Shown in pieces: positions 1 to 64,000 of a stretch of 64,000 nt of DNA (its first letter is position 1; every line of letters starts with the position of its first letter). The notes under the pieces are model-generated. The model searched no databases. It was given only the letters and a program-made list of their open reading frames with translations, and was not told the origin of the DNA. The position numbers and the translations under genes were made by a program. The stretch spans positions 1,922,001 to 1,986,000 of the forward strand of contig CP084619.1 in NCBI GenBank assembly GCA_025917655.1, in the 5' to 3' direction. Origin of the DNA: Chlorella sorokiniana (taxonomy: Eukaryota > Chlorophyta > Trebouxiophyceae > Chlorellales > Chlorellaceae).

Positions 1-1373
1 CGCAACCGCCTGTGGCAGGCCGGCGGCAGCAAGGCCGGAAGCGGCAGCAACTGCGGCGCACCACTGCGCCTGCGCCAGCTGCGCCAGCCAGGCCCAGGCA
101 TCGGGCGCCAGCAGCGCGTCGCGCCAGCCCGGCGGCGGCCGCAGGTGGCTGCCCTCCTGGATGGGGCGGCCGCCCTCGGCCAGGCGCCACACGGCGGAGC
201 CGCCGGCACGGGAGAATGACCAGGAGAGGGCGGCGGAGAGGAGGCGCAGCGCGGCGACGCACACGCCGCCGCCGTCGGCGGCTGCTGCGGCTGCGGGCGC
301 CGCCTCTCGCGCGCAGGCCAGCCCGTGCAGCAGCAGGCCGTGCAGGTAGCCCTCCTCCAGCGACTCCCGACACCTCTCGTGCACCTCCCTGCAGCGACGC
401 AGCAGCACGGCGGGCCGGCGCTGGCAGTGGGGTGCTAGGAGGGGGCACAGCAGGGCATGGCCCACAGCCGGCCAAGGTTGGGTGGCCTGTGCCTGCCTTT
501 GCACAAAGCCAAGTGGTCGGGCCATCGTTGCACTCCCTTGCTGGTACAAATTAAAACGCCTGGAGGGGCGGCTGCGACCCCCACACCCCCACCCCTCACC
601 CTTACCCACCCCCACCCTCCTCCACCCACCAGCTGAGGCCCATGGTGCTGGCGGTGGCGGGCGAAAACTCCTCCACCACCGCCGTCAGCAGCTCCAGCCC
701 CGCACGCCGCGCCTCCGCCGTGCCGGCCTGGGTGGAGAGGGAGTGGATGGCGAGCAGCGGCGCCGCCTGCTCCTCGCCCGCCGCCTCCAGCCAGCCGCGC
801 TTGATGATGGCGGCAGCCGCGCCGTTCACCTGTGCCCGCAGCAGCGGGCCGGGCTGGCGGGCGGCGCCCAGCGCGAGGTGCAGGAGGAAGTGGAGGGTGG
901 CCTGCTGCGCGGGGCGGCCCAGCAGGGCCCAGCGCCCCAGCACAGCCTCCCGCAGCGCCAGCACCGCCTGCACAGGGGAACCAGGCGCGGAGCGGCGCTG
1001 CGACTCACGACACTCGCTGCCGCATTGACCGATTTGGGCCACTGCTTGACTTCGTCGAATGCGCTGGTTGCGTTGGCAGCGGCTCAGGCTGCGCGCTGTG
1101 CAACTGGACCCCCCAGCAGCACCGCACTCGCCTGGAACTGCGCCGCCTCCTCCCCCGACTGCTGCAGCACCGACACACACTGCTCCACACTGCCGCTGCG
1201 CGGAACTCTAGCAGCGCCTGCTCCGCGGCACTGCGTCTGGCGGGGGAGGGGTCCTGCAGCAGCCGCACAGCAGGATCGGTCAACTCGCGAGCGGCAGCGG
1301 CGCTGCAGGCGCTAGCGGCGGCAACACAGAGGCACAGCGGTTCAGCGCGCTGACTACATTCAATGGCTGGCAC
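1..1373 (-). CDS. XPO4: Exportin-4 (XPO4-like), N-terminal part, runs off the left edge
   Basis: Importin-beta-family nuclear transport receptor; exportin-4 carries cargo such as eIF5A out of the nucleus with RanGTP. Three coding blocks are visible: a first block from the ATG at 1373, a second at about 971-630, and a third from 420 past the left edge. The second block holds the family signature 'IIKRGWLEA' and then 'LLTAVVEEFSPATASTMGLS', close to the animal XPO4 stretch that ends in GLS. The third contains 'LRLLSAALSWSF', matching the XPO4 helix before the central domain. In the first block the reading frame changes near 1197 ('AEQALLEFR' in one frame, 'VEQCVSVLQQSGEEAAQFQA' in another), as if one base were missing. 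The first donor is unclear. Family assignment is firm; the start codon is less so. Confidence 0.85.
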
Positions 1374-1785
1374 GCTTTCAGGAAGGCAGCTCGTGCCAGG
1401 CGCTCACATGCAGGCCCTGGCAAGCCGCCTCAAAGCCTGCAAGCTGAGCAGCGTCCATCCCCGGCCGATTCTACAGAATTACGGCATGTGAACTCATTGC
1501 GATGTTTTGGTATATTCAAAAGGGTGCGGGGGGTACCCCAGAGGCTCCCATTGTCGTCCAAGCAGGGCAAGTTTTCTACTGCTCCCAGCAACTTCATTTC
1601 GAGGCCATCTCACTTGAATGTTTTACCTTTGAGTATTGTAATAAGGCGCAAATTATGTGCGAACTACAGACGCACCTTGGGGGCGTTTGCGTTGCGGTAT
1701 TGATCACAACTTTGCAGTGACACGGGCGGCTTTCCCAGATGATGGGTTGCACGGGATAGCGGCGGGGCTGCGTTCCGATCCTGTC
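1374..1785. promoter_or_regulatory. Divergent promoter between XPO4 and PIGC
   Basis: 412 bp between two start codons on opposite strands. It is less GC-rich than the flanking coding DNA in its 1490-1720 part. No ORF here resembles a known protein. I infer a shared bidirectional promoter with two 5' UTRs; I see no specific element I can name. Confidence 0.5.
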
Positions 1786-3289
1786 ATGGCGCCGCGCCGT
1801 GCAACCGACTCTGGGCCAACAACGGTGCAGCATACGGCGGCGGGAGAGGCGCCGCCGCCTCCGCCCGGCGGCCCCAGCGCAGCGCAGCGCCGCTGGCGCA
1901 AGGTGCTGTACGAGCGGCAGCCGTACGACGACACGTACACGGGGGAGGGGTTCCTGGAGGAGCTGGTGGTCAACGCCACGGTGCCGCAGCGCGACTACGC
2001 CGCCGTCGTGTGGTCGGCGCTGGTGGTCGACCAGCAGCTGGCCAGCGTGGCGGCGGTGGGCAGCGCCTCCTACCACCTGCACCAGGCACGCTGCCGCTGC
2101 CGACACCTGCCACCCTCAAGACTGTGTGACGGTCGCCAGCCATCCCATCGCGAGCCCAGCACGCCGATCTTGCTGTGCTGCTGACGCTGTCATGCTCGTG
2201 CCCTGGCCCCCGCCCTGCGGGCTCCTTCCAACTCGCAGGGAACAGTCACCGCCCGCCAGCTGCTGCTAGCAGATGTGCTCCTCATGCTGCTGGGCTCTGT
2301 GATGTACCTCGCCGCCGGCGCATGGGCGGCAGCCCGGCGAGCGGCGGCGGCCGGGGGCGGCGGCAGCGGCGTGCGGCGTCACGCCGCCCGCCTCGCCCTC
2401 CAAGCCAGGCAGCTTGCCGCCGCGGAGCCCCGGGGATGGCAGGAGGCCCACCGGCGGCAGCCCCTGGGCCTCCCCCTCCCTGTCCCCCTGCAAGCTGCCT
2501 CCAGAGCCGGGCGGGGGCGGCAGCGGCGGCTGGCGGCGGCTGGCCGACGGCGCCGGCAGCCTGGCCAGCCTGGCTGCGGCCACGGCGCTGCTGTCCCCGC
2601 TGCTGGGCACGCTGACGGAGACGGTCAGCCCCGACAGCATCGTGGCCTGCGCCTGCCTGCTCAAGCTGGCCCACCTCTTCCTCCACGACTACCACTTTGC
2701 CGCCGGCCTGGCCGCCGCCCTCACCGGCTCCCTGGCGCTGGGCGCCGCCGTGTGCGCCAGCGTGCTGCTGGCCAGCCGGCTGGGCAGCCCAGAGGCGGTG
2801 TATGCCCAGGTGGGCGGCGCAGCCGGGGCGTGCGTGCGGGGTTGCATTCACGTCGTGGTGGGTGGCGTGCAGCGCCTCCCGACTGCCAGGCCTGTGGGCA
2901 TGGCTCATCCCGCCTCCCCGCCCACCAGCCGCCCACCTGCGACCCCCAACCCACCCTTGCGGACACCACCCACCACATGCACATCCCCGCAGCTGCTACT
3001 AAGCCTGGAGCTGTACATCTTGGGACCGTACTGCCGTCGCCAGGTGGCCGCCGCCTCGCGGGCGGCGCACGCCGCGCTGACGGCGGCGATGGCGGCAGCG
3101 GCGGCGGCCTCGCTCGCCCGCCAGTCGGTGCTGCTCACCTCCGCCTTCCTCTGCGCCCTCGCCTTTGTCACCCTCATCTGCCCCATGTGGCTGGTGCGCA
3201 TACACAAGTTCAAGGCGGCCATCAACGGGCCGTGGGACGAGGCGGTGCCGCGCCTGTCCCGCGCCGTCACGCAGCAGCTGGCCTGCTGA
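1786..3289 (+). CDS. PIGC: PIG-C / GPI2, subunit of the GPI-GlcNAc transferase
   Basis: Subunit of the ER enzyme that adds GlcNAc to phosphatidylinositol, the first step of GPI-anchor synthesis. Exons 1786-2085, 2239-2809 and 2993-3289. Exon 1 begins MAPRRATDSG and has 'WRKVLYERQPYDDTYT', the family's N-terminal signature. Exon 2 has hydrophobic segments ('LLMLLGSVMYLAAGAW', 'LLSPLLGTLTETVSPDSIVA'). Exon 3 ends with the conserved 'PMWLVRIHKFKAAINGPWDE'. Intron 1 starts with GC (GCACGC). Between about 2340 and 2410 the frame moves from 1 to 2 inside a Gly/Ala/Pro-rich insert, so one base is extra or two are missing; corrected length is about 388 residues. A TGTAA signal follows at 3392-3396. 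The assignment is secure. Confidence 0.92.
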
Positions 3290-3391
3290 GGCGGCGGGCA
3301 TGCTGAGGCCGTGCAGACCCTGATTGAAGGTGGCGGGAGCTTGAACTGCCTCTCTTACGGCGCAAGGCAAGGATGGGAGGAGTAGCTTGCA

Positions 3392-3396
3392 TGTAA
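3392..3396 (+). terminator. TGTAA poly(A) signal of PIGC
   Basis: The pentamer TGTAA, the usual green-algal poly(A) signal, lies about 100 nt past the PIGC stop. It is also only about 75 nt from the convergent IFT52 stop, so the two 3' UTRs must be short or overlapping. Confidence 0.6.
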
Positions 3397-3468
3397 CATG
3401 GGACGCCGGACAGTTGAGAGAGATGCCTGCAGCCATGCTTTGGGCGCGCTCTCGGCACCTGGCTGGCC

Positions 3469-5679
3469 TCAGTACCCCAGCCCCGCCCCGCGGTCCGGCA
3501 TCTTGCACTGCACCACCGCCTCCAGCACCTCCGCCAGCTGGCGCTTGGCGGCCGCAGGGTCGGCGCCCGCCCCCGCAGCGCTGCGCAGGCCCAGCAGGCG
3601 GGCGCAGTCGTGCACGTAGGCCTGCAGGGGCGGGGCGGCCCCCGCTGCGGTGTGCTGCCAGGAAGGCCGCTGTCACGTTGTTCAGGCGCTCCTGCAGCGG
3701 GCACAGAGGCGTGGCGGTGCCTGATGCGAGCCGCTTGCAGCCACAAACGGCTTTATGAGATGCTGTGTCCGATGCAGCCACAGCTTGCCCTGCCGGCAGC
3801 CGTGGCAGCCGCGCATCAGGGCATGCTTCTGCAGCCAACCGCCGACGCCACCCGGCTTGTGGCCATGACGCACCAGCGGCCCCGCAAGCTCCTCCTCCAG
3901 ATCAAACAGCTCCAGTGCCGGCGGCGGCAGCTCGCGGAAGGCGGGCGGGAAGATGGCGGGCTGCAGCGGCGGGAAGGGGACCTCCAGCGGCGGCGTCCAC
4001 AGCGGCAGCTGGCGGCGGCGCAGCGCAGCTTCTGCTCCCAGCTCCCGCCGCAGCGCCGCGACCTGCGCACGGCATCTGAAAATCGTCAGGGCAAAGGCAA
4101 AAAAAGGGCACGCATAGCCTCCTGTTGCTGCTCGCCGGCTGCCCAGCATGCTGCATATGACAACGCCTCCATGCGGCGCTGCCCCCCGCCCCCTGCCACC
4201 CGCCTGTGGCACCAGGCTGGTGTCCAGGCGGAACAGCTTGTCGGCAAACATGCGGGTGATGTCCAAGGGCAGCTCGGCGTGCTCCTGAGGGTGGTGGGGG
4301 GCAAGGCAGCCGGCGTGTTGCCTGGGCAGCAGCCTCTCAAGAAGCGTGCCTGCCTCGCTGGCATGGGTACAATGGATCCGAGTTTGCCTGGCCGTGCAAC
4401 AAGAGGGCATGCATGCTCCAAGCTGTGGCTCCGTACTCTGTTCAGCCCCCTACCTGCAAGCACACGCGAGGCTGCGCCGCCAGCTCCGCCATGTGCGTCA
4501 CTGGACGAGGGTCCAGGATCTCGGGCTCAGCGATGGTGCGGGAATTGAGCGCACAGGCAGGGTCGCGCAGCATCCAGCCCAGCAAGAAGTCCAACAACGG
4601 CGCATTGTCCTCCTTGCCCAGCCACTCGTCGCCAAACATGGCGGCTGAGCCAAGCGCCGCCACTCGCCCGGCACCGCCGCTGTCCTGCCACCACACAGCG
4701 CCTGCAGGCAGCAGGCGCCTCGCTGAATAATAATCAGGAAGCTATGTGGTGCGCACAGAGCAGGGTGTTGGGCCAGGCATGAGCTTGCTGCAGAGGCGGT
4801 GAAACATGTGGTGGCTTGGGTGCACTGCCACAAGGTGGGCAAACTAGCAGACGCACAGCACGGCATCCACAGCCCCGCACCTATCGCCATGTTGCAGGGG
4901 TGTGCCACCAGGCCTGACGACAGGATGGGCACGGCCGGCGCCTGCGCCACAACGGTCGCGCCGTCGGGAAACACAAAGGAGGCCAGCGGGCGCCCGTTCT
5001 CGTCGCTGGCCCGCGCGCCGCCCGCCCCGGCCGCGCCATTGCCGGCTCCGCGCCGTGCCTTGCTGTTGCTGGCGCAGTAGGCCGCCATCTCTGGCGACAG
5101 CAGGCCCTCGCTGACCAGCACCTGCTTGGGGTGCATGTACCTGCAACAGCACATGCCAGGCAGGGGAGCATCAGGGTTCCGTGCCCCGACAAAACACAAA
5201 AATCGACACAAGGAGCCTCCCGCTGTCATGCTGATTGGTTGCCATGCTCGCTCCACAAAGTGCCCTGTTCCCACTAACCGGGTGAAGGCTGTCTGAATGA
5301 CGCAGTCGGCAGCAAGCCGCAGCCCGAAGCCGGCCAGCAGCTCGTTTAGGTGGGTGCTGGCGGCGACTTCGCCGCCCTCCCCTCCCAAGACTAGCAGGTT
5401 TCCACCTCCGTGCACAAAGTCGCGCAGGTGCTCCAGCTCCTGTGCGGTGAAGGGCTGAGTGGGGCCGCCAAACACGACGATTGCCGCCTGGTTCAGGACT
5501 GCAGGAGTGATGGCGGGCGCCCCGCCTGCTGCATCCAGGCGGCGAACATCGCACCGAGCAGAGCGCAAGTGACGTGCCAGCTGCTTGTAGCCGCTGCGCA
5601 GGTTGAACTTCTCGCCCTTGCATGATGACACCAGCACCACAGGGCCTGCCCCGTCCACAGTTGCGCCCGCTGCTGCCAT
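3469..5679 (-). CDS. IFT52: Intraflagellar transport protein 52 (IFT-B core)
   Basis: Core subunit of the IFT-B train needed to build cilia. Exons (minus): 5679-5279, 5140-4881, 4701-4454, 4284-4204, 4062-3874, 3691-3659, 3621-3469. They sum to 1365 nt, exactly 455 codons. The N-terminal GIFT domain reads 'KFNLRSGYKQLARHLRS' and 'FVHGGGNLLVLGGEGGE', then 'YMHPKQVLVSEGLLSPEM' and 'AALGSAAMFGDEWLGKEDN'. The C-terminal part has 'FPPLQPAIFPPAFRELPPPA' followed by 'LELFDLEEEL', nearly invariant in IFT52. The last two exons give the coiled IFT88-binding tail and require a very short GC-AG intron (37 nt); otherwise there is a frame slip there. Intron 4 (4203-4063) also begins GC. Well supported and apparently intact. 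Confidence 0.93.
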
Positions 5680-6320
5680 CGCGCAGCGGTGCTGTCAATG
5701 CTGCAAGCTTGCGCTGAAATGATGGTGTGCAGGTACTTTGAGCTGATATATCTCAAGATATAGATCCTGCGACTTTCCCCGCCGCGCAACCTTTCGGCAA
5801 CTTGACCGAGCAAGAAAACGGTTCTCCAAGGATATCCTATGCGCGTCCAGTATTGATTTGAGTGCATTTACAGCAGTATTTGCGCAAACCAGAGTGATAT
5901 CGCGACTTTCAACGCAGGTGTAGTGCCTGTACCTAGCAGAACTCCCTACACGCACTCAAACTCCTCCTGTTGGCACTGGTTCGCAGTGTGCCCAATCAAA
6001 ATGGCTCAACGGAACACCGGACGTCTTGCGGGGCCGCGCCAAGGAACGGGACTGAACTACGAGGTGGGAACCGAGGGTCGTAGCGCCACATTGTGGTTCC
6101 CAGTCGTTCACAAAATTATAGGCAGCCCCATACGCCAGGTTTCCCTCGGCCAGCCCTGTATTGATCACAGGCTCACCTTTGCCCCTCTCTGTTCGGCGTT
6201 TTGCTGTTTCCCATGTGTGTTGAATCATTGAGGTGCAACCTCCTCTAGGTTTTCGCCTGCCAGCCGGTGAACGGCCAGGGCACCGCCGCCACTAGCAGCG
6301 CCCGCCGCTGCACCGGCGCC
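5680..6320. promoter_or_regulatory. Divergent promoter region, IFT52 / small membrane protein
   Basis: About 640 bp without a recognisable coding exon. It contains two perfect inverted repeats: TATATCT-2 nt-AGATATA at 5747-5762, about 70 bp upstream of the IFT52 ATG, and TGGGAACC / GGTTCCCA at 6065-6072 and 6095-6102. A 5' exon of the downstream small gene may lie here, but I could not place it. Confidence 0.45.
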
Positions 6321-6326
6321 TGGCAG

Positions 6327-6532
6327 GGGGCTGGAAATGCATCGTGCTGGGGTTCTTACTGCTCACTGGCTACTCTGCGAATCAAGCGTGCGCTCTCTTG
6401 CTGCAGGGTCTGGGGCCTATTATTGGTGTGCTCATCGCTGTCCACGTTGCCGCGCTGCTCTTCTGGATCTTCTCCCTAATTCGCAGCAGCATGAGCCAGA
6501 GGCCGCGAAAGGCCGACATCAAACAACACTGA
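6327..6532 (+). CDS. Small uncharacterised membrane protein (5' end unresolved)
   Basis: The open frame ending at the TGA 6530-6532 encodes about 60 residues with two hydrophobic stretches, 'IVLGFLLLTGYSANQA' and 'GLGPIIGVLIAVHVAALLFW', then a basic tail ending 'PRKADIKQH'. This looks like a real two-pass membrane protein, but no ATG lies in frame before a stop at 6293-6295. A splice acceptor at about 6326 (ggcag) suggests that a short upstream exon carries the start, or a base is missing near 6335. The stop is only 13 nt before the RsmH ATG on the same strand, so the two are probably one transcript. I do not recognise the family. Confidence 0.5.
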
Positions 6533-6545
6533 TCAGCAAATTAGA

Positions 6546-7913
6546 ATGACCGTTACACGGGCCGCAGCGGCGGGGGCAGCAGCGGGCTGCCGTACCGCAA
6601 AACCGCTGCTAGCTGCCGCAGCAGCGCTGAGGCCCCGCTTCTGTGCCCCTAGACAGCGTGCGCAGCAGCAGCAGGCATGGCTCAGCCGGGGTCATAGCAG
6701 CGGCGTTGTCGCCCTGCGCGCGGCGGCGGCAGCTGCTGCCGCCCACGCAGCCGACACGAGCGAGGCAGCGGAGGCCAGCCAGCAGCCCCACATCTCTGTG
6801 ATGATGGACGAGGTGCTGGCAGCGTTCGAGGGCATGGCGGTACGGCGGTACGTGGACGGCACGCTGGGTGCCGCCGGCCACGCTTCAGCGATGCTGCGCC
6901 AGCACCCGGAGCTGGAGGCCCTGGTCGGCTTTGACCTGGACCCCACCGCACACCAGCTGGCCACCGCCCGCCTGGCCGCCGCCGGCGCCGCCGTCGTGCC
7001 CGTGGCGGTGTCTGCTGCGGGGCAGGCGGCGCTGGGCGCGCCAACCCCGCCCCCGGCCGCCCCGCCGCCTACCTCGTGCGCGCCAACTTCGGCAGCATGC
7101 ACCGCGTGCTGCAGCAGCTCCCGCTGGATGGGTCTGCCGCTGGCGTCGGCAACGGTACCGGCGGTACGGGCGTGGACGCCATCCTGCTGGACCTGGGCAT
7201 CTCCTCCATGCAGGTGGCCCGCACGCCCTTTATTTGCCACTGTGGGTGCGCGCGTTGCCCGGCCGCCGCCCTCCCCCTCACCCTGCCTCGTCCACTCTGT
7301 GGGTGCGCGCGCATGCACACACCCACCCCAGGGGCCCCCTTGTCCATCCCCTCCCTACCCCACCCATCGCCGCCAGGTGGACACCGCGGAGCGCGGCTTC
7401 TCCTTCCTGCGCGACGGCCCCCTGGACATGCGCATGGACCCCGGGCGGCGCTGAGCGCTGAGCTGGCGGTGAACAGCTGGAGCGAGGCGGAGCTGGGCCG
7501 CGTCATCCGCGAGTTTGGGGAGGAGCGGCACTGGCGCGGCATCGCGCGCAGGTGGGCAGCCGCGGGGCAGGGCTGAGGGGGAGGGGCGGCGGCGGCGAGG
7601 GGAAGGCTTGAACCGGGAGCAAGGGTCTGTGTGCGTGGAGATGAGTGGGGCGCCGCGCTGGGGAGCTGTTGCAAGGGGCCGGGAGGAGCGCATTGTGGAG
7701 CGGGCTGGAAGCTGCAGCTTGGCTGCTCCCAGTCCCTGCTGGCTCCCTCGACTCGCCGGCGCTCCCTGCTTGCAGAATCGTTGCTGCCCGGGAGGAGGCC
7801 CCGCTGACCACCACCCAGCAGCTGGTCAGGGCCATCGGCAGCCCGGGGGCGGCGGCCGCAGCGGCGGCAAGCGACGCGGCGCCGACACCAAGTACAAGCA
7901 CCCCGCCACCCGC

Positions 7914-7951
<38 letters not shown>

Positions 7952-8671
7952 GCAGAGCGTGGCTGCGGTGAGCGCTGGGCGGCCCGCCGCACACCAGCTG
8001 GAAGGCAGCTGTGAGGTGGCGTCCTGGTGGCCTAGCGCGGCCCAGCCCCTCCTCACGCATGCATGCGGGCCCCTGCCTCCACGCGCTGCCGCCGAGGAAG
8101 GGGTTGACGAGGCGGGGGAGGTGGTGATGGTGCCTGGCGCCCTGCCTGCTCCGCCGCCCCCACACACACACCGCTGCCAACCGCCTGCAAGCCCGCCTGC
8201 AGGCCCTGCCCGACGCCATTGCGTGCCTCGCCCCCGGCGGTCGCCTGGCCGTCATCACCTTCCACTCGCTGGAGGACCGCATCGTGAAGTGGGCCTTCCG
8301 CGCGGCGGCAGGTGCGGCAGGCCAGGGGGCGGCTGACATGCCCTGTGTGTTTGTTTTGTTTGTTAAAAGCCTGGCCAGCTGCCGTCAAGACGAGCTGCCC
8401 ATCAGCGAAGCTGCTGCCCTGCTCCGGTTACTGGGTTGCAGCGCGTAAAGGGCGGGCCGATGTTGGCCTCACGCACCGCTGCTCCTGCCCCGCTGCAGGC
8501 ATGTCGCCCAGCGACGAGCCCCTGCCCTCCTACTGCCTACCGTTTGAGCAGGCCGCGGCGGCTCCAACCGTGCGCATCCTCACGCGCCGCCCCCTGGTGC
8601 CCAGCGAGGCGGAGCAGGCGGCCAACGTGCGCAGCCGCAGCGCAAAGCTGCGGGTGGTGGAGAAGCTGTGA
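6546..8671 (+). CDS. rsmH: Plastid-type 16S rRNA m4C1402 methyltransferase RsmH (MraW)
   Basis: SAM-dependent methylase that N4-methylates cytidine 1402 of small-subunit rRNA. Exons 6546-7213, 7377-7551, 7776-7967, 8203-8311, 8499-8671. An Ala/Arg-rich presequence of about 75 residues suggests plastid (or mitochondrial) import. Then come '[11 protein letters not shown]', the SAM loop '[11 protein letters not shown]', '[12 protein letters not shown]', '[18 protein letters not shown]', '[17 protein letters not shown]' and '[20 protein letters not shown]', all in bacterial order. Three frame breaks lie in homopolymers: C5 at 7050-7054, G3 at 7443-7445, G5 at 7845-7849. Adding one base to each makes the exons sum to 440 codons. 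The upstream ORF ends 13 nt before this ATG. Confidence 0.93.
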
Positions 8672-9087
8672 GGCAGGTGTCAGACACCGTGTGCGGCGGA
8701 GCTCGGCATTACCCGGGCAGCGTATGCCGCCCTCGCCGGGCGTGCACGGTTCAGCTCCATGTTCTGCTGCCTGCCAGGAGTGCCCCTCCGCGCCTTCTCC
8801 TCCCTTCTTGGCTCTGCACAGTGTACATTAACGAGGGGCCTGGCAGCGCCCTCTCGTGGCAGCAGTGCCTGTCGGGGCTGCTTTCCTTCCTGCTCCGACT
8901 CCTCTGCTCATGACTGGATCCTGATTACAGCGTGGTCCACTAAAAACATTACCAGCACTGCTTGCCAGTCCCCTGCGCTGGCCCTTCTCTCCGTTACGGT
9001 GCTTTGCAACTGCTGTTGCTCCTTGACATGCATCCTGAGACCGCTGCGGCGGCGGCGGCACAACCGTGTGAACACCGCTTTCCTGCG
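8672..9087. other. Convergent 3' region between RsmH and the HIR gene
   Basis: 416 bp between two stop codons facing each other. I see no conserved ORF and no TGTAA on either strand; it should hold the two 3' UTRs. Confidence 0.4.
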
Positions 9088-11452
9088 TCAGCGCGCCTGT
9101 GTCACCACCCTCCTGGCTCCTGCCTGCATGCCGCGGCTGGGCGTGCTAGGCATCTGCGGCGGCAGCAGCGCTGGTTGCGCGAGGCGAGCCGCCAGGCTGG
9201 GCCCAGCCGCAACCTTGCCAGGCACGCCGCCGTCTGCCAGCATGCCGCCATTCGTGGCCGCTGAAGCGTGGATGGTGTGCTGCTGCGCCTGCTGCGCCTG
9301 GTTCAGCTCTTTGTGCGACCCATCCTGGCTCCCCCTTGGTCCCCCCTGCTCGCCGATGCCCTCCACCCCTTCCACGTGCGCCGCCGCTGCTGCCAGCGCC
9401 GCGGGTTCGTTCGCCGGGGCGGCTCCGGAAAGGCCAAATCTCCGGCGTTCAGCCTGCCCACAGAAGGCGTGGTTGAGGTGCAGCCTGAAGCGCAGCACGC
9501 GCGCTGCAGCACGCCAAACATGGGTAGGCCAGCTGCTCACAGGCGTGGTAAGCGGGGCAGCTCCCACCCGCCCTCTGGCGCCTGCTGCCGCCCCCTCCCT
9601 GCCCCGCGCACCTGCCGGTGAGCAGCACCTTCACCCCTTCTCGCACCCCAGCGGCACAGGCCACCAGGAAGCGCGCCACCCCTGACCTGCCAGGTACTTG
9701 CTTTCAGCCCCGGCCTCGGCATGCTTCACGGCACGCACCTGCGCAGCCAAGCAACCAAAGGGGAGCGCAAGGGGGGTGGGGGGGGATGGGGGGGAGGGGC
9801 CTCAAAGTAGATTGCCATGCCCTGCCGCTGCCTGGCGCTCGCGAGAGCTGCCCAGCTGGCGGACTGGGGCCACTGGCATCCCCTTCTCGCACTGGATGAC
9901 GGTCCTTCACCAGACAGTGCCCGTGACGCAGGGCACCTCGTCATCCCCCAGTCTTCTGTTCTCTGATGAAGTGCCCCCCCCACCCCCCCACCACCACCCC
10001 AACACACACATCGCACCTTGTCAGCCTCCCCTGCTCCCAGGCCGCCACCCGCTGACGCTGCGCCGCCTTCACAGTGCCCATCGCCTCCTTCACCGCAGTG
10101 GCGGGCGCCATCACCTGCGAGCGAGGAGGTGCCGGCAAGGCTATCGCTTGTAGCACACTGTGACCCAAACTGTGACACCCCTTCATGGCATGCAACCAGC
10201 CGCGTCGCTTCCACCCTCCTGCACAACCAGTCCTGCTAGTCCTTACCAGGCAGGCATGCGCCCTCGCGTGCGGGCACCGCCCCCATCCCCAACTTCACCC
10301 CAGCCATCCACCCACCACACCACCCGTACCACAATCGCACCCCCCCCCACCGTCAGCAGGCAGTCCTCCACCGCGAAGCCGTGCTCGTGCAGCACGCCCT
10401 CCACCCCGCGCCGCACCACCCCCACCATCTCCTTGCGCCGCCGGAACAGCTCGTCCACCCCCATGCCCGCCACGGCAGACCCCACAGCATCCAGCACTGC
10501 CAGGGGAAGGGGTGGATGCGGTGCAGGCGGTGCAGGCGCAGCACTCTGTCAAGTCCTGCGCAAAATCCTGCAGGAATCCCACGCAGGGACGGGCGGCCCG
10601 GCCATGCTGCGAGAGGCTTGCGCTGTGCCCTGCCGTCGCACACGGCGGCCCCGCACCGTAGCTGGTGACTTGCTCCGCGGGGTGGGCCAACGAGTAGAAT
10701 GCCTCGTACTGCCGGTCGGAGGCCACGCGGTACTGCACGCTGTACTGCAGGGCAGCACGTGACGGCGCAGCAGGGTGCGACGCTCACACCCACAGGCGGC
10801 CGGCCAGCAGTGCTGCCTGTGCAGGCCAATGCCAGCCTTCACACCACGACGCACCAGCCTTCACCAGTATGCCACTGCTGCTGCTGGCTGTCAGACCACC
10901 CATGCACAAACACCCAACACACCTCACCACACCCATTACCCCCCCCCCCGCCCCACCACACACACACACACACACACCTCCCTGCCCGCCTCACCACCAG
11001 CTCCACAAACACGCCGTCTCGGGTCTTCACCTCGCACTGCACCTCCTGGTGCTGCTGAGCGGTGCTGAGCCGCCCGCCACCGCCTCACCCAGGCAAGCGT
11101 ACACCGGGTGCAGGCCGGGGCCCACGATGCGGTTGAAGCGGCCAAACCGCTCAATGACATCCACGCTGGCCTCGCCTGTGGGGAAGGCGCGGATGGTGAG
11201 GCAGCAAGAGTGCGGCGGTTGGCGGCAGCGGCAGCGCAGGAGCAGGGCAGCCACCCAGCACCACCCATCCGAGCACTATGTCGCTGGTCGGGTGTTTCAC
11301 TGCCTCCAGGTTATGCGCGGGCCTGTCAGCCGGCCCTCACTCGTCATGGTGCAGCAACCAAGGCGGCGCAGTCCGCCATAGCGCTTGCGCGGCACAGAGG
11401 CTGCTTTTGTGCCTGTCACCGCTGTGGCAGCCTGTGAAAAGACGGTGCCCAT
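9088..11452 (-). CDS. Hypersensitive-induced-reaction (HIR) type SPFH/band-7 protein with an unusual tail
   Basis: Membrane-microdomain scaffold of the stomatin/prohibitin family. Exons (minus): 11452-11341, 11175-10995, 10744-10657, 10496-10351, 10114-10017, 9738-9612, 9532-9088. The start MGTVFSQ fits the N-myristoylation pattern (Gly2, Ser6), and a Cys pair follows ('LGCCT'). The band-7 core runs from 'VIERFGRFNRIVGPGLHPVY' through 'VQCEVKTRDGVFVELV', 'VQYRVASDRQYEAFYSLAHP', 'KEAMGTVKAAQRQRVA' and 'AESKYLAG'. Three one-base gaps (about 11070-11078, 10031-10038, 9679-9682) restore the frame; the exons then total 400 codons. Plant HIRs are about 285 residues and end with a conserved region that is replaced here by an Ala-rich tail of about 147 residues. 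The family is clear; the last exon is less certain. Confidence 0.78.
10961..10978. repeat. (CA)n dinucleotide microsatellite
   Basis: About nine CA units in an intron of the HIR gene, next to C-rich runs at 10938-10950. Such tracts in this window sit in introns, not exons. Confidence 0.85.
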
Positions 11453-11630
11453 CGTGGGCAATGCAAAAAGAATGCTGGGGCGGCAGGGAAGCCTTTCAGC
11501 CAGTGAGGGCCCTGAGAGTCAGCGCGCCGATTGGGCATCTTCTGCAGAGCTTCCCATGGTTGGAATAGCCTTTTCAAGCAAGCATCTCAGCGAATCTGCG
11601 CCAAACTCCGCCCTCCCACGACTAGTATGC

Positions 11631-11635
11631 TTACA
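11631..11635 (-). terminator. TGTAA poly(A) signal of the aldo-keto reductase
   Basis: TTACA on the plus strand (TGTAA on the minus strand) lies about 62 nt past the aldo-keto reductase stop. It is about 180 bp before the HIR start on the same strand, so the HIR promoter must fit in that gap. Confidence 0.55.
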
Positions 11636-11696
11636 ATCATGAAGCTGGCAACGGAATGTTGGTCGAGTGTCATGGACGACCCGCCCTGTGGCGGCG

Positions 11697-14600
11697 CTAC
11701 CACTTGCCGCCGCGCTCCCAGTCGTAGCAGTCGCCCTGAGCCTGCACCCCCGCCTCCAGCACCTTGGCGATGGCCTCGCGGTCGGCTGCGGGAAGGCACG
11801 GCATATGGAAACGCCTGGGTAAGGACGAGACGAGGCCTGCGACACGTTGCGCATGCCTGGCAGCACACAACAGCGTCAACAAGAGGGGTGTCTGTTGAAG
11901 GCGTGCGTATGTGCCAAGAGAGCTGCCTGCACCCACCATCATCCATGGCGAAGGAGAAGATCTTCTTGGTCTCCTCCACGTGGCTGGCGTTGCGGGCGCC
12001 CAGGATCACGCCCGCCACCTGCCAGCAGGGCGAGGGGTCCAGGCGCAGGCACAGCCTGGGTGGGTGGCTGCCCAAGCGCACCCCAGGGGCCTGGCCTGCT
12101 GCCGCTGCGCCAGCCTGCTGGCATTGCTTCCAGGACCGCGAGCCTGGGAGACCTCAGGCGTGAGGTCTTCCATTATCAAGCCTGTCACCTTTCTGTGCAT
12201 CCCCGCCGGCCCTCCCCAGCCCACCTGCGGCTTGTCCAGCACCCAGCGCGCCGCCACATCAGCGATCGTCACGCCGTGCTTCTTGCCCACCTCGGACAGC
12301 GTGCGCAGCAGCGTCTGCAATCCGGTTGCGCAGGAAAGTGTAGTGAGGGGCCTTGCAGGCCTGAGGCAGGCACCTCCCCAGGCGCACCGCCAGAAACAAG
12401 GAGTGCCAGGCATGCGCCACAGCGCTGGTGCTTGCAACGTGTCTGCCTGTTTGCGCAGCCCCACCTGGTACCAATCCCAGCCGCCAGCTTGCCCAATGAC
12501 AGATGCGTACTTGGAGAGAGAGTAGGTGTTGACGCGGACGCTGTGGAGAGGAGGAGGCATGCGGGTTGGGAGGAGGCGGGCGGCCACCGCAGCCACACAG
12601 CGCCACGCCCGGCCGCCACGCAGCGCTCGTCCAGGGCAGCGATGCTGCCTTGCCTCAGCAAAGCACGGGCGGCGCTGGCTGCTGCTGCCGAGCCGCTGCG
12701 GTGGCTTTTGGCGTCCCCCCACCCCGGGCAGGCAGTGACCGCTCACTCGCGCGTGGACAGGCCCAGGTACTTGTCTGTGAGCAGGCCCCCCGCCAGCACG
12801 CCGTAGGGCAGCAGCTTGATGTCGCGCTCCGCGCAGAACGCCGCCATCTCGATCTCCGGCCGGCGGTCCAGCAGGCTGTACTGCACCTGCAGGGCGGGAC
12901 GGGGCGGAAGCGAGGCCAGCAGCCGGTGAGCAAGAAAGTGGATCGAGCAGGTTAGGTCAGGGCAGAGAGACCAGCAGCGGGGCCCCAGGCAGCAGCACGA
13001 AGAGCATACCGCACGACAGGCGGCTGCAGGCACGCGCTTCAGGGGGTCCAGCCTAAGGCCAGCCTGTCGCAGCCTGCTGGCCCCAACCAGCCAGCCAGCC
13101 AGCCGGCCGCCTACCTGGTTGTTGACCAGCTTCACACCCGCATCGAGCATCTCCTGCAGCCGCGGTACGTCAAAGTTGGTGGCGCCCACGTGCCGAATCT
13201 TGCCCTTCGCCTGCAGCATGGCCAGCACAGAGGGGGCTGAATGAACAGGTGCATGCATGGCTGCAGGCAGGCAGCACTTGCTCGGGTGGGTCAGGGGCAT
13301 GGCAGGCAGGGGTGGCCGACAAGCAGCTTGTAATTCTGAGGTAGTTTCCAGCGGAGGCCGCAGACGTCGTCCCCGCCCAACCATGCCTGGCAGCTGGTGT
13401 GCCCCTTCCACCCCCACACACCACTGGGCTCCTCCCAAGCAATCATGCCCTGCCATGCCTCCAGCCCGGCCGTGCCGCACCTGCAGCTCCGCCAGGTTCT
13501 TGGCAGCCTCCACGTACCCCGCGGTGCTGTACTGGTGCCAGTAGAACTGCACCAGGTCCAGGTGCTCCACACCCAGCTTGCTGCGGCTGCCGTCGATGCA
13601 CTGCGACGGCGGGAGTGGCGGGGCCGGGTGTCTCAGCCCCTCCTAGCGCGAAACAGGCCCGTCCAGGGCTTGGGAGATGCCCAAAATGCCAGCACGATTC
13701 AACTGACAGACCAGCGGCCGGGCGTCAAAACCTTCGGCGAGTGCGTCACCCCACACTGCAGGGCACCAGACGCTGCAGGCCCCGCACCCCCTCCACACCC
13801 CCACCAACACACACACCTGCTCCACGTAGCGGAGCTCCTTGGCCTGCCGCATCATGTCGCCAAAGCAGCAAAACTTGGTGAGCACCTGCGAGGACACCAA
13901 CGGCGGCCAGGTGGAGTTCAGGGCGGAGCGTGCAGCGAGCCCGGCGCCCAGCCAGCCCAGGGCGAAGAGGTCCGGCAACAAGGGCGCACCCAGGCGCCCA
14001 GCCTGCACCTCGGCCGCCTGTTCTTGGCCGCACTGCTGCCGCGCTGGGGCAAGGCAGCGCTGCCGCGGTGGCCACGCTGCGCTGCCCCTGGAGGGCCGCA
14101 CCTGCACGTGGGGCTTCTCCGCCGGGTGGTGCTTCAGGTAGTGGCCGATGAGGCTCTCCGAGGGGCCGTAGATGTCGGCGGTGTCAAAGCTGGTCACCCC
14201 CGCAGCCACGTAGGCGGCAAAGTCCTCCACCGCTGCCTGCCCTGAGGTGCGGTCGCTCTTGCTCTCCCCCTTGTGGCCGCCGCTCAGCTGCCAGCAGCCC
14301 TGCGGGCCCGGGGGAGCGGCGGGATGCCGCCAGCAAAGCATATGTGAGCATGACGCGTTAGGCCGGGCATCAAACCGCCGAAAGGCTGGTAGGGCGTCGG
14401 CAAAGGCTATACATGTTATGTGTGGCAGAGCTGGGAAACGGCTTGATGGCGATGGCCGGTGTGCTGCCAGCAACGACGACACCTCAACGCACCTTGACCA
14501 CCCGGCTGATCTCAAAGCCCGGGGCCAGCTCCGCCCGAGGGATTTCCTTGCCCACTGCCGGCTCAGCCGCTGCCGCTGGCTCCGCTTTCACCTCCACATC

Positions 14601-14807
14601 CATTGGCTCCCCGCTTGCCGCCATCACAACCGGCCTGGCAGCCCCGCCTGCCGCCGCTGCCACTCCGCTGGAGAGGAGGAGGGATCGCCGCGAGAACTCG
14701 GCTTGGGCTACGACAGCTCGCTGAGGAACGAGTATGCGGTGAGGGGAGCGTTGCAGGACAGGCGAAAAGCTGCGGGAGACCTTTGCTGCCGACAGGCAAG
14801 TGGGCAT
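11697..14807 (-). CDS. Aldo-keto reductase with twin-arginine thylakoid-type signal
   Basis: NAD(P)H-dependent oxidoreductase of the AKR superfamily. Ten exons (minus): 14807-14493, 14299-14102, 13885-13817, 13600-13481, 13210-13115, 12886-12747, 12540-12465, 12314-12225, 12018-11937, 11785-11697. They sum to 425 codons with no frame break. The N-terminus has a plastid transit-like stretch, then '[18 protein letters not shown]', a twin-arginine plus hydrophobic signal typical of Tat cargo of the thylakoid lumen. Catalytic-barrel landmarks are '[16 protein letters not shown]' (Asp and Tyr of the tetrad), '[11 protein letters not shown]' (catalytic His region), '[12 protein letters not shown]', '[12 protein letters not shown]', '[16 protein letters not shown]' and the NADP-binding '[13 protein letters not shown]'. 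It ends '[10 protein letters not shown]'. Substrate unknown. Confidence 0.9.
13086..13105. repeat. CCAG tetranucleotide repeat
   Basis: About five tandem CCAG units in intron 5 of the aldo-keto reductase gene. Minor simple repeat with no visible role. Confidence 0.75.
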
Positions 14808-15151
14808 TGCAGGGACTGCGTGTAGATCACAGAATTCCGCGCCTTTAAACCAGTGTGATCAGCTCGCGATGGCTGCAAATGGTGAAACCTGGCGAAGAAG
14901 AGAGCGGTACAAGGCAGGGTACAAGGACGCTGGTCGTCCTGTTCTCTGCGCTTTCCCCGCAACGCCTGAACATTATTAACCTTCTATTTTTCGACTGGTG
15001 TTTGCGGGTTGTTGGACCTTGAGCAAACATCCCTGTGACGAAAACGAGTTGGTGCCGCCGCCTGTGCCTCTTTTGCGCCTTTCTATGCTGATAGTACTCA
15101 TCTTGCAGCCGTGTTAAACGGTTCCATTGGAAAGGGGTGGCTCCTGGCGCC
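14808..15151. promoter_or_regulatory. Divergent promoter, aldo-keto reductase / NYN nuclease
   Basis: About 340 bp between opposite start codons. It is AT-richer than the flanks at 14960-15090. I see no coding exon and no nameable motif. Confidence 0.45.
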
Positions 15152-17495
15152 ATGTCGGTGTGGAGGGCCACCTCGGCAGCGGCGCCTGCCGCTGGCGGTG
15201 GCTCAATCGGACCCCACTGTCGAGCAACACCTTTGGCGGCACTTGTAGTCTCAAATCCTCAACTCGACTGCACAGCAGACGAGTAGATCGGAGCCTGGTA
15301 TTGGGGGCGATGCGTGACGGCAAGAAGCGGAGGAAACCTGCTAGCAGGAGCGGCGGCGGCAGCAGCAGCGACGAGGTAGGGAGCCTTTGTACACCGCGAC
15401 TGCCCGTTTATGCCTTTCCCCCATCTGCCTTGCTTGTCGACTTACAGAAGCATTCCGGATGACGCCAACCGTCCTGCAGGATACCCCTTCTCCAGCGCCG
15501 ACAAAACCGCAACCCCGCCGCGTAGACCCCACCATCAACATCCCCGTGAGGAGGCAGCAGATGTGGGCCCGGCTGGTCAAAGAACAGATGCGAGAGGATG
15601 ATCCCAACACCTTTCGTCCCAAGCAACCAACACGGGGCTTTCGCAAGGAAACACTGGACAGTGAGGAGTACAGAAAGTGCGGCGCCGCCCACCAGGGCTT
15701 GAAGTTGCCTGCAGCTGCTCTGCCAATGCCCGCCTCCCGCCATGTGCCACACGCTGCTCTGGTGCTGCTGCCCTGTGTTTGACTCGCTTCAGCACGCCTG
15801 GCGTGGCTGCCAGCATGGGGCACATCGCACGCGTCGGCCTTTCTTACCACATGCGCCTGCACACCCCTCCCTGCCACTGAGCGCAGGCGCCGCGAGGATC
15901 AGGAAAAGCAGGCTGAGCAGGCACGGCGTTACAAGGCTGAGACGGGCACGCTGGCACAGATGTTCAACACCAGCGTGTCCGCGCCTGGGGAGCGGCCGCT
16001 GGGTGTGACACTGGTGGACGGATACAACATGTTGTACTCGGTGAGCGCTGCTATCTTGTTGTAGTTTGCAGCGTGGGTATGCAGTCATGATTGCGGGCGT
16101 GGCAGTGATACGTGCTCTGCTGCAGCAGCGTGGAGGGTCTGTGCTTCACTGTGCGCAGAAGCGTATAGGAACGATCCGGGTTAAACAACCAAACATGCTT
16201 GCAACAGCCTGCTGAAAGGGAGAAGTAGCAGACTGCGTGCCGACACACCAGCGCAGCTCCTGCCAGCTGTCAATTTTTGCTACCGCTTGTGCAATCCAAC
16301 CCGTGAAACGCGCAGATGAGGGACCCCAAGGTGCAGGAGTTGATGGCAGAGGCGATGGCAGACCCTGAGAGCGGCGCATTGGAGGAGGCGCGGCAGCACT
16401 TGCTTCGCCAGCTGGATGTTTACAGGTGGGCAACACGAAGCCATGCTGCGGACCTTGTCCACAGCAAGTGTTTTACCGTGCCGTTGCCCAAAACATAGCA
16501 GTGGTTGTGATGGCTCCCCCTCAACCATGCAACCCCTCCTGCTTCCTGACAGCTCCCTGGAAGCCATGTACGTGCATGTGGTGCTGGATGCCATGCGGCG
16601 CGGTTACTCATCCCAACACAACAAGCTGGGCATGATTGGTGAGCTGACGGGGGCGGGGTGGGTGCAGGTGCTGCCCCCCACTCCCCACCCCCACCCTCAC
16701 ACCTCCTCAGCCCTTCCAGGCCCCCTCCCCCCCACAATCACCCCAGCACCCTACGCCACCTCCTTGCAGTTGAGTTTTGTGGGGACCAGGAAGCCGATTC
16801 CGTGCTGCTGTCCAAGGCACAGCAATACATTGACCAGGGGTGTCCAAGGTATGCTTGGGTGCAGCGCAAGCGGTGGGTGGTGATGCCCAACACACAGCTG
16901 CTTGTGGTCGGGTATGGAAGCAGGTTGCGCTCCAGAACCCCTGTTCTCACCCATGTGCTCATGTCGCATCGCTCCTGCGCGCGCGCCCCCCCCGCCCCTC
17001 TCCCCAGGTGTGCATCGTGACGAATGACCTTGGGATTGCAGCGCTGACCCCCGCAGTGCAGGCGCCCAACCCTGGCAGGCAGGCGGTCTTCGGCTGCTCC
17101 TGCGCCACGCTTTCAAGGTGCGGCAGCAGTGGGCCAAAGGGCACCTGGCGTGATGCCGCCGCAAAGCTCAAGAACCGCTAGTTGCTGGCAGGGGTGGTGT
17201 TGGGCAAGCATGCAGTAAATGCTCCATGAATTGTGCACCTGCGCAGCTGCTGTTGGCGAGCCAACAGAAGCTGGACCGCCAACTTCAAGCGCAGCGTCTG
17301 CCCCGCGGCCTCGGCTCGCTGTCGGCCGTGGTCACGCAGAAGACCTCCACCGCGGGCACCGGCAGCCAGAAGCAGTCGCTGTTGTCCCTGCGAGAAAACC
17401 TGGTGCATCGCGAGCAGCAGCAGGCGCTGCAGGGGCAGCGGCAGCGGCAAGTACCGCAGGTGCGCCAGGCTCCGCAGCAGCGGCACAACGACTGA
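15152..17495 (+). CDS. YacP-like NYN-domain ribonuclease, probably plastid-targeted
   Basis: Predicted PIN/NYN-fold endoribonuclease (YacP/Rae1 family). The core begins 'GVTLVDGYNMLYS' (exon 15887-16040, first acidic residue), then 'LEEARQHLLRQLDVY' (16316-16425), 'AMYVHVVLDAMRRGYS' (16553-16638), 'VEFCGDQEADSVLLSKAQQY' (16770-16848, the Asp-Ser element) and 'VCIVTNDLGIAAL' (17008-17117, the TND element). The last exon is 17247-17495, ending with a Gln-rich tail. The 5' end is unsettled: an ATG at 15152 opens a transit-like frame that stops at 15284, while an ATG at 15310 gives a basic start. Exon 15448-15676 reads in a third frame, so one or two bases are probably wrong. Frame phase also slips by one at 17008 and 17247. 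Confidence 0.75.
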
Positions 17496-18010
17496 CAATG
17501 CAAGCTTGCTCGCTGGCGCTGCACCTGACAGCAAGGCCATTCGCACATAAACCTGACTGACTTTTGAAAAAACTGCGACTCGCACTGAAACCCAACACCA
17601 TTCTTTTGTTCGCTTTCATACTGACGCTGCTTGCAGCCAATTTTCCGCCTCTGAACGACCCTCACATCACATCCCCACGCCTTGCTCTCCTCGCCACGTT
17701 GCATTGTTTCATTTGTTGCACTGAATCAAATGTTTGGCAAGTGCTATGCAAGACGGGCACCAAAACTGTTGGGACAAGCGGGCAACGAAGCAGGAGACTC
17801 ACTCCCGACAGGCAGGAAAGAAGCACTCGGGAAAAAGAGGGTGTTGGAGGATGCAAGGCGCACACGGGCTATGACTGGCACAATTGCGCAGAACGCAGGA
17901 TTAACGAAGCGCAGTTAGCTCTGGGCTCACCAATGATACATAAGCGAAATGAATTGCAGGGGCAGGGCTGGCAGCACACCTGGCAACACGCTCACTGCGT
18001 GCGCTGCTGG
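17496..18010. other. Convergent 3' region, NYN nuclease / GTP cyclohydrolase II
   Basis: 515 bp between facing stop codons, AT-richer than its flanks. No recognisable coding sequence or RNA gene on either strand; presumably two 3' UTRs. Confidence 0.4.
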
Positions 18011-19937
18011 TCACGCGTCGGTGCTGGCCGCGCCCGAGCCGCTGCCACAACCGGCGCCGCCAGGTGCGTCGCCATGCGGCGCCACGGGCGCCAGGTTGGT
18101 GGCTGCAGTCGCCTCCTCCAGGCCCTCGGGCAGCGGCAGTGGCGCCTCCAGCGGGATGCCCGCGCTGCTGGGCTCGCCCTGCGCACAACAGAGCAGCATA
18201 TCATCTCGGCGTGCCCAGCTTTTGCAGGCCGTGCAAGCTGCCCGGCACAGGCGGCAGGCGGCCTGCTGCCCCTACCATTCCCAGTGAACAGGGGTTCAGC
18301 CTTAGTCAGTCGGGCAGCCCACCACACGCATGCCCCCGCCTGCGCCCACCTCGTGGTCCCAGTAACAGAACTGGCCCTCCAGTGCCTCCCCCTCCTCCTC
18401 GGCATCGCTGACGTAGAGGGCGGGGTTGAGCAGGTGGCGCATGCGGCGGTGCTTGGAGGACAGGTAGCCGGCGTTGTACTTCTGGGCTGGTACCTGTACC
18501 ACAGGGGCCCGGGCGCAGCAGGCAGAGGGGCTTTAACTCAAGAGGGAGGAGGAGCGATAGGGGCTGGGCTGAAGCGGCACCGCCGATGCAGCGGCTCGCG
18601 CATGTTGCCCCTGCGACGGCGCGTCCGAGCGTCCCACAGTCCCACCTGGCAGGGTATGCGCCCCGTCACGGTTATGCCCAGCCCCGCCAGCTCCTGCAGC
18701 TTGCGCGGGTTGTTGGTCATGAGGCGCACGCTGCGCACGCCCAGGTCTGCCAGGATGTGGCGCACAGCCGAGTACTCGCGGCAGTCGTCGGGCAGGCCCA
18801 GCGCGCGGTTGGCGTCCACGGTGTCCAGTCCCTTCTCCTGTGGGCACGGCGGGGGGCAGCGCGAGCGTTAGTTCGTGACGAGGCAAGAGGGGGAGGGAGA
18901 CGATGGAGCGTCTGCGGCACACCCGCAAATTTGCGGCACACCCGTGGGAACTGGCGCAGCCTAGCGGCTGGCATGTGCAAGTACACACAAACAATGCCCC
19001 CTGTCATCCATCCTGGACCAGACTCAGCTGCGTGCCCATGCCTCCCTCCCCCAACCCAGCCCATGCCCACCTGCAGCGCATACGCCGCAATCTTGTTGGC
19101 CAGGCCAATGCCGCGCCCCTCCTGCTGCAGGTAGACCACCATGCCCGGCGGCTGCTCCCGGATGTGCTCCAGCGCCAGCTCCAGCTGCTCCCTGCAGTCG
19201 CACTTGAGCGAGCCCAGCACCTCGCTGGTGAAGCAGGCGTCGTGCACCCGCACCGCCACGTCCGACAGCCCCTCGGGCCGCCCGAAATGATGACCGACGG
19301 CTCGGTGTAGGTGCGCCCGCCGTCCACCTGCGGCAGCGAAAGGTGGAGGGGTAAGGCGGAGCCGGAGCGACGAGGGTGCCGAGCTGGAAGAGAGGGCACA
19401 GGGGGAGGGCGGTGGCAGCAGCGCGTCGCGGCGCCAGCGGCTGGCAGCGCTGGCAATGGCCTCCCACACGCTGCATGGCACAGTACTCTACAGGGGCTGG
19501 CTACGGCTGCGTTGTTCACACAGATACGGGCGGCTACAGGTGGAGCGCAAGCAGCACACGCTCACCGTGTGCCGGTAGCCGCGCAGGCGGAACTTGCCCT
19601 GCTTGGTGGGCAGCAGCGTCTCCGCCACAAACTTGGTCCACACTCCGGGCCGGTCTGCGTCTTGCTGTGAGCCTGGCGGTGCCTGCTGCTGCTGCTGGAG
19701 GTCTATGCAGGAGGCTTCCTGCTGCTCCTGCTGCCGGGCCACACCATTCACGCCTTTGCTGCTTGCCTCCAGCTGCACCGGCCCCGCTCGTCTTCTATGT
19801 CCATTGCGCACCGCTGCTGGCTGTCGGGGCTGGGCCCAGGCGCTCCTACTGGCTTGCGGCGACCGTCGACACTGGAGCCCACATGCGCTGCAGAAGTCGG
19901 CCGCACTGTACCGTGCATTGAGCTGCATCACGACCAT
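18011..19937 (-). CDS. GTP cyclohydrolase II, stand-alone form (riboflavin pathway)
   Basis: Opens GTP to the pyrimidine precursor of riboflavin. Exons (minus): 19937-19566, 19327-19071, 18837-18646, 18493-18350, 18178-18011; with one added base they make 378 codons. After a Gln-rich presequence of about 100 residues come '[17 protein letters not shown]', '[20 protein letters not shown]' (zinc-binding Cys cluster), '[19 protein letters not shown]' and '[17 protein letters not shown]', in the order of bacterial RibA. The frame break is at a run of three T (minus strand, 19285-19287): one more T gives '[13 protein letters not shown]'. No DHBP-synthase domain precedes it, unlike the fused RibBA of land plants, so that step must be encoded elsewhere. 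The C-terminal tail after 18178 is disordered. Confidence 0.88.
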
Positions 19938-20327
19938 GTGGTCTTGCAAGGCCTGATCTTGCCGCGTGAGTTGCAGGCGGCTGAGGCGGCAGAGTCACTT
20001 GCTGACCAGCACAGCCTCCAGTGATAGACAGAGGGATGGTTAAGTGAAGTGAAGTTATGACGATCGCATCGGTGAAGGGATGCAGGCTCACCTCACAGGT
20101 TTGCCGCAATGAGTGCACCGCTGGCAGGGAGTGGCCACTAGTGGCAGCAACCGAGCCGAAATCGCGCTTGCTGCCCAGCATTGTTGGCTCATCTGACCCT
20201 CGTCCTGCCCACAACATCATCTCCTGGTTTCTCACCTCAGTGCTTGCAGATGCCGTCGGTAGGCCAGATAACGTGCAGCAGGGCTGCCGCACTGCGCCCT
20301 CATGCAGCAATAGCGCATAGATTGAGA
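19938..20327. promoter_or_regulatory. Divergent promoter, GTP cyclohydrolase II / FKBP
   Basis: 390 bp between opposite start codons, with an AT-richer core around 20010-20080. No ORF here is credible. Two plastid-destined products may share this control region; this is inference from geometry only. Confidence 0.45.
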
Positions 20328-21779
20328 ATGTCGGCGGCAACAGTGCAAGTCTCGACTGCTGGCAGCCTGGCCAGGCGGCACCGACGGCGGCAACCTTGCA
20401 GCGGCAGCAACGCCAGCAGCAGTTGGAGCAGTTCCAAAATCGCGCTGCTTGCACAGCACATTCGGCTCAGGAGCAGCATGACGGATAGCGCAGGTGATTG
20501 GACAACACAGTGGCCGCTGCGAGTGACGCTTGTGCATTTGAATGCTTTGATAGTCCCGCCGGAACCGCCATTACTGGCCATGCAGCAGGCACGGAGGCCA
20601 CGCCGCTGGTGGCCACTGAGGGCGACATCGTCACCGTGCATTGGAAGTGCTTCAGCGAGGAGGGCGAGGTGGGCGTGCCCGTAACTCCTGCACTAACCGA
20701 TCGGGGTGCCTGCCGCCTGGCTGGAGCCAACGCTGTATTGCTGTCACCTTGCCCCCTGTCTCCCGCTCAGTGCAGCTGCTGGAAAGCAGCGAGCAGGCAG
20801 AGGAGCCCACCACCTTTGAGGTTGGGGCCGGAGACATCGTGGGCAACCGCTTGTTCGAGGTGCTCCCGCATTTATGACTTCATCAGCATACTGCCGATGT
20901 GCCACCCATACTTGCTGCGCAGCTTGTATCCTTCGCTTGCTGGGCTTGTCGTTGCTGCTGCAGGCCAATTTCGGCTGATTGCACGGGTGACTGCTGTATG
21001 CAGGCATTTGATGAAGCAGTGCGGGGAATGGCGTTGGGCGACATCTCCCGCATCAAGGTGAGTGCTGTCTGTGCACGGTTGCGGTTGACCCGCAGTTTTC
21101 CTAGCATGCTGATTGCTCTTTAGGCTGTTGCTGTGGTGCTTATCAGTAAGATGTTGCGTTGTGAGGACACGTGGAGCCTGTGGTCGCTCACCCACCCCAT
21201 CATGTGCAGGCAGCGGGTGGCGAGTGGAAGGATGAGCTGCTGTTCCGCGTGCCGCGCCAGCACCCGGAAATGGAGCGCCTGGCAGGGCGGTACAAGAAGT
21301 GAGCAGCAGCGCTGCCCTGGCACATGCGGTGCCGCTTGTTGGGCTTGGCTGTCGGTGGCTGTGCGCTGGGTACTTGCCGGCGCAGGCTGCAGGCCGCCGA
21401 GTTGTGGCTTGCGGGGATGCAGCTACTGAAAGAGCAGCCCTTGACAGTGGTGCACGCTCCCTCCGGCCGCTCTGTCTGCAGCCAGGGCGGCCTGAAGGAG
21501 GGGCTGCTGGTTGAGCTGTCCAACGGCGGCATGGCGCTTGTTGTAAAGGCGGACGAGGAGACGGTGGTGCTTGACGCCAACAACATGGTGAGCCTGCAGG
21601 CTGTTGCAAGCTGCGGGGCCGCGTATCGCTATGTGCTGCAGGCAAGACGGGCAGCGCCGCTCGTGCCTGTTCCTGATGGTCCAGTCGCTGCTGGCGCTTG
21701 ACCGTCTGTTCTGCAGCTGGCGGGCAAGTCATTGTGGTTTGAGCTGCTGCTGGCTGACATCGAGCGTCCCAGCGGTTGA
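20328..21779 (+). CDS. SlyD-like FKBP peptidyl-prolyl isomerase, plastid-targeted
   Basis: Prolyl isomerase/chaperone of the SlyD subfamily, in which an insert-in-flap domain interrupts the FKBP fold. Exons 20328-20668, 20776-20859, 21004-21057, 21210-21298, 21482-21587, 21717-21779; with one added base they total 246 codons. A Ser/Arg-rich presequence of about 50 residues resembles a plastid transit peptide. The FKBP part has 'GDIVTVHWKCFSEEGELLES', 'FEVGAGDIVGNRLFEAFDEA' and 'VRGMALGDISRIK'. The flap part has 'LLFRVPRQHPEMERL', then 'GLLVELSNGGMALVVKADEE', 'VVLDANNMLAGKSLWFELLL'. The closing strand with NNMLAG is the hallmark of SlyD. The frame slips once near 20502. It lacks the His-rich metal tail of bacterial SlyD. 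Confidence 0.86.
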
Positions 21780-21990
21780 CCGGCGGCATGGGCACCTCTT
21801 GTGGCTTACCCCGGCCTTCGGTGCCCAACCAAAGTGCTTCGGTTGGTGGTCCTGGCATGCCAGGTTGCCAAGCTGGCTTGCATCCTTTGATGAGCCCAAG
21901 TGAGCTTTCGTTCTGGCATTCTGTCGCATATAAAACCCCTCAAAGATTGAATAACAGAGAGGCACAGAACGGAGAGGCATAGAACGGAGT

Positions 21991-21995
21991 TGTAA
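21991..21995 (+). terminator. TGTAA poly(A) signal of the FKBP gene
   Basis: TGTAA about 212 nt past the FKBP stop. The open frame of the next gene on the same strand is already running by about 22022, so termination and the next start are almost contiguous. Confidence 0.55.
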
Positions 21996-22021
21996 AACTG
22001 GCGTTAGCTGGGGCGCCTCCG

Positions 22022-25000
22022 GCTCCAGAGCCGCCTGGCGGTGGCTCTAGGCACTCTGGACGTTTTTTCCTGACCGGTATACTGAGCGTGGCGCTTTTCC
22101 TGCTTGTCGTCTTCGAACTTCATCCCAGCGCTGAGAGCGTCCGCCTCTCCTCGCGGCTGCAGCAATACAGAATCGTTGCAGCATGCAATTGTACCCAGCT
22201 CTCAAAAGATGCAGCGCAGGCAGCTTTGGCAGGCGTGGGGGCAGCAGTGCCAGAGGGTCGGCAGCAGGCAGAACCTTGCCCCGAGCCTCCTGCCTGCCCC
22301 GAACCTGCTGCGCCAGCCTGCCCCGCGTGCCCTGCCTGCCCAAAGTGCCAGGCTCCAGCGGAGTCGCCTCCATGCCCCGATCCTCCTGCGTCCCCTGGGA
22401 CGAGCAGCACCGCAGGCAGCAGCACTGCAGCGGGCGCAGGCAAGGCACCCGGGTTGCCCGACCCGCTGGCTGCACTCCAGGCGGTGCCCTTTGAGCCCTC
22501 GCTGCCCTGCTGGGTGCTTCAAAAGGGGCTGGTGTCGCTCGGCGACATGTGCCGCTTCCGCCGCTTCTTCCACAAGCTGCTCACCGGCCAACCTGTGACA
22601 GTCGGTGAGCCACCCTGACCGGCATGCGCAGCTCCCGGCTTGCCGCAGCTTTGCGTGCACCCATAACATGTGCTTCACCAACGCGTATGACACTCCTCGG
22701 GAGGGCATAGCCCTTGTCGCATTTGTCGGCCGGTCAGGGCCAGCTGGCCTAGTCACCATCCGCCGCCGACCGCCTGCTGCTGACCCGTGCCCTCGCAGTG
22801 GCCATTGGCGGCAGCGTGTCGTGGGGTCATGGCGCGGCGAGCGCGGCCAGACCGATTTTGTGGCCCACGTTTTCAAGTGGATCAACGCCACCTTCCCCCA
22901 CCCCAAGCACCAGCTGCTGAATCGCGCCATCTCAGGTGCAGGGGCAGGCTGCAAGGGGGTGCAGCGGCGGCTGCGGGCCATGCGCCCGCCACCACTCTGC
23001 ACAACCCACAGCACTCGCCCACCACTTGAAAAGACGACGGGCAGCGGAAGCGTCATGCATGCCGCCGCCCCCTGTGCTCCGCCTTCCCACGGATTCTGAC
23101 ATCAGCCCGCCCCCCTCCTGCCCGCCTGCCCCCTGCAGCCACCCCCTCCACCTACTTCTCGCTGTGTCTGCAGTGGCACGTCCCTCCTGACGTGGACATG
23201 ATGCTGGTGCGCAAGATGCGGCGCCCTGAAGTTTCTCCAGCTGCATGCCGTTTGCGCCCCTATGCTCGCGAGCCGCGGCTGCATTCGCGCCCTGTCAACA
23301 CCGACCACCGCCCACCGCCCGCCCCCAAACCCACCCCTCCCCCACGAAACCCACCCCCACATTCACGCAGCTTGAATTCAACCCCAACGACGGGGCCGAG
23401 CGCTTTGACGCGCCGCCACGCCGCGCCCACGAGCGCCTCATCCGCAAGCTGCTTGCGTACCCGGCTGCGCCGCCGCTGCTAGAGGTGGTGTTCTTCTACT
23501 GGGGGCTGGACATGGCGGAGGGCGCGGAGATAGCGTACCGCATGGGGGCGACGACGAGATCGAGGTGCTGGCGCAAGTGAGCTGGCCGGCATGGGGCGGT
23601 GTGCGCTGGGGGCAGCCACAGCGCCCGCGCCTGCACATCCCCCTCTTTCATAGACACATATGAAAACATGTGAGGGACAGAACCTGCCTGCGGTTTGCTT
23701 GCCCGTACCTCCGAACCGAGAGGCTGTCCGGGTTCGCCTCCTTCTCTGTGCCCACTGCCTGCCCCCCTCCCTTCCCCCCCCAGTACTACAACCTGCCCTA
23801 CGTGGCCACCCGCTCCCTCATGTGGGACGCCGTGTACGACCCTCAGGGCGGCACCAACCGCAGCACGGAGGGGCCCTGGCCCTACTTCCACATCGACAGG
23901 TGGCTTGGCGGCGGGGTGCCGGGAGGGTGGGGGTGGGGGCCCAGGCCCGCCCTGGAGTGGCTCTGCAACCGCTTGGGCGGCGGTGCTGTGCCTCAAGCAT
24001 GTGACTGGAGTTGTGTGCTGCTGTGCAACAACTCATGGCAACCCTGCTCACGCAAGCCCCTGTGCCGCCCGCAGGAACCACCCAAACGACATTGGGCACC
24101 AGTGAGCGCCTGCGCCAGCCTCGAGCTTGTGCTTGCCTGCATGCAGTCTGCGCTCCCTGCCAACCGTGCGTCATCCCAGCATGGCCATGCCTCCCCGCCC
24201 GCCCACCCTGGGCTGCGGAGAGATCATCTCAGCGCTTTCTGCACCGCCCTGTGCCGCAGGTACGTCGCCGAGATGGTCATCCTGTTCTTCCGCCGCGTGC
24301 TGGAGGACCTGCACTTCCGGCCCCACGCGCCGCACGACGACGCAGTGGCGACGGCGCCGCTGCGCCCGCCCATGCTGCGGGTGGGCGGGGCAAGGGAGGG
24401 TGTCGGCTGCGTAGGGGAGAGGCTTTGCCCTCGCCAGGACTGGAGGAGCAGAGCGCGGCGGTGGTGGCGCAGGCCTGCCACACTGCCAGTCTTCCAGCCC
24501 TCGTCGTGCTGCCTGCCTGTTGGCGCGGCTGCCCCGGCGAGCCCCCCTCATCCGCCCACACAGAACAACTGGCCCAATGCGAATAACAGCTGCCTGATGG
24601 GCCGCCTGTTCAACGAGCACGTCACCAAGTCGGAGGGTTTCGAGTGGGTGAACGAGGGCAGCGAGGAGAAGCCCAAGTGGGGCTGGGTGGGCACGGAGCC
24701 GGGGCCACCCTGCGCTTCAGCGTCAACACCGCCACCGCCCTCGCCGCGGTGAGCAGCCGCTGTGCTGCACACAGAGCTCCTTGCGCTGAGAGAGTCGTGC
24801 CGATGGGTGCGCCACTTGGCTCATGCCCTGAACCCATCAGCTCCCCATGCGGCCCAGCCAGACCGCCACGGCCTTGGCCCACCGGGCCGTGTGTCGCCGC
24901 CATGCGTCGTCGCAGGCGTCGGTGCGTGAGGAGGCGGGCAACAGCACGCACGTGGGGGTCATGCACCTGCGCAGCCACGAGCACATGGGGCAGGCGGAGC

Positions 25001-25503
25001 TGACCTGCGTCTCCGGCTGCACCTGCGATCCCTTCCGCATCAACGGCTCGCTGGACTGGAAGGCCAGCCAGGAGTTCCACGCAGCATGGCCCGTCACACG
25101 CTCAGGTGCGGGGCGCCCGTGGCTGCCGGGCTGCCCACCATGCGCCGCCCAGCTGTCCCTCACGCCCCCATGCTCTCCACCCAGCCATGCGCCTCCTCCC
25201 TGCCGCGCCCGCAGACGAATGCGTGATTGAGGCGCGCATCCTGAACGAAACGATCAGCGGCGAGCACAAGGTCAAGATAACTGGAGTCATCATCAGTGAG
25301 GTGCGCCCGAGGGATCATGCCTGGAAAAGGGGGCACCCGCACAGCCGCGCTGCGTGCGCAGGGGGTGCCGGCCTCTCAGGCCCTGCATGTTGGGGACCCT
25401 ACCCCTTCCCCCTGCCGCAGGTGGCGGGAGCGCTGGAGCTGCATGACCCCGCATACACGTGGACTTCAACAACAAGGACGGCGTGGGGGAGTTTGAATGG
25501 TGA
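22022..25503 (+). CDS. SGNH/GDSL-type hydrolase, type II membrane-anchored with a Cys-Pro-rich stalk
   Basis: Exons about 22022-22604, 22799-22935, 23139-23206, 23371-23576, 23784-23899, 24075-24101, 24260-24380, 24564-24748, 24916-25105, 25215-25300, 25421-25503. No ATG is in frame at the 5' end, so a first exon is missing or a base is lost. A signal anchor 'FFLTGILSVALFLLVVFEL' is followed by a stalk with repeated CP units (about 22275-22400). The esterase core has the nucleophile region 'VVAIGGSVSWGHG', 'FKWINATFPHPKHQLLNRAI', 'LEFNPNDGAERFD' and the catalytic Asp/His block 'NHPNDIGHQ'. A beta-rich C-terminal part ends 'HVDFNNKDGVGEFEW'. Single missing bases at 22845, 23544-23548, 24701-24704 and about 25455 restore the frame. 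Probably an extracellular or Golgi carbohydrate esterase; substrate unknown. Confidence 0.8.
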
Positions 25504-26064
25504 CGCACCCCGGCCGAAGGCATGGACAGACGTGGGCTGCGTTCCCAACCACCACCATTTCGTATCGCTCCTCTGCTTTGCTGCTCTCCCGACATTCAAA
25601 GCTGTTACTTGACAAATGCCTGCTTCTAACGAAAATTCACATCTGCACTTGACAATTGCTTGCTTGCAACAATTCCTGCATCGACACGCACTCCAGGTGT
25701 TGTGCTCCGGCGCGCCGCGGCGCCCTGATGAGTCAGCGCCAGCGGAGAGAAAGTGCCGCCCGTGCCACCAATCGCGCCCTCGTTCGTTGCAAGGCGTAGC
25801 GCGACGCTATGTCTTCACATTGACCATTGAGCTAGCCCCTTCACGCAGATGGCACCTCCGAAACTGACCGGCGTCAGTTGTGCACATTTGACGCAGCGCG
25901 GGAACAAATTGTTCCGGATATTAGCACCTAAAGCGTAGGAAGGGTCAGCAGCGCTAAGAAGGACGCCCTGGGTCGGCTTTCAACACCTGGCACTGCCGTC
26001 ACTGCTGCAAAAGCGCACTTCTGGCAAACTGGTCATCTTTTCCAAGATTGTATCAATCAGGAAA
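25504..26064. promoter_or_regulatory. Intergenic region upstream of NPHP4
   Basis: 561 bp with no credible ORF. It contains a perfect inverted repeat GCGTCA-12 nt-TGACGC at 25871-25876 and 25889-25894, i.e. two facing TGACG half-sites of the kind bound by bZIP proteins. The element lies about 170-190 bp before the NPHP4 ATG. Confidence 0.45.
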
Positions 26065-29000
26065 ATGGAATCATCTCAGCCGAGCAGAATGGAGGACCAG
26101 TGGTTGGAGTTTGCACTGCGACAGGCAGCCCGTTCCGCACCGCACCCAGCTCCCGACAGCCTGCAGGGCAGCGGCGCCTCTGCAGGCTACCGCCTCTCCC
26201 TGCTCTTCCTGGAATCGCTGCCGCTCTTCCAGGCCCAAGACCGCAACTTTGACGTGCGGCTGGGAGTCACGTTGTATGACGAGGCAGCGGGCTGCTTCTT
26301 CGGGCCCACAGCGCATGGCGCCGCCGTGCAGTACGACATGAGGCGCAGCAAAGGGTGAGAACCGGCGCCCTTCATGCCTGTGCATGTGCAAGCCAGGGCA
26401 CCAGTGACGAAGCCATATGGTGTGCGCAGGCGACAGGGGTTCCATGTGGACGTCAGCTGCCCGCTGTTTTTTCACACGCGGGTCAACCTGTGCGCGGCGG
26501 CCGCAGCACCCGTCGCGGGCGACAGCGGTCCCGGCAGCAGCGGAGGAAGCAGCGGCAGCCTGCTGGCCGTGGTTGAGGTTGTACTGGTTGAGCGCAACGC
26601 TGATGGCGTGGCATGTGGAGAGTACTCGGGAGGGTGGTGCGCGGTGCCGTTGAGGTCAGACGTGCCAGCTGGCACCGGAGCCACGGTCAGCGACGACGCG
26701 TACGCTCCTCGCATGCAAGCCGCTTGGCAGGCGGCAGCGCCCGCCTCGCCCGACAAGGTGCCGCTGATGGGTGCGGCAAGCGCCTGCTGCTGCCTCCAGC
26801 CCAGTTGGATGGCGCCCGCCGAGCACTCGGCCTGGTTCCCCGCAGCGCTGGCGGATGGCGGCTGGTCGCCGCTGCGCAACGGACGCATGGCTGCGCAGCA
26901 GGGCGCGGCCGGGCGTCTGTGCGTGCCAGTCTTTGTGGGCAGCCCTCGTTACCTGCTGCTGTCCCGCCTGCTGGCGCCGCAGCAGCGGCTGCACCCCACA
27001 CCGCTGCTGGCAGATGGAGCCGCTTGCCGCCTGCACTACGAGGTGCGCCGCCGCTGGCATGCCGCCCTGCGCGCAGCCAAGCTGCTGTAAAGCTTGTGCG
27101 CCGCGCTGCAAGTGCTGCTGCTCCCTCCTGGCGTGCAGCTGCAGCCATGCCCATGCGCTGCCACCTGGGCGCCCCTTGTCCCGGAGAACTGCCTCGTCTC
27201 CACCCAAGATTTTGTGCCTGGGCTGGAGCTTTGGAGTCAGGCTGGAGGAGGCGACACCGGCGGCTGCAAGGCCAACGCTAGCGCGCAGGGGATCCCCACA
27301 CAGCTGTCGCCACCGCGGCTGCGGGCGTGCATGCCGCAACGCTGAGCGGGCTCAGCGTGCATCTGCCCGCCGGCTTTTTGGATGCTGTGCGCAAGCATGC
27401 CGCGTCGTGTTGGCGGCGCGCTCATGACGCCAGCTGTGCAGGCGGTGGTGGAGCGGCGGGCGGGCAGACGCTGCCCCTGAGGGACCTGGCCGGGCACCTG
27501 GCCCTCAGGGTGTCTGCGCACAACGGGCGCCGCTTTGTGGGGCCACCCAGCCTGTGCAGGCCCAGCTTGGTGGAGCCAGTTGAAGGACGGAGAGGTGGGC
27601 GGAGGTTTTCGTCTGATGCAGTGTGGCAGGTGTTCAGCTCACTGATGCTGGTGGGCTTTGCTGGCTGGGGGTGCAGGCGAGCACCGGCTGCTGATGGCGG
27701 GGATGCTCGCTTGGCCTGGCTGCCAGCCGACCGCTGCGTGGCGCTGGTGGCGGAGCTGCTGCTGGAGCTGCAGCCAGGGGCTGGTGGCGGCGGCGAGGAG
27801 CAGGAGCGGGTGCTGGGTTGGGCGGCCATCATGCCCTTCAAGCGGGGGGCGGGAGGGCGGGCTCGGAGCTGGTGCCAGCCGAGGGGCTGCTGCAGGCGCC
27901 TCTGCGCAGCGGGCCCGGCCGCTGGCTCCGCCGGGCGCCCGTGCTGGACTGGCGCCGCATGATTGAAAGCAGCGGCCGCAGCGGCCCCGCTGCCCCGCTG
28001 GTCAGCTGCACGCTTCACTGGGCACCAGGCCCAGGCGTCTGGCCGCCGCCGCCAGCCGCGCCCTGCCCATGCGCCCGAGCTCTGCGCTGCCCGTGCTGCG
28101 CTGCCAGCCTGGGGCCCTCTGCCAGGAGGTGCCTGGCCATGAGCACGAGGCAAGCGTGGAGCAGAGGCAGCAGTCGCCACGGCAGGAGTCTGAGGCGGGC
28201 ACGCTGCTCAGCGCGCGCAGCAGCCAGCGCGGCCAGCCAGCCCAGCAGCCACAGAATGTCGAGCCAAGCGCGAACCACACCACTGTGCAGGCGTGGCGCA
28301 TCGCAGCCCAACCTCCAGCGAGCCTTCCAAGTGCAGGTTTCAAGCCGCTAGCCAGCATCCGAGCGAAGCCCACCAAGGAACGCAGCGAGGAGGAACAGGC
28401 GGCTCTCTTCAGTGGCAGCCCCACCGCCAAGCTGGCGGCCACGCGCGGCTGGGAAGCTCCCAGCGGCGAGATGTCGGCGGTGGAGGCGGCAATCGCTGCG
28501 GCTGCCGAGGCTGAATGCGCTGCGGCGCCCAGGAGGCGGTCAGCGCCAGGCAGTTGCTGGCTGAGGTGGAGGACGTGCTTTCCACCGTGGAAGCCAGCCT
28601 GCAGCTGCTGGCGTACGAGGCGCCATCGCCTGCGCTTGCACTGCAGCTGCCGGCCGCCATGCACTTTTCCTTCCGCATCTTTTCGGCGCAGCCCACAGTC
28701 ACAGAGTCTGTGCACCTGCATGCCATCCCCGCCCGCAGCGGCTGCAGCCCTGCTGGAGGCCAGCTGTTTGCCCTGCTGCCCAGCGAAAGCCTTAAGGGTG
28801 CAACCTCGGCACCTCCACCAGCCATGGGGCTGGCACTGCTGCAGATAGCAGAGCTGCAGCAGCTGGCGAAGCAGCTTGAGAGCTGGCGCCCCGGCCGGCC
28901 TGCTGAGGCAGCAGCGCATGCGCTTGGCGCAGTACCTAGCTGAGGGGAGGCTGCAGGTGGATGTGTGGGACAGCGACAGCATGCTGCAGGTGAGCAGCCT

Positions 29001-31303
29001 GCCGTGTGCCCCTACGGGAGCAGCCAAGCTTGCACCCAGCTATGCAGCGGGATGAGGCTCCGGCAATCAAAGCAAACATGCTTGCTGGTGGTGCAGGTCG
29101 GAACCCTTAGCATCCCCTTGCACAGCCTCCTCAGGCAGGGCAGGCCCGTTGCCGAGGCAGTCTTGCGCATCTCCCTCCAAGATTGGTCTTTGGCAGTATC
29201 CCGGCAGGACGCGGGGGCGCCACATCGCAGCTGTCGGCGGCAGCCCTGCAGGGCAACTTCCTTGTGCGCCTGGCATGCCGAGGACAGCACCTTGATGTGC
29301 ACGCAACAAGCAAGATTGCGGGGGCCAGCAGCTGGCCGGCATTCCCGACAGGCAGGGCGGCAGGCCTCTGGTTCTCCTGGCTGGCTCAGCGCTGGAGGAG
29401 GTCGGGGTGCCACGGCGGCGGAGGTGGCGCGACAGGAGGGGGTGAGTGCTGCCGATGTGGCGCCTCCACTCCCTTCTGCCTTTGGTAGCAAACCCCGGGA
29501 TGAAGTTTGCGCATGCTGCTCCCGCCTGCAGTTGACACCTGAATCAACCCACGACCGCCTTCGCAACCGAGTTGCCGACCGGGCAGCCTGCCGGGTGCAG
29601 CGCCTCCTACACTTTCAGTCCTCCCCCGCAGGCCTGCGGCTCTTGCAGGCGATGCCGCCGCGGCCCCCAACGAGGAGCTCGTTGAGCAAGAGGTGGTGAG
29701 GGGCGTGGCGGAGGCGCGAGAGCGCTGCAAGCGCGACGCAATTCTGCGCAGGCTGCAGGCGCAGCTGCCGGCGGTGGAGGTGAACAGGGCTCGTGGCGGC
29801 AGCTCCCTGCAGTGTTGATTCTTGGCGAGCCCTGTTGAAGTGCAAGAGCGGAGCGTCCAAGGAGAGCACCTCATCATCCTTCACCTGCCCTGCAGGTTCT
29901 GGTCGTTGCGCCTGGCGACACTGCCGCGTTCGAGAGGGAGTTTGTCAACCGCAGCAGCCAGCAGGCTCGATTTGAGGTGTGCTTTGACAAAGCAGCCAGC
30001 CAGGCCGGCTTGACAGACCTGACGCTGGTTACAGACGAGGCAGAGTGGCAGCTGCTGTCGAGAGATGCCAGCCTGGCGGGGCAGCCGTTGCGGGGCAAGC
30101 CTGCCAGCGTGCAGCCTGTCACAGCAGCTGCCTTCAGCCTGGGGCCCCAAGAGGCCTGCCTGCTGCGGTTCAAGCTGTCGCGCCGGCTGACCGAGGCCGC
30201 AGGGCCCCAGCAGGGAAGCGGCACCTTGCTGGCATGGCACAGCATCAGCGTCAGGCGCGTGAAGATGAATGGGCACCCTGCCCAGCTGCACCGCCCAGCA
30301 CAGACTGCGTCCACAGGGGGACGAACCAGCTGCCACCATTCGGGTGGCAGCTGTGCTGCCAGCGGCGCCAGTGGTGCACCGCACGCTGCGGCTGTACTGC
30401 CCTGCTGGCAGCGGAGCAGCCACCCACGCGGTGCAAGTCTCCGAGTTGCCAGGGGCGCAGCGCTTGCTTGCCGGCCATGCTTTGGCAGCTGCATGCAGCA
30501 GCTCAGCGGTCAGCGCTGAGATGCGCGGCGGACAGGTGTTGCTGTGCTGTTCCGCGCCGCCGCCCCGCTGCGCCCGCCGCACGTTGATTGCGCTCCACGA
30601 AGGCAGCCCTGGCAGCAGCAGCCCGCTGGAGGTGTGGGAGGTGTACATCCACGGCCTGCCCACCGTGCGGCTCACCGCCGAGGTGGGCGGCAGCGCAGCG
30701 GCCAGCCACACGCTGCCGCCAGAGGCTGCGGCATGCGTGGGCCAGCAACCTGCTCTGTCTTGGCAGCGCGGGCAGGGCTGCGAGGAGCTGCGGGCGCTCG
30801 TGCAGCATGCGCATGCTGCGGGCGGCGGGGGTGCTGAGGTGGCGCTGCGCTACGAGCCGGCGACGGTGGGTCGGCGTGAGCTGCTGCTGTCGGCGGCGGG
30901 GCGGGGAGCTGCTGCTGGTGGCCCTGCATTCCACGGGTACCATCAACAGGAGCTTCTCCGTGGTACTGGAGCGCGGGCAGGCAGCCAGCAAGAAGGTGCG
31001 CTACCGCAGCCCCTACGGCACGCGCCGCCGCTTTGTCGTGCGCAGCCTGGCGCCGCAGCTGCTGCGCATCGCCGACCGCAGCGCAGCCTTCGAGCTGGAG
31101 GGCGGGGCGCTGCCGCCATCAAGATTACACTGAGTGGCGACGCGGCAGCTGCGGCGCTGAGTTGCAGCAGCGTGTCGAGGGCAGGGCAGGCGCAGCAGCA
31201 GGGGTGCTGCGAGGCGCTGGTGGTGCTGGAGTCGGCGCCCGTGGAGGGCGGGGGCGCCACTCGCGTGGAGGAGGTGTTCCGAGTGCTGCTCAGCCTGGCA
31301 TGA
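26065..31303 (+). CDS. NPHP4: Nephrocystin-4 (NPHP4), ciliary transition-zone protein
   Basis: Scaffold of the transition zone at the base of cilia. Coding from the ATG at 26065 (exon 1 to 26354, exon 2 from 26430), further introns near 27595-27676, 28990-29096 and in 29500-29900. Matches run along the whole protein: 'FDVRLGVTLYDEAAGCFFGP' early; 'LVPENCLVSTQDFVPGL'; 'LALRVSAHNGRRFVGPP'; 'YLAEGRLQVDVWDSDSMLQV' then 'LLRQGRPVAEAV', the most specific hit; 'RSSQQARFEVCFD'; 'LEVWEVYIHGLPTVRLT'; and the last Ig-like domain 'KKVRYRSPYGTRRRFVV'. The frame must be changed about seven times, e.g. at G6 27844-27849, and there is an in-frame TAA at 27088-27090. That error density is no worse than in HSP90 or RsmH nearby. 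TGTAA follows at 31443. Confidence 0.85.
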
Positions 31304-31442
31304 AGCAAGCAGGCAAGCGGCGGCGGGGGAGGCGACAAGCATGGGAGTCAGAGCTGGCAGCGCTCTGCCGATGGAGCTGCGCTGCAGGTGCGCAGCGAGA
31401 GCATGTGACAGGGAGGGAGCTCAAGGAGGCAGCAGAAATATA

Positions 31443-31447
31443 TGTAA
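31443..31447 (+). terminator. TGTAA poly(A) signal of NPHP4
   Basis: TGTAA 140 nt past the NPHP4 stop, in the 268-bp gap before the stop of the convergent gamma-tubulin complex gene at 31572. Confidence 0.55.
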
Positions 31448-31571
31448 ACGTGCGGAGGCAGCGGGTCGAGTTGTCAACAAGGCTGGAAGAGGTTGGAAAA
31501 GGTTCCGGCAGCAGGCAGAGTGTGCTCAGGAGGGCGTGTGGGTGGGACCTCGGACCTGAGCAGCTGCCAGC

Positions 31572-34500
31572 TCAGCCCATGCCTCGCTCGTAGTGCCGGT
31601 TGTAGTCCAGGGCGCCCAGCAGCTGGCGCAGCTCGTCTGCGTGGCTGCCCGCCTCCGCCGCCTTGGTGGCCAGCACGCGCAGCAGCAGGCGCTGGCGGTT
31701 GGCGTAGTCGCGGCGCAGGCGTGCCAGCGCGGCCGACGCGTCGGCAGCCCGCCGCTGCAGCTCCGCGCGCCGCCCCGCCCAGGGCAGGCCCTCCGGCGGG
31801 CGCGGCGTACCCGCGCCGTCAGCCCCTCCGCCATGCTCGTCCGCGGGGTGTCCGCCTGCTGCTGGCTGCCGCGCAGCGGCGGCGGCTGCCGGGCCGCCGT
31901 CTTGCTGTGCCAGGGAGCGCAGGGCGGCTGCCAGGGCGGCCTGCTGCTGGCGCAGGGCGCAGTAGGCGAGGCAGCAGTTGAGGAGGTGCAGCAGGGCCTC
32001 GTGCACCAGCCGCGCCACGCCGTCAGGGCTGCGAGAGGGGGAGGGGGCCAGCGGGGGCTGGGGCAGAGGTGCACGCACCCCTTGCGAGGCCTGCCGTGCA
32101 GCGCCTCATATCCTCCTATCCGCCCCTGCCCCCTTGCGCGCGTGGCAAACACGCCGAGGTGCATCAGGCGGACCAGCAAGGCTGCGCATGCGCGGAGGGT
32201 CGGCGGCGCCGCCGCTCGAGCCGCGCACCTGAGGAGGCAGTAGCGGGTGACGGCCCGCAGGTACTTGGCCCTGCAGGCGTGCATTTCGTCCAGGGAGGAG
32301 CAGCCCTGTATCGCCTGCAGGTTGGGGCGGAAGCGGGGGAGCAGGGGTGGGCTGCCGGCCTCCGGGAGCAGGTGTGCACTGCTGCGCAGGCGGGGCCATG
32401 CAGCGTGGAGCCCACAGCAGCTTGCCTGCTCCAGCCAGGCGCCCGCCGCCACCACGCGGTCGGTGGTGTACTGCAACACCGCATCCACCAAGTGGTACAT
32501 CTGCGGTGCAGCAGCAGTACAGGAAGTTGGTCGGACACGCAACGCAAAGCAGCTACTCCTCCAACCAAGTCACCGTGAGTGCAATGTGAGTAGACCACGC
32601 GTGCGTGCTGGTGAGCGCATGAGCAGCACAGGCGCTGCCCGCGTGAGCAGCGGGCAACGGGTCATACCTGGTGCTGCAGGCCGTCGCGGGCGGCGCCCCC
32701 GCGCGTCGCGCCTGCCCGCCTTCCACCCCGCGTATCGGATAGCCTGCAGTGACTGCTTCGCCCAGCGCAGCTGCAGGATGACGCGAAGCGAGCGGAGGAA
32801 ACAGGACTCCTTTGGCTGACAGGCATGTGAGGGAGGGTGGTCCCGGGAAGCCACGCGGCGGGCATGTGGCGGCAACAGCGTAAGCAGGGCAGCTTGCGGC
32901 TGCCGGGCAGCTGCTTCAACTCACCTGGAGCAGCAGTACCAGCACCGCATTGTACTGCTTCAGCATCTCCTCCCCGACCACCAGGCACAACGGCCAGCCC
33001 GGCTCCACCCGCAGCCGCAGCCGCGCCAGCTGCTGCACCCTGGGCACTGCACCCCCGCAGGGGGCCGCCCCGCCGTCGCCCCTGCCACCGCTGCCGGCCT
33101 CAGCGGCCGCAACCTGGGCTGATACGCGCGGGGGCGGGCGCAGCCGGCGCTGTCACTGGCTGCAAGCGCGTCCTGCAGCGCAGTGTTCAGCTCAAACTCT
33201 GTGAGGCGCTCGATGCCGCCAGCGGTGGTGCTGATGCGGCGCAGCAGGAAGGCCACAAAGGGCTCCAGCAGCGGCAGGCCCAGCAGGTAGGTGTCGCGCA
33301 GGGCGGCCAGCTGCAAGGAGCAGGAGAAGGGGAGCATCAGCAGCGGAGCAGAGAGGCCGAACAGCGCGGCGCACACACTGACCGCAACAGTGGGCTGCAG
33401 CAGATGCAAAAGCTGCTGCAGGCTGTGGCCTCACCTGCTGCAGCAGGCCCTGCGAAAGCAGGGTGCGGCACAGCGCGCCCCCGCGGCAGCTGCCTGCGCC
33501 TGCACCGGCTGCAGCAGGCCGCGCTGCAGCAGCACCGCCAGCGGCGGCGCCTCCGCCGCCAACCCCGGCCGTGGCGGCGAGCGCTCCGTCTGTAGCCCCG
33601 TTGCCGCCTCTGGCTGCTTTGCTTCACAGCGGCCCCAGAGCTGCTCACACGGGCTGCCTGAGTACGGCGGCAGGCCAAGCGGTACCCCGTAGCTGCTCAC
33701 CAGCCGCCGCCGCCTGCTGCGGCTGCTGCCTGCAGGGCCCAGGCAATCGAGCACATCCAGCTGCTGAGCCAGGCCAGCCGACACGCGCAGGTAGTACTGC
33801 CGCCAGCTGTCTCCCTCAAACTGCGGATCCGCAGCTGCTTCGGCTCCAGTGTCAGGCAGCGCTGAAGCCGCCTGCACTGCCAAAGGCTGCTCAGCTACGT
33901 GCGCCGTGGACGCCCCATTCGTCGCCGCGACCGCTGCCAGAGCCTCGAGCGGCGCCGGCGGGATGAGCAGCAGCGGCAGCTGGTCTGCAGCGGTGCCCGA
34001 CGCCTGCTGCACGCGTGCCGCCGCCGCCTGCGCCATGCGCTCGCCCACGCTGGGCAGGCCTGCCCTGCCACCGCCATCGCCCCCAACCTGCCACTCGGGC
34101 GTACCGCGGCCTCATTCACCGGCTGCTGCGCGGCACCTGCCGCAACAACAGCTGCCTCCTCGTGTTCCTGCAGAATCACCGCGACTTTGGCAGCGGGTAG
34201 CCCCTCCGGCGAGGCTGGCAGCGCCGCCAGCGGGGGCAGCGCGCCTGTCAATGAGCCCAGCAGCGCTTCAAAGCCGAGGCTGGGCTCCCCGGCTGCCACT
34301 CCTCGAAGCACAGGTGGCTGCTGGCGCTCTCGCTGCTGGCGCTGCTGCCGCATGCGGCATGGCCGGCGCATGCAGCGCTGCCTGCTGCATCTGCCGCCCA
34401 CGCGCCGCCTGCACCGCTGCCAACGAGCAGGTCATGCAGCTGGGGTGCCGGAGGAGTGCGCTGGCTGGCTGCCAGCTGGAAATGCTCCTGCAGCTGATCC

Positions 34501-37333
34501 TCAAGGCTTTGCAGCAGCTGCCGGTGCAGCGAGACCGGCTCGTCAGGCTGGCCCCTGTCCTCTAGGAGCAACGGAGAGCCACCAGGCGGCAAGCTGCCTG
34601 CCGCAGTTGGCACGCCGTAGAGCTGCCCCTGCTGCTGCGATCCTTGCTTGCCAGCGGCGATGGCAAAGCCCAGCGCCCCAAACTCAGACAGCCGCCGCTT
34701 GCTGGGCGACTCGGCTGCCGCGGCTGGCGGACCAGCGACAGCAGTGAGCGGCTGCACTGCCGCCAGCTTGCCCGCCGGGGACGCGTCAGCCCCCGCCGCC
34801 AGCCGCCAGCCGCCGTGCGCCTGCAGCAGCAGGGCTGCCTTGCCGGCCGCCAGGATGGCAGGGGCGAGGGGCTGCAGGAAGCATGGGGCTGCCACCGCGC
34901 CGCCGCCGCTGGTGCGCAGGGTGAAGGCCTCGGCCCAGAAGCAGGGGCTGTCGGTGGGGAGGTCGGCTGCAGGCAGGCAGGCAGAGAGTGAGCTGGAGAA
35001 CAGGCGAAGTCGGTGTGGCTTGTAAAGAAAGAAGGGTGCCATAATCATGACGCCAGCCAAGCGCCGCCTGTCCAGGGGTTTGGGGCTGTCGGTGCCAGGC
35101 AGGCAGGGGGTTGGAGCCCAGCTGCGGGCACCACTCACCGCCTGCCTGCACAAAGAACTCGCCCCAAGGGTCTTCCAGCGTGCCGCGGTACAGCCAGGCG
35201 TGCAGCGCGGTCAGCAGCGGGCGGCACGCCGCCGCAAACACGCTCAGCAGCATTGTCGCCAGGACGCCGCCTGCAGCGGCAGCCAGTTGAGAGCGTGAGT
35301 GTGTGCCGCCGCTGAGCGCAGGCTGGTTGCAGCGCCGGGGCACCGCGATGCAGCAGGCAGCCCTGCACGCCTGCTCGAGGCCACCTGCGCCGCACCTTGC
35401 GACCGCGCCTGCAGCAGGTGCGCCTGCAGCTCGTCATGCAGCTGCGTCAGCAGCCCGGCTGCTGTGTCGGCGGGCCCATCCCGGCTGCGGCAGCACCGCT
35501 GCACCAGGCCCTCCAGCAGGAGAGCCTGCTCTGCCAGGGCGGCGGTGCGCTGTTGCAGCTGCAGCAGCGTCAGCTGGGCGCCCGCCAGCGCCGCCTCCAC
35601 CACCAGCACCTGCTGCTGCAGCTCCCGCTCCTGCGCCGCGACTGCCGCCGCAAAGGCCGCCGCCGTCGGCAACGACAGCATCTTTCCGCCACGTGCGGCC
35701 GCCCAGTCGCCTGGCTGTGCGCCCGCTGCCCGCCGCGCTGCCGCACAGAAGGCCTGCACCCGACGCAGTGCGCTGCCCACCCGCGCAAACCGCTGCAGCA
35801 GGCTGCGGATGCTGCCGTGGCTGGTGCAATGGAGGTGCACGCCTGGGCGAGTTGCATACACGCCCGCCGCTGCATCCAGTTCAAAAGCCGGTCCAGGGGT
35901 GCTGACGCCTTTCAGCACGTGCATCACCTGCGCCAGCCATAACGCAGCACACGGATGAGGTATGGCTTGGAGCAAGGCGAGCATGCCACAAACAGGGTAG
36001 GTGAGGAGGCTCAGGGTGCTGCAGGGCACTGATGTCAGGCAAGCAACAGCACCGCAAGCATCAGGCCAGCCTCCCGCGACCCGCCAGGCCCAGCCGCGCA
36101 CCTGCTGCACCAGCTCCCGCTCATGGAAGCACAGCCGCGGCTCCAGCACGCGTGCCGGCTGCCCGCCGCTGCGCCTGCTGGCCAGCCACACAGACAGGCT
36201 GGTGCGGGCGTAGGGCAGCTCACGCTTGGCAGGCGGCTGCGGTGGCACACACAGGCGAGCTGCCAGCGGCATGGCTAGCTGCGTGTTGCCAAGGGGCAGC
36301 TGCGTCTCCACAACCCCAGGCTCGTCCAACACATCAGCCCCCTGCAGCTGCTCAGGTTGCGCCGTCTCTGCATCGCCGCTGCTGCCGGCAAGGTCAGCAT
36401 GGTCTCCATCCAGCTCAGCGGTGTCAAGGTGGCTCCAGTCTGACAGCTCGCTGCCTGCGTTGTAAGTTTCCAACTCATCCTGCCAGCTGCCCTCGCTGCC
36501 GGTGTCAGTCAGGTAAGTGGGCGGGCCGACCACTGCCGTGCGAGCGGCGTCTTCCAGCGCCGCCACCAGCTCCCCAGCGTCGTAGGGCGCGCTCAGGGGG
36601 TTGCGGGAAACAGCACCAAGGAAAGACAGCAGGCGGTGCTGGAACTCATACTGCATCATGGTGAGCAACGCAGCGACGTCAGGCGACAGATAGCAACACA
36701 GGCTACACCGTTGATGCTCCGCACGGCCAGCGTTCTGCCGCAGCCGCGCCCTGCCTGCTGCCTGCATAGCAGCTACGGAGCTGGCTGCACCTGGGAAGAC
36801 TCCACCCTCAGCGCGAGGAGCTGCTCCTTCAGCAGCTGCAGCGCGCGCTGCTTGCCAAACTGAGCATGCTCGCCCAGCCGCTCAATGAGCCTGCACGCAA
36901 GCGTGACGCCATGAGGCGAGTTGTAGGCCGGGCGTTGGGAGCAGCATGATCACTTGCAGGACGGAGGAACAGCCTCACAGGTTGGCTCACAAGCGGCAGC
37001 GGCAGCACCAACCTGGTGTAATGATCGGCAACCTCGCGGGGTTGGTGTCGGCATAGCGGTGATGCTGCACTGCCTCCAAGCAGTCCTTCAGGAGTCTGGT
37101 GTGACGTTCGTTTCCTTCCTGTGCAGGTAATCAGAGACATTCACCAGTTGAAAAACAGCAATCATAGAACCAATTCCTCTGCAGAGCAGCAGCCAACAGA
37201 AAAGTGGCGGCTGCCAAGGCGGGCCCACCCTTGCTCCCGTCAGGCGTTCGACGAGACGCCTGAGTAAATTTTCCCGTTCCCTGACCACTTGTCGTCCATA
37301 GTCGCTCAGGGAAGGCCGCAAAGGGTCAGCCAT
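31572..37333 (-). CDS. Gamma-tubulin complex component, GCP5-like
   Basis: Grip-domain subunit of the microtubule-nucleating gamma-tubulin ring complex. ATG at 37333 (MADPLRPSLS). Recognisable parts in order: 'HRYADTNPARLP' (37020-37100); 'ELPYARTSLSVWLASRR' with the grip1 helix 'MHVLKGVSTPGPAFELDAAA' (35800-36250); 'IRSLLQRFARVGSALRRVQA'; 'WLYRGTLEDPWGEFFVQAGG' (about 35150-35200); 'LLGLPLLEPFVAFLLRRIST' (33200-33310); 'EEMLKQYNAVLVLLLQ' (32930-32980); 'MYHLVDAVLQYTTDRVV' (exon 32500-32426, GC donor); 'SSLDEMHACRAKYLRAVTRY' (exon 32314-32229); C-terminus 'LLGALDYNRHYERGMG'. The central 33400-35000 part is a long Ala/Gln/Ser-rich insert with frame slips. Layout and N-terminus suit GCP5 better than GCP2-4; GCP6 is the alternative. 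Confidence 0.75.
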
Positions 37334-37576
37334 AGCGAGCGGGGGAGAGCATGGAGGAGTGATCAGTGGACAACCATTCTCCTACTTAGGGACTGCCCAG
37401 CCGGGTCATACGCTGGCTAAGTCAGCCAGTTGTCCTGATGACAGGAACAGAAATCCGCCCAGCACTACAGTACCGAGTACTTAAATCGGCAGCGCTGGGC
37501 AGACGGGGGCAGCCGGATCCATTGCTCGCCTGCAACCAAGTTACTTGCATTATATACTGCATTACGGGGCTCAGGT
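37334..37576. promoter_or_regulatory. 243-bp divergent promoter, GCP5-like / SKA2-like
   Basis: Shared upstream region of two spindle genes. It holds a perfect stem CTGGCT-5 nt-AGCCAG at 37413-37429 and an overlapping longer-range pair GGACAAC (37368-37374) / GTTGTCC (37429-37435). An AT-rich patch with TTATATA lies at 37547-37559, about 20-30 bp before the SKA2 ATG and a plausible core-promoter element for that side. Confidence 0.5.
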
Positions 37577-38334
37577 ATGGCGGCGCTCACTCCTGCCGCA
37601 GCAGAGGGCCTGGTTGCCTCGCTTCAGCGTGCGCAGGCCGAGCTTGAGTTTATCAACAATCGCTTGGAGGACGAGTTCAGTCGCAGCTGCCGCAAGGGCG
37701 AAATCAATATGCTCTCCGTGATCACCCGCCTCAACAAGATGAAGCGGTGCGGCGGCAGCAGAGGTTGGCCTTCCCAGGAAGCGCTGGCCTTCTTCCTGAT
37801 CATCCCAGCTTGCCAATTGCAGAGAGCTGCCGGTTCTACAAGAGGAATGCCAAGCAGTGCTGCAAGCCAAGCAGGAGCTGGTAGATGCTGTAAAGGCTGG
37901 CCTGGTGGCCAACACAGAGCAGCTACGCAAGGTGAGCAGCGTGCGGCGCATGCGACGGCAATGCCGCTGCCTGTGATGCTCGCTGTGAATCGCCAGTAGG
38001 GGCGATGATTTACCGAACTGGCGAGCCACGTCTGCTGAGCTGCACTCACCCTGCTCTTTCCTGCAACGATCAGTTGAAGCGCCGCGCTGGCATCCCCACC
38101 GACTGCGCTGATGACGAGGTGTACACGGCCTTCACAGCGGCTGTGAAGGAGCACGACGCACGACTGCATGTGCAGTATGCAGGTTGGTGTCGGCAGATTC
38201 GTGTATGTACTGGTTGCCAAACCCCCAAACCCAGCCGTCTCAGACAAGCTTCCATTGCTCCTGGTGCAGCGGCATATGGAGAAATTGATAGGGATGAGCT
38301 GAACCAAGCCTATGTAGGCAGCGCGCTCGCATGA
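37577..38334 (+). CDS. SKA2-like spindle/kinetochore-associated protein
   Basis: Exons 37577-37746, 37823-37931, 38074-38182, 38270-38334; 151 codons with no frame break. The product (150 residues) is a helical coiled-coil protein: 'LQRAQAELEFINNRLEDEF', 'NMLSVITRLNKMKRELPVLQ', 'LVANTEQLRKLKRRAGIPT'. The opening pattern of a heptad helix with Glu-Leu-Glu-Phe-Ile-x-x-Arg-Leu-Glu corresponds to SKA2 of animals and plants, and the length is similar (about 120 residues in human). SKA2 works with SKA1 and SKA3 to hold kinetochores on microtubules. It is transcribed away from a gamma-tubulin complex gene through a shared promoter, which fits a mitotic role. Short coiled coils are easy to over-match, so confidence is moderate. 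Confidence 0.6.
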
Positions 38335-38648
38335 CCAGATCACAACCTGCTCCTCCTGTACCCTCTTTGTACGAGATTCAATGCTTGTATCATGTCAATA
38401 ACTGTTGTGAAAGCAAGTCATGGCGTGCGTTGACGCTCGTGAAAGTCAAAATGACAAAATTGGGACAAAAATGGCAGGAATGGTTTGCGAGGCTACGAAA
38501 AGGTAGGGCTGTCAACACGTTTAAACAGGCACCACGACCTGCTGTGTTGGCCAGGGCTACCGCCGCGCTGCTGCATGCAAGGCCAGCGGCGAGGCGCTGC
38601 CAGGGGCGCTGGCACCGCCGGTGGCGCTTGCGCGCTGGTGCACCTTGC

Positions 38649-40758
38649 TCACCCCGTGGGCCCGCCGCCTCCGCTGCTGCTGTCAGCCTGGCGGTCAAGC
38701 AGCAATGCCCGCTCCGCATCCGTTGCCGGTGTCTGCTTCTTTGCTACCAGCATCGGAGGTGGCGAGCTGCTTGCCTTGCCGCCGCCAATGAGCACCGCTG
38801 CCAGCTCCACCACGCCGCCGGCATCCCGCGGCGAGCCCTGCGGTGGCATGCCACCAAACGAGCCTGCGACGTGCTGCTGCGATGCGCGCCCCGTCCCCAG
38901 GGGCGACCCAATGTGCTCCAGGGCATCCAACATCTCAGTGCTGTTGACCCTGTGCGGTACATGTAAGGTGGGGGTTGCTCAGCTTGAAGTATTCACGAGT
39001 AAGCAGTGCAGGGTTGCCTCGACAAGCGCAATGCACTCCAGGTAACCGGGGGACCTTGCACAGCTCTTGCGACCGCTGCTTGTAGTACTAACAAGCAGCG
39101 CGAGCTGCAGCGCTGACCTCCCCAGGCCACCCCCAATCCCTATCCCTGCGCCTCCCCAAGCCTGCCCCCACCTGAGCAGCTCCGCCACATCCGGGTCCGC
39201 CGCCATCTCCACAGTCGTCTCATCGCCGTTGGTAAGCAGCGCGGAGGAGATGGCCTTTCGGGAGATGTGTGTCGTGTAGGCCACAACCAACACCATCAGC
39301 ACGCCGCTGCAGAAGCGGCAGAAGCAGGCAGACGCGCGCAGGGTGGGAGGGCATTGGAGGCGGTGGATGGGGATGCAGCGCACGCAGGAGGCTGGAGAGG
39401 ACCGCTCACAAACGAACGGGCAGAGGGCGCTGCATGTGCTACGAAGAGCCAGATCTTCCGCGGCCCTCAGCTGCTGCTCTGCTGCGGCGCAGGCACGGCC
39501 GCTGCAGCGGCGCGCGCATGACGCTGCTCACCCCACGGCTGCCATGGCCAGGGTTGTGTTGGTGTCTAAACCGGTGCGCCCCGTGAAGATGTCGGCCAGG
39601 TTGCGGGCCAGGGAGCCAAAGTAGACAAAGAGCAGCAGGTAGGGCAGGATCTGCGGCAACAGGAGGGTGGGTGCTGAGACTGGGAAGGGCCACTCACCGT
39701 CTCATTCCAAGGCCCCCCCCTTCCCCCAAATAAAAAGACGTGCACACACACACCCAAGCACACCCGCGACCGCTCACCGCCAGGGACGAGGCCGCGACAT
39801 AGGGTGCGAGGGGCACCGCCGTCACGCTGAGCGCGTAGTTGAGCACGTTCCAGGGGGCGATGGGGGAGAGGCGCAGCAGCGTTACCAGCTTCCAGCCCTC
39901 GCTCTCCAGCGCGCGATCCACCGCTGTCCACTTGGGGAACTGGCGGGAGAGGTAGGTCACCACCATCTCCCGCAGCAGGTACCTGCACGCGCCACGTGGC
40001 AAGGGGGCCCCCAGCAAGCGGTGAGGAGAGCGGGGGGCCATAGGCAGTAGTGCAACAACTAGTGCAACAACAGTACCCGCAAGGCAAACCAAAGCACATC
40101 TCAGGTGAACCAGACCTCAGGTCCACCCCAGCACCATGCCCACCCCCAAACAAGTTGAAAGAGAAGGGGAGACGTCACGCACCTGCCCACGACAAATGCC
40201 AGGGTCTGGCCGACGCAGGAGCCCAGCCAGACCAGCAGCGTGCCCCACACCATGCCAAACACGGCGCCCGCGGCCATGGCCATCACCATGGCCGGGAACA
40301 TGAGCACCACCCCGCAGTGTACACCAGCTGCAGCCAGGGGCGGGGCACATGGGGTGCAGGCTTGCACCAGGCTGGCTGGCAGGTGGCCGGGTACCACCTC
40401 AAGCCAAGCTCTGCACCGTGGTTGGCGGCGGGAAAGCAGGGTGTCACGCACCAGGAACAGGACACTGCCCTCTCGCTTGTTGTCCTGCACCCACACCAGA
40501 AGCCCCTCAATCTTCTCGGCATCGAAGGCGCACGACGCCAGCACAATGCATGTGACCAGCGCTGCAGGGTGGGAACCGGGTGGGGTTGTGAACACCCAAG
40601 CCACAAGGATGCATGGACGCAAACACCCATGCAAGCGAACAATCATTGCAAGCGTGTTTGACATCCATCCAGCGAAACTCACCCACAAAGGTTGCCAGCC
40701 GAGCCACGCTACAGTTGGCCGGCAAGCGGTCAGCGCAGCGGTTGGCGAGGCTGTTCAT
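38649..40758 (-). CDS. VTT-domain (TVP38/TMEM64/DedA family) membrane protein
   Basis: Multi-pass protein of the SNARE-associated/VTT group, linked in yeast and animals to lipid scrambling and membrane traffic. Exons (minus): 40758-40683, 40561-40452, 40327-40183, 39982-39778, 39650-39532, 39306-39172, 38949-38649; with one added base they make 364 codons. Segments: 'LATFVALVTCIVLASC' (TM1), 'VVLMFPAMVMAMAAGAVFGM' then 'VWGTLLVWLGSCVGQTLAFV', the reentrant VTT core with its Gly pattern; the diagnostic 'RLSPIAPWNVLNYALSVT'; 'YLLLFVYFGSLARNLADIFT'; and a last TM 'GVLMVLVVAYTTHISR'. The cytosolic tail of about 120 residues is Gly/Ser-rich. The break is at C4 40310-40313 (plus strand). Confidence 0.87.
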
Positions 40759-41220
40759 CCCTAGGCGGGTCCGCCGTCGCGGCTACCACAGTACTGACGC
40801 CCGCTTCACGACGCCAGAGCACCCCCTCGGGGGCACCACAGCGCCCGATCACAGGAAGGTAGACGTGTGGGCTGCGCCTTTCCTGGTCAACTGCAGCGCG
40901 CTGCTCCTGCTTCGATTGTTCGACTTGGTACCAGTCGAGATGTGCCACAGGCAGCCCGGCAGTGGCTTCTGCGAAACACGCGGCAATCAAGTCCGCTTGT
41001 TGAACTCAAAGATACACCGAAAGGTACATTACTCAACTGTTACAATAGCAACGACATCTTATAATGCATTTGAACGGCCGGACACCGCCCCTCCGCCGTA
41101 CAACCCAAGTACATCCGCTCTGGCCATCCGGCCGCGTGCTGCATGTGCAGTTTCAAGCACCTAACGAATCCCTGATTTGTTAAGAAGCTCAATTTCCCAA
41201 GTTTCAGCCCATACACAGCG
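40759..41220. promoter_or_regulatory. Divergent promoter, VTT protein / SpoU methylase
   Basis: 462 bp between opposite start codons, notably AT-richer at 41000-41220. No ORF resembles a protein family and no RNA gene was recognised. Confidence 0.4.
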
Positions 41221-43261
41221 ATGCAAATTGCACCGCCTGTTTCCTGCAGTTTATCGGGCTGCGCGCCCTTTCACAGGCAACCACTGGGTCACATATATTT
41301 TCAACCATTGCATCACCCACGCACATGCAGCACCAGGTCCGCAAGACCACCATGTGCAGGAGTGGCGGCGGCAGGCAGCGGCGCCAGCGTGGAGCCCCAG
41401 CAGCAGCTGCAGCCAGAGTTGCATGATGCCCACATTGATCTGCCTCTCTTGCTCAGAGGTGTACGCATAGTGCTGGTCAGCCCCAAGACGCCTGCCAACA
41501 TTGGCAGCGTGCTGCGCGTGGCGGAAAACTTTGAGGTGGGCCACCACGGATGTGGTCAAAGCCAGCACAGCTCTCCTCCTTTTGCAGCGCGACCTGCCTG
41601 CCTGGTATGCCCCCTCACATGTCAGTTCGGAACGCAAACTGCGCCTTGGGGCCTGTGATAAACTTTGGTGTGGCATTCCGCGTCGGCGCGCCCCTCGTAT
41701 CAGTTTCAACTCATCCCCCACCCACCACAGCACCCCACACTCTGCCCCTGCACCCGCTCAATGCAGGCACACGACGTGGTTGTGGTGGACCCACGCTGTG
41801 ACCCACGCTGCGACGAGGTGGCGGTGACGTCGTGCTCCAGCGCAGTCATGCACAGCATGCATGTCGTGCCCACCCTGGCAGATGCCCTGGCAGATTGCGC
41901 GGGTGCGGCGGCGCTGTGCCCTGCTTGGTGCTGCGGGGCACAGCGCATCGCAGCGAATGCTGCAGCGAGGTGTTGCAATAACGATGGCCTGCTGTTCTTC
42001 CAATAAAGGTGCCTTCCGCCGTGCAGGCAGCATCGGCTTCACGCGGCGGGCGGGGGCGGGCGCCTGGTTCACCCCTCCATGCACCAGCTGCTGGCGCGCT
42101 TCCCGGCTGCAGTGCCCGCCCTGCTGGACACGCCCAAGGGGCAGCAGCAGCGGCAGCAGGGGCCACAGCAGGGGGCGATGCGGCGTCAGGCGAGCCAGCA
42201 GGCGAGGCGGCAGCAGCGGCGGCGGCAGGCAGCGTGCCCATCGTGGCACTCGTGTTTGGGCGGGAGGAGAGCGGGCTGCTGGAAAGCGAGCTGTCGCTGT
42301 GCAGCCACGCGTGCGCCATCCCCACCGGGCGCAGCCAGCCCAGCCTCAACCTGTCGCACGCGGCAGCAGTGGTGCTTGCGCAGCTGTTTGATGCCAAGCA
42401 GCAGCGCTTGCTGCTGGAGCTGCAGGGAAGGCGCGGCGCAGGGCCAGGCCAGCCGCCCCTGCACGAGGATGGGTCGCAGGCGGCAGCGGGGCCGCATGCA
42501 CCAGGGAGTGCGGCAGCGGCGGCGGTGGTGAACAGCGGCCTGTTTGACGATGGTGAGAGGGCCGCTGGCCAGCCGGCCGCCCCTTACACCTGGCCGTGGT
42601 GAAGGTAGAGTGCACATTCAGGAGCTGCAATGAACTTGAGTTGAAACACGCGCAGCAACCTGTGACATGCCGCCCCTTGCGCCGCCCTGCAGACCGGCTG
42701 CGGCGGCGGCGGGAGCGCGGGCTCACGCCAGCCAGCCAGGCTGAGCTGGAGGCACTGCTGCAGCGGGTGGCGGCGCTCCTGGAGGGGGCGGGCATCAGGT
42801 GGGCCGCGCGGCAGCGCATGCGCTGGGTGCTGGCCATGCACTACGCTGCGCTCAAGGCACAGCATGCGTGGCGGCCTGCTCTGCAAGCAAGGCTGCCCTG
42901 CACACACGTCCACGAGGGCGATTGCCCAGGGGGCGGCTCTCAGGCTGTGTTTTCGACTGGCCTGCTCGTTGCCCCCTGGCGCAGCTCCGAGGAGAGCGTC
43001 GGCGGCGGTGACAAGAGCAACCACGGGCGGCGGAAGCTGCTGATGGGACACGTCAGGTGGGCGCTGCCTAGTGAGGCGCGATGTGCGCGCTTTGCCAGGT
43101 CAAGTGTCGCCATGCTTCCACTCGAGCAGTGTGCCTGTTGCTGCAGGTCGATGCTGCTGCGCAGCCAGGCCAACACGGCCGAGGTGCGGGCGCTGCACGG
43201 GCTGTGCAGGGATCTGGAGCAGCGGGGGCAGCAGCCCAGGAATGGCTCAAGTGGCAGCTAG
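41221..43261 (+). CDS. SpoU/TrmJ-like RNA 2'-O-methyltransferase
   Basis: Knotted SPOUT-fold methylase acting on tRNA or rRNA. Exons 41221-41535, 41767-41902, 42009-42552, 42693-42798, 42985-43056, 43147-43261; with two added bases they total 430 codons. A presequence of about 60 residues (start MQIAPPVSCS) suggests organelle import. Motif 1 is 'IVLVSPKTPANIGSVLRVAE' (the N-IG-R element), motif 2 'VALVFGREESGLLESELSLC' (G-E-G loop), motif 3 'PTGRSQPSLNLSHAAAVVLA' (the SLNLS element). An Ala/Gln-rich insert sits between motifs 1 and 2, and a helical C-terminal tail follows. Frame breaks lie in G-rich runs at about 42052-42060 and 42171-42175. Target RNA cannot be told from sequence. Confidence 0.85.
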
Positions 43262-43370
43262 CTCTGCCTCGCTCTTTGGCAACTGGTGCTGTGCAGCTTG
43301 TGCGTGCGGCACATGCCAAGATGTTGTTTCGTTGAGGCGTGCTCACACCTGAGTGTGCATCCATGCAATG

Positions 43371-43701
43371 CTGACGATCAGCAGACTGACAATCAGGAAA
43401 GGCTTCAATTTCTTTGCCTAGGCCATCCGGCGGTGGTTGGCCAGTTTTCAGGTGCGGGGCGCCGTGCTACCACCGATGCTGGGGTGTCACCTCACCCCAC
43501 GCTGAGCGTGCTGGGAACAGCAGCACGTTGATCCCTCGGCAGGCCTTGGACACGCTATCTGTTCGGATCATACCTCCTTTTTGGGCAGCACAGGAGCTCC
43601 TGCGCGTCATGCAGTTCATATCGAAGTACCTGGGAGGTGTCACCGACGCTCTGGGCGAGCCGCTGCCCAACCGCCTGCCGCGCAAGGACCTGCCAGCCTG
43701 A
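43371..43701 (+). CDS. Orphan small exons of an unidentified gene
   Basis: Downstream of the SpoU stop two plausible phase-0 exons can be read: about 43421-43450 ('AIRRWLASFQ', after the acceptor ctag, before a GT donor) and 43591-43701 ('ELLRVMQFISKYLGGVTD' then a basic end 'PLPNRLPRKDLPA', after a cag acceptor). Upstream, an ATG at 43371 opens 'MLTISRLTIRKGFNFFA', resembling a mitochondrial presequence, but it runs into the TAG used as acceptor. The final exon looks protein-coding (amphipathic helix, conserved-looking end), yet I recognise no family. It may be a small separate gene or an alternative 3' exon of the methylase. Confidence 0.3.
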
Positions 43702-44307
43702 GGGTTGGAGGCGGCCCGCCGTCAACCCCCAGAGGGTTGTGAGCTACCACTCGGCTTGCACAAACGAAGCGCCAAGGCAGGGGGCGAACTGTTTCCGCTG
43801 CCAGCTGCAATGATGTTGAAGGCCGCGGCGCTGCGCTGTCAAATGGAGAGGTCCACCGGCACTGCACATATCTTACACTCACGCGAAGTGAAGTAGAAAG
43901 GCTCAATGGACGAACGGTGGTGGCAACAGTGAGGGGAATATACAAGCACAAGTGGCAAAAGGGGACATGGGTGAGTCAACAAGGGTCTCGAAAGAGGGAC
44001 TGGGCAGCATGCTGGCTGTCGGCTAGCGACCAACTCCTGGGCCAGAGGGACGAATGGAATGCCTGATCTGATGGTAACTAAAGGGTGTCTTGTCTGCTAC
44101 CTAGCATCATCTTGCATAATCTAATCAATTGGCGTGGCGCCTGCCATGCGCAGCAGGCAGCAGCACAATGGCCGGCCGTAGACCAGACCGTCGAATCAAA
44201 TCTGAAAAGGGCCAAGACCCTCCCGTTCCACACGACAGCGCCGCAAGAATCTGCTTGCGGCTGGAGGGGTGCGGCTGGGAGGTGCATGGGCAACCTGGCA
44301 TGCTGCC
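43702..44307. other. 3' region of the left coiled-coil gene
   Basis: 606 bp between facing coding ends. On the minus strand TGTAA occurs at 43877-43873, about 435 nt past the coiled-coil stop, and could end that transcript. Nothing else is recognisable. Confidence 0.4.
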
Positions 44308-44708
44308 TCACACGCGCGACAGCTCTCGTGGGCCGCCGTTGGGCCAGCGCGCCACCACATCTGGCAGCTGGGCCACCACGGTCTCCACCCCCGCCGCGCT
44401 GGTAGCCATGGAAGCCTGCGGGGCGGCGGCATGCAGGGCTGAGCCAGCGGGTGCAGGGCGGGCGCAGGCGGGGCAGACGAGCTGCGCTGAGCAAGCGTCC
44501 CAGAATCCAAACACCGGCTGCTGGGGCGCTGCTGTGGCTGGCCACTCAACATGCACGCCACCAACAGCACCGGCCTGCCTCCCACGCACCTGGGCCCCCT
44601 CCAGCTCCCAGGTCAGCTGCTGCACCTCCTTCTGGGTCCAGTGCAGCTGGCGCTCCAGCTCAACTCGCCGGGCCTGAGGAAACAGCCGGGGGTTGGGAGG
44701 TTGGGGGT

Positions 44709-44741
<33 letters not shown>

Positions 44742-47253
44742 GGGGGTAGCAAGATATGAGAGCAGACGGGGGAACAGAGAACGCTGTGGGGCCCTGACCC
44801 AACAAAAAGCTGCTGCAAAGCAAAGGGACCCAACGAGAGGGGCCCCGCTAGGTGCCGGTGGCTCAGCAGGCCCAGCGCTGCACCCATGCTTGCCTGGTGC
44901 GCGCGGGCGTCCTCGTTGGCGCTCGCCCAAGCCTTCTCCAGCATGGCGGCCCGGCTGCGCAGCGTGCTCAGCTCGCCGGCGCCGCCCGTGAGGCCCTGAG
45001 CGCCAGCCTGCTCCGCCGCCGCCTCCCGCGCCCGTGCCGCCTCCAGCTCCGAGGCCAGGGCCCGCGCCTCGCGCTGCGCGGAGCTCAGCGCGGCCTGCAT
45101 GGCCCGCTGCTGCGCGCGCAGCGAGCTGGCGTCCTCCTGGGCGGTGCGCCAAGCCTTCTCCACCAGCGCGTTGCGCCCCGTGGACATGGACAGCAGAGTC
45201 TTGGCGGCCGCGGCGTCCTTCTGCGCAACCTGGAGCTCAGAGGAAAGCGCGGCGGCCTGGCCCTGCGCCCAGGAGAGCGCCGCCTCCAGCTTGCGCTGCT
45301 GCCGTCGCAGCTGGCCGGCGGCCTGCCGCAGGGGGCGGACAGTGTGAGGGCAGCGTGAGCGGGGTACGGTCCAAGCGCTTGCACAGGACAGCGACAGCTT
45401 GCAGGGTGGTGGGCGCCAGGCGGCAGGGCGGATGTCCCCTGTGGTGGACGGCAGTCCTCCACCCCGGCCGGCCCATGTCGGCCCCTTGCCGACCCAACCA
45501 GCGACCCACTCACCTGCGCCTCGCCCATGGACGACGCCCACGCCTTCTCCAGCATGGCAGCCCGCCCCCGCATCTGCTCCAGCAGGCTGGTGGCGGCCGC
45601 CGTCTCCAGCTGCGCCTGCTCCAGCTGGCACGACAGCGCCCGCGCCTCATCCAGCTGCGCCGCCAGCGCGCGCGCCTCCTGCTGCGCCGCGCTCAGCGCG
45701 CTCTGCAGCCCGCTCTTCTCGCTGCGCAGCTGGCTGGCCTCCTCCGCAGCCTGCGCCCACTGCCGCTCCAGCATCGCGGTGCGGCCCCGCGCCGCCGCCA
45801 GCGCAGCGTTTGCGTCGGCGGCCTCGCGCTGCGTCGCCTCCAGGCGCGCAGACAGGTCGAAGGCCTCGGCCTGTGCCGCCGCCAGAGCGGCCTCGGCGTC
45901 GCCGTGCTGCTGCGCATCCTGCAGAGGTGGGGTGGGCAGCGGAGGGAAAGGCCGGGTTGGTTCGGTCGGACACAGCAGACGCTGCTCGGGCAGGCTGCCT
46001 TCCGGCCCCCACCCCGCCCCGAGCATCAGCGCCACGTGCAGCCCAGGCGGATGCCACCCACCCGTGCGGCCTCCAGCGCCTCGTGCCACGCCGCCTCCAG
46101 CACCTCGGCGCGCCCGTTGGACGCCTCCAGCAGCGCGTGCGCGTCCATCGCCTCGCGCTGCGCCGCGTCGACCTGCGCGGCCAGCTGGCGGGCGCGGTCG
46201 TCCGCCAGGCGCGCGTCGCGGCGCGCCGCCGCAGCCTCGCTCTCCGCCCGGCTGGCCAGGGCCTGCAGGCGCTGCCGCTCCCGAGTCTCGTCCTCCATCT
46301 TGGAGCGCAGGGCGGCGGCCTGAAGGGGAGGCAGGGGGCAGGGGGAGCTCAGCGAGCGGGCCCATGGACCTGAGGGCAGCCTTGACAACGGTGTTGGTGC
46401 GGCATGAAAAGCATGGCAGCCTGGTTTGCGTGCCGCACCTGCTGCTGCACCGCCGCCAGCTGCCCCTCCACGACGGCCCGCTCATCGGCCTCCCGGCTCA
46501 GGTCGTCCTGCACGCTCTGCCAGGCCGCCACAAACTCCTGCGACTTGGCGTTCATCTGCAGCTGCAGCAGGGTCAGCTCCTGCTGCTGCAGGTCCTGCAC
46601 GGCAAGGAAGCAGGGGGCCAGGCCCTGCGGCGGTGGACTGGGGGCTGCTGCCATCCGGTGGGCAGGCAGCAAAACAAGGTGGGCGACGGCCAGTAGCCGC
46701 GGTGCCGTCAGAAGGCGGCTGGCATGGCTGCTGCGCGGAAACGATGTTGCTGCTAAAGCCGCGGATGCTCATCAGGGTGCTCAGCAGAGGCTGCGCAGCG
46801 ACCCACCTGCAGCTGCGCTACCTCACGCTTCAGGGCCTCCAGCCGCGTGCGCTGCTGCTGCTTCTCCCGCCTGGCCTGGGTGCTGGTGACCACGGCAGCG
46901 GTGGTGGTGGCCACAGCGGTGCCGCCCAGCATGGGCACAGCAGCGGCGGCGGTGCCCGCCTGCTGCACCACCTGCTGCGCAGCCTGCATCACAGTCGGCG
47001 CCAGCGCTGTGGGCGGGGGCACCACCCCCGTCTGCACCGCCACCGCCGTAAGACCCGCGGCTGCAAAAGCGGCGAGCGAGGTAACCAGGCTGCTACCCTG
47101 CTCCTGCTCCCGCTCTTGGCTGTCGCTCGTTGCTCGGGCCAGCGCTCGGTTGGTGGTCGACCGCCGTCTTACGTTGTGCATTTTGGCTAAATGGGGCACT
47201 GGAACCGGCTGCAAAGCCGCCGCGCCGCGGTTTACCGTTGCGAGGGTCTGCAT
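44308..47253 (-). CDS. Plastid-type coiled-coil repeat protein A (EKAW repeats)
   Basis: Unrecognised by family name. Exons (minus): 47253-46807, 46594-46439, 46319-46062, 45918-45514, 45322-44894, 44673-44590, 44415-44308; exactly 629 codons with no frame break, all introns phase 0. The N-terminus is transit-like, then two Ala-rich hydrophobic segments ('SLVTSLAAFAAAGLTAVAVQ' and 'VPMLGGTAVATTTAAVV'). From residue about 130 the protein is one long Ala/Glu/Gln/Arg coiled coil with recurrent 'GRAAMLEKAW' or 'GRNALVEKAW' motifs whose Trp residues are 66 or 73 residues apart. The architecture (transit peptide, membrane segment, long coil) resembles thylakoid filament proteins such as MFP1, but I see no specific similarity. 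Intron 5 starts GC, and intron 44674-44893 holds a run of 32 G. Paralogue B lies head-to-head. Confidence 0.8.
44709..44740 (+). repeat. Uninterrupted run of 32 G inside an intron
   Basis: Poly-G from 44709 to 44740, bordered by further short G runs (44703-44707, 44742-44746). It lies in the intron 44674-44893 of the coiled-coil gene, so it is poly-C in the transcript, just downstream of where a polypyrimidine tract would sit. It could fold as a G-quadruplex on the plus strand. Its exact length in a sequence with homopolymer errors is doubtful. Confidence 0.9.
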
Positions 47254-48136
47254 GGTGCCACCAAGGGCTTTGTCGCTGGCTGCTGCCCAGGCTGCTTCAC
47301 CAGCCACCCAGGAACTCACAACGAAATTTCGGGCATGAACCGAGAGCTGCATGATGAGCAAGCCACGCGTGGCCTCGGCAGAGCAGGGTTTCCGCACATG
47401 CGCTTGCTAGGCGGGAGAAGGAATCGCTCACAACAACAGAGCTGCAGGAAAGCAGCACGGGGGCATCCGAGCGTCATTCGACGGAAGCGGGAGGGTGGCA
47501 CTGCGGCCAGCAGAGGGCCGCCAACAGCTCCCGGGCCCTGCCACTAGCCCGGGAGCTGTCTTGAGGGCAGACAGATTGAGCACCCTAGGGTTGTACCAGA
47601 TCCTGCACATGCCCCATGCAGATCAACAACAACAATCTACTTTGGGCGTTTCAAGGCGGGGGCCGCCAGAAAACAATCGGGCACCCTGCAGCCGCCGGTG
47701 CACCCCGCTCAGGTTGACCTGCATCTGCCATGCATTTCATACAATGGATACTTGGACTCACATGGATTCCTGGTTCCTGCACTGTAAGTTGTTGGTGCAG
47801 AGAAAACAAGCAAAGACGTCCGGCAGCCGGCCGGCCAGAGTCTCTGACCAAGAGACATGTCTGCCATGTGGGCGGTGCCACCATCTCAACGCTACGAACT
47901 GAATCTTACACGATCGAAAGATCCCGAGTCGACACCGATCAATGTTACGAAAAGATTACGCGAAAAAACTACTCTCACGGAAACGGGACTCTACCACGTC
48001 TGCCTGCTATGCTGCCCAACTGGGGCTCAGGGGCCGTCGGCTTTGAGCTGGTCACTCCCCACCAATATTGAAAGTGGGATTCAAAGGTGAATCAAGACCC
48101 CTTCAATCGGTGCACGCTCTCTGCTCTCCGAGGGAC
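47254..48136. promoter_or_regulatory. Divergent promoter of the two coiled-coil paralogues
   Basis: 883 bp between the two ATGs. The 47560-48060 part is AT-richer than the flanks. I see no long inverted repeat inside it, so the duplication junction is not obvious at sequence level. No credible ORF. Confidence 0.45.
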
Positions 48137-51100
48137 ATGCTGCAGAAGAGCTTGCGCCCTTGCAGCAGGTCTTTCCTGCAGGGCAATAATGCAGAGGTGC
48201 GCAGCAAGCAAATTGAGCGCGGCTCGGCGGGTCGCAAGGCCGCTCCAAGGACGTGTGGCAGTGCCAAAAGCCAGAGTGAAAAATCGGCGCCCTCTGAGCA
48301 ACCGCCCAGCCACCAGGCGTCGGGCCTGTTGAAGGCTGCTGCACCCTTGATTGCTGCGGGATTTGTGGCGGTGACGGGCCCAGAGGTGGGTGGCTGCGGT
48401 CGGCGCCCCAGCGGTCACCTGCTGTTGCGAGCGGTTGTGCGCCGCTGCTTGTCCCACCCTTGTTTCAGCTGCACGTCACTTCCTAAACTGCGATCCACAT
48501 GAGCAGGTGATTGCTGCCGAGGCCACGGCAGTGGCGGCGGCGGGCCCGCGCGGCGGCGAGCTGGCGGGGCGCTGCTGCCGCTCATGGGTGGAACCGCCGC
48601 CACCACCTCGGCCATCGCCATCGCGTCGGTAGTGCAGCAGAAGAAAGCGCAGGAGGCGCAGCGCGAACGGCTCACCAAAGTGAGCCGCTGTGGTGCAGCA
48701 GCGCGCCGCTGCCGCTCGCTGCGCCCGCTGTGCTCGGGATTCCATTTGGCCACGAGTGCTCAAGACCAGTGGTGTGCCGCTGCTGCCTGCCCCCAGTCGC
48801 AGCTTCGCACAGAGGTGACGGCGCTGCAGCAGCTGCAGAAGGAGGAGATGGATCTGCTCACGCTGCAGATGCAGGCCCGCATGGCGGTGAGCGGCGGCCG
48901 TCATCGCGTGCAGCCACACCAGCGCCCTGCCTGCATGCACGCGCAGCCTGCAGGCCCCCCGCTGCCCCCGCGTGTGCTATCACTCTTTTCTTGTCTGGAT
49001 GTCCCTTTGCTGCGTGGCTGACTTCCGCTGGCCCTTCCTCCCGGGCATTACATACACGCATCATCAACCCGCGGTGCAGGTGCAGCTCGCCACACACCAA
49101 TGCGCCCCCACCCCCCAGCAGGAGTTCCAGTCCAAGATGTCGGAGCTGCGCGGCGGGGGAGGGGGCAGGCGACGCCGCAGCCCTGCGCTCCCGCCTGGCG
49201 GCGGCGCAGCGCGAGGCCGCCGACCTGGAGGCCCGAGCCGACGCCGAGGCGGCGGAGCGCCGCCGCTGGGAGGCTGCCGCGGGGCAGCTGGAGCGGGAGG
49301 CCAGCGGCATGCGCCAGGCGTACTCTCAGCTGCAGGGCAAGGCGTCGGAGCTGGCGGGGCGGCTGGAGGAGGCGCGGCGCGAGGTGGCGGACGCCAACGC
49401 GCTGCTGGCGGCGTCGCGGGGCGCATCGACAGGGTGCAGGCCGCTTGGAGCGGCACGCTGGCGGCGGGCGAGGTGCGGGGCAGCTGTAAGGGGCCAGCAG
49501 CCCTGCTGCGGCTCCCGCCCGCCTGCCAGGCCATGCAGTCTCGCCACCGCGGGGCCGGCTGCTGAGCATCGAGGGCCCGTTCATCGTCAGGCGCCGAGCT
49601 GGCCACTGGGCCAGCAGCCCTTGGTTTGAGCGGTGCCTCCGGCGTGTGCTGCCTGCTCGTTGGCTTAGTCTTGTGCACAGCCTTGCATGCGCGCCCTTGT
49701 ACCGCAGGACCCCAGCTCCTGCAGCAGGACAACGGGCGGCTGCAGGCGGCGCTGCGTGCAGCGGAGGAGCAGGCGGAGGCGCTGGCGCAGGAGGTGGCGG
49801 CCACATCCGCCGCCGCCGCTGCCGCCAAGGCTGAGCTGGCGGGCCTGCAGAGCCGCAGCGCCATGCTGGAGAAGGCGTGGGCGGAGGCTGCGCAGGTGCT
49901 CTTTGCGTGGGGGCGGGCTGCTGCCTTCTGTGGCCGTCAGCGCTTGTGCTGATCGGTACCTTCTGACTTTGCTGCCCTTCCTGCCCGACTGCTCCACGCC
50001 TTTTAAAACCCGCCCCTTGAACCCCACCCCTGCACACCCCGCTTCCTGCTGCACAGGAGGCCAACCAGCTGCTCAGCGAGAAGCGCGGGCTGCAGAGCGC
50101 GCTGAGCGCGGCGCAGCAGGAGGCGCGCGCGCTGGCGGCGCAGCTGGAGCAGGCGCGGGCGCTGTCTGCTGAGCTGGAGGGCGTGCGGCGGGAGACTGCC
50201 GCAGCAAACAGATTGCTGGATGAGATGCGGGGGCGGGCGGTGATGCTGGAGAAGGCGTGGGCGTCGGCAGCGGCAGAGGCCAAGGTGGGCGCAGGCCTGC
50301 TGCCTGTCTGGGGGGCTGGGCATGAAGGCTGCCTGCACAAGCTGCCGCTCTGCTGCCTGCTGGGTGTTGCTGGCAGGGGCAGAGGCGCAGGGTGCTGGCG
50401 CCGGCCCTCTATGCCGACCCAACAACACCATGTGGCTGCTTTCTGCCTACCCACCCACCCACCCACCCCCGTGCAGGACGCGGCACAGCTGCGGCGGCAG
50501 CAGCAGAAGATGTCGGACGCGCTGGGCCGCGCGCAGCAGGAGGCCGCCGCCCTCGCCTCGCAGCTGGGCGCGGCGCAGAAGGACGCCGCAGCCGCCAAGA
50601 CTCTGCTGTCCATGTCCACGGGCGCAACGCGCTGGTGGAGAAGGCGTGGCGCACCGCCCAGGAGGACGCCAGCTCGCTGCGCGCGCAGCAGCGGGCCATG
50701 CAGGCCGCGCTGAGCTCCGCGCAGCGCGAGGCGCGAGCCCTGGCATCGGAGCTGGAGGCGGCACGGGCGCGTGAGGCGGCGGCGGAGCAGTCTGGCGCAG
50801 AGGCGAAGAGCCTGCGGGGACGGGCCGCGGCGCTGGAGCAGGCGTGGGGCGCTGCGCAGCAGGACGCGGCGGCTGAGCGTGCACGGCGTGAGGAAGCCGA
50901 GGAGAATCTGTACTGGCTCCAGCTGGAGGCGCAGCAGCTTAGCACGGAGCTGGAGGAGGCCAAGGTGGGCGGCTGGGGGAGGTGGGGTGTGGGTGTGTAA
51001 GTGTGGTGCGGGGGCGCGCTCGTGTGCCATGTCAGCAGCGGGTGACGGGGCCTGCTGGCACTGGCAAGTCAGCAAGGGGCAGGTTGCGTCAGCTCATCAC

Positions 51101-51268
51101 CTCACCAAACAGCCGCAAGACCCTGGTCGCAGAACCACTGATCCCACCGACCTTCTGCTCCTGCCCTCCCCACCCACCCTCCAGGCGGCCCTCGCGTCCC
51201 GCTCAGCCGGCTTCGACTCCTTCGTCTCAAACATGGGAGCTCGCCAGCCGGCACCCGCCCGCGCCTAG
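48137..51268 (+). CDS. Plastid-type coiled-coil repeat protein B (EKAW repeats), paralogue of A
   Basis: Exons 48137-48385, 48507-48679, 48803-48886, 49122-49472, 49708-49895, 50057-50284, 50477-50964, 51185-51268. Transit-like start (MLQKSLRPCS), then 'AAPLIAAGFVAVTGPE' and 'LMGGTAATTSAIAIASVV', aligning with the hydrophobic part of A. The coil has the same 'MLEKAW' and 'VEKAW' modules, and a stretch of about 60 residues starting 'AWRTAQEDASSLRAQQRAMQ' is identical to A. Exons 5 and 6 here correspond to exon 4 of A, so an intron was gained or lost. It ends 'SNMGARQPAPARA', unrelated to the end of A. Several frame breaks occur: G4 48566-48569, G-runs in 49150-49165, near 49424, the exon start at 49708, and G3 50620-50622. 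Paralogue A shows the last to be an error. TGTAA at 51730. Confidence 0.78.
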
Positions 51269-51729
51269 TGTGCAACGCTCCTGGCAGCCCTGGGTCCCCA
51301 CAGATAGAGAGACGCAGTCCTCTGGCACGCGTGCTTGGCCCTCGCTGCTGCGGGGTGTCTGCGTGGCCCAGGGGTGGTGGCCGACGTGTGGCCGCAGTGC
51401 GGTAGAGAGGCCTGTCGAGGGCCCTCCCCCAGAGTTTTGCAGCGCGTACCCTTGCCCTCCGAGCCCTACAACACAAAACCAATTTTATCCTCCATATGAT
51501 TCTGATCAGAGAACTAGCACAATACTTTGCCCACCTTTCCAGGGCTTCTGAGCGCTCTGTTGACTGCTGCGCCTGGGCTTGCCTTGCCTGTGCCATGTCG
51601 CCGCATCGAGCGCGGCCCGTCTGCCCTCTCTCAATAGTTTCACTGCAGTGCTCTCCTTCTTGCACTGAGCAGCTTGCTGCATCAATTTGATCGGACGCAG
51701 ACCTCTCCTGCCACCTCGCCCTGCCGACC

Positions 51730-51734
51730 TGTAA
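51730..51734 (+). terminator. TGTAA poly(A) signal of coiled-coil gene B
   Basis: TGTAA about 460 nt past the stop and about 95 bp before the next ATG on the same strand. The region 51269-51729 is the inferred 3' UTR; I see nothing else in it. Confidence 0.5.
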
Positions 51735-51830
51735 AGCACAGAGGTGGCGTTGCCATGAAGCTGCCACATGGTCACCTCTCCCACTGCTCATCGATCGATC
51801 ACGCCTGCTTTCAACTTTCAACCCGTCCCG

Positions 51831-54008
51831 ATGTCAATCTCTGAGGCTGCAGAGGCAAGCCTGCTGGCTGCCCAGGCATGGGTGTTCGCTGCCACAGCCA
51901 CCTTGGACGCTGCTGGGAAGGCCGTCCAGGCCTGGTTCGGCCTCTGTGTGCAGGGTCCCTTCGTGCTGGCCTGGAGGGCTGCAGCAGTGGTGTCAAAGGT
52001 GTGTGGCGGCACCCTTTCGGTTTTTGGCGCACAGCGCACGGACCAGTGCGCAGCGCAACGCCTGCTGCCTGCATGTTGGAAGCGCACCTGCCCATCCCCC
52101 TGCTGCTCCCCTCCCAGTAGCGCCTGGCCTCCCGCCGGCCACTTCCGCTGGCAGCGCCATCCGCTGACGGCGCTCCGGATGAAGGCAGGGCCAAGGCAGC
52201 CGCACTGGCTGCACCAGAGGTGGCTGAGAGCGGAGAGGTGGCCGCTCCAAGCGGCCCCCTGTGCCCCTGTACCCAAGTTGGAGCACCGCTGGGGTGGGGG
52301 GCAGGCCAGGCTCCTTGAAGGGGCTGCGGCAGGACAGCCCCGGGGGCGTGCAGCAGGGACCGGGGCGGGGCTCTGAGGCTGGCGTAGGAGCGCAAGGGGG
52401 AGGGGAGGACGGACAGGAGGGGCTGGACGAGCAGGACGAGGCGAGGCTGGAGGCTGGATACGATCGGCTGCCGTCCGCGCCACTGCAAGGTGAGCGCTGG
52501 CTGCGCTTCCAACCCCACTCGTGTTGCGGCCTGTGCGGAAGGAAAGGGGGAAGCAAAAGCAACCCCCACTGCCATGTTCAAGCGCCGGAAAAGCTGGACA
52601 TTACGCAACGCGCCACTTGGCCGCTGCTTGCAGGCATGGCAGACTATCTGGGTGCCCAGCTCAGCGGGCAGGAGCAGGAGCCGCTGCTGCTGCGCGTGCC
52701 CTCCTCATCCGCTCCCACCGCTGCTGAGGCAGAAGGCAGGGGGTATGGGGACGACGGGGCAGGAGCAGATCAGGCGGCAGCAGCGGTTGATGCAGCAGCT
52801 GCAAACTTTGAGGCCGCCGCCGACGCGCTGGCTGCAGAAGCGGCGCTTGGCTTTGCCGAGGAGGCTGGCGGCGCCGCAGAGGAGGCTGAGGCGGCGGCAG
52901 AGGCGGCCGTGAAGGCTGGGGCGGGGATGGAGTCTCTCGATGAGGCGGCGGCAGCCATCAACGCTGCTTGGCAGGCTGCTGCTGCGGCCGAAGACGCTGA
53001 GCGCATCAGCCTGGAGGCATCCGCTGCAGCTGGGGAGGCCGAGGCCCGGGCTGAGCTGGCTGAGGCCTCGCTGCACAGCCAATGTGCGGGCGTGAGCAGC
53101 GGCACAGGGAGCCAGCGCTACACCGCAGGGCTGCCTGCGGCGTCGCCCATGGCGCAGAACTCGAATGGGGCGGATGAGCTGCTGGGCGGGGCGACTGCAA
53201 CCCAGGAGGTTGCTGAGATTGGTGCGATGTCGCCAGGGGTGCAGCATCCCCCAGCGACATTCAGGCCTTGAGGGGCCGAGAGGCCATGCTGCGCTCCTCA
53301 CCCGGCGTCCCCGAGGAAGCTGCACAGCCGTCTGCCCCGCCCCTGGCCACCACACCTGCCCCAGGCCAGGCAGACAGCCGCACTGGCGGCAACGGCGACA
53401 CCAGGTGGCGGGATCGCGCCAGCGCTGCCGTGGTGCCTGCGGCCCTGGAGCCGCTGCCGCAGAGCTCGGCTGCGGCGGCGGGCTTCACCTCCGGCCCTTC
53501 AGAGCAGGCGCCGTCGGTGCAGCTGCCGCTGGTGGAGCCGGTGCCGGGTGGGGTGCCGCCGCCCCCTGAGGCCCTGCCAATGCAGTGGGCCCTGGGCGGC
53601 TCTCTGGGCGGCCCTTTGGAGGCACCTGCACCCTCCCCTGTCCGCGGGAAGCCGGCCCTCCCTGACGCCCAAGGCAGGAGGGTTGGTGTGCCAGAGCAGG
53701 GCAGCATCAGCGGCAACCCCTTTGGGCCGTCAACGCCGCCGCTCTCTGCACCCCAGGCGGCCCCGCCTCGCACAGAACGTTTGGCTGGTGAGCAGGCCAA
53801 ACGCCGGAAGCAAGCCTGCCTTCTCGCTGGCATTTGAACACTGGATGCATTGCTGGCAGCGTGGTTCCACGGCTGATGGATGTGTTTTGCCCCCATGATG
53901 CCTTCAGAGCCCACCCCACCCCCCGCCGACCGTGCTGGCACAGCGTTTGCTGCTGAGCTAGCAGCCGCTGCGCACGACTTGATGGCCGCTGGCGGCTCTG
54001 ATGTGTGA
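51831..54008 (+). CDS. Alanine-rich helical protein, unidentified
   Basis: Exon 1 51831-51998 (starts MSISEAAEASLLAAQAW), a second exon of about 52130-52489 with frame slips, exon 3 52634-53787, exon 4 53908-54008. Exon 1 is hydrophobic and could be a membrane or signal segment ('WFGLCVQGPFVLAWRAAAVV'). Exon 3 begins with a charged Ala-rich region that should form a long helix ('AAEEAEAAAEAAVKAGAG', 'AAINAAWQAAAAAEDAERIS'), then becomes Pro/Ser/Gly-rich and disordered. It ends 'AAAAHDLMAAGGSDV'. One missing C in the run 53248-53252 joins 'GVQHPPSDIQALRGREA' across the frame break. I recognise no domain. The composition recalls plastid filament or LEA-like proteins, but that is not evidence of function. 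Confidence 0.55.
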
Positions 54009-54425
54009 GGAGGGCCGGGCCCATTGCCAGGCTTTGAGCAACCTCAACCACACTTGTCAGCCTGCCCTCGTTCGCAACTCCCTGCCACCACACGTGCGTG
54101 TTGCGTTTGTTGTGTTGCATATGTTTGGAATAAAATTGTGAGCATCCGCCAGCGTGGGTCTCGACATGTGCATCGGCAGTGACGGGTATCAAGGGTGTAG
54201 GTGCTACCAGATGAGGAGAGAGCCAAGTGGGGTGGGTGGGTGACAAGAGGGAAGCACGGAGAAGAGAGCAGGTCGACGGTTCAGGGGCCGCCGCCAGCCG
54301 CCAGGCGCGGCGGCAGGCAGGCTGCTGCGGGGAGGTGTGGCGGCTTTGTGCCGCAGGCAAGCGCGCTCAGCACGGCGTGCCGGGGAGCCAGCTGCCCTGC
54401 CCTGCCCGCTGAGAGGAGCAGCGCT

Positions 54426-57400
54426 CTAGTCCACCTCCTCCATGCGGCTGCCCTCGTCCACATTCTCCTCCAGCTCCGGCAGCTCTTCGTCGGCGCCGCC
54501 CTCCGCCGCCTCCTCGTCGATGGACAGGCCCAGCTTGACCATGCGGTAGATGCGGCCCGCAAAGGTGTTGGGGTCCTCCAGGGAGAAGCCTGCGGGGTGG
54601 TGGCGAGGGGAGCAGGTGTGTTTCTGGGGGTGAAGGGGGACGGAGCGGTACAGGAGCAGCAAGCGGGGAGCGGCCCCAGGGCGGGCAGCAGCGGCGCGGC
54701 GCGCACCCGAGGCCAGCAGCGAGGTGTCGAACAGCAGCTGCACCAGGTCCTTGACCGTCTTGTCGCCCTTGTCCGCCTCGGCGCGGGTGCGCAGCTCCGC
54801 CATGATGGCGTTGGCGGGGTTGATCTCCAGGGTCTTCTTGCTGCTCATGTACATCGCCATGGAGGAGTCGCGCAGGGCCTGCGGGGGGGGGGAAGGGGGA
54901 GAGGGGGAAGAAAGCCGGGTGAAGTCGGAGCCACAGCGGCATCGCGGCACGGCGGCGCCGCAAGGGCCAGCGTGCCGCCGCTGCAGGCCCTCAGCTAGCG
55001 GGCGCAGGTGGGGCGCTGCAGCAGGCAGCCAGCAGCGCGGCTGCAGGCGCGCGTTCAGACAAGCGGGGCGCCACGCGCCTGCGCCTTCATGATGCGCTCC
55101 ATGTTGGCGGACCAGCCGTACTCGCCGGTGACCAGCACGCAGGGGGAGTCCACGATGCGCTCGCCCACCACCACCTTCTCAACCTTGTCGCCCAGGATGT
55201 CCTTCATCAGGCGGCACAGCGGCTCAAAGGCGGCCTGCGGGGGCGGGGAGCGGGGAAGGGGCGTGTGAGGGCGGGAAGCAGGCAGGCCGAGCAGGCTGAA
55301 GGGGCTTGGGAGGCCAGCAAGCTCAGGTCTGGGCAAGCGGGGCAGGGGGCGGCAGATGGGGCAGCTGAGGTGCCGGCGCACACCTTGCGCTCCTCCATGG
55401 CCTTCTTCTCCTCCTCGCGCTCCCCCAGCTCCAGCCCCTCCTTGGTGCACGAGGCCAGCTTCTTGCCGTCGTACTCCTTGAGCTGCTGCACCACGTACTC
55501 GTCGATGGGCTCCGTCATGAACAGCACCTCGTAGCCCTTCTTCTTCAGGCGCTCCAGGAAGGGCGAGTTCTCCACAGCCTTGCGAGACTCGCCTGCGGTG
55601 GGAGCAGTGGGAAGGACAGGGGGTATTCAGTTGAAGCGGTGGAGAGGGGGCAGCTAACAAGGGTGCCGAAAGGCGAGCGGCACGAAACGCCTGCACGCGG
55701 TCGGCTGCCCCCTGTCAGCAGCGGGGGAGGCGGTGCAGGGTGCGGGTGCGCACCGGTGATGTAGTAGATGTTGGTCTGGCCTTCCTTCATGCGGGTGACG
55801 TAGTCCTTCAGGCTGGTCATCTCGTCGCCGCTCTTGGTGGAGTGGAAGCGCAGCAGCTCCGCCAGCTTGGCGCGGTTCTGGCTGTCCTCGTGCAGGCCTG
55901 GGGGGGCGAGGGTGAGGGGCTCAGCGTGCAAAGGAGCCGGGATGCCGGCAGCTAGGGCCTGCGTGAGAGCGCTGCCCGACGACACCCGGTAGCAGCGCGG
56001 CGCACCCAGCTTGATGTTCTTGGAGAAGGCCTCGTAGAACTTGGCGTAGTCGTCCTTGTTCTCTGCGATCTCGTTGAACAGCTCGATCGCCTTCTTCACA
56101 ATGTTCTTGCGGATCACCTTCAGGATCTTGTTCTGCTGCAGCATCTCGCGCGAGATGTTGAGCGGCAGGTCTCGCTGTCAACCACGCCTGCGCAGCACAG
56201 CCGTGGGCAAGTGAAGGGTTGAGATGAGAGAAGCCTGGGACAGATGGGGCTTGCCGGGGCCAGCAGGAGGTGCGGAGCACGCTGGCCCAACAGCCAGACT
56301 GCAAGAGGCCCGTCGCAGGCACCTGCAAGCCAATAGACGCCAGGGACGCGGCCCCAAACAACAACAGAAAGGCTGGCGCCCTCTGGGGCTCACCCTTGAT
56401 GAAGGACATCCACTCGGGGCACAGCTCCTCGCAGTTGTCCATGATGAAGACGCGGCGCACATACAGCTTGATGTTGTTCGACTTCTTGCGCTGGTCAAAC
56501 AGGTCGAAGGGCGCGCGCTTGGGCGCAAACAGCACCGCCTTGAACTCCAGCTGGCCCTCCACTGCGGCATAGGGCGGGGTAGGCGGCTCAGGGATTGGGT
56601 GGCCAGGCTTGCGGCCGGCGGTGCAGCTACACGCGCCGGCACGCATGCGCCACACACTGAGTGCCCGGGAAGCAGCGAGTTCCACGCTGGCCGTGTGCCT
56701 CGCTTCCCCGCCACCCTCCCGTCTCCCCTTGCGCTGCCTCGCCTGCAAAGTGCTTGTAGGCCAGGGGCTCCTCCCAGTCGTTGGTGAGGGCCTTGTAGAA
56801 GGCGTTGTACTCCTCGCGCGGCACCTCCTCGGGGAGCGCATCCAGATGGGCTTCTGCTTGTTCACCAGCTGCCACTCGTGCGACACCTCCTTCACCTTCT
56901 TCTTCTGCGCCAGGCAGGCAGGCGGGAGCAGAGGCAAGGCCAGCGCGAGGTCAGCCAACAGCAGTGCAAGTGCACCTGCAGCCTGCCGCGTGTCGGCTTG
57001 TAGCCCAGCACGTGCGGCGCGGCGCTCCTAGGCACCCCCCCACCTTCTTCTCCTTGGCCTCGTCCTCGGGCTTCACCTCCTCCACCTCGCCCTCCTTCTC
57101 CTCGCCCTCCTCCTTCACCTCCTCCTCGTCGTCAGACACCTCCTGCGGCAGGCGGCAAAGGGACAGCACGCGTCAACGGGAGAGATCGATAAAGTGCGGG
57201 GCGCAGCAGGGGGTTCGGTCAACAAGAACTGGCGCTAGTAGCCTGGCATGCGACCCTACGGGCTGCTGCCCCGGGAGTGGCCCCGCAGCGCTGTGTTGCC
57301 CCGCTGGGACGCTGAGCGGCGAGCAGCCGCCTCCTGGCCCACCTTCTCCACCGTCTTCTCGGTCCACAGGGAGATGGGGTAGGAGATGAACTCAGAGTGC

Positions 57401-58758
57401 TTCTTGATCAGGTCCTTCAGGCGGCGCTCCTGCACAGTAACGGGCAGGTGGCGGTGCGGTCAGGGAGGCGGGCAGGCAGAGGCAGTGCCAGCACGAGGAG
57501 ACCGGACCAATGCAAGGCAGGCTGACGCTCGCTTGCTGCGGCCGGCCCACTCCGGCGCTCATCAGTGCAAGCAGCTGCTTGGCCGGCTGCGGTCCCCCGC
57601 TCCCCCACCTCCAGGTACTCCAGCTGGTCCTCCTTCATGTGCAGGATGAGCTTGGTGCCGCGGCCCAGCGACTCGCCGCTGGTGTCGCGCGTGATGGTGA
57701 AGGAGCCGCCGGCCTGGCTCTCCCACACGTACTGCTCGTCGTCGTTGTGCTTGGTCACCACGGTCACCTGCGTTGGTGGGGGCAGGGCGGTCAGAGAGGG
57801 GACCCAATGCAGGAAGACCGCGAGAGGCTGGGGGGGGCACAGGACGGGGCCAGCAGCAGCTGCAGTGCGCTGGCGGGGCAGGTCGTCTAGCCTCGGGTGA
57901 GCTGGCAGCTGAAGCCAGCAAGGCGCGGTGCGCCTGTGCCGCCCACACCCTCGCCACGCCCGCCCACCGCCCACCTTGTCGGCCACCAGGTAGGCGGAGT
58001 AGAAGCCCACGCCGAACTGGCCAATCATGGCAATGTCGGCGCCCGCGGACAGCGCCTCCATGAAGGCCTTGGTGCCGGAGCGGGCGATGGTGCCCAGGTT
58101 GTTCACCAGGTCGGCCTGTTGGGCGATGAGGGAGGGGATGGGGGTGGGGCAGAGCGGTCCGGTTGAGGTGGGAGAGGATGTGCACAGACCGGCTGGGTGG
58201 CAGAAACGGACGCAGTGCAGGAGCACGGCATTGGAGAGCTGGGGATGAAGGGCGTGCTGGGACGGGGTGGTGCCCAGCTTGCTGGCTGCCTCTGGCCCGC
58301 ACCTTGGTCATGCCCACGCCCGAGTCGATGATGGTGAGGGTGTTGTTGGTTTTGTCGGGCACGATGTGGATGTAGAGCTCGGGGTTGGAGTCCAGCTGGC
58401 TCTTGTCCGTCAGCGACTGGTAGCGGATCTTGTCCAGGGCATCGCTGGCGTTGGAGATGAGCTCGCGCAGAAAGATCTCCTTGTTGGAGTAGAAGGTGTT
58501 GATGATCAGCGACAGCAGCTGGTTGATGTCGCTCTGGAAGCTGCAGCAGTGAAGGGATGGAAATGGAATGGTGTCATAAGAGAAGAAGGGGTGCTGCCTG
58601 GATGGCTGCTGGGCAGTTCAACTCAAGGCCAGCAGGGCGTCTGCGGCAAGGACTTGGAGCGGTCGATGCCCCGAGAGCCGTGAAGTATGCACGCAGAACA
58701 GGCAGACAAACGGCGCTGCCAGCCACACTCACGCGTAGGTCTCCACCTCGCCAGACAT
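54426..58758 (-). CDS. HSP90: Cytosolic heat-shock protein 90
   Basis: ATP-driven chaperone of the eukaryotic cytosol. Fourteen exons (minus): 58758-58733, 58540-58303, 58115-57975, 57767-57609, 57429-57343, 57142-57044, 56904-56743, 56561-56394, 56187-56006, 55897-55754, 55592-55384, 55234-55079, 54878-54707, 54589-54426. They sum to 2107 nt; two added bases give 703 codons, the normal size. N-terminal ATPase: '[20 protein letters not shown]', '[11 protein letters not shown]', '[18 protein letters not shown]'; then an acidic linker rich in Glu; middle domain '[14 protein letters not shown]'; C-terminal 'RMEEVD', the TPR-cochaperone signature that marks the cytosolic form. Frame breaks are at G4 56831-56834 and about 56168-56174. 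Introns 7 and 12 begin GC. Confidence 0.97.
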
Positions 58759-59766
58759 GATTGTTGACTGCCTGTGTTCGCGCTAGACCTGCTGGGAAGG
58801 GAGGAGGAAATGGGCAAGCGTTCAGCGGGCTTGGCGGCGGGAAACCTGGTGCTCCGACTCCAAGGCAGGCATGTCAGTGCTGGGAAGGAATCTTGTGCAG
58901 TTTAAGGTCTGGGATGTTCATCTATGTATGCTGGAAAAGCCCAATTGGCGAGGGGCTGCTTGAGACAGCCCAGAAGTTCAAGAGTTGCGGCGAGCATCCG
59001 GAACTGCGCGCAGCCCGCCGCCGGCACTGGCAGCGGCAGGCCAACCAGCGCTGCAGCGCCCCTGCCAGGTGCACACGCTATTGGGCATGCTGCACAGGGC
59101 TGCCGGCATCGCGGAAGAGGCGGGGGACGCCTGATGGTGCTCCTGATTGGCCGGTCAGCAAGGGCAACATGCTGATGGGAGGCAGGGACTCCAGCACCTT
59201 CCCCACGAAGCCAACCTTCAATGCCACGGATGCTTTGTATTGTGCTCCGGACAGCAGCTCACCTCTGCAGCGGGTTGCCTGTGGAGCGAGATGTGGGGGA
59301 TGCCGAGTGCCTGTGAAAGGCTGATCACTGTGGCAAGTGTGGGGAGAAGGTGCCAAACAAGCGAAACAACCGACAGAAGATGCTGGGATGTGTACAGCCG
59401 CCATGTTGAACGTGGCTCTGGAAGCTCCTCCGCCTTCCAGCGACCCTCCCCCATTCGTCTCGAGAAGCTCCCGGACTGCGTCTGCAGCGTCCACAAGAAC
59501 GAAAATTGCACCAGTTTGCCCGCGGGGGCGAAAAACAGGCAGCCCGGAGCTCCTGCACTTCCTGCCGCCGGCGCTCGCCAAAGGCCTTTTGCTCGCTGCA
59601 CGCCTGGTTGCACTGCTGTCAAAGCAAGCATCGAGAGTTTGCACGATCAGGTTTGTTGAGACTGATAGAAGGAAACTTAAATTGGTAGCAGGCAACAATG
59701 AACTCGCTTCACACGCTGTCGCGTTCCTGTGCCACTTGCAAAGGTCTGCCGCAACAGCCTGCCTGC
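58759..59766. promoter_or_regulatory. HSP90 upstream region and 3' flank of the next gene
   Basis: About 1 kb with no credible ORF. It should hold the HSP90 promoter (minus strand). I looked for heat-shock elements (alternating GAA/TTC blocks at 2-nt spacing) and found only imperfect candidates such as GAA-1 nt-TTC at about 58973-58979. No TGTAA signal for the upstream gene was seen. Confidence 0.4.
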
Positions 59767-60694
59767 TCAGTTCAGCGCCGCAGTAAGGGCCTGGAAGAAC
59801 ACTGCAAGCGAGAAGAAGGAGATGAGGCACATGGTGGCGGGCCAGGCCTTGGCACCGGGCCAGTCGGCGGGGTTGTAGGGGGTCTTCTGGACGCGCTGCA
59901 GGTGGCGGGTGGCGGCGGCGGTTGGAGCGTGAGAGGGTTATGATGCACATGCAGTCTGTGCATTTATATCGTACACGTAACAGCAACACGGCAATATACG
60001 GCAGGCTAGCTCATATGTGCTTCAAGACCTGTGCAGAATGCACGCGGCCTGGCAGGTGGACCTGCACCACCACCAGGTTGAACGCCTGCGGATGCGGCTG
60101 CAGCGACGCACCTGGATCATCGCTGTCATCATGGCCGCAGCCGTCAGCGCGCCCACCGCGCAGCCCGCAGCACCCACGATGCCCTGCTGCTGCACGAGTG
60201 CCGCGGCCTGCAGGGACATGCGGCCAACGACAGCATGCTGGGTGAAAGCCGGCCCCTTTCAGGCCCTGGCCCTGCACAGCAACCACAGCAGGCGCACCGC
60301 AAGCGTGCCGCCTGCGCCGATCAGCGTCTCAGGCACCGTGGGACGCCGGGGGTGCTGGCATCGGTGGTGAGGCCAGTGAAGGCGGCCTCACCTCCCAGCA
60401 CCGCCACTGCAGGGTGAGGGCCAGCACAGGATGTACATGAGTTGCTGGTTGCGCAGTAAGCAGTAACCAGGAGAAAACACGAACAACAAACGCAAGAGAT
60501 TCTTCCCTATTCACTTACCATAAGCAACGGCCTGCTGGGTCACAGCTGTGATGGTCGGGAGTCCAGTGCAGCGCTCACCACCGCCGCCCCCGCCGCCTGC
60601 CAGCAACACGCGGCTGCAGAGGGAGTCGCGCGGCAATGCTGTCGCATCTCTGTATGCTACTGAGGCAAGTGTGGCTAATGCACGATGCTGCCAT
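59767..60694 (-). CDS. Small uncharacterised membrane protein
   Basis: Exons (minus) about 60694-60521, about 60415-60275, about 60206-60112 and 59895-59767. The last two are in phase: 'GIVGAAGCAVGALTAAAMM' (one membrane helix), then 'RVQKTPYNPADWPGAKAW' and 'CLISFFSLAVFFQALTAAL' (second helix, C-terminus). The exon before has 'EAAFTGLTTDASTPGVP', a frame slip, then 'ETLIGAGGTLAVRLLWLL'. Exon 1 gives a basic, Ser-rich start resembling an organelle presequence and ends 'ITAVTQQAVAYG' at a GTAAGT donor. The conserved-looking loop with NPADWPGAKAW suggests a real family, but I cannot name it. Confidence 0.5.
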
Positions 60695-60921
60695 GGCGCT
60701 AGAGTGGGGTGAAGTGGAGCGTGGGAGGATGGAGACAGGGAAGCGCAGGCGATGCTGTACGTACTCCTTGAACACAATGTGTATTCGTCAAAGCGAATAC
60801 AGCGAGGGGTTCATCTTCTCTAGCCGTACAAGAGTCGAGGTACATTACTGAACACAGCCGGCGGGTTTGTCATTCACCGTCTGGATGCGCGATCTCACCA
60901 ATTCAGGGCAATCTAACTTTC

Positions 60922-63421
60922 ATGACCTTGTGTTTGGGGAGCAGCAGCGCTCGAGGGCTTTTGAGGGCTCTGCAGCAGCAGCTGCGCTGTGTGGCCACCC
61001 TGTCCTCCTCCTTTACAGAGCTGCCTGTGATAGATGTTGGACCGCTCACCAATCCAAGCTCGGTGCGCACCCGTGCTGCTGTTAGTGCGCCGGCGCCGGT
61101 GTCGGTGCCCGACAGGTATTTCTTCTCCTGGCGCCCCTGCAGAGCGCCATCGAGAGGCAGGCGGTGGGAGAGGCGCTGCATGACGCGAGCCTGAAGGTGG
61201 GCTTCTTTTACGTCAGCAGCCACGGCCTGCCCACCGAGGTGACCGACAACGTAATGGCAGAGGCGCGCCGCTGGTTTGCTTTGCCGGTGAGTTCACAGTG
61301 CAGCCGGCGCGCAGCTGTTGCAGGCTGGTGCAGCCCGTTCCGCACCTGCACGTCTCTCGGCTGCAGCAACAGTCATGCACAACGCTGGCCCTGCATGCTG
61401 GCCTTGCCTGCTGCCCCCGGGTGCCCTGCAGGAGGCTGAGAAGCGCCGGATTGCGCTGACCCCTGCCTCTGCGTACCGCGGCTGGCAGCGGCTGGGCTCC
61501 AACGTGACCCAGGGCAGGCGGGACCTGCATGAAGGCATCGACCTGTACAAGGCGTGCAGGGTGGTGGGGGGGTGGAAGCAGCGGCCGCGCTGTGGCGGCG
61601 CCAGCTGGGTTGGCTGCGGGGGTGATGTGCCACGGCATGGTGTGAACACTGCCACCTGCTTTGCATTGGCACATGGGCAGCTCATGGAGCCAGGCATGGC
61701 AGGGATCTATCAACGCTGTTCCCTCCCCAACTTGGCAAGCAGCCCTGCCCCATCCACCTCTCATCCTCCGCCTTCCCGCCGCCAGGAGGTCGATGTGGCG
61801 GCGCTGGCCGCTGCGGGCCTGCCGCCCAGCCCCATCCATGGCCTCAACCCCTGGCCGCCGGTGCGCCTCCGGGAGGTTGCGACTGCTGAGGCGCCAACAG
61901 CCCAGGCAGCCCAGGCGCGAGAGTCAGCGGCCCCACGCTCCCGCCACAACTGGGCTGTGCGCCGTCCACATGCAGGTGGCATCGTTCGAGGCCGCGCTGC
62001 GCCGCTACGTGGCTGGCTGCCTGCAGCTGGGCGCCGCCGTGCTGCGCGGCATTGCGCTGGGCCTGCGACTGCCGGAGGCGTACTTTGAAGGGGACGTGGC
62101 GGGTATGTGCCTCTGTGCTGCGTGCCATGTGCAGCCTTGGCAGCGCTTCTCCGCCAGCCACGTCAGCACGTGACTGAGGCTGCCCATTTGCCAGGCCTGC
62201 ACCTTCATGCTTGCCTTGTCCCCCTACCTCACCAGTCTGTCGTCGCTCTACCCTTCCTTGCGGTCTTGCCCCGCAGGCGACTCGTACTGGGTGTCCCGCA
62301 TCCTCTACTACCCGTCCCTCCCCGCCCCCCGCCGACGGCTCGCAACAGGAGCTCAGCTGCGGCGAGCACACGGGTGCACAGTCGTGCTGCTTCAGCTGGC
62401 TGCCTGCTTGGCCCAGCGCCGCTAGGCCGCCCAGCCGCCACCCATCCCTCAGCTGCGATGCTGGCCCTGCCCTCCCAGCCCTTCAGCTGTGCACCCTTTG
62501 CTCCCAATCCCTCAACCTTGGCGGCCTTTGTGGGTTTGCACCTGCTGCAGACTACGGCCTCCTGACGCTGGTCTTCCAAGAGGCAGGGGTCACCGCGCTG
62601 CAGGTGCAGAACGCGGCGGGGCGGTGGGTGGACGCGCCGCCACTGCCGGGCACCTGCGTCGTCAACATAGGCGATATGTTCCGGGTGCTGACCAACGGCA
62701 TGTACACGCCTACAGTGCACAGGTCGGGGTGGGGAGTGCAGCGCGCAGGGTTGCTGCATCTGCACTGACGGCCACGGCAGGGGAGTCGTCAGCCCTTGGG
62801 TTGCTTGGGCAGCTGAGGGAGCGGGCGATGCACGCCTTTTGCTGGGCTGTTTTGTACGCCGATTTGTGCCGCAGCGCCGTGGTGGTGCATTGCAGGGTGG
62901 TCAACGCATCTGGGCGGGACCGTGTGTCGGTTCCTTTCTTCTACGAGACGAACTTTGAGGCGGTTGTTTCGCCACACCCGCAGTTCTGCAAGGACCGGTG
63001 CGTGCGCTGGGCTGGGCGGGGGAGCGGGGGCACGGGCGCAGGTGGTAATACAGCGACTCATGAGCGGTTGCGCCAGCAGCAGCATGCAGCTCGTGAAGCT
63101 CAGGGACCCCAAGCATGCTCAGCTGGCAGGCAGCTGGCAGCCCTCCTCACCCGCCACTGGCTGGGGTTATGTGGTTGCTGTCTCTGCGAATTGCTCATTC
63201 CACGTGCTTGCCGTCACCGCAGGCCCCCCAGTATGAGCAGGTCCGTTACGGCAGTCATCTAGAATCTAAGGTGACACCTGCCCAGCATGCTAGTGCTGTG
63301 CTGCTTAGGGGACAACTCCTGTGTGGCACACGCGCAGCAGGGAGCTTGTCAATGCTGCATCTCTGCTGCTGCTGCCTCGCAGGTCCTCAACAACTTTGAC
63401 TTCAAATCAATGGCGGGGTGA
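60922..63421 (+). CDS. 2-oxoglutarate/Fe(II) oxygenase, isopenicillin-N-synthase-like
   Basis: Non-haem iron dioxygenase of the IPNS/DIOX family, cytosolic or organellar. Exons 60922-61062, 61143-61286, 61432-61551, 61786-61860, 61976-62102, 62277-62373, 62551-62722, 62896-62997, 63223-63270, 63383-63421; corrected length 354 residues. N-terminal domain: 'FTELPVIDVGPLTNPSS', 'KVGFFYVSSHGLP', 'YRGWQRLGSNVTQGRRDLHE'. The jelly-roll core has 'CGEHTDYGLLTLVFQ' (His and Asp iron ligands), 'NIGDMFRVLTNGMYTPTVHR' (second His) and 'GRDRVSVPFFYETNF' (the R-x-S pair that binds 2-oxoglutarate). Intron 3 starts GC at 61552. Homopolymer errors: C6 at 62325-62330 (one extra or two missing) and C6 at 63224-63229 (one missing). 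The substrate cannot be inferred. Confidence 0.9.
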
Positions 63422-64000
63422 TGTATCGATTGAGGGAGCTACCCTCGCGGCGCGGCTTGTACTGCACGCGCTGCAGCTGCCGTGTAGTGAAACTGCAGGC
63501 TGATGTGAAGCCTACAGCGATTGCGTGGAGCACAATGCTCATCTTCTCTGCCTTCGTACAAGACCACCGTACTCGGCTGAAAAGAAGCATCATCAGAAAC
63601 GGAGAGGGTGACAAGAAGCACCTGTTTTAAGCACAACCACAAGGCATCTTGTATCTGACCGATCGCTCGATGTACGCCCATGGCAACCCGTCACACGTCT
63701 CGCGCTTCTCGTCTATTTTTTCTCTTCTCTTACATGCAAGCATCTACATCCTCTGTTGTCATAGGACGCAGCTGGCTGCCTTCGCTCCCGAACTGTCCCT
63801 TCCGCCATACAGTAATGCCTCCCACCATCAACAAGAAACTTTGGGGATCGATGCTGTGACGTGTGAGGTAGGCGAGGCCCCTTGAGTCTGCCCCAACTAT
63901 TTTGTCTCTTGCCCTGGTTCCTTGCATCCTCTGGGGCGCAGCGGCAGCTGCAATTGGGCAATCTATCAACTCACACTGGTGCATGAACCGCCCGAAATGA
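63422..64000. other. 3' flank of the oxygenase gene
   Basis: 579 bp, AT-richer than the rest. Presumably the oxygenase 3' UTR followed by the next intergenic region. A minus-strand open frame at 63730-63984 could be the last exon of a gene beyond the window, but nothing in it is recognisable. Confidence 0.3.

What the first reader, a model, noticed from the sequence alone, without database searches (positions are those of the whole stretch)
3469..5679. Intact IFT52 in a genome that otherwise looks like a non-flagellate alga
The exons join to 455 codons without any frame correction, and the GIFT domain and FPPLQPAIFPPAFRELPPP motif are preserved. IFT52 is a core IFT-B subunit with no established non-ciliary role in algae. 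If the organism is a coccoid trebouxiophyte, selection on IFT52 implies a cryptic flagellate stage (gametes) or another use. Retention of flagellar and meiosis genes was reported for Chlorella variabilis, which supports the idea without explaining it.
Basis: partly seen in the sequence, partly recalled or inferred. Interest (0 to 1): 0.75.

Follow-up and report, generated by a model that had tools for sequence, protein, structure and literature searches.

The report
Flagellum-building gene in a coccoid alga
A Chlorella-like alga thought to have no flagella carries a conserved flagellum-building gene together with a cut-down set of other flagellar and gamete-fusion genes, which suggests that it makes simple flagella only at a rarely seen mating stage.

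Summary
IFT52 is really there: minus strand, six exons, window 5679-3469. 'Intact' is less sure: the join needs a GC-AG intron, and the last acceptor skips a conserved ERLNNVT stretch lying in another frame. The neighbouring rsmH gene has a similar frame break, so assembly noise is likelier than decay.

No dynein-2 heavy chain, dynein-2 light intermediate chain or inner-arm heavy chain was found.

That resembles the centric diatom Thalassiosira, which makes flagella only in gametes and lacks dynein-2 and inner arms (PMC2239267). Best reading: selection keeps a simplified, gamete-only flagellum. Retained flagellar genes in Chlorella are already in print; IFT with kinesin-2 but apparently without dynein-2 in a green alga may be new. 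Expression and dN/dS could not be tested.

The parts
5279..5679 (-). IFT52 exon 1 (start codon at 5679-5677; GIFT domain)
   Evidence: open frame; PF23355 E 5.6e-35 for window:4882-5679:-; PDB alignment
4881..5140 (-). IFT52 exon 2 (GIFT domain)
   Evidence: intron ends GT-AG on both sides; profile positions 114-192
4454..4701 (-). IFT52 exon 3 (end of GIFT domain)
   Evidence: intron ends GT-AG on both sides; profile positions 194-236
4204..4284 (-). IFT52 exon 4; following intron appears to be GC-AG
   Evidence: frame and residue spacing match Chlamydomonas IFT52; GT donor at 4213 is the alternative
3874..4062 (-). IFT52 exon 5, with FPPLQPAIFPPAFRELPPP
   Evidence: the short 4uzy_B IFT52 fragment also matches here (query 353-392)
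3469..3654 (-). IFT52 last exon (C-terminal domain); acceptor uncertain (3654, 3669, 3621 or 3691)
   Evidence: 'LQAYVHDCARLLGL...QCKM' aligns with the Chlamydomonas IFT52 C-terminus; the 67-aa frame alone gave no Pfam match
3655..3691 (-). conserved 'ERLNNVT' stretch, probably coding but out of frame with the C-terminus
   Evidence: aligns with Chlamydomonas 'NRLASLT'; frame-0 coding signal; scoring of alternatives

Best explanation
IFT52 here is a working member of a reduced intraflagellar-transport set that the alga keeps for a short-lived flagellum made only in a rarely seen stage, most likely gametes. SHOWN: matches for IFT52, IFT46, IFT57 (IFT-B), IFT144 (IFT-A), KAP (kinesin-2), SAS-6 (basal body), HAP2 (gamete fusion) and two dynein heavy chains whose best solved relatives are Chlamydomonas outer-arm alpha and gamma. 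SHOWN WITHIN THE LIMITS OF SIX-FRAME SEARCHES: no dynein-2 heavy chain, no dynein-2 light intermediate chain, no inner-arm heavy chain. INFERRED: IFT52 holds the IFT-B core together by binding IFT46 and its neighbours (recalled for the family); trains are carried outward by kinesin-2; an axoneme grown once and soon resorbed or discarded can do without a retrograde motor; two-headed outer arms drive the beat. This resembles what is described for Thalassiosira.
For: IFT52 at a single place, Chlamydomonas match. IFT46: C6:239891, PDB 8bd7_D E 1.5e-5, its only match. IFT57: C2:2765129, 8bd7_M E 2.8e-6. IFT144: C1:700052, 8bda_I E 7.7e-13; of 8 frames scanned around it, 2 gave matches, one a WDR19 first propeller at E 3.3e-5 (23.5 bits, cut-off 27). 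KAP: C1:185034, KAP3 9w9h_C E 4.3e-6. SAS-6: C8:955478, and 2 of 10 frames scanned there match SAS-6_N (E 8.6e-11 and 0.023). HAP2: four matches on C4, two of them re-scanned and confirmed. Dynein: two domain families each ring at the same two places and nowhere else, 9 matches (5 on C7, 4 on C13, each place one set of profile positions) and 3 (1 on C7, 2 on C13, one of these under the cut-off). C7 = outer-arm alpha (7kzm_A E 3.5e-49), with Kelch repeats upstream and linker, AAA, stalk, D6 and C-terminal domains among the frames scanned; C13 = outer-arm gamma (7kzm_C E 4.6e-41), with the same motor domains. A GPAGTGKT ATP-binding motif lies at the AAA_6 match in both. DLIC: no match. Literature: T. 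pseudonana and T. gondii lack DYNC2 and its LIC although they keep IFT parts including kinesin-2, and T. pseudonana also lacks all inner-arm families.
Against: IFT81_CH and DLIC gave no match but had no positive control; the IFT140/IFT172 profile rang only at the IFT144 gene, so the IFT set may be incomplete. KAP is one match just over its cut-off (26.2 against 25.6 bits); kinesin-2 motor subunits were not searched. IFT57 was just under its cut-off in the genome search (39 against 40 bits) and just over on re-scan (40.4). Control genomes rang below cut-off for IFT57 (3 of 14), dynein AAA_6 (3 of 14) and the IFT140/IFT172 profile (1 of 14). One dynein match and the SAS-6 match carry a TGA. Introns split the genes, so a further heavy chain could be missed. 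PMC12633428 states that C. variabilis has inner- as well as outer-arm proteins and lacks most or all IFT genes, which differs from this genome.
Confidence: 0.68

Rival explanations
1. Non-ciliary use: IFT52 and its partners serve cytokinesis or vesicle traffic (for example at the cleavage furrow of autospore-forming cells), with no flagellum at any stage.
For: IFT27, IFT46, IFT72 and IFT139 line the cleavage furrow in Chlamydomonas, and IFT27 sits on vesicles there (PMC3273483, passages). [quoted passage not shown] No dynein-2 was found here, so a classical two-way IFT is unlikely.
Against: It does not account for two outer-arm dynein heavy chains with their motor domains, which have no known role outside axonemes (recalled); in the same paper the dynein subunit IC69 was absent from the furrow. 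SAS-6 and HAP2 are also kept.
Confidence: 0.15
2. Decaying relic: flagella were lost recently and the genes are drifting.
For: Out-of-frame ERLNNVT stretch in the last IFT52 exon; TGA in one dynein match and in the SAS-6 match; several IFT parts not found.
Against: Two very long dynein genes keep linker, AAA, stalk, D6 and C-terminal domains, and 454 IFT52 codons are open under one splice. The nearby rsmH gene shows a frame break with 2 bases between its conserved pieces (7445/7448), so such breaks at this place are more likely sequence errors than decay (inference; that rsmH is single-copy and functional was not tested).
Confidence: 0.12
3. Ordinary flagellate: the species has routine zoospores and the premise of the finding is wrong.
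Against: Routine green flagellates keep inner arms and dynein-2 (recalled for Chlamydomonas); only two heavy chains were found here. The PsaF exon is nearest to 6zzx_F, 150 against 125.7 bits for the next, which I recall as Chlorella ohadii, a coccoid alga.
Confidence: 0.05

Closest known systems
Chlamydomonas reinhardtii IFT52 (osm-6-like, PDB 8bd7_B, 5fmr) in the IFT-B complex
   Same: Match along nearly the whole length, GIFT domain, PPLQPA..FPP..RE.PPP core and C-terminal stretch; partners IFT46 and IFT57 present
   Different: Last exon junction unresolved; IFT81 CH domain not found; no dynein-2 found
Thalassiosira pseudonana gametic flagellar gene set (Wickstead and Gull 2007, PMC2239267; passages and section 6 read)
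   Same: Outer-arm heavy chains without inner-arm chains, no DYNC2 heavy chain or its LIC, IFT parts with kinesin-2
   Different: The diatom keeps cytoplasmic dynein 1 and three outer-arm chains; here only two chains of any class were found. An IFT-A subunit (IFT144) is kept here, whereas centric diatoms were said to have lost IFT-A on the basis of T. pseudonana (PMC5654045, passages read; that paper itself finds IFT-A in some centrics)
Cryptic flagellar genes of Chlorella (Blanc 2010, not held, known from citing papers; Cecchin 2019, PMC6972661, passages read; Auxenochlorella, PMC12633428, section 14 and passages read)
   Same: Non-motile coccoid algae keeping a subset of flagellar genes, meiosis genes, HAP2 (Auxenochlorella) and outer-arm dynein parts
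   Different: C. variabilis is reported to lack most or all IFT particle genes and to have inner-arm proteins; this genome has several IFT genes and no inner-arm heavy chain found

Membership tests
IFT52 | GIFT domain at the N-terminus | tested here: met
   PF23355 121 bits, cut-off 27.2; three matches in the genome, all in this gene
IFT52 | Central PPLQPA / FPP / RE.PPP region | tested here: met
   aligned with Chlamydomonas IFT52
IFT52 | C-terminal domain that pairs with IFT46 | tested here: inconclusive
   LQAYVHDCARLLGL...QCKM aligns, but the exon join is ambiguous and the 67-aa open frame alone gave no Pfam match; pairing not testable
IFT-B complex | Other core or peripheral subunits encoded | tested here: met
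   IFT46 and IFT57 matches
IFT-B complex | IFT81 N-terminal CH domain | tested here: inconclusive
   PF18383 no match, but the search had no positive control
Dynein-2-free, outer-arm-only flagellum (Thalassiosira type) | Outer-arm heavy chains present | tested here: met
   alpha (C7) and gamma (C13)
Dynein-2-free, outer-arm-only flagellum (Thalassiosira type) | No dynein-2 heavy chain | tested here: met
   two domain families find no third heavy-chain gene; six-frame search of an intron-rich genome, so not proof of absence
Dynein-2-free, outer-arm-only flagellum (Thalassiosira type) | No dynein-2 light intermediate chain | tested here: inconclusive
   PF05783 no match, but no positive control
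Dynein-2-free, outer-arm-only flagellum (Thalassiosira type) | No inner-arm heavy chains | tested here: met
   same two searches, same limit
Dynein-2-free, outer-arm-only flagellum (Thalassiosira type) | Kinesin-2 present | tested here: inconclusive
   one KAP match, marginal in the genome search, best PDB match KAP3; motor subunits not tested
Dynein-2-free, outer-arm-only flagellum (Thalassiosira type) | Flagella only in gametes; no BBSome | not tested

The most novel reading that the evidence does not exclude
This coccoid green alga has independently reached a dynein-2-free intraflagellar transport with an outer-arm-only axoneme, keeping IFT-A (IFT144), IFT-B and kinesin-2 but no dynein heavy chain of any class except two outer-arm chains. 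It would be a case in the green lineage, beside Thalassiosira and Toxoplasma, linking 'flagella only in gametes' with loss of the retrograde motor, and it would have no cytoplasmic dynein at all.
Probability: 0.45. Interest if true: 0.75.

Novelty: new variant of a known kind. Interest (0 to 1): 0.55.

Why it matters
If the gene set is as found, it predicts a swimming mating stage in an alga of a kind grown as asexual and non-motile, which matters for breeding Chlorella-type strains. It would also add a green-lineage example to an open question posed in PMC2239267: whether organisms that build flagella only as gametes are freed from needing a retrograde IFT motor. It can be tested by genetics and microscopy in a culturable alga.

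Tried and rejected
Relatives of IFT52 were sought once in IMG/VR (26 pattern stretches, none encoding a relative) and once in GTDB genome contigs (67 pattern stretches, none); further scans were allowed and not used, and both answers say that records very near the window's genome may be left out. So no related DNA was in hand and dN/dS was not computed. The genome has no relatives in the tool and gives no file. Blanc 2010 and the paper with PubMed id 23569277 are not held. Print searches: 'Chlorella' with 'IFT52', 0 papers; at least three of Chlorella, cytoplasmic dynein, kinesin-2, flagellated gametes, 0 papers; Chlorella, BBSome, IFT-B, evolution, 4 papers, 3 listed, of which I read passages of one, PMC4168999; broader searches gave 34, 31, 3, 35 and 143 papers with 25, 25, 3, 15 and 10 listed, of which I opened only those cited. 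So I saw no print statement of dynein-2 loss in Chlorella, within an open-access library and these listings only. Matching this genome to a named strain failed: of 13 papers the 12 listed hold no '38.8 Mb'; MEM25 (53.5 Mb, 16 chromosomes), C. sorokiniana NS4-2 and C. pyrenoidosa DBH (58.1 and 53.4 Mb) do not fit; C. vulgaris 211/11P has 14 scaffolds, but its GC, recalled as about 62%, is below the 66.4% of this window. tRNA and Rfam scans of the window gave nothing. Repeats around the gene are short and look like chance.

Rows dropped before a count: of 76 and 126 open frames of at least 110 aa in the two dynein regions, I gave 60 and 68 to Pfam; of 11 large window frames I gave 10. The dynein PDB tables show the best 60 of 76 and of 84 matches. 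My first exon coordinates were off by one to two bases for exons 3 and 4 and were mended.

Full report
WHAT IS THERE. The minus strand from 5679 to 3469 carries IFT52. The GIFT domain matches PF23355 with 121 bits against a cut-off of 27.2 (the query frame also runs through intron 1), and the six-frame search of the whole genome finds this domain only here, in three pieces. Against solved structures the best match is Chlamydomonas IFT52 (8bd7_B, E 5.6e-89), followed by 5fmr_A, 5fms_A and the fragment 4uzy_B; a fifth, weak match is a quinone reductase (4la4_A, E 1.6e-4). This is far beyond chance.

HOW SECURE IS 'INTACT'. The first three introns and the last have GT-AG ends. Intron 4 must be GC-AG to give LVPQ|VAALRRELG, which fits the spacing of the Chlamydomonas protein; a GT donor 9 bases earlier also keeps the frame. 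The 3' end is open to argument. The stretch ERLNNVT after acceptor 3691 aligns with Chlamydomonas NRLASLT but is in another frame from the conserved C-terminus LQAYVHDCARLLGL. A positional base-composition score favours frame 0 up to about 3667 and frame 1 from about 3655 on, as expected if the whole stretch is coding with one frame slip; this is weak evidence. As a local control, the rsmH/mraW gene at about 6546-8671 is split over frames: 5 of 6 frames given match PF01795 in successive profile pieces, and the piece from 7445 on (profile 130-165) continues, in another frame, the motif [18 protein letters not shown] that ends at 7445, with [10 protein letters not shown] from 7448, so there is no room for an intron. 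Two more frame changes there (7010 to 7067 and 7848 to 7890) were seen by eye only; the frame holding the piece before 7848 gave no Pfam match. Slips of this kind at this place are therefore more likely sequence errors than decay, but only reads or transcripts can tell, and a second rsmH copy was not excluded.

WHAT ELSE THE GENOME HOLDS. The assembly has 38.8 Mb in 15 contigs; the window is 66.4% GC. With matches: IFT52; dynein AAA_6, 9 matches, 5 at one place on C7 and 4 at one place on C13; a TPR piece on C1 that is IFT144/WDR19 (8bda_I E 7.7e-13, then other WDR19 proteins; IFT140 only 0.033), with a weak WDR19 first-propeller match upstream, under its cut-off; IFT46; HAP2, four matches; dynein D6, 3 matches, again only C7 and C13; KAP; IFT57; SAS-6; PsaF, used to place the organism. 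Without matches: IFT81_CH and DLIC, both without a positive control, so these absences are weak. Among 14 control genomes, none rang over the cut-off except for PsaF (Synechococcus); below the cut-off AAA_6 rang in 3, the IFT140/IFT172 profile in 1 and IFT57 in 3.

THE DYNEINS. The C7 gene is nearest to the Chlamydomonas outer-arm alpha chain (7kzm_A E 3.5e-49; next 1.7e-25) and has Kelch repeats upstream, as I recall for the alpha chain. The C13 gene is nearest to the outer-arm gamma chain (7kzm_C E 4.6e-41; next 4.8e-25). Both regions hold linker (DHC_N2), AAA_6 to AAA_9, stalk, D6, lid and C-terminal domains among the frames scanned (60 of 76 and 68 of 126 frames). The AAA_6 and D6 matches at each place use one set of profile positions, so I take each place as one gene although they lie about 14 and 18 kb apart. 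A GPAGTGKT motif lies at the AAA_6 match of both. One small C7 match contains a TGA. No third heavy chain rang in either domain search. In the classes of PMC2239267 these would be one chain of each outer-arm class (my inference).

THE ORGANISM. The 82-aa PsaF stretch is nearest to 6zzx_F (150 bits; next 125.7), an entry that I recall as Chlorella ohadii. This supports, but does not prove, a Chlorella-type trebouxiophyte. The strain was not identified.

LITERATURE. PMC2239267 (passages and section 6 read): dynein-2 is absent from all organisms that never build flagella, but also from P. falciparum, T. gondii and T. pseudonana; the last two keep IFT parts including kinesin-2. T. [quoted passage not shown] PMC5654045 (passages): centric diatoms lack the BBSome, keep IFT-B, and some keep IFT-A. 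PMC12633428 (section 14 and passages): C. [quoted passage not shown] Auxenochlorella has HAP2 and GEX1. PMC6972661 (passages): 114 of 195 CiliaCut genes in C. vulgaris; PMC12633428 counts 38.5%. PMC4168999 (passages): T. pseudonana sperm has 9+0 axonemes with outer arms only; C. variabilis has outer-arm subunits (citing Blanc 2010). [quoted passage not shown] PMC3273483 (passages): IFT27, IFT46, IFT72 and IFT139 at the Chlamydomonas cleavage furrow. PMC12712428 (passages): flagellum genes of Trebouxia A48 are weakly expressed in lichen samples too.

JUDGEMENT. IFT52 belongs to a reduced flagellar set whose make-up resembles that of an organism with gamete-only flagella. The stricter claim, no retrograde motor and outer arms only, I put at 0.45, because the absences rest on six-frame searches of an intron-rich genome and because the published account of C. 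variabilis differs. Retained flagellar genes in Chlorella are known; several IFT genes with no dynein-2 found would be the new part.

Noticed in passing
window 6546-8671 (+): rsmH/mraW methyltransferase (PF01795) whose conserved pieces lie in different frames; at 7445/7448 the break leaves no room for an intron. Suggests single-base errors in the assembly or a damaged gene.
   Followed up: partly
window 1787-3289 (+): GPI2/PIG-C gene (PF06432) tail to tail with IFT52, about 180 bases apart; the piece for profile positions 70-104 gave no Pfam match in the frames tried, and a frame change there is suspected only by eye.
   Followed up: partly
window 6001-6532 (+): Possible small membrane-protein gene (ATG at 6001, hydrophobic second exon ending ...RKADIKQH) between IFT52 and rsmH; no identity sought.
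   Followed up: no
window 35247-36881 (-): Gamma-tubulin complex component, N-terminal domain (PF17681, E 4e-8).
   Followed up: no
window 55924-57027 (-): HSP90 gene (PF00183, E 6.8e-32).
   Followed up: no
L014:4452-5471 (G000 C7:1016452-1017471, +): Kelch repeats upstream of the C7 dynein motor, matching my recollection of the outer-arm alpha chain.
   Followed up: partly
window 4203-4063 (-): Probable GC-AG intron in IFT52 (CAG|GCGGGT ... GTGCGCAG).
   Followed up: partly
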